A stretch of 13,570 bases of DNA from an uncultured Porphyromonadaceae bacterium. Lineage in GTDB: Bacteria; Bacteroidota; Bacteroidia; Bacteroidales; CAMTPD01. Both the position numbers and the translations under genes were made by a program. Below are positions 1 through 13,570 of the stretch, piece by piece. The stretch spans positions 1 through 13,570 of the forward strand of contig CAMTPD010000009.1 of the NCBI GenBank assembly GCA_947074265.1. The letters run 5' to 3'. Every line of letters starts with the position of its first letter. The first letter of the stretch is position 1. Below the pieces are notes generated by a model, which saw nothing but the letters and a program-made list of their open reading frames with translations, did not search any database and was not told the DNA's origin.

Positions 1-2088
1 ATCAATCATAAACAATACGTAGCGAATGTCTACGCTGATGGTACGTTGCAATGCCGGTTCGAATGCGATATCGCTACTCATTGCTTCCCAGTTGCCGTCG
101 AAAGCAAGACCGATCAAGCGACCGTTGCCATCGAATACCGGGCTACCTGAGTTACCACCGGTGATATCGTTGTTTGAAATAAACGCAATGTTCAAATCAC
201 CGTTCTTGTTAGCGTACTGACCAAAGTTTTCTTTGCGGATAAGCTCAAGGATTTCCGGTTGTACAAAGAACTCGTCGTCTTCCGGGTTTTGTTTTTCCAA
301 GATACCTTTGCTTGTTGTAAAGTATGCATACTCTGCCGCATCGAAAGGAATATAACCTTTGATAGAGCCGTAGCTTAAACGCATCGTGAAGTTTGCGTCT
401 GAGTAGAAAATACGGTCAGGATACATCTGCATCAAACCTGCAAGGAACAAACGCTCGCCTTTCTCGATGTCGTAAGCATAACCCGAAAGATCTTGTTGCA
501 ATGCATAGTAAGCCATCATTACTGAGTTTGACAACTCTACAGCAGGGTCTTTTTGCAGTTTCTTGATACCGTCTTTAGAGCTTAGTTCTTTCTCGATGCT
601 AGCCAACGATGTAAGCTTTGTTTTAGCAAACACGTGGTCTACGTATTTTGCAAAGTCGCCTTTGTATTTCTTCATGATCGAAGGGAAGATCTCCGGCTGA
701 TACTGTGCAGGAACACGTTTTGCGCATAGTTCCATCATACGTACCATGGTTTTCTTATCCAACGAAGGTTCGTAATCTTTGAAGATCGGAGTCAACACGG
801 TTTTAGCATCTTCAAGAACTTGTGCGTTTGCTTGCTTGTCGTCAAGGCTTTCTACCGCTCTTGCGATACGAACCAACTCACAACCCGAAATCATTGTTTC
901 GCTCAAGTAAGTTGCAGCCTTGCGTAGCGAGTCGCTACCGGTGTAACCTTTCTCTAGCAATGGCAATACTTCTCCGTATAGTTCTTTGCGAGCAGGATCT
1001 GCGCTAACCCAAGTATTGAAGTTCTTTTCGATGTCTTGCTTGCGCTCGATTACACCAAGACGTGCAAGACCTTTGTTCATACCGATTGAGTTTTTCCAGT
1101 AGTTGGAACTACCTGCATATTTCGATGCATACTTGATGCGCGTAGCATCGTCGGCACGCATAGCTTCTTTCCAAATGTCTTGCTTCTCTCCTCTTACCTC
1201 GATACGCGGTTTGTTCGAGTCGTCGATGCGTTGTTGTACGCCCCATGATGAAAGATAGCGTTGTGTACTACCCGGGAAACCAATCGTCATCGCGTAGTCG
1301 TTTTCTTCGTAACCTTTCAAAGACACTTCCGGTACATAGTTTGGCTTGTATGGCTTGTTGTCTTTGTTAAATTCTGCCGGTTGGTTGGTTGCGTCTGCAT
1401 AAACACGGAACACAGAGAAGTCGCCCGTATGACGTGGCCACATCCAGTTGTCGGTGTCACCGCCAAACTTACCTACCGATGAAGGTGGCGCGAATACCAT
1501 ACGTACGTCTTTAAACACTTCGTATACCTGAACGTAGTATTTGTTGTTTGCGTAGTATGAATATACTTCTGCTTGTACAAACGGTTTCTTCGAAAGCGAG
1601 TCGCTGATCACTGTCATCACAGAGTCTGCTTTGCTCATGCGAGTAAACTCGTCGGTAGTTGTTTTTACCTCGCCCATGATGCGGTCGGTAACGTCTATTG
1701 TATTCTTCAAGAAGCGTACTTCTAGTCCTTCGATCGGAATTTCTTGTTCCATCGATTGCGATACGAATCCGTCTTTCAAGTAGTCGTGCTCTACCGAACT
1801 TTTCGACTGAATTGCACCGTAACCACAGTGGTGATTCGTAAAGATAAGTCCTTGATCAGATACCGCAATACCGGTGCATCCCCCACCAAATATTACAACC
1901 GCGTCGCTTACCGATGGGTTTGTTGTGCTGTAAAGACTATCGTAAGGAAGTGTGAATCCTAGCGCTTTCATTTGCTCAAGATTCTTTTTGCTTAGCTCAT
2001 TCAGCAAATACATACCTTCGTCTGCATAAGCTCCCTGAGCTGCCAATGCCACCGCACCGGCCAACCATAAACTTTTAAAATACTTCAT
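1..2088 (-). CDS. dpp7: S46-family dipeptidyl-peptidase, DPP7-type (3' end beyond window)
   Basis: This is a secreted or periplasmic serine exopeptidase that releases dipeptides from oligopeptide N-termini, feeding the peptide-based nutrition common in Bacteroidales. 696 codons are open to the window edge with no stop; S46 enzymes are usually about 710-720 residues, so only a short C-terminus is missing. Residues 1-22 form a signal peptide (cleavage after AYA, before DEG). The chymotrypsin-like triad is visible: His87 in TNHHCG, Asp223 in TGDFS, and Ser647 in GGNSGSP. Eighteen residues after the catalytic Ser is Gly665 (FDGNWE). In characterised S46 enzymes Gly at this site marks DPP7 (hydrophobic or broad P1), while Arg marks DPP11 (acidic P1). 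The start lies 9 bases after the upstream DUF389 stop, so the gene is probably the last of the ruvB cluster visible here. Family is certain; the DPP7 subtype is a motif-based inference. Confidence 0.93.
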   Translation of the reverse strand, partial: MKYFKSLWLAGAVALAAQGAYADEGMYLLNELSKKNLEQMKALGFTLPYDSLYSTTNPSVSDAVVIFGGGCTGIAVSDQGLIFTNHHCGYGAIQSKSSVEHDYLKDGFVSQSMEQEIPIEGLEVRFLKNTIDVTDRIMGEVKTTTDEFTRMSKADSVMTVISDSLSKKPFVQAEVYSYYANNKYYVQVYEVFKDVRMVFAPPSSVGKFGGDTDNWMWPRHTGDFSVFRVYADATNQPAEFNKDNKPYKPNYVPEVSLKGYEENDYAMTIGFPGSTQRYLSSWGVQQRIDDSNKPRIEVRGEKQDIWKEAMRADDATRIKYASKYAGSSNYWKNSIGMNKGLARLGVIERKQDIEKNFNTWVSADPARKELYGEVLPLLEKGYTGSDSLRKAATYLSETMISGCELVRIARAVESLDDKQANAQVLEDAKTVLTPIFKDYEPSLDKKTMVRMMELCAKRVPAQYQPEIFPSIMKKYKGDFAKYVDHVFAKTKLTSLASIEKELSSKDGIKKLQKDPAVELSNSVMMAYYALQQDLSGYAYDIEKGERLFLAGLMQMYPDRIFYSDANFTMRLSYGSIKGYIPFDAAEYAYFTTSKGILEKQNPEDDEFFVQPEILELIRKENFGQYANKNGDLNIAFISNNDITGGNSGSPVFDGNGRLIGLAFDGNWEAMSSDIAFEPALQRTISVDIRYVLFMID

Positions 2089-2097
2089 CTTGTTGTG

Positions 2098-3456
2098 TTA
2101 TTCTATAATTAATTTCACATTATCTACATCCGTTCGTGCCGACAACCATTCTTTGATCTTCTGGCGTTGCGCATCGTCGATGCGTCCGTCTACTTTCAAG
2201 TAAACAAGGATCAGGGTATCGGCTTGTTGATTCTTCAAATTTACGATTTCTGATTTATTGATCGATACATCTTGTACCGAAGGAAACAAAACTTTCATTT
2301 CCGGAGCCAATGCAAAGCTAAGCTCTGATACCGTACGGTACGACTCGAGACTACGCTGAAGCGAGTCGATCATTTGATCTTTCTGTTGTATGGTTTGCTC
2401 GCCCGATTTGTAAAGATCGGTCAATACCATCGACTTGAGTTCGTTGATGTCGGTATCCGGTCCCGAGAATCCTTGTTGCACAACCAGCGACATATTTCCC
2501 AGACCGTAATCTTTGAGCTTTTGTTTTGCTACGTCGATCGCCATTTCGGGTACTTTATCTCCTACCAGTACTACCTTTAGTTCTTTATCGCTACCATTAA
2601 ACATCACCTTCTTACTGATGATCTGTGTGCCCGGAAAGTCTAACTCTTTTGCTACATAATTCGCTACTTGCGAATTTAGAAACGATGTCCTGATCATGTT
2701 GTAGCTTAAGAAAAGACTTGGTACGATGGTAAAGAATACAATCACACCAATGTAGCGGGCTACGCGTTTCTCCTTTACTTTGTCGATAAGCGATATTTTG
2801 GAGAAGCGCAACAGACGTACCACGATCAGTGTGGATAAACTGATGAATACGGTGTTGATAAAGTATAAATAAAACGCGCCGAAGAAGTAGAAGAAGTTTC
2901 CGGTTGCAAGACCGAAACCTGCCGTACACAACGGCGGCATCAAGGCGGTTGCAATGGCAACACCCGGAATCACATTCCCTTTGAGCTTTGTTGAGCTGGC
3001 AACGATACCGGCCAAACCGCCAAACAAGGCTATAAGTACGTCGTAGATTGTAGGTTGTGTACGTGCCAACAACTCCGATTGTGCTTCGCTCAATGGCGAA
3101 ATAAAGAAATAAATCGTAGAGGTAAGTACACTAAACAACGTTGCGATGGCATAGTTCTTTGCCGATTTCTTGATCAAATCGATGTCGTTTATCCCTAGTC
3201 CGAGACCAAACCCCATGATCGGGCCCATCAGCGGAGATATCAACATGGCACCGATAATAACGGCCGTTGAGTTGGTGTTGAGACCAAGTGACGCAATGAA
3301 TGTTGCAAAGATCAAGACCCACAAATTCGCTCCTCTAAACTCAACTCCTTTATAGATACTGTCTATCGTTGCGCGTTCGTCATCTTTCTCTTGGTGAATA
3401 TCAAGAATACGCTTGAGGAATTCTTTTATTGAAAAATACACCTTGAATCGTTCCAT
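2098..3456 (-). CDS. DUF389 (TIGR00341-like) integral membrane protein
   Basis: This 452-residue membrane protein has unknown function. The DUF389 hydrophobic core spans roughly residues 40-250. Its hallmark stretches are a Gly/Asn/Ser-rich segment with IIGAMLISPLMGPIMG (about 67-82) and GGLAGIVASSTKLKGN (about 146-161), followed by an Ala/Met/Pro-rich helix (VAIATALMPPLCTAG). I see about six or seven membrane segments between residues 44 and 252. After these comes a soluble tail of about 200 residues (253-452) with mixed alpha/beta character and a predicted coiled region near 355-375; its side of the membrane cannot be told from sequence. It sits 21 bases after the flippase stop and 9 bases before the DPP7 start, so co-transcription is likely. 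A transport role is sometimes assumed for the family, but nothing here shows a substrate. Confidence 0.88.
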   Translation of the reverse strand: MERFKVYFSIKEFLKRILDIHQEKDDERATIDSIYKGVEFRGANLWVLIFATFIASLGLNTNSTAVIIGAMLISPLMGPIMGFGLGLGINDIDLIKKSAKNYAIATLFSVLTSTIYFFISPLSEAQSELLARTQPTIYDVLIALFGGLAGIVASSTKLKGNVIPGVAIATALMPPLCTAGFGLATGNFFYFFGAFYLYFINTVFISLSTLIVVRLLRFSKISLIDKVKEKRVARYIGVIVFFTIVPSLFLSYNMIRTSFLNSQVANYVAKELDFPGTQIISKKVMFNGSDKELKVVLVGDKVPEMAIDVAKQKLKDYGLGNMSLVVQQGFSGPDTDINELKSMVLTDLYKSGEQTIQQKDQMIDSLQRSLESYRTVSELSFALAPEMKVLFPSVQDVSINKSEIVNLKNQQADTLILVYLKVDGRIDDAQRQKIKEWLSARTDVDNVKLIIE

Positions 3457-3477
3457 AATACAATAGTGGCAATTAGA

Positions 3478-4974
3478 TTACTTGATAAATTTATTAATGA
3501 TCGGTACTTGCGACAACGGAAGGTCGCGCTTTACCATAAAAGCAATATAAATAAATAGTAAACCTGTACGTGCGGCGAGTTTTAAGAATAAGTTCTCGAT
3601 AGGCAGATACATTCCGATGGCATACAATACCATTGCCAGCGAGAAATATATAAAGAACGATTTCAGATCATACTTGATCGGATACTTCTTTTGCCCGATA
3701 AAGTAAGAGGCCAACATCATTACCAAATTGCAAATAAGCGATGCCCATGCACAGGCCATGAAACCGTAAACGGAAACAAAGCATACAAGTATCCCTACGG
3801 TAATGGCCAATCCGGTAAATGAGAAATAGGCTCCCCACTCTGTTTTATCGATTAGTTTATACCACAACGACAGGTTGAAATAAATACCGAAGAATGTTTC
3901 TCCCATCATTACCAACGGTACTACCGGCAACCCTACATAATATTCGGGGGTAACAAGTAGCTTGAAGACATCGATGTAAAACATGACTCCTATAAATATT
4001 AACAAGGAAAAGATGATAAAGTATTTCATCGCTTCCGAATAAAGCACTTTATTGTCTGCTCCTTTGCTTTTGGCAAAGACAATGGGTTCGTACGCAAATC
4101 GAAATGCTTGATTAAACATCACGATTACCATGGCCAGTTTGAGGCAGGCTCCATATATACCCAATTGCGCATCGGCAAACTCGCGTTGCTGATCGTTGAA
4201 AAGCATTGGGAAGAGAATGGTTCCGATGGTTTTGTTGGCTTGTCCGGCAATACCGAGTATTAAGATCGGATAGGTGTACCTTAGCATCTTCTTCAACAAA
4301 CTCCAGTCTGCCTTGCTCTTCAAGCCCGAGAAATCGGGAATAAGCGACAGCAATATAATACAGGATGCAATCAGATTGGATACGAATACATAACCTACAC
4401 CGTAGTCGGGCTTGTAGAACCAACTGACAAGTGCCGGTGCTTTTTCGTATATCCACGGACAGGCTATGATAAAGAAGAGGTTGAAAAAGATAATGGCTCC
4501 GACATTGAATAGCCTTAACGTCGCAAACTTAATGGCTCGCTTCTTGTAACGTAAGTAAGCGAACGGAATGGCACAAAATGCATCGATTGCAATAATCACC
4601 GCCATTATCATGATGTAATCTTTGTGATCCGAATACTCGAGGTATTTACTGATCGGAGAAAGAAAAAGGGCTATCAATCCTACAAACAGCGCAGATGTAG
4701 AGGCCAGTGCCGCTAATGCTGTTGCATAAACTCCGTTGGTATTGGTTGTGTTCTTTTCATTTATATACCTGAAGAATGTGGTTTCCATCCCATAAGTCAG
4801 GATTACAAACAAGAGTGCAACCCAACTATACAGATTGGTAATGATACCGTTGTCGCTTTCGGTAAACATGCGCACATACATCGGAGTAAGCAGCCAGTTG
4901 AGCAATCGCCCCACTATGCTGCTTACTCCGTATATGGCCGTATCTTTCGCAAGGTTTTTAATTCCTTCCGCCAT
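3478..4974 (-). CDS. Oligosaccharide/polysaccharide flippase family protein (MOP superfamily)
   Basis: This 498-residue, almost wholly hydrophobic protein has about 12-14 predicted membrane helices. It is typical of the polysaccharide-biosynthesis (Wzx/RfbX-like) branch of the MOP exporter superfamily, which moves lipid-linked glycans across the inner membrane. The N-terminus carries the usual amphipathic lead-in and first helix (residues 3-33, KNLAKDTAIYGVSSIVGRLL followed by a hydrophobic run). A central cytoplasmic loop is rich in Lys (about 215-233), and the C-terminal half has the polysaccharide-biosynthesis C-terminal pattern. The start ATG is 6 bases after the ruvB stop. No glycosyltransferase or sugar-nucleotide genes are adjacent, so it does not sit in a capsule or O-antigen cluster. 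It looks like a housekeeping flippase attached to ruvB. The substrate is unknown. Confidence 0.87.
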   Translation of the reverse strand: MAEGIKNLAKDTAIYGVSSIVGRLLNWLLTPMYVRMFTESDNGIITNLYSWVALLFVILTYGMETTFFRYINEKNTTNTNGVYATALAALASTSALFVGLIALFLSPISKYLEYSDHKDYIMIMAVIIAIDAFCAIPFAYLRYKKRAIKFATLRLFNVGAIIFFNLFFIIACPWIYEKAPALVSWFYKPDYGVGYVFVSNLIASCIILLSLIPDFSGLKSKADWSLLKKMLRYTYPILILGIAGQANKTIGTILFPMLFNDQQREFADAQLGIYGACLKLAMVIVMFNQAFRFAYEPIVFAKSKGADNKVLYSEAMKYFIIFSLLIFIGVMFYIDVFKLLVTPEYYVGLPVVPLVMMGETFFGIYFNLSLWYKLIDKTEWGAYFSFTGLAITVGILVCFVSVYGFMACAWASLICNLVMMLASYFIGQKKYPIKYDLKSFFIYFSLAMVLYAIGMYLPIENLFLKLAARTGLLFIYIAFMVKRDLPLSQVPIINKFIK

Positions 4975-4980
4975 AATGTT

Positions 4981-6009
4981 TTATTCAAATAAGAATCCCT
5001 GATCTCCACCCACACGAGTGCGACCGAGATGTTTATATGCTAATTCAGTAACTTCTCGTCCCCGTGGTGTACGCTTGAGGAAACCTTCTTTGATTAAGAA
5101 CGGTTCGTAAACTTCTTCCAGGGTTCCCGGGTCTTCACCCAATGCCGTTGCAATGGTAGTGAGTCCTACGGGACCTCCGCCAAACTTGTCGATCAGTGTT
5201 GTGAGTACTTTGTTGTCTACTTGATCGAGTCCGTATCGGTCGATGTTCAATGCTTCAAGTGCATATCTTGCAATCTCAACTTCGATATCTCCCGATCCTT
5301 TTACTTGAGCAAAGTCTCTTACGCGACGAAGTAAGGCATTGGCTATACGGGGAGTTCCGCGACTACGCCCGGCAATTTCAACTGCCGCACTCTGTTCGCA
5401 TGCTACTCCGAGCAAACCGGCCGAACGCAATACAATCTTTGTCAACGTATCCATGTCGTAATACTCGAGGTGCATGTTGATTCCGAAACGGGCACGCAGC
5501 GGACTTGTCAACAAACCACTTCGTGTGGTAGCTCCTACGAGTGTAAAGGGATTCAGATCGATTTGAATGGAACGGGCACTTGGTCCTTTGTCGATCATGA
5601 TGTCGATGCGGTAATCTTCCATTGCCGAATAGAGGTATTCTTCAACAACCGGACTCAAACGGTGGATCTCGTCGATAAACAATACGTCGTTTGGTTCGAG
5701 TGATGTAAGGATACCGGCTAGGTCGCCCGGCTTATCAAGTACAGGGCCCGAAGTTACTTTAAAGCCTACTCCGAGTTCGTTTGCAATAATGTTGGATAAT
5801 GTTGTTTTCCCCAATCCGGGAGGTCCGTGCAACAAAACGTGGTCGAGAGCTTCGCCGCGCATACGCGCTGCCATTACAAAGATTTGAAGGTTTTCAACCA
5901 CTTTGTCCTGACCGCTAAAGTTTTCGAATGCCAGCGGGCGCAACGCATTTTCGTAATCGCGCTCTTTCTCGACGGGACGCTGGTCGCGTATATCAAAACT
6001 GTCGTTCAT
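4981..6009 (-). CDS. ruvB: Holliday junction branch migration DNA helicase RuvB
   Basis: RuvB is the AAA+ motor that, with RuvA, drives branch migration of Holliday junctions during recombination and repair in the cytoplasm. The protein is 342 residues, the normal length. Visible motifs in order are Walker [10 protein letters not shown] (62-70), Walker B FIDEIH (111-116), sensor 1 GATTRSG (159-165), the arginine-finger region SPLRARFG with Arg174, sensor 2 RGTPR (217-221), and the C-terminal winged helix with [10 protein letters not shown] (274-283) and the TPRGREVT segment. No key residue is missing. A TAnnTTTG promoter lies just upstream (6031-6038), after the terminator of the preceding gene. 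ruvB is therefore probably the first gene of a unit that continues into the flippase, DUF389 and dpp7. Confidence 0.98.
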
Positions 6010-6030
6010 AGCTCACTTGTTAATCTACTG

Positions 6031-6061
6031 CAAACGTACATAATCTTTTCCATTTGCCACA
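6031..6061 (-). promoter_or_regulatory. Predicted Bacteroidota-type promoter of ruvB
   Basis: On the minus strand TACGTTTG (6038-6031) is an exact match to the Bacteroidota -7 element TAnnTTTG. Nineteen bases upstream is TGTG, three of four bases of the -33 TTTG element. Transcription would begin about 15 bases before the ruvB ATG. The site lies between the terminator at 6082-6115 and ruvB, which fits a separate start for the ruvB cluster. Confidence 0.5.
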
Positions 6062-6081
6062 GATTTGCAAGGTAGTCTTCA

Positions 6082-6115
6082 TAAAAAAGGAGACCCTCCC
6101 GAAAGAAGATCTCCT
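6082..6115 (-). terminator. Rho-independent terminator of the GH109-like gene
   Basis: Read on the minus strand, AGGAGA (6115-6110) pairs with TCTCCT (6093-6088). The stem can continue inward by mixed Watson-Crick and G-U pairs to a TTCG loop, and it is followed by six T (6088-6083). It begins 21 bases after the stop of the GH109-like gene and separates that gene from ruvB. Confidence 0.8.
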
Positions 6116-6136
6116 ATCTATTTATATCCTTTTTGC

Positions 6137-7504
6137 TTATTCTGCAAAAGTGAGTCCTTGTAACTTGTTCCACGCTCCACGCGTAAAATCGGGAATCTCT
6201 ACCGGAATGCTTCCATTCTTTACCGACAACTCGGTAAGCTCCGTAAGACACGACCACTCGGCAGCGTCGTATACGTCTTGATCGAGCGGAAGTCCGTTGC
6301 GCAAGCAATAGATAAGTCGGTAGTCCATGATGAAGTCCATTCCGCCATGACCTCCTACTTTGCGTGCTTTTTCTCCTACTTCTTTGGTAATGGGATGCTC
6401 GTATTCGGCAAGTACTTGTTTGCGTTGTTCGTCGTTCAAGAAACCATGAGCATCCGGATCAAATGCCAATCCCTCCATCGGATACTTTTGGCAATATCCT
6501 TTGGTTCCGCTTACGGTATGCAAACGACTATACGGACGCGGACTGGTAACATCGTGTTGCACCATAATGGTTTTTCCTTTTTCGGTACGGATGATGGTGG
6601 TGTTCATGTCGCCGCGTGCATAGTTTCCTTTGGCTTGTTTCGAGTCTTTGCCAAATTTATTCTCGGCATATTGTGTCATCCCTTTCTGATCTGAAGATAC
6701 AGAAACGAGGTAGTTCATTTTGTCTCCGCGGTGAATGTTCATGATTTGGCAGATGGGGCCGAGTCCGTGCGTAGGATACAAATTGCCGGTATGCTTGGCA
6801 TTGTAATCGAGTCGCCACATATTATAATAGGCATCTTTGTCGAAGTTGGATGAGCGCAAGTCGTGTATGTAGGCTCCTTCGCCGTGTACAATGTCGCCAA
6901 ATTTGCCTTGTTGTGCCATGTTGAGTGTTGCCATTTCGAAGAAGTCATAACAACAGTTTTCGAGCATCATGCAATGACGGCGTGTTTGCTCGGCAGTATT
7001 TACAAGATCCCAACATTCGCTAACAGACATGGCAGCGGGTACTTCTACTGCGACATGCTTGCCTTGTTTCATGGCATAAACGGCCATCGGTGTATGGGCC
7101 AACCATGGTGTGCAAATGTAAACCAAGTCGATATCGTCTCGCTCGCATACTTTCTTCCAGTCGTTCTTGTTCGTATAAATATCGGCCGGTTGGTGTTTGT
7201 TTTTCTTGAGCGTGTTTTGTGCCCGCTCTACTTTCTCGGGTACGACATCGCATAGTGCTTTTACTTCTACTCCTTCGAGCGACATAAAACGATATACGGC
7301 TCCGCTTCCCCGATTGCCCAATCCGATAAATGCGACGCGAACAGTAGGTATCGGATCACAGGCTAGTTTTAATACATCGGTTTGTCCGGCTGGTCTTTTA
7401 GGTGTTTCAAGCTTGATAGCTCGAGGGTTCTCTGCATACATGATTTGCATTGCAAATAATAAAACGAACAGACCTATTGTCTGTACGATGTTTTTCATGC
7501 TCAT
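6137..7504 (-). CDS. Secreted Gfo/Idh/MocA protein of the GH109 (alpha-N-acetylgalactosaminidase-like) type
   Basis: This resembles the NAD-dependent GH109 glycosidases, whose characterised Elizabethkingia member removes terminal alpha-linked GalNAc (for example from blood-group A glycans) by a transient redox mechanism. Residue numbers here count from the longer start at 7552. A signal peptide is visible (MKNIVQTIGLFVLLFAMQIM then YA-EN), so I take the ATG at 7504 (7498 is equally possible). The upstream ATG at 7552 would put 16-18 polar residues before the signal. The Rossmann nucleotide motif GLGNRG is at 77-82. The GH109-like central region holds EVPAAMS (160-166), LENCCYDFFE (187-196), HDLRSSNF (220-227) and GNLYPTHGLGP (246-256), where Tyr249 and His252 match the Y-P-T-H pair of the family active site. 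It appears to be a single-gene unit with its own promoter and terminator. Substrate is inferred; some relatives are plain oxidoreductases. Confidence 0.88.
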   Translation of the reverse strand: MSMKNIVQTIGLFVLLFAMQIMYAENPRAIKLETPKRPAGQTDVLKLACDPIPTVRVAFIGLGNRGSGAVYRFMSLEGVEVKALCDVVPEKVERAQNTLKKNKHQPADIYTNKNDWKKVCERDDIDLVYICTPWLAHTPMAVYAMKQGKHVAVEVPAAMSVSECWDLVNTAEQTRRHCMMLENCCYDFFEMATLNMAQQGKFGDIVHGEGAYIHDLRSSNFDKDAYYNMWRLDYNAKHTGNLYPTHGLGPICQIMNIHRGDKMNYLVSVSSDQKGMTQYAENKFGKDSKQAKGNYARGDMNTTIIRTEKGKTIMVQHDVTSPRPYSRLHTVSGTKGYCQKYPMEGLAFDPDAHGFLNDEQRKQVLAEYEHPITKEVGEKARKVGGHGGMDFIMDYRLIYCLRNGLPLDQDVYDAAEWSCLTELTELSVKNGSIPVEIPDFTRGAWNKLQGLTFAE

Positions 7505-7601
7505 TCGCTTACTTGTTTTTGAAGTTGTTATTTGGTCTGAATATTGTTTCAATCTGGATAATCGTTTATCAAACAGTGGTCTATTGATTAAGATTGTTTT
7601 A

Positions 7602-7631
7602 CAAAAATACGAAAGAATATAAAACTTGCAA
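7602..7631 (-). promoter_or_regulatory. Predicted Bacteroidota-type promoter of the GH109-like gene
   Basis: On the minus strand TATTTTTG (7609-7602) matches TAnnTTTG exactly, and ATTG/TTG (ending at 7629) lies 19 bases upstream in the -33 position. The leader to the ATG at 7504 would be about 90 bases. No clear terminator is seen between the end of alkD (7659) and this promoter, so read-through from alkD is also possible. Confidence 0.5.
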
Positions 7632-7658
7632 TTTATAATTGGCTCAATATCAATGATT

Positions 7659-8438
7659 CTATTTCTGTTTTGCCAGATTCATATAATAATATCGTTTCGA
7701 TTCGTCGAAATGCTCGATTGCATAGCGCAATGCTGTGCGTGGCATCGTTGCCGCAAATTCATCTAGGAACTGACACAAGCGTTCGCGATCTTTCTTTCCT
7801 ACTTCCCGCAATACCCATCCTACGGCTTTGCGCATCAAATCGTGCTCATGGTAGACAAGGATACGGGCCAATTGCAATGCATCGCCTAGATCTCCTTTTC
7901 GCACAAAGGCCAATGTTGTTACAATGGATATGCGTTGCTCCCAAAGCAGACTGCTTTTTGCAAGTTGGTACAGGAGATCTCTATTGCGCTCTTTCAGATA
8001 AGCTCCCAAAATCTTATCGGCCGATAGGTCTACAAGGTCCCAATTGTTTATTCGGGTAGTATTCGATAAGTAGAATTGAACAATCTCTTCTTGGTAAGCT
8101 TCGTCTGCTTTTTTATATTGCTCGATCAAGATCATCAATGCTACTAATCTGCATTCGTGGAAAGGAGAGTGTATCAGTTTTTGAATTTCGCTGATGGGTG
8201 TGGCTTTATATGCTTTGGCTACTTTGCGCGATTCGGGCACAACTATGCCGAGAAAAAGATCGCCTTCTCCGTATTGTCCTTTTCCTGTTTTGAAGAAACG
8301 CATCAGGTGAGTGGCTTTTTCGGGATTTCCTAAAAACTGCAATGCGTTCTCGATCTCTTTTGCCGTGCAAATAATCTCGGTTGTGCCGGTATCGTTACTT
8401 ACCGATTTCGTTTTCGAATTGTGGGTGTGCATAGTCAT
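7659..8438 (-). CDS. DNA alkylation repair protein, AlkD-like HEAT-repeat DNA glycosylase
   Basis: This 259-residue all-helical protein belongs to the DNA alkylation repair (AlkC/AlkD) family, which excises positively charged alkylated bases such as 3-methyladenine and 7-methylguanine. The family is recognised by FFKTGKGQYGEGD (48-60) with downstream VPESRKVAK, by ECRLVALMIL (95-104) and by the helix NNWDLVDLSADKILG (131-145). The residues matching the active site of Bacillus cereus AlkD (Trp109, Asp113, Arg148, Trp187) are present with similar spacing: Trp133, Asp137, Arg169 and Trp208. The N-terminus before about residue 25 is polar and probably disordered. A start at Met3 (8432) is possible. 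It is the leftmost-reading gene beside the large central gap and has its own predicted promoter. Confidence 0.9.
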   Translation of the reverse strand: MTMHTHNSKTKSVSNDTGTTEIICTAKEIENALQFLGNPEKATHLMRFFKTGKGQYGEGDLFLGIVVPESRKVAKAYKATPISEIQKLIHSPFHECRLVALMILIEQYKKADEAYQEEIVQFYLSNTTRINNWDLVDLSADKILGAYLKERNRDLLYQLAKSSLLWEQRISIVTTLAFVRKGDLGDALQLARILVYHEHDLMRKAVGWVLREVGKKDRERLCQFLDEFAATMPRTALRYAIEHFDESKRYYYMNLAKQK

Positions 8439-8458
8439 CGTTGTTGCTTTTAATACTT

Positions 8459-8489
8459 CAAAGATAGTTTACTTTTGTCTTCATTGAAA
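8459..8489 (-). promoter_or_regulatory. Predicted Bacteroidota-type promoter of the alkD-like gene
   Basis: On the minus strand TATCTTTG (8466-8459) is an exact TAnnTTTG match. TTTC, three of four bases of TTTG, lies 19 bases upstream (8489-8486). The expected transcript starts about 15 bases before the ATG at 8438, similar to the arrangement at ruvB. Confidence 0.5.
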
Positions 8490-8574
8490 ACGTTGTTCGA
8501 TGTCCTTTTTGCAGGAATCGAAAGGATGTATTTTGGTGTAATTTTAGAGCCGATAATTGTGATAATATACATTA

Positions 8575-8650
8575 GTTATCAACAACCATCAACGTTGTCA
8601 ATATACTCATAACTAGACGAAAGCATAACTATTAACAAGGTTATCAACAA
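8575..8650 (+). repeat. Paired 11-base direct repeats containing DnaA-box-like TTATCAACA
   Basis: GTTATCAACAA occurs twice, at 8575-8585 and 8640-8650, 65 bases apart and in the same orientation. TTATCAACA differs from the TTATCCACA DnaA-box consensus at one position. Between them CATAACTA occurs twice (8608-8615 and 8624-8631), 16 bases apart. The whole stretch is AT-rich. Confidence 0.65.
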
Positions 8651-8732
8651 TTCGTTTATAAGCATCACCATGAGTATTTATATACTATATGAACAACTAA
8701 TTATTACACATTTAACAACGAGGCTAAACTCG

Positions 8733-8866
8733 CTGAGAATTGCGTATTTGATTCGCGACGAACAGTTGTGCGGATAGATTGAATTCTCAGAGAACAAAAC
8801 CATGCATGGTTTTTATGCTCACGTAGAAAAAGTGCAACCTTCGTTGTCCGCACAAAGGAACTTTGT
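8733..8866. repeat. Cluster of crossing inverted repeats
   Basis: CTGAGAATT (8733-8741) is perfectly complementary to AATTCTCAG (8782-8790). TTGTGCGGA (8766-8774) is perfectly complementary to TCCGCACAA (8847-8855). The two 9-base stems interlock rather than nest. ACAAAG-GAA-CTTTGT (8852-8866) forms a further small hairpin overlapping the last arm, and CGAG-GCTAAA-CTCG precedes the set at 8719-8732. This may be structured RNA, protein-binding DNA or chance; no known RNA family was recognised. Confidence 0.5.
8796..8813. repeat. Perfect 18-base palindrome
   Basis: AAAACCATGCATGGTTTT is fully self-complementary and is followed by one more T. It could bind a dimeric protein or, as RNA, form a short stem with a T/A-rich tail acting as a weak two-way terminator. 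It lies in the central gap between the arms of the longer inverted repeats. Confidence 0.6.
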
Positions 8867-9021
8867 TGGTATGACTGCATAGTTGTGTATGTTTGCGATG
8901 TTAACAATGGGGGGCTTTTGATCGAAATAGATAAACAGTCTATTTTATTTAAATTTGAATCCTTATAATATTTCGAAGCTACGCTTCTGTGTTCAGCGCA
9001 AAAAGCTCTATCTTCGTTTTA

Positions 9022-9029
9022 TAGTTTTG
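9022..9029 (+). promoter_or_regulatory. Possible -7 element upstream of the spmAB fusion gene
   Basis: TAGTTTTG matches TAnnTTTG, about 38 bases before the ATG at 9068. No TTTG-like -33 box is seen 18-21 bases upstream, so this is weaker than the minus-strand promoters. A second exact -7 match, TAAATTTG at 8950-8957, is an alternative giving a leader of about 100 bases. Confidence 0.3.
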
Positions 9030-9067
9030 ATACAAATATCACGAACCGCTTAATCAGATCTAGCAGG

Positions 9068-10306
9068 ATGGTTTTAAACTACATTTGGATTTCATTCTTC
9101 CTCATCGCTTTTGTCGTTGCCATCGGAAAAGCGATCTTTCTTGGAGATCTCGCTATCTTCGGCGAAATAATCAACAGCTCGTTTACAACAGCTAAAAGTG
9201 CTTTCGAAATCTCGCTCGGGCTAACGGGTGTCTTAACCCTTTGGTTGGGGATTATGAAGATTGGAGAAAACGGGGGCATGGTTCAGATGTTTGCCCGACT
9301 GGCTGCACCGCTTTTCGGAAAGTTGTTTCCATCGCTGCCGAAAGATCATCCGGCTACCGGTTCTATCTTTATGAACATATCGGCCAATTTGCTTGGGCTC
9401 GACAATGCGGCCACACCGATGGGATTGAAAGCAATGCAGGAGATGCAGGAACTGAACAAGCAGAAAGATACGGCTTCGGATCCGATGATCATGTTTCTTG
9501 TTCTCAATGCTTCGGGACTTACATTGATTCCGATCAGTGTAATGGCGTATCGCGCACAACTCGGAGCTACTAATCCGTCGGATGTTTTCTTGCCGATATT
9601 AATCGCAACGTTTGCTGCTACCGTTGCCGGCATCGTTGCCGTTTGTATCAAACAACGCATCAAAGTATTTGATAAGACACTGATGTCTTTCTTCGGTATT
9701 ATTACCGCAATCATCGTAGGTTCGTTGTATGCCTTCAATCGCATGACGCAAGAAGAAGTTTCTCTTTATTCATCTTTTATAGCCAATTTAATACTTTTTG
9801 GAGTGATTGTTGGTTTTATAATAAGTGCGGTAAGAAAGAAAATAAATGTGTACGACTCGTTTATCGAAGGTGCGAAAGACGGATTCAAAACGGCCGTTAC
9901 AATCATTCCGTATCTGGTGGCAATACTCGTGAGCATCGGAATGTTTCGAGCATCGGGCGCGATGGATTACCTGATCGATGGAATCGCCGCTTTGTTTACT
10001 GCAATGGGAATGAACAGCGACTTTGTGGCTGCTTTGCCTACGGCTTTTATGAAACCGCTAAGCGGTAGCGGTGCGCGCGGTTTGATGATTGACACGATGA
10101 ATCATTACGGAGCCGACTCTTTCGTGGGCCGACTATCATGTATATTCCAAGGAGCTACCGACACTACGTTTTACATCGTAGCCGTTTATTACGGTAGCAT
10201 CGGCGTAAAAAATACGCGCTACACGATTTCATGCTCGTTGCTGGCCGACTTGTTCGGAATCATCGCGGCAATTGTAATCGCGTACTTGTTCTTTCAAATT
10301 ATATAA
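9068..10306 (+). CDS. Fused SpmA-SpmB spore maturation/nucleoside recognition (Gate domain) membrane protein
   Basis: This 412-residue inner-membrane protein carries both halves of the Bacillus SpmA/SpmB pair in one chain. The SpmA-like half (about 1-195) has the motif NISANLLGLDNAATPMGLKA (103-122). The SpmB-like half (about 215-412) has LPTAFMKPLSGSGARG (323-338) followed by a Gly/Ala-rich helix with QGATDTTFYI. Each half belongs to the nucleoside-recognition Gate family and has several hydrophobic helices. Spm proteins act in spore-core dehydration in Bacillus, but Bacteroidota do not sporulate, so the role here must differ; a transport or channel role is plausible but unproven. The ATG at 9068 fits the family N-terminus (MVLNYIWI, then a membrane helix). 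ybeY follows after 10 bases, suggesting co-transcription. Confidence 0.92.
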   Translation: MVLNYIWISFFLIAFVVAIGKAIFLGDLAIFGEIINSSFTTAKSAFEISLGLTGVLTLWLGIMKIGENGGMVQMFARLAAPLFGKLFPSLPKDHPATGSIFMNISANLLGLDNAATPMGLKAMQEMQELNKQKDTASDPMIMFLVLNASGLTLIPISVMAYRAQLGATNPSDVFLPILIATFAATVAGIVAVCIKQRIKVFDKTLMSFFGIITAIIVGSLYAFNRMTQEEVSLYSSFIANLILFGVIVGFIISAVRKKINVYDSFIEGAKDGFKTAVTIIPYLVAILVSIGMFRASGAMDYLIDGIAALFTAMGMNSDFVAALPTAFMKPLSGSGARGLMIDTMNHYGADSFVGRLSCIFQGATDTTFYIVAVYYGSIGVKNTRYTISCSLLADLFGIIAAIVIAYLFFQII

Positions 10307-10316
10307 ATACAATCAT

Positions 10317-10748
10317 ATGGCAGTAAGTTATTACGCTGAAGACATAAAGATGCCTTCACTTAAACGCAGAGAAACGACAAAATGGATTCGCGAAGTAGCA
10401 GCAGTTCATCAAATGAAGGTGGGCGATGTTGCCTACATCTTTTGTTCGGATGAGAAGATCCTTGAAGTAAACAAGGAGTATCTTCAACACGATTATTACA
10501 CCGATATCATCACGTTCGACTACACAGAAGATGGCGTTATCAACGGCGACGTGTTTATCAGCCTTGATACCGTGAAAAGTAATGCGGAGGAGTTTGGTGT
10601 AACGTTCGACCAAGAGTTGCATCGAATCATTATTCACGGCATTCTTCATCTTTGCGGCATCGACGACAAAGGTCCGGGCGAAAGAGAAAACATGACAGCT
10701 AAAGAGAACGAAGCTTTAGCGTTATTAAACAATACGGCATCACTCTGA
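10317..10748 (+). CDS. ybeY: Endoribonuclease YbeY (rRNA maturation factor)
   Basis: YbeY is a small metal-dependent endoribonuclease involved in 16S rRNA 3'-end maturation and ribosome quality control in other bacteria. The 143-residue length is normal. Visible features are NKEYLQHDYYTDIITFDY (52-69, the conserved TDIITFDY-type segment), GDVFISLDT (77-85) and the metal motif HGILHLCGIDD (107-117). His107 and His111 are in place; the third ligand position (residue 117) is Asp rather than the His of the H-x3-H-x5-H form, a change I believe is common in Bacteroidota. The C-terminal ENMTAKENEALALL is typical. It starts 10 bases after the spmAB stop and ends in TGA, 49 bases before mnmG. Confidence 0.95.
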   Translation: MAVSYYAEDIKMPSLKRRETTKWIREVAAVHQMKVGDVAYIFCSDEKILEVNKEYLQHDYYTDIITFDYTEDGVINGDVFISLDTVKSNAEEFGVTFDQELHRIIIHGILHLCGIDDKGPGERENMTAKENEALALLNNTASL

Positions 10749-10763
10749 ATGCTTGAGATATAG

Positions 10764-10771
10764 TATATTTG
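10764..10771 (+). promoter_or_regulatory. Possible -7 element upstream of mnmG
   Basis: TATATTTG matches TAnnTTTG exactly and would give a leader of about 20 bases before the mnmG ATG. No good -33 box is seen 18-21 bases upstream, which is inside the end of ybeY. mnmG may also be read from the upstream spmAB-ybeY transcript. Confidence 0.35.
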
Positions 10772-10797
10772 CATTCGAGTTTACATGAGCAAAAAAT

Positions 10798-12675
10798 ATG
10801 GATTTTAAATACGACGTAATTGTAGTCGGTGCCGGACATGCCGGTTGCGAGGCAGCAACAGCTGCGGCAAACCTCGGTTCGAAGACGCTTCTCATCACAA
10901 TGGATATGAACAAGATTGCACAAATGAGTTGCAATCCTGCCGTTGGCGGTATCGCCAAAGGTCAAATCGTGCGTGAAATAGATGCGTTGGGCGGCAACAT
11001 GGGTGTAATCACCGACAAAACTGCTATTCAATTCCGAATGCTTAACTGCTCTAAAGGTCCTGCAATGTGGAGCCCGAGAGCACAAAGCGACCGCGAGAAG
11101 TTTAGCAACGAATGGAGAGAAGTAATTGAAAATACGCCAAACTTATACATGTGGCAAGATGCCGTTCGCAATCTCATTGTTGAAGACAATGTGGTGAAAG
11201 GCGTGCGCACGTATATGGGAGTTGAGTTTTATGCAAAAACAGTAGTCCTTACAAACGGAACTTTCCTAAACGGACTTATCCACATCGGACGCCAGCAATT
11301 TGGCGGCGGTCGTATGGCCGAGCCTGCAACGCATGGTATCACCGAGCAATTGGTCGAACTAGGAATGGAAGCCGGACGTATGAAAACGGGAACTCCTGTT
11401 CGCATCGATGGTAGAAGTATCAACTTCGAATTGGCCGAAGAGCATACGGGAGATATGGACTTTCACAAGTTCTCTTACCTTACTCACGAGCCAAAGACAT
11501 TAAAACAACGCAGCTGCTGGATGGTTTATACCAATCCGGAAGTGCATGAGATATTGAGAAGCGGTCTTGACGACTCGCCTCTTTACAACGGACAAATTCA
11601 AAGTATCGGTCCGCGTTATTGCCCAAGTATCGAAACGAAGATTGTTACGTTTGCAGAGCGCGAAAGACATCAACTGTTTCTTGAGCCGGAAGGAGAAAAT
11701 ACACAAGAGTATTATCTAAACGGATTCTCTTCTTCGCTTCCACTCGAAGTACAGCTCGAAGCATTGAAGAAAGTTCCGGCATTGAAGGATGTACACATCT
11801 ACCGTCCGGGATACGCAATCGAGTACGACTACTTCCCACCAACGCAGTTGAAGCATACGCTTGAAACGAAGCAAATCGAAAACCTTTTCTTTGCCGGACA
11901 GATCAACGGAACTACCGGATATGAAGAAGCAGCCGGACAAGGTTTGATGGCAGGGATCAATGCCCACCAGAAATGCATCGATGGAGAGCCGTTTGTATTG
12001 GGACGTGATGAAGCGTATATCGGCGTACTTATCGACGACCTTGTAACAAAAGGTGTAGATGAGCCATACCGTATGTTTACTTCGCGTGCCGAGTATCGCA
12101 TCTTGCTGCGCCAAGATGATGCCGATATGCGATTGACGGAAAAAGGTTTCAACCTCGGCTTAGCAACGCAAGAGCGTTACGACCTCCTTGTTGAAAAGCG
12201 TGCGCATCGTGATCGTATCATTGAGTTTGCAAAGACCTATTCGATCAAGCCTCAATATATAAACGAAGCACTCGAACAACGTGGCACCTCTCCGCTCAAA
12301 CAAGGTTGCAAATTGTATGATCTTGTTTTGCGTCCGCAGTTGAACTTATACGATATCGCCGAAATGGTTCCGGCCTTCAAAGAAGAGCTTGATAAAACTC
12401 CTGAAGACAGAAAAGCAGAAATCATTGAAGCGGCAGAGATCTTAATGAAATACGACGGATACATTCAACGCGAACAGATGATCGCCGACAAGATAAACCG
12501 TCTTGAGAACATCAAGATTAAAGGACGTTTTGATTACAAAGAAATCAAATCTCTATCGACCGAAGCAAGACAAAAGCTTTCGGCTATTGATCCCGAAACG
12601 ATTGCTCAGGCAAGCCGTATTCCAGGGATATCGCCAAGCGATATAAACATTCTTTTGGTTCTCTTAGGAAGATAA
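10798..12675 (+). CDS. mnmG: tRNA uridine-5-carboxymethylaminomethyl modification enzyme MnmG (GidA)
   Basis: With MnmE, this FAD- and NADH-dependent protein installs the carboxymethylaminomethyl group on wobble U34 of certain tRNAs. The 625-residue length is normal. The FAD-binding Rossmann motif VVGAGHAGCEAA is at 9-20, MSCNPAVGGIAKG at 43-55 contains the conserved Cys45, and the second conserved Cys is Cys275 in GPRYCPSIET. The FAD-contact segment GQINGTTGYEEAAGQG and a helical C-terminal domain ending LSTEARQKLS...GISPSDINILLVLL complete the family pattern. No residue appears to be lost. The ATG at 10798 leads directly into the Rossmann strand, so the start is secure. It is followed by a terminator and a parS site. 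mnmG (gidA) lies beside the origin in several bacterial groups. Confidence 0.98.
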   Translation: MDFKYDVIVVGAGHAGCEAATAAANLGSKTLLITMDMNKIAQMSCNPAVGGIAKGQIVREIDALGGNMGVITDKTAIQFRMLNCSKGPAMWSPRAQSDREKFSNEWREVIENTPNLYMWQDAVRNLIVEDNVVKGVRTYMGVEFYAKTVVLTNGTFLNGLIHIGRQQFGGGRMAEPATHGITEQLVELGMEAGRMKTGTPVRIDGRSINFELAEEHTGDMDFHKFSYLTHEPKTLKQRSCWMVYTNPEVHEILRSGLDDSPLYNGQIQSIGPRYCPSIETKIVTFAERERHQLFLEPEGENTQEYYLNGFSSSLPLEVQLEALKKVPALKDVHIYRPGYAIEYDYFPPTQLKHTLETKQIENLFFAGQINGTTGYEEAAGQGLMAGINAHQKCIDGEPFVLGRDEAYIGVLIDDLVTKGVDEPYRMFTSRAEYRILLRQDDADMRLTEKGFNLGLATQERYDLLVEKRAHRDRIIEFAKTYSIKPQYINEALEQRGTSPLKQGCKLYDLVLRPQLNLYDIAEMVPAFKEELDKTPEDRKAEIIEAAEILMKYDGYIQREQMIADKINRLENIKIKGRFDYKEIKSLSTEARQKLSAIDPETIAQASRIPGISPSDINILLVLLGR

Positions 12676-12700
12676 TCCACACCAAATAGATATCTTTAAA

Positions 12701-12761
12701 ACTCCTCTTTCCGACTTCTCGCAACCCTAACGCCAGAATCAGGAAGAGGAGTCTTTTGTTT
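12701..12761 (+). terminator. Rho-independent terminator after mnmG
   Basis: ACTCCTCTTTCC (12701-12712) pairs with GGAAGAGGAGT (12742-12752) with one bulged T, giving an 11-pair stem around a loop of 29 bases, followed by CTTTTGTTT. It lies 25 bases after the mnmG stop. Its T-rich tail runs directly into the parS palindrome. Confidence 0.75.
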
Positions 12762-12772
12762 CACGTGAAACA
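12757..12772. other. parS centromere-like site (ParB binding site)
   Basis: TGTTTCACGTGAAACA is a perfect 16-base palindrome identical to the canonical bacterial chromosomal parS sequence (consensus TGTTNCACGTGAAACA). ParB binds and spreads from such sites to direct chromosome segregation with ParA and SMC. parS sites are normally concentrated near the replication origin. It lies between mnmG and the adenine deaminase gene, touching the tail of the mnmG terminator. I found no second copy in the window. Confidence 0.93.
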
Positions 12773-12811
12773 TTAACTAAGTTGTGTTAACTTCTTAAAA
12801 TTAAAAGCGTA

Positions 12812-13549
12812 ATGAATAATGAATTAAAGCAGATAACGGGGAACATCGTGGATCTCGTATCAAAAGAGATATATGGTGCCATCGTTACGATCGAAGGCGG
12901 AAAGATTACGAACATCGAGCGTACAGGTAAAGACGAAGGACACTTTTTGATGCCTGGTTTTATTGACGGGCATGTGCATATCGAGAGCTCAATGACTACT
13001 CCTTCTAACTTTGCGAAGGCGGCCGTGAAGCATGGAACCATTGGTGTGGTAACAGACCCGCACGAGATTGCAAACGTTATGGGTATTGAAGGAATTGATT
13101 ACATGATCGAAAATGCTGAAGGCATTCCTTTCTACTTTTGCTTCGGTGCGCCATCGTGTGTTCCTGCTACTCCGTTCGAAACTTCGGGTGCAAAACTAGA
13201 TGCTGCAGACATCGAAAAGTTGATGAAGAGAGACGACATTCATTTCCTTGCAGAGGTTATGAACTTCCCTGCCGTTGTATATAACGATGCAGATATGCAT
13301 GCGAAACTAAACGCTGCGAAGGTTAACAACAAGCCGATCGACGGTCATATTCCGGGTATCGACGGAGACCTTCTTAAGCAGTATGTAGCATGTGGAATTA
13401 CAACCGACCACGAATGCGCAACGCTAGAAGAAGCGATCGAGAAGTGTGATCTTGGTATGAAGATCCAGATTCGTGAAGGTAGTGCGGCAAAGAATTTCGA
13501 AGCCTTGCACCCACTCTTCAAAGACCACGGCGATATGACAACGCTTTGA
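12812..13549 (+). CDS. ade: Adenine deaminase, N-terminal part, ended by an in-frame TGA
   Basis: Ade deaminates adenine to hypoxanthine in purine salvage and belongs to the amidohydrolase superfamily. The first 245 codons match the family closely: MPGFIDGHVHIESS (47-60, metal ligands His54 and His56), TDPHEIANVMG (81-91), AEVMN with Glu148, DGHIPG with His179, TTDHE with His200, and REGSAAKNFEALHPL (221-235). Family members are usually about 540-600 residues, but codon 246 is TGA (13547-13549). The same frame then reads Ser-Asp-Glu-Ile-Gln-Gln-Ala to the window edge, resembling the family Cys-Ser-Asp-Asp/Glu metal motif, so the stop replaces a probable Cys codon. Without the part after the stop the catalytic Asp is lost. 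Whether this is a pseudogene, an error or recoding cannot be told here. The start at 12812 fits the family. Confidence 0.85.
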   Translation: MNNELKQITGNIVDLVSKEIYGAIVTIEGGKITNIERTGKDEGHFLMPGFIDGHVHIESSMTTPSNFAKAAVKHGTIGVVTDPHEIANVMGIEGIDYMIENAEGIPFYFCFGAPSCVPATPFETSGAKLDAADIEKLMKRDDIHFLAEVMNFPAVVYNDADMHAKLNAAKVNNKPIDGHIPGIDGDLLKQYVACGITTDHECATLEEAIEKCDLGMKIQIREGSAAKNFEALHPLFKDHGDMTTL

Positions 13550-13570
13550 AGCGACGAAATTCAACAAGCC

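Follow-up and report, generated by a model that had tools for sequence, protein, structure and literature searches.

Does the palindrome that separates mnmG from an ade-like gene at this locus serve as a chromosomal centromere, and does it mark the replication origin? We analysed the window, the whole stretch of 13,570 bases, in which TGTTTCACGTGAAACA forms a perfect palindrome at 12757-12772 and is assigned to no strand. The 16-mer starts 81 bases past the mnmG stop codon and ends 39 bases ahead of the ade start, within intergenic bounds set by the mnmG stop at 12675 and the ade start at 12812. All 16 positions of TGTTTCACGTGAAACA agree with the chromosomal parS consensus (Livny et al. 2007, as cited in passages of PMC10197239 and PMC7333895), confirming the preliminary description, which had reported a full consensus match between the two genes. 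We annotated the 16-mer as parS on this sequence match and on its positional conservation. The gene that adjoins parS in relatives, mnmG (gidA), occupies 10798-12675 on the plus strand (Pfam GIDA, E 3.4e-164), and its closest named matches, among the best 80 of 590 candidates, come from Dysgonomonas and Parabacteroides at 76% identity, in keeping with a source genome of the order Bacteroidales. Here and in some relatives ybeY lies 5′ of mnmG (10317-10748, plus strand; Pfam YbeY), and the downstream flank is an ade-like amidohydrolase ORF (12812-13549, plus strand; Pfam Amidohydro_1). This ORF encodes 245 aa and its stop codon falls just short of the contig end. Adenine deaminases are usually longer than 245 aa, and misassembly at the contig edge may explain the shortness.

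Could such a match arise by chance? The window contains a single match to the 16-mer even at ≤3 mismatches. Shuffled windows searched at ≤3 mismatches gave a mean of 0.10 matches, with at least one match in 19 of 200 shuffles; because they were run at that tolerance, the chance of an exact match lies outside what they measure. The exact palindromic 16-mer is expected ∼5e-4 times in 2.19 Mb (2.185e6/4^16). The preliminary description had proposed a genome-wide scan for the 16-mer and its one-mismatch forms, which returned one copy: at ≤1 mismatch the 16-mer is unique in the source MAG (2,185,330 bases, 422 contigs, 61% complete). At 2 mismatches one more match appeared elsewhere in the MAG, and the reversed control likewise gave one. 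These two stray matches speak for a chance origin of the 16-mer; against an expectation of ∼5e-4 per genome, we regard that origin as practically negligible.

We compared the mnmG region of 54 other genomes of the order, one per family and with mnmG found in each, counting as parS-like any 16-mer with ≤2 mismatches and as near any site within 300 bp of mnmG. A near site was present in 49 of the 54 loci, lying only 3′ of mnmG in 32, only 5′ in 7 and on both sides in 10. In 382,571 bases, these loci held 67 sites near mnmG, 3 elsewhere and no match to the reversed pattern. Random 600-bp windows placed off the mnmG edges captured a site in 0.245 loci on average and in 2 at most (up to 54 loci). 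The conserved position beside mnmG, occupied in 49 of 54 families where random windows averaged 0.245, is a stronger argument than the chance figure. A chance occurrence was rejected on this comparison, and the earlier judgement that a full 16-base match is improbable by chance is borne out by both lines of evidence. Five loci had no near site at ≤2 mismatches (G001, G016, G007, G008 and G056); the 3′ flank of G001 spans just 295 bases, and mnmG of G016 is truncated by the contig end. A whole-genome scan of 60 genomes of the order, including the source MAG, gave a match at ≤1 mismatch in 29 genomes and a reversed-control match in two. At one locus per genome, mnmG lay inside the fetched 2-3 kb at 25 of the 29 matching loci, the exceptions being L008, L013, L019 and L029.

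The pattern extended beyond the order. Among the best 80 of 590 MnmG relatives, all Bacteroidota by name, a few of them under candidate names, 70 loci carried a near site (3′ in 55, 5′ in 6, both sides in 9) and 10 had none at ≤2 mismatches; the 716,932 bases of these same 80 loci held 85 near sites, 23 farther ones and no reversed-pattern match. The near sites of Roseivirga, Aquirufa and a Cytophagaceae MAG lie 5′ of mnmG, and six Chryseobacterium loci (L119, L122, L125, L126, L131 and L136) have a site at both mnmG ends. In the first five of these six, two exact parS sites bracket mnmG about 1.9 kb apart. A second parS-like site, 0.6-1.2 kb beyond the mnmG end, was seen at 14 loci (L079, L083-L086, L090-L092, L094, L099, L100 and L107-L109), mostly Prevotella and Bacteroidaceae, so that parS would seem to flank the following gene on both sides. 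Mismatches fell almost entirely at positions 1, 5, 12 and 16, which took 91 of 95 in the 67 order sites and 92 of 94 in the named set; the preselection of sites at ≤2 mismatches restricts the number of mismatches, not their placement.

We scanned nine named Bacteroidota genomes with TGTTYCACGTGRAACA at ≤1 mismatch and found 2-3 sites per genome. All 21 sites lay within 11.2 kb of mnmG on the same contig, 16 of them ≤300 bp away and the remaining five at 1.6 to 11.2 kb, while the reversed control of TGTTYCACGTGRAACA matched two of the nine genomes, once each. The 5,196,111-base chromosome of Bacteroides fragilis Q1F2 has two sites, at 4,587,252 and 4,597,162. The scatter round the chromosome that had been named as contrary evidence was thus unseen in these nine genomes, and the relatives support the parS identity first proposed for the 16-mer.

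These distributions also bear on a regulatory explanation, namely that the palindrome is a transcription-factor operator, CACGTG inside a longer palindrome, that regulates mnmG, ybeY or ade. The site is indeed intergenic, it ends close ahead of the ade start codon, and one weak promoter-like match adjoins it (1 found, 0.8 expected). However, among the named loci (best 80 of 590) the Ade piece of the window was matched beside mnmG in only 9 of 80, whereas the site was found in 70 of 80 and on either side of the gene. The 2-3 sites per genome all fall in the mnmG neighbourhood in the nine named genomes, and the ParB proteins of relatives have R173 and, mostly, G201 (see below). An operator is therefore very unlikely in our estimate.

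We wondered whether the palindrome might instead act in the transcript, forming another terminator hairpin or stabilising the mnmG 3′ end, its likeness to parS being secondary. A predicted intrinsic terminator hairpin of mnmG spans 12701-12752 on the plus strand, with an 11-bp outer stem (12701-12711 paired with 12742-12752), and is followed by the putative U-tract TTTTGTTT at 12754-12761 (plus strand), which shares 5 bases with the left end of parS. Folding of the 12676-12811 RNA gave -30.6 kcal/mol (z -4.17), and 0 of 200 shuffles were equally low. A simple terminator scan of the window did not list the mnmG hairpin, probably because its loop is above the limit of the scan, and a search of the window against Rfam was negative. 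The hairpin ahead of the site folds well, but the preliminary description had transcription probably stopping just before the site; since the U-tract enters the left parS arm, termination would fall within the margin of parS, not ahead of it. The placement of the terminator is a local detail: in 31 of the 42 order relatives with a 3′ site, the site follows the last mnmG codon by ≤20 nt, and hairpins were detected ahead of the site in 6 of 42 and beyond it in 16 of 42, the window (a 43rd row) having one before only.

A role in RNA would fit the fold, in which the palindrome forms a 6-bp stem right after the mnmG hairpin, and it would fit the position of the palindrome just past the mnmG stop in most relatives. 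Among 3′ sites of the order set, the stem-breaking combination C5/A12 (6 of 50) was also rarer than T5/G12 (12 of 50). The named set reverses this comparison, with C5/A12 in 22 of 68 and T5/G12 in 12 of 68, and the two sets together give 28 versus 24. Because the order and named sets point in opposite directions, RNA pairing is not clearly the conserved feature. The loci of the order with a site solely 5′ of mnmG (7 of 54) or on both sides (10 of 54) also argue against an RNA element, and we hold this explanation to be as improbable as an operator.

If the palindrome is parS, a ParB partner is expected. Of the 60 genomes of the order, 57 gave a ParB match, 55 of them above the family cut-off (the source MAG is counted in the 60, not in the 57), and so did all nine named genomes. 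The source MAG gave no ParB with either the family model or a B. fragilis ParB query, which decides nothing, as the MAG is 61% complete. Elsewhere, G032 has a site and no ParB match, and G007 has ParB and no near site. In the 98% complete G056 (L312), ParB gave no match and mnmG has no parS-like site beside it; both parts of the system may have been lost together. In B. fragilis, parA adjoins parB, which is located at 178,385, about 0.78 Mb from parS, and the ParB protein aligns with ParB and Spo0J proteins of solved structure.

We surveyed the specificity residues of these proteins at 39 loci (30 order, 9 named), of which 33 were readable by a motif search accepting either Arg or Gln at Caulobacter position 173. 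Arg was found at the R173 position in 33 of 33 ParBs; the G201 position holds Gly in 31 of 33 (8 read by eye from printed motifs) and Ala in 2 of 33, and 27 of 33 have Lys at position 184. According to the passages of PMC7383237 on specificity, R173 and G201 are ParB-type and Q173 and R201 Noc-type, whereas Lys at 179 and 184 is nearly invariable in Noc and variable in ParB. Judged by these residues, the ParBs of relatives would have parS-type rather than Noc-type specificity. The order keeps ParB and parS although all 31 genomes searched, including the source MAG, lack a match to canonical SMC (SMC_prok_B) above the cut-off; weak matches below the cut-off occurred in all of them, and 10 of 14 control genomes scored above it. 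The passages of PMC10197239 on condensins likewise report that none of the known condensins was found in either of its Bacteroidetes genomes. Since no SMC of the 31 order genomes reaches the cut-off, ParB is not expected to load canonical SMC in these bacteria.

Does the site mark the origin? GC skew was sampled in stretches, over the whole chromosome for B. fragilis alone and over single contigs of 0.8-1.2 Mb for three other relatives. In three genomes, the sampled GC-skew origin falls ∼50 kb or less from mnmG-parS. In Roseivirga seohaensis, the 369-389 kb sample includes the cumulative skew minimum; parS maps to 386.7 kb and dnaA to 516 kb of this contig. In Chryseobacterium vrystaatense, where single samples are noisy, the minimum lies between the 720-740 and 760-780 kb samples and the parS sites at 755.5 and 757.4 kb. 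In an order member (G014), the skew changes at ∼376-400 kb and parS is at 423 kb. The skew flip of B. fragilis does not coincide with parS but lies ∼100 kb from it, and dnaA of strain Q1F2 is at 3,643,897, ∼0.85 Mb off. The early proposal that the site is origin-proximal thus draws its support from sampled skew in four relatives, not from the source contig, and the skew data support a predicted location of parS near the replication origin.

Published maps are consistent with this location. The passages of PMC11278836 and PMC12843772 on the origins of two Flavobacteriaceae use Ori-Finder and GC skew to place them at mnmG or adjacent to it; the text of PMC11278836 states explicitly that the origin is not at dnaA, and a figure legend in the same article calls mnmG ter, contradicting that text. 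The Hi-C passages of PMC10197239, which cover 12 genomes from mouse gut (two from Bacteroidetes), report that most parS sites cluster where the secondary diagonal crosses.

DnaA boxes gave a mixed picture. Clusters, defined as 4 or more boxes in 400 bp, occurred at 4 of the 80 named mnmG loci (best 80 of 590), L121, L125, L128 and L140, all of them 2.5-3.4 kb downstream of mnmG; the L140 cluster packs 10 boxes into 300 bp. No cluster was found in the 64 loci that we grouped as Bacteroidales by name, nor in B. fragilis between 4.40 and 4.76 Mb. In the Chryseobacterium locus L207, a cluster lies at ∼127.8 kb and the parS of the contig at 755 kb, i.e. far from mnmG. Because of the B. fragilis stretch and the L207 cluster, DnaA-box clusters are neither present at every mnmG nor exclusive to it.

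In the window itself, the site lies ∼3.7 kb from a central gap between divergent genes, a distance that had been stated correctly. This gap (8439-9067) is AT-rich and contains two identical copies of GTTATCAACAA, at 8575 and 8640, each including the DnaA-box-like TTATCAACA. The cumulative GC skew of the window stops falling, i.e. changes sign, at about 8439-9067, and the sign change also tracks gene orientation. A cluster of 4 or more DnaA boxes was absent from the gap, and the whole window has 5 boxes of the wider pattern. The gap may be an origin element, or it may reflect a mere effect of gene orientation. DnaA-box-like 9-mers (TTATCCACA, ≤1 mismatch) occur 10 times in the window against 2.96 expected, a number reached by 1 of 200 shuffles; the ten are dispersed from 234 to 12681 and unclustered.

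Taken together, conservation beside mnmG, the ParBs of relatives and the nearby skew origins make an origin-proximal centromere, paired with a distant parAB operon, the most likely identity that sequence comparison suggests for the site. We consider it highly probable that the 16-mer is a chromosomal parS centromere that has been kept by mnmG across much of the phylum and is served by a distant parAB through ParB clamping and ParA-driven segregation. A ParB dimer encoded by the distant operon, which in the source MAG presumably falls in the missing part of the genome, would bind the 16-mer, take CTP, clamp and slide into the flanking mnmG and ade; ParA would move the ParB-parS complex, and the origin region would be segregated first. 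CTP-dependent spreading and ParA-driven movement are known from ParABS model species, and the passages of PMC7333895 on segregation describe how ParB nucleates at parS and spreads to neighbouring DNA and how ParA moves the complex, the origin region first.

The site itself is an ordinary chromosomal parS; its anchoring to mnmG is the interesting part. We lean towards a broader scenario for Bacteroidota, in which an ancestral mnmG-parS block marks the true origin, dnaA and parAB have moved away from it, and the centromere has stayed by mnmG, served in trans by its protein genes and, at least in Bacteroidales, without canonical SMC condensin. We found no statement of a phylum-wide mnmG-parS linkage in the literature searched; its likeliest source, Livny et al. 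2007, was outside that search, and the passages of PMC2768785 and PMC13342612 proved irrelevant to the site. If the scenario is true, mnmG-parS rather than dnaA is the right origin landmark for Bacteroidota genomes and metagenome bins, where records may set the origin at dnaA against the skew (PMC11278836, in its passages on the origin, is an example). A short motif tied to a nearly universal gene would then be a simple marker of origin and centromere in fragmented genomes, and the mnmG-side site tells where to map ParB in bacteria that gave no canonical SMC above the cut-off. The arrangement also raises the question why the centromere stays with mnmG while the genes of its own proteins do not.

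In many other phyla, gidA/mnmG, parAB and oriC are grouped together. The parS described here differs from the usual ParABS parS in that it is anchored to mnmG and, where this was measurable (B. fragilis), does not lie beside parAB. It resembles the Flavobacteriaceae origins of PMC11278836 and PMC12843772, which are mnmG-linked and agree with GC skew; each of those reports concerns a single genome, and a word search of the main texts returned no mention of parS. The Noc-binding site (NBS) of Firmicutes is a related palindrome bound by a ParB paralogue. Like Noc, most ParBs of relatives have Lys184; unlike Noc (Q173, R201), they have R173 throughout and Gly201, or Ala in two. The site is most like the chromosomal parS of ParABS systems: it agrees at 16 of 16 positions, it occurs in few copies, and in relatives it is origin-proximal and accompanied by a ParB of the parS type.
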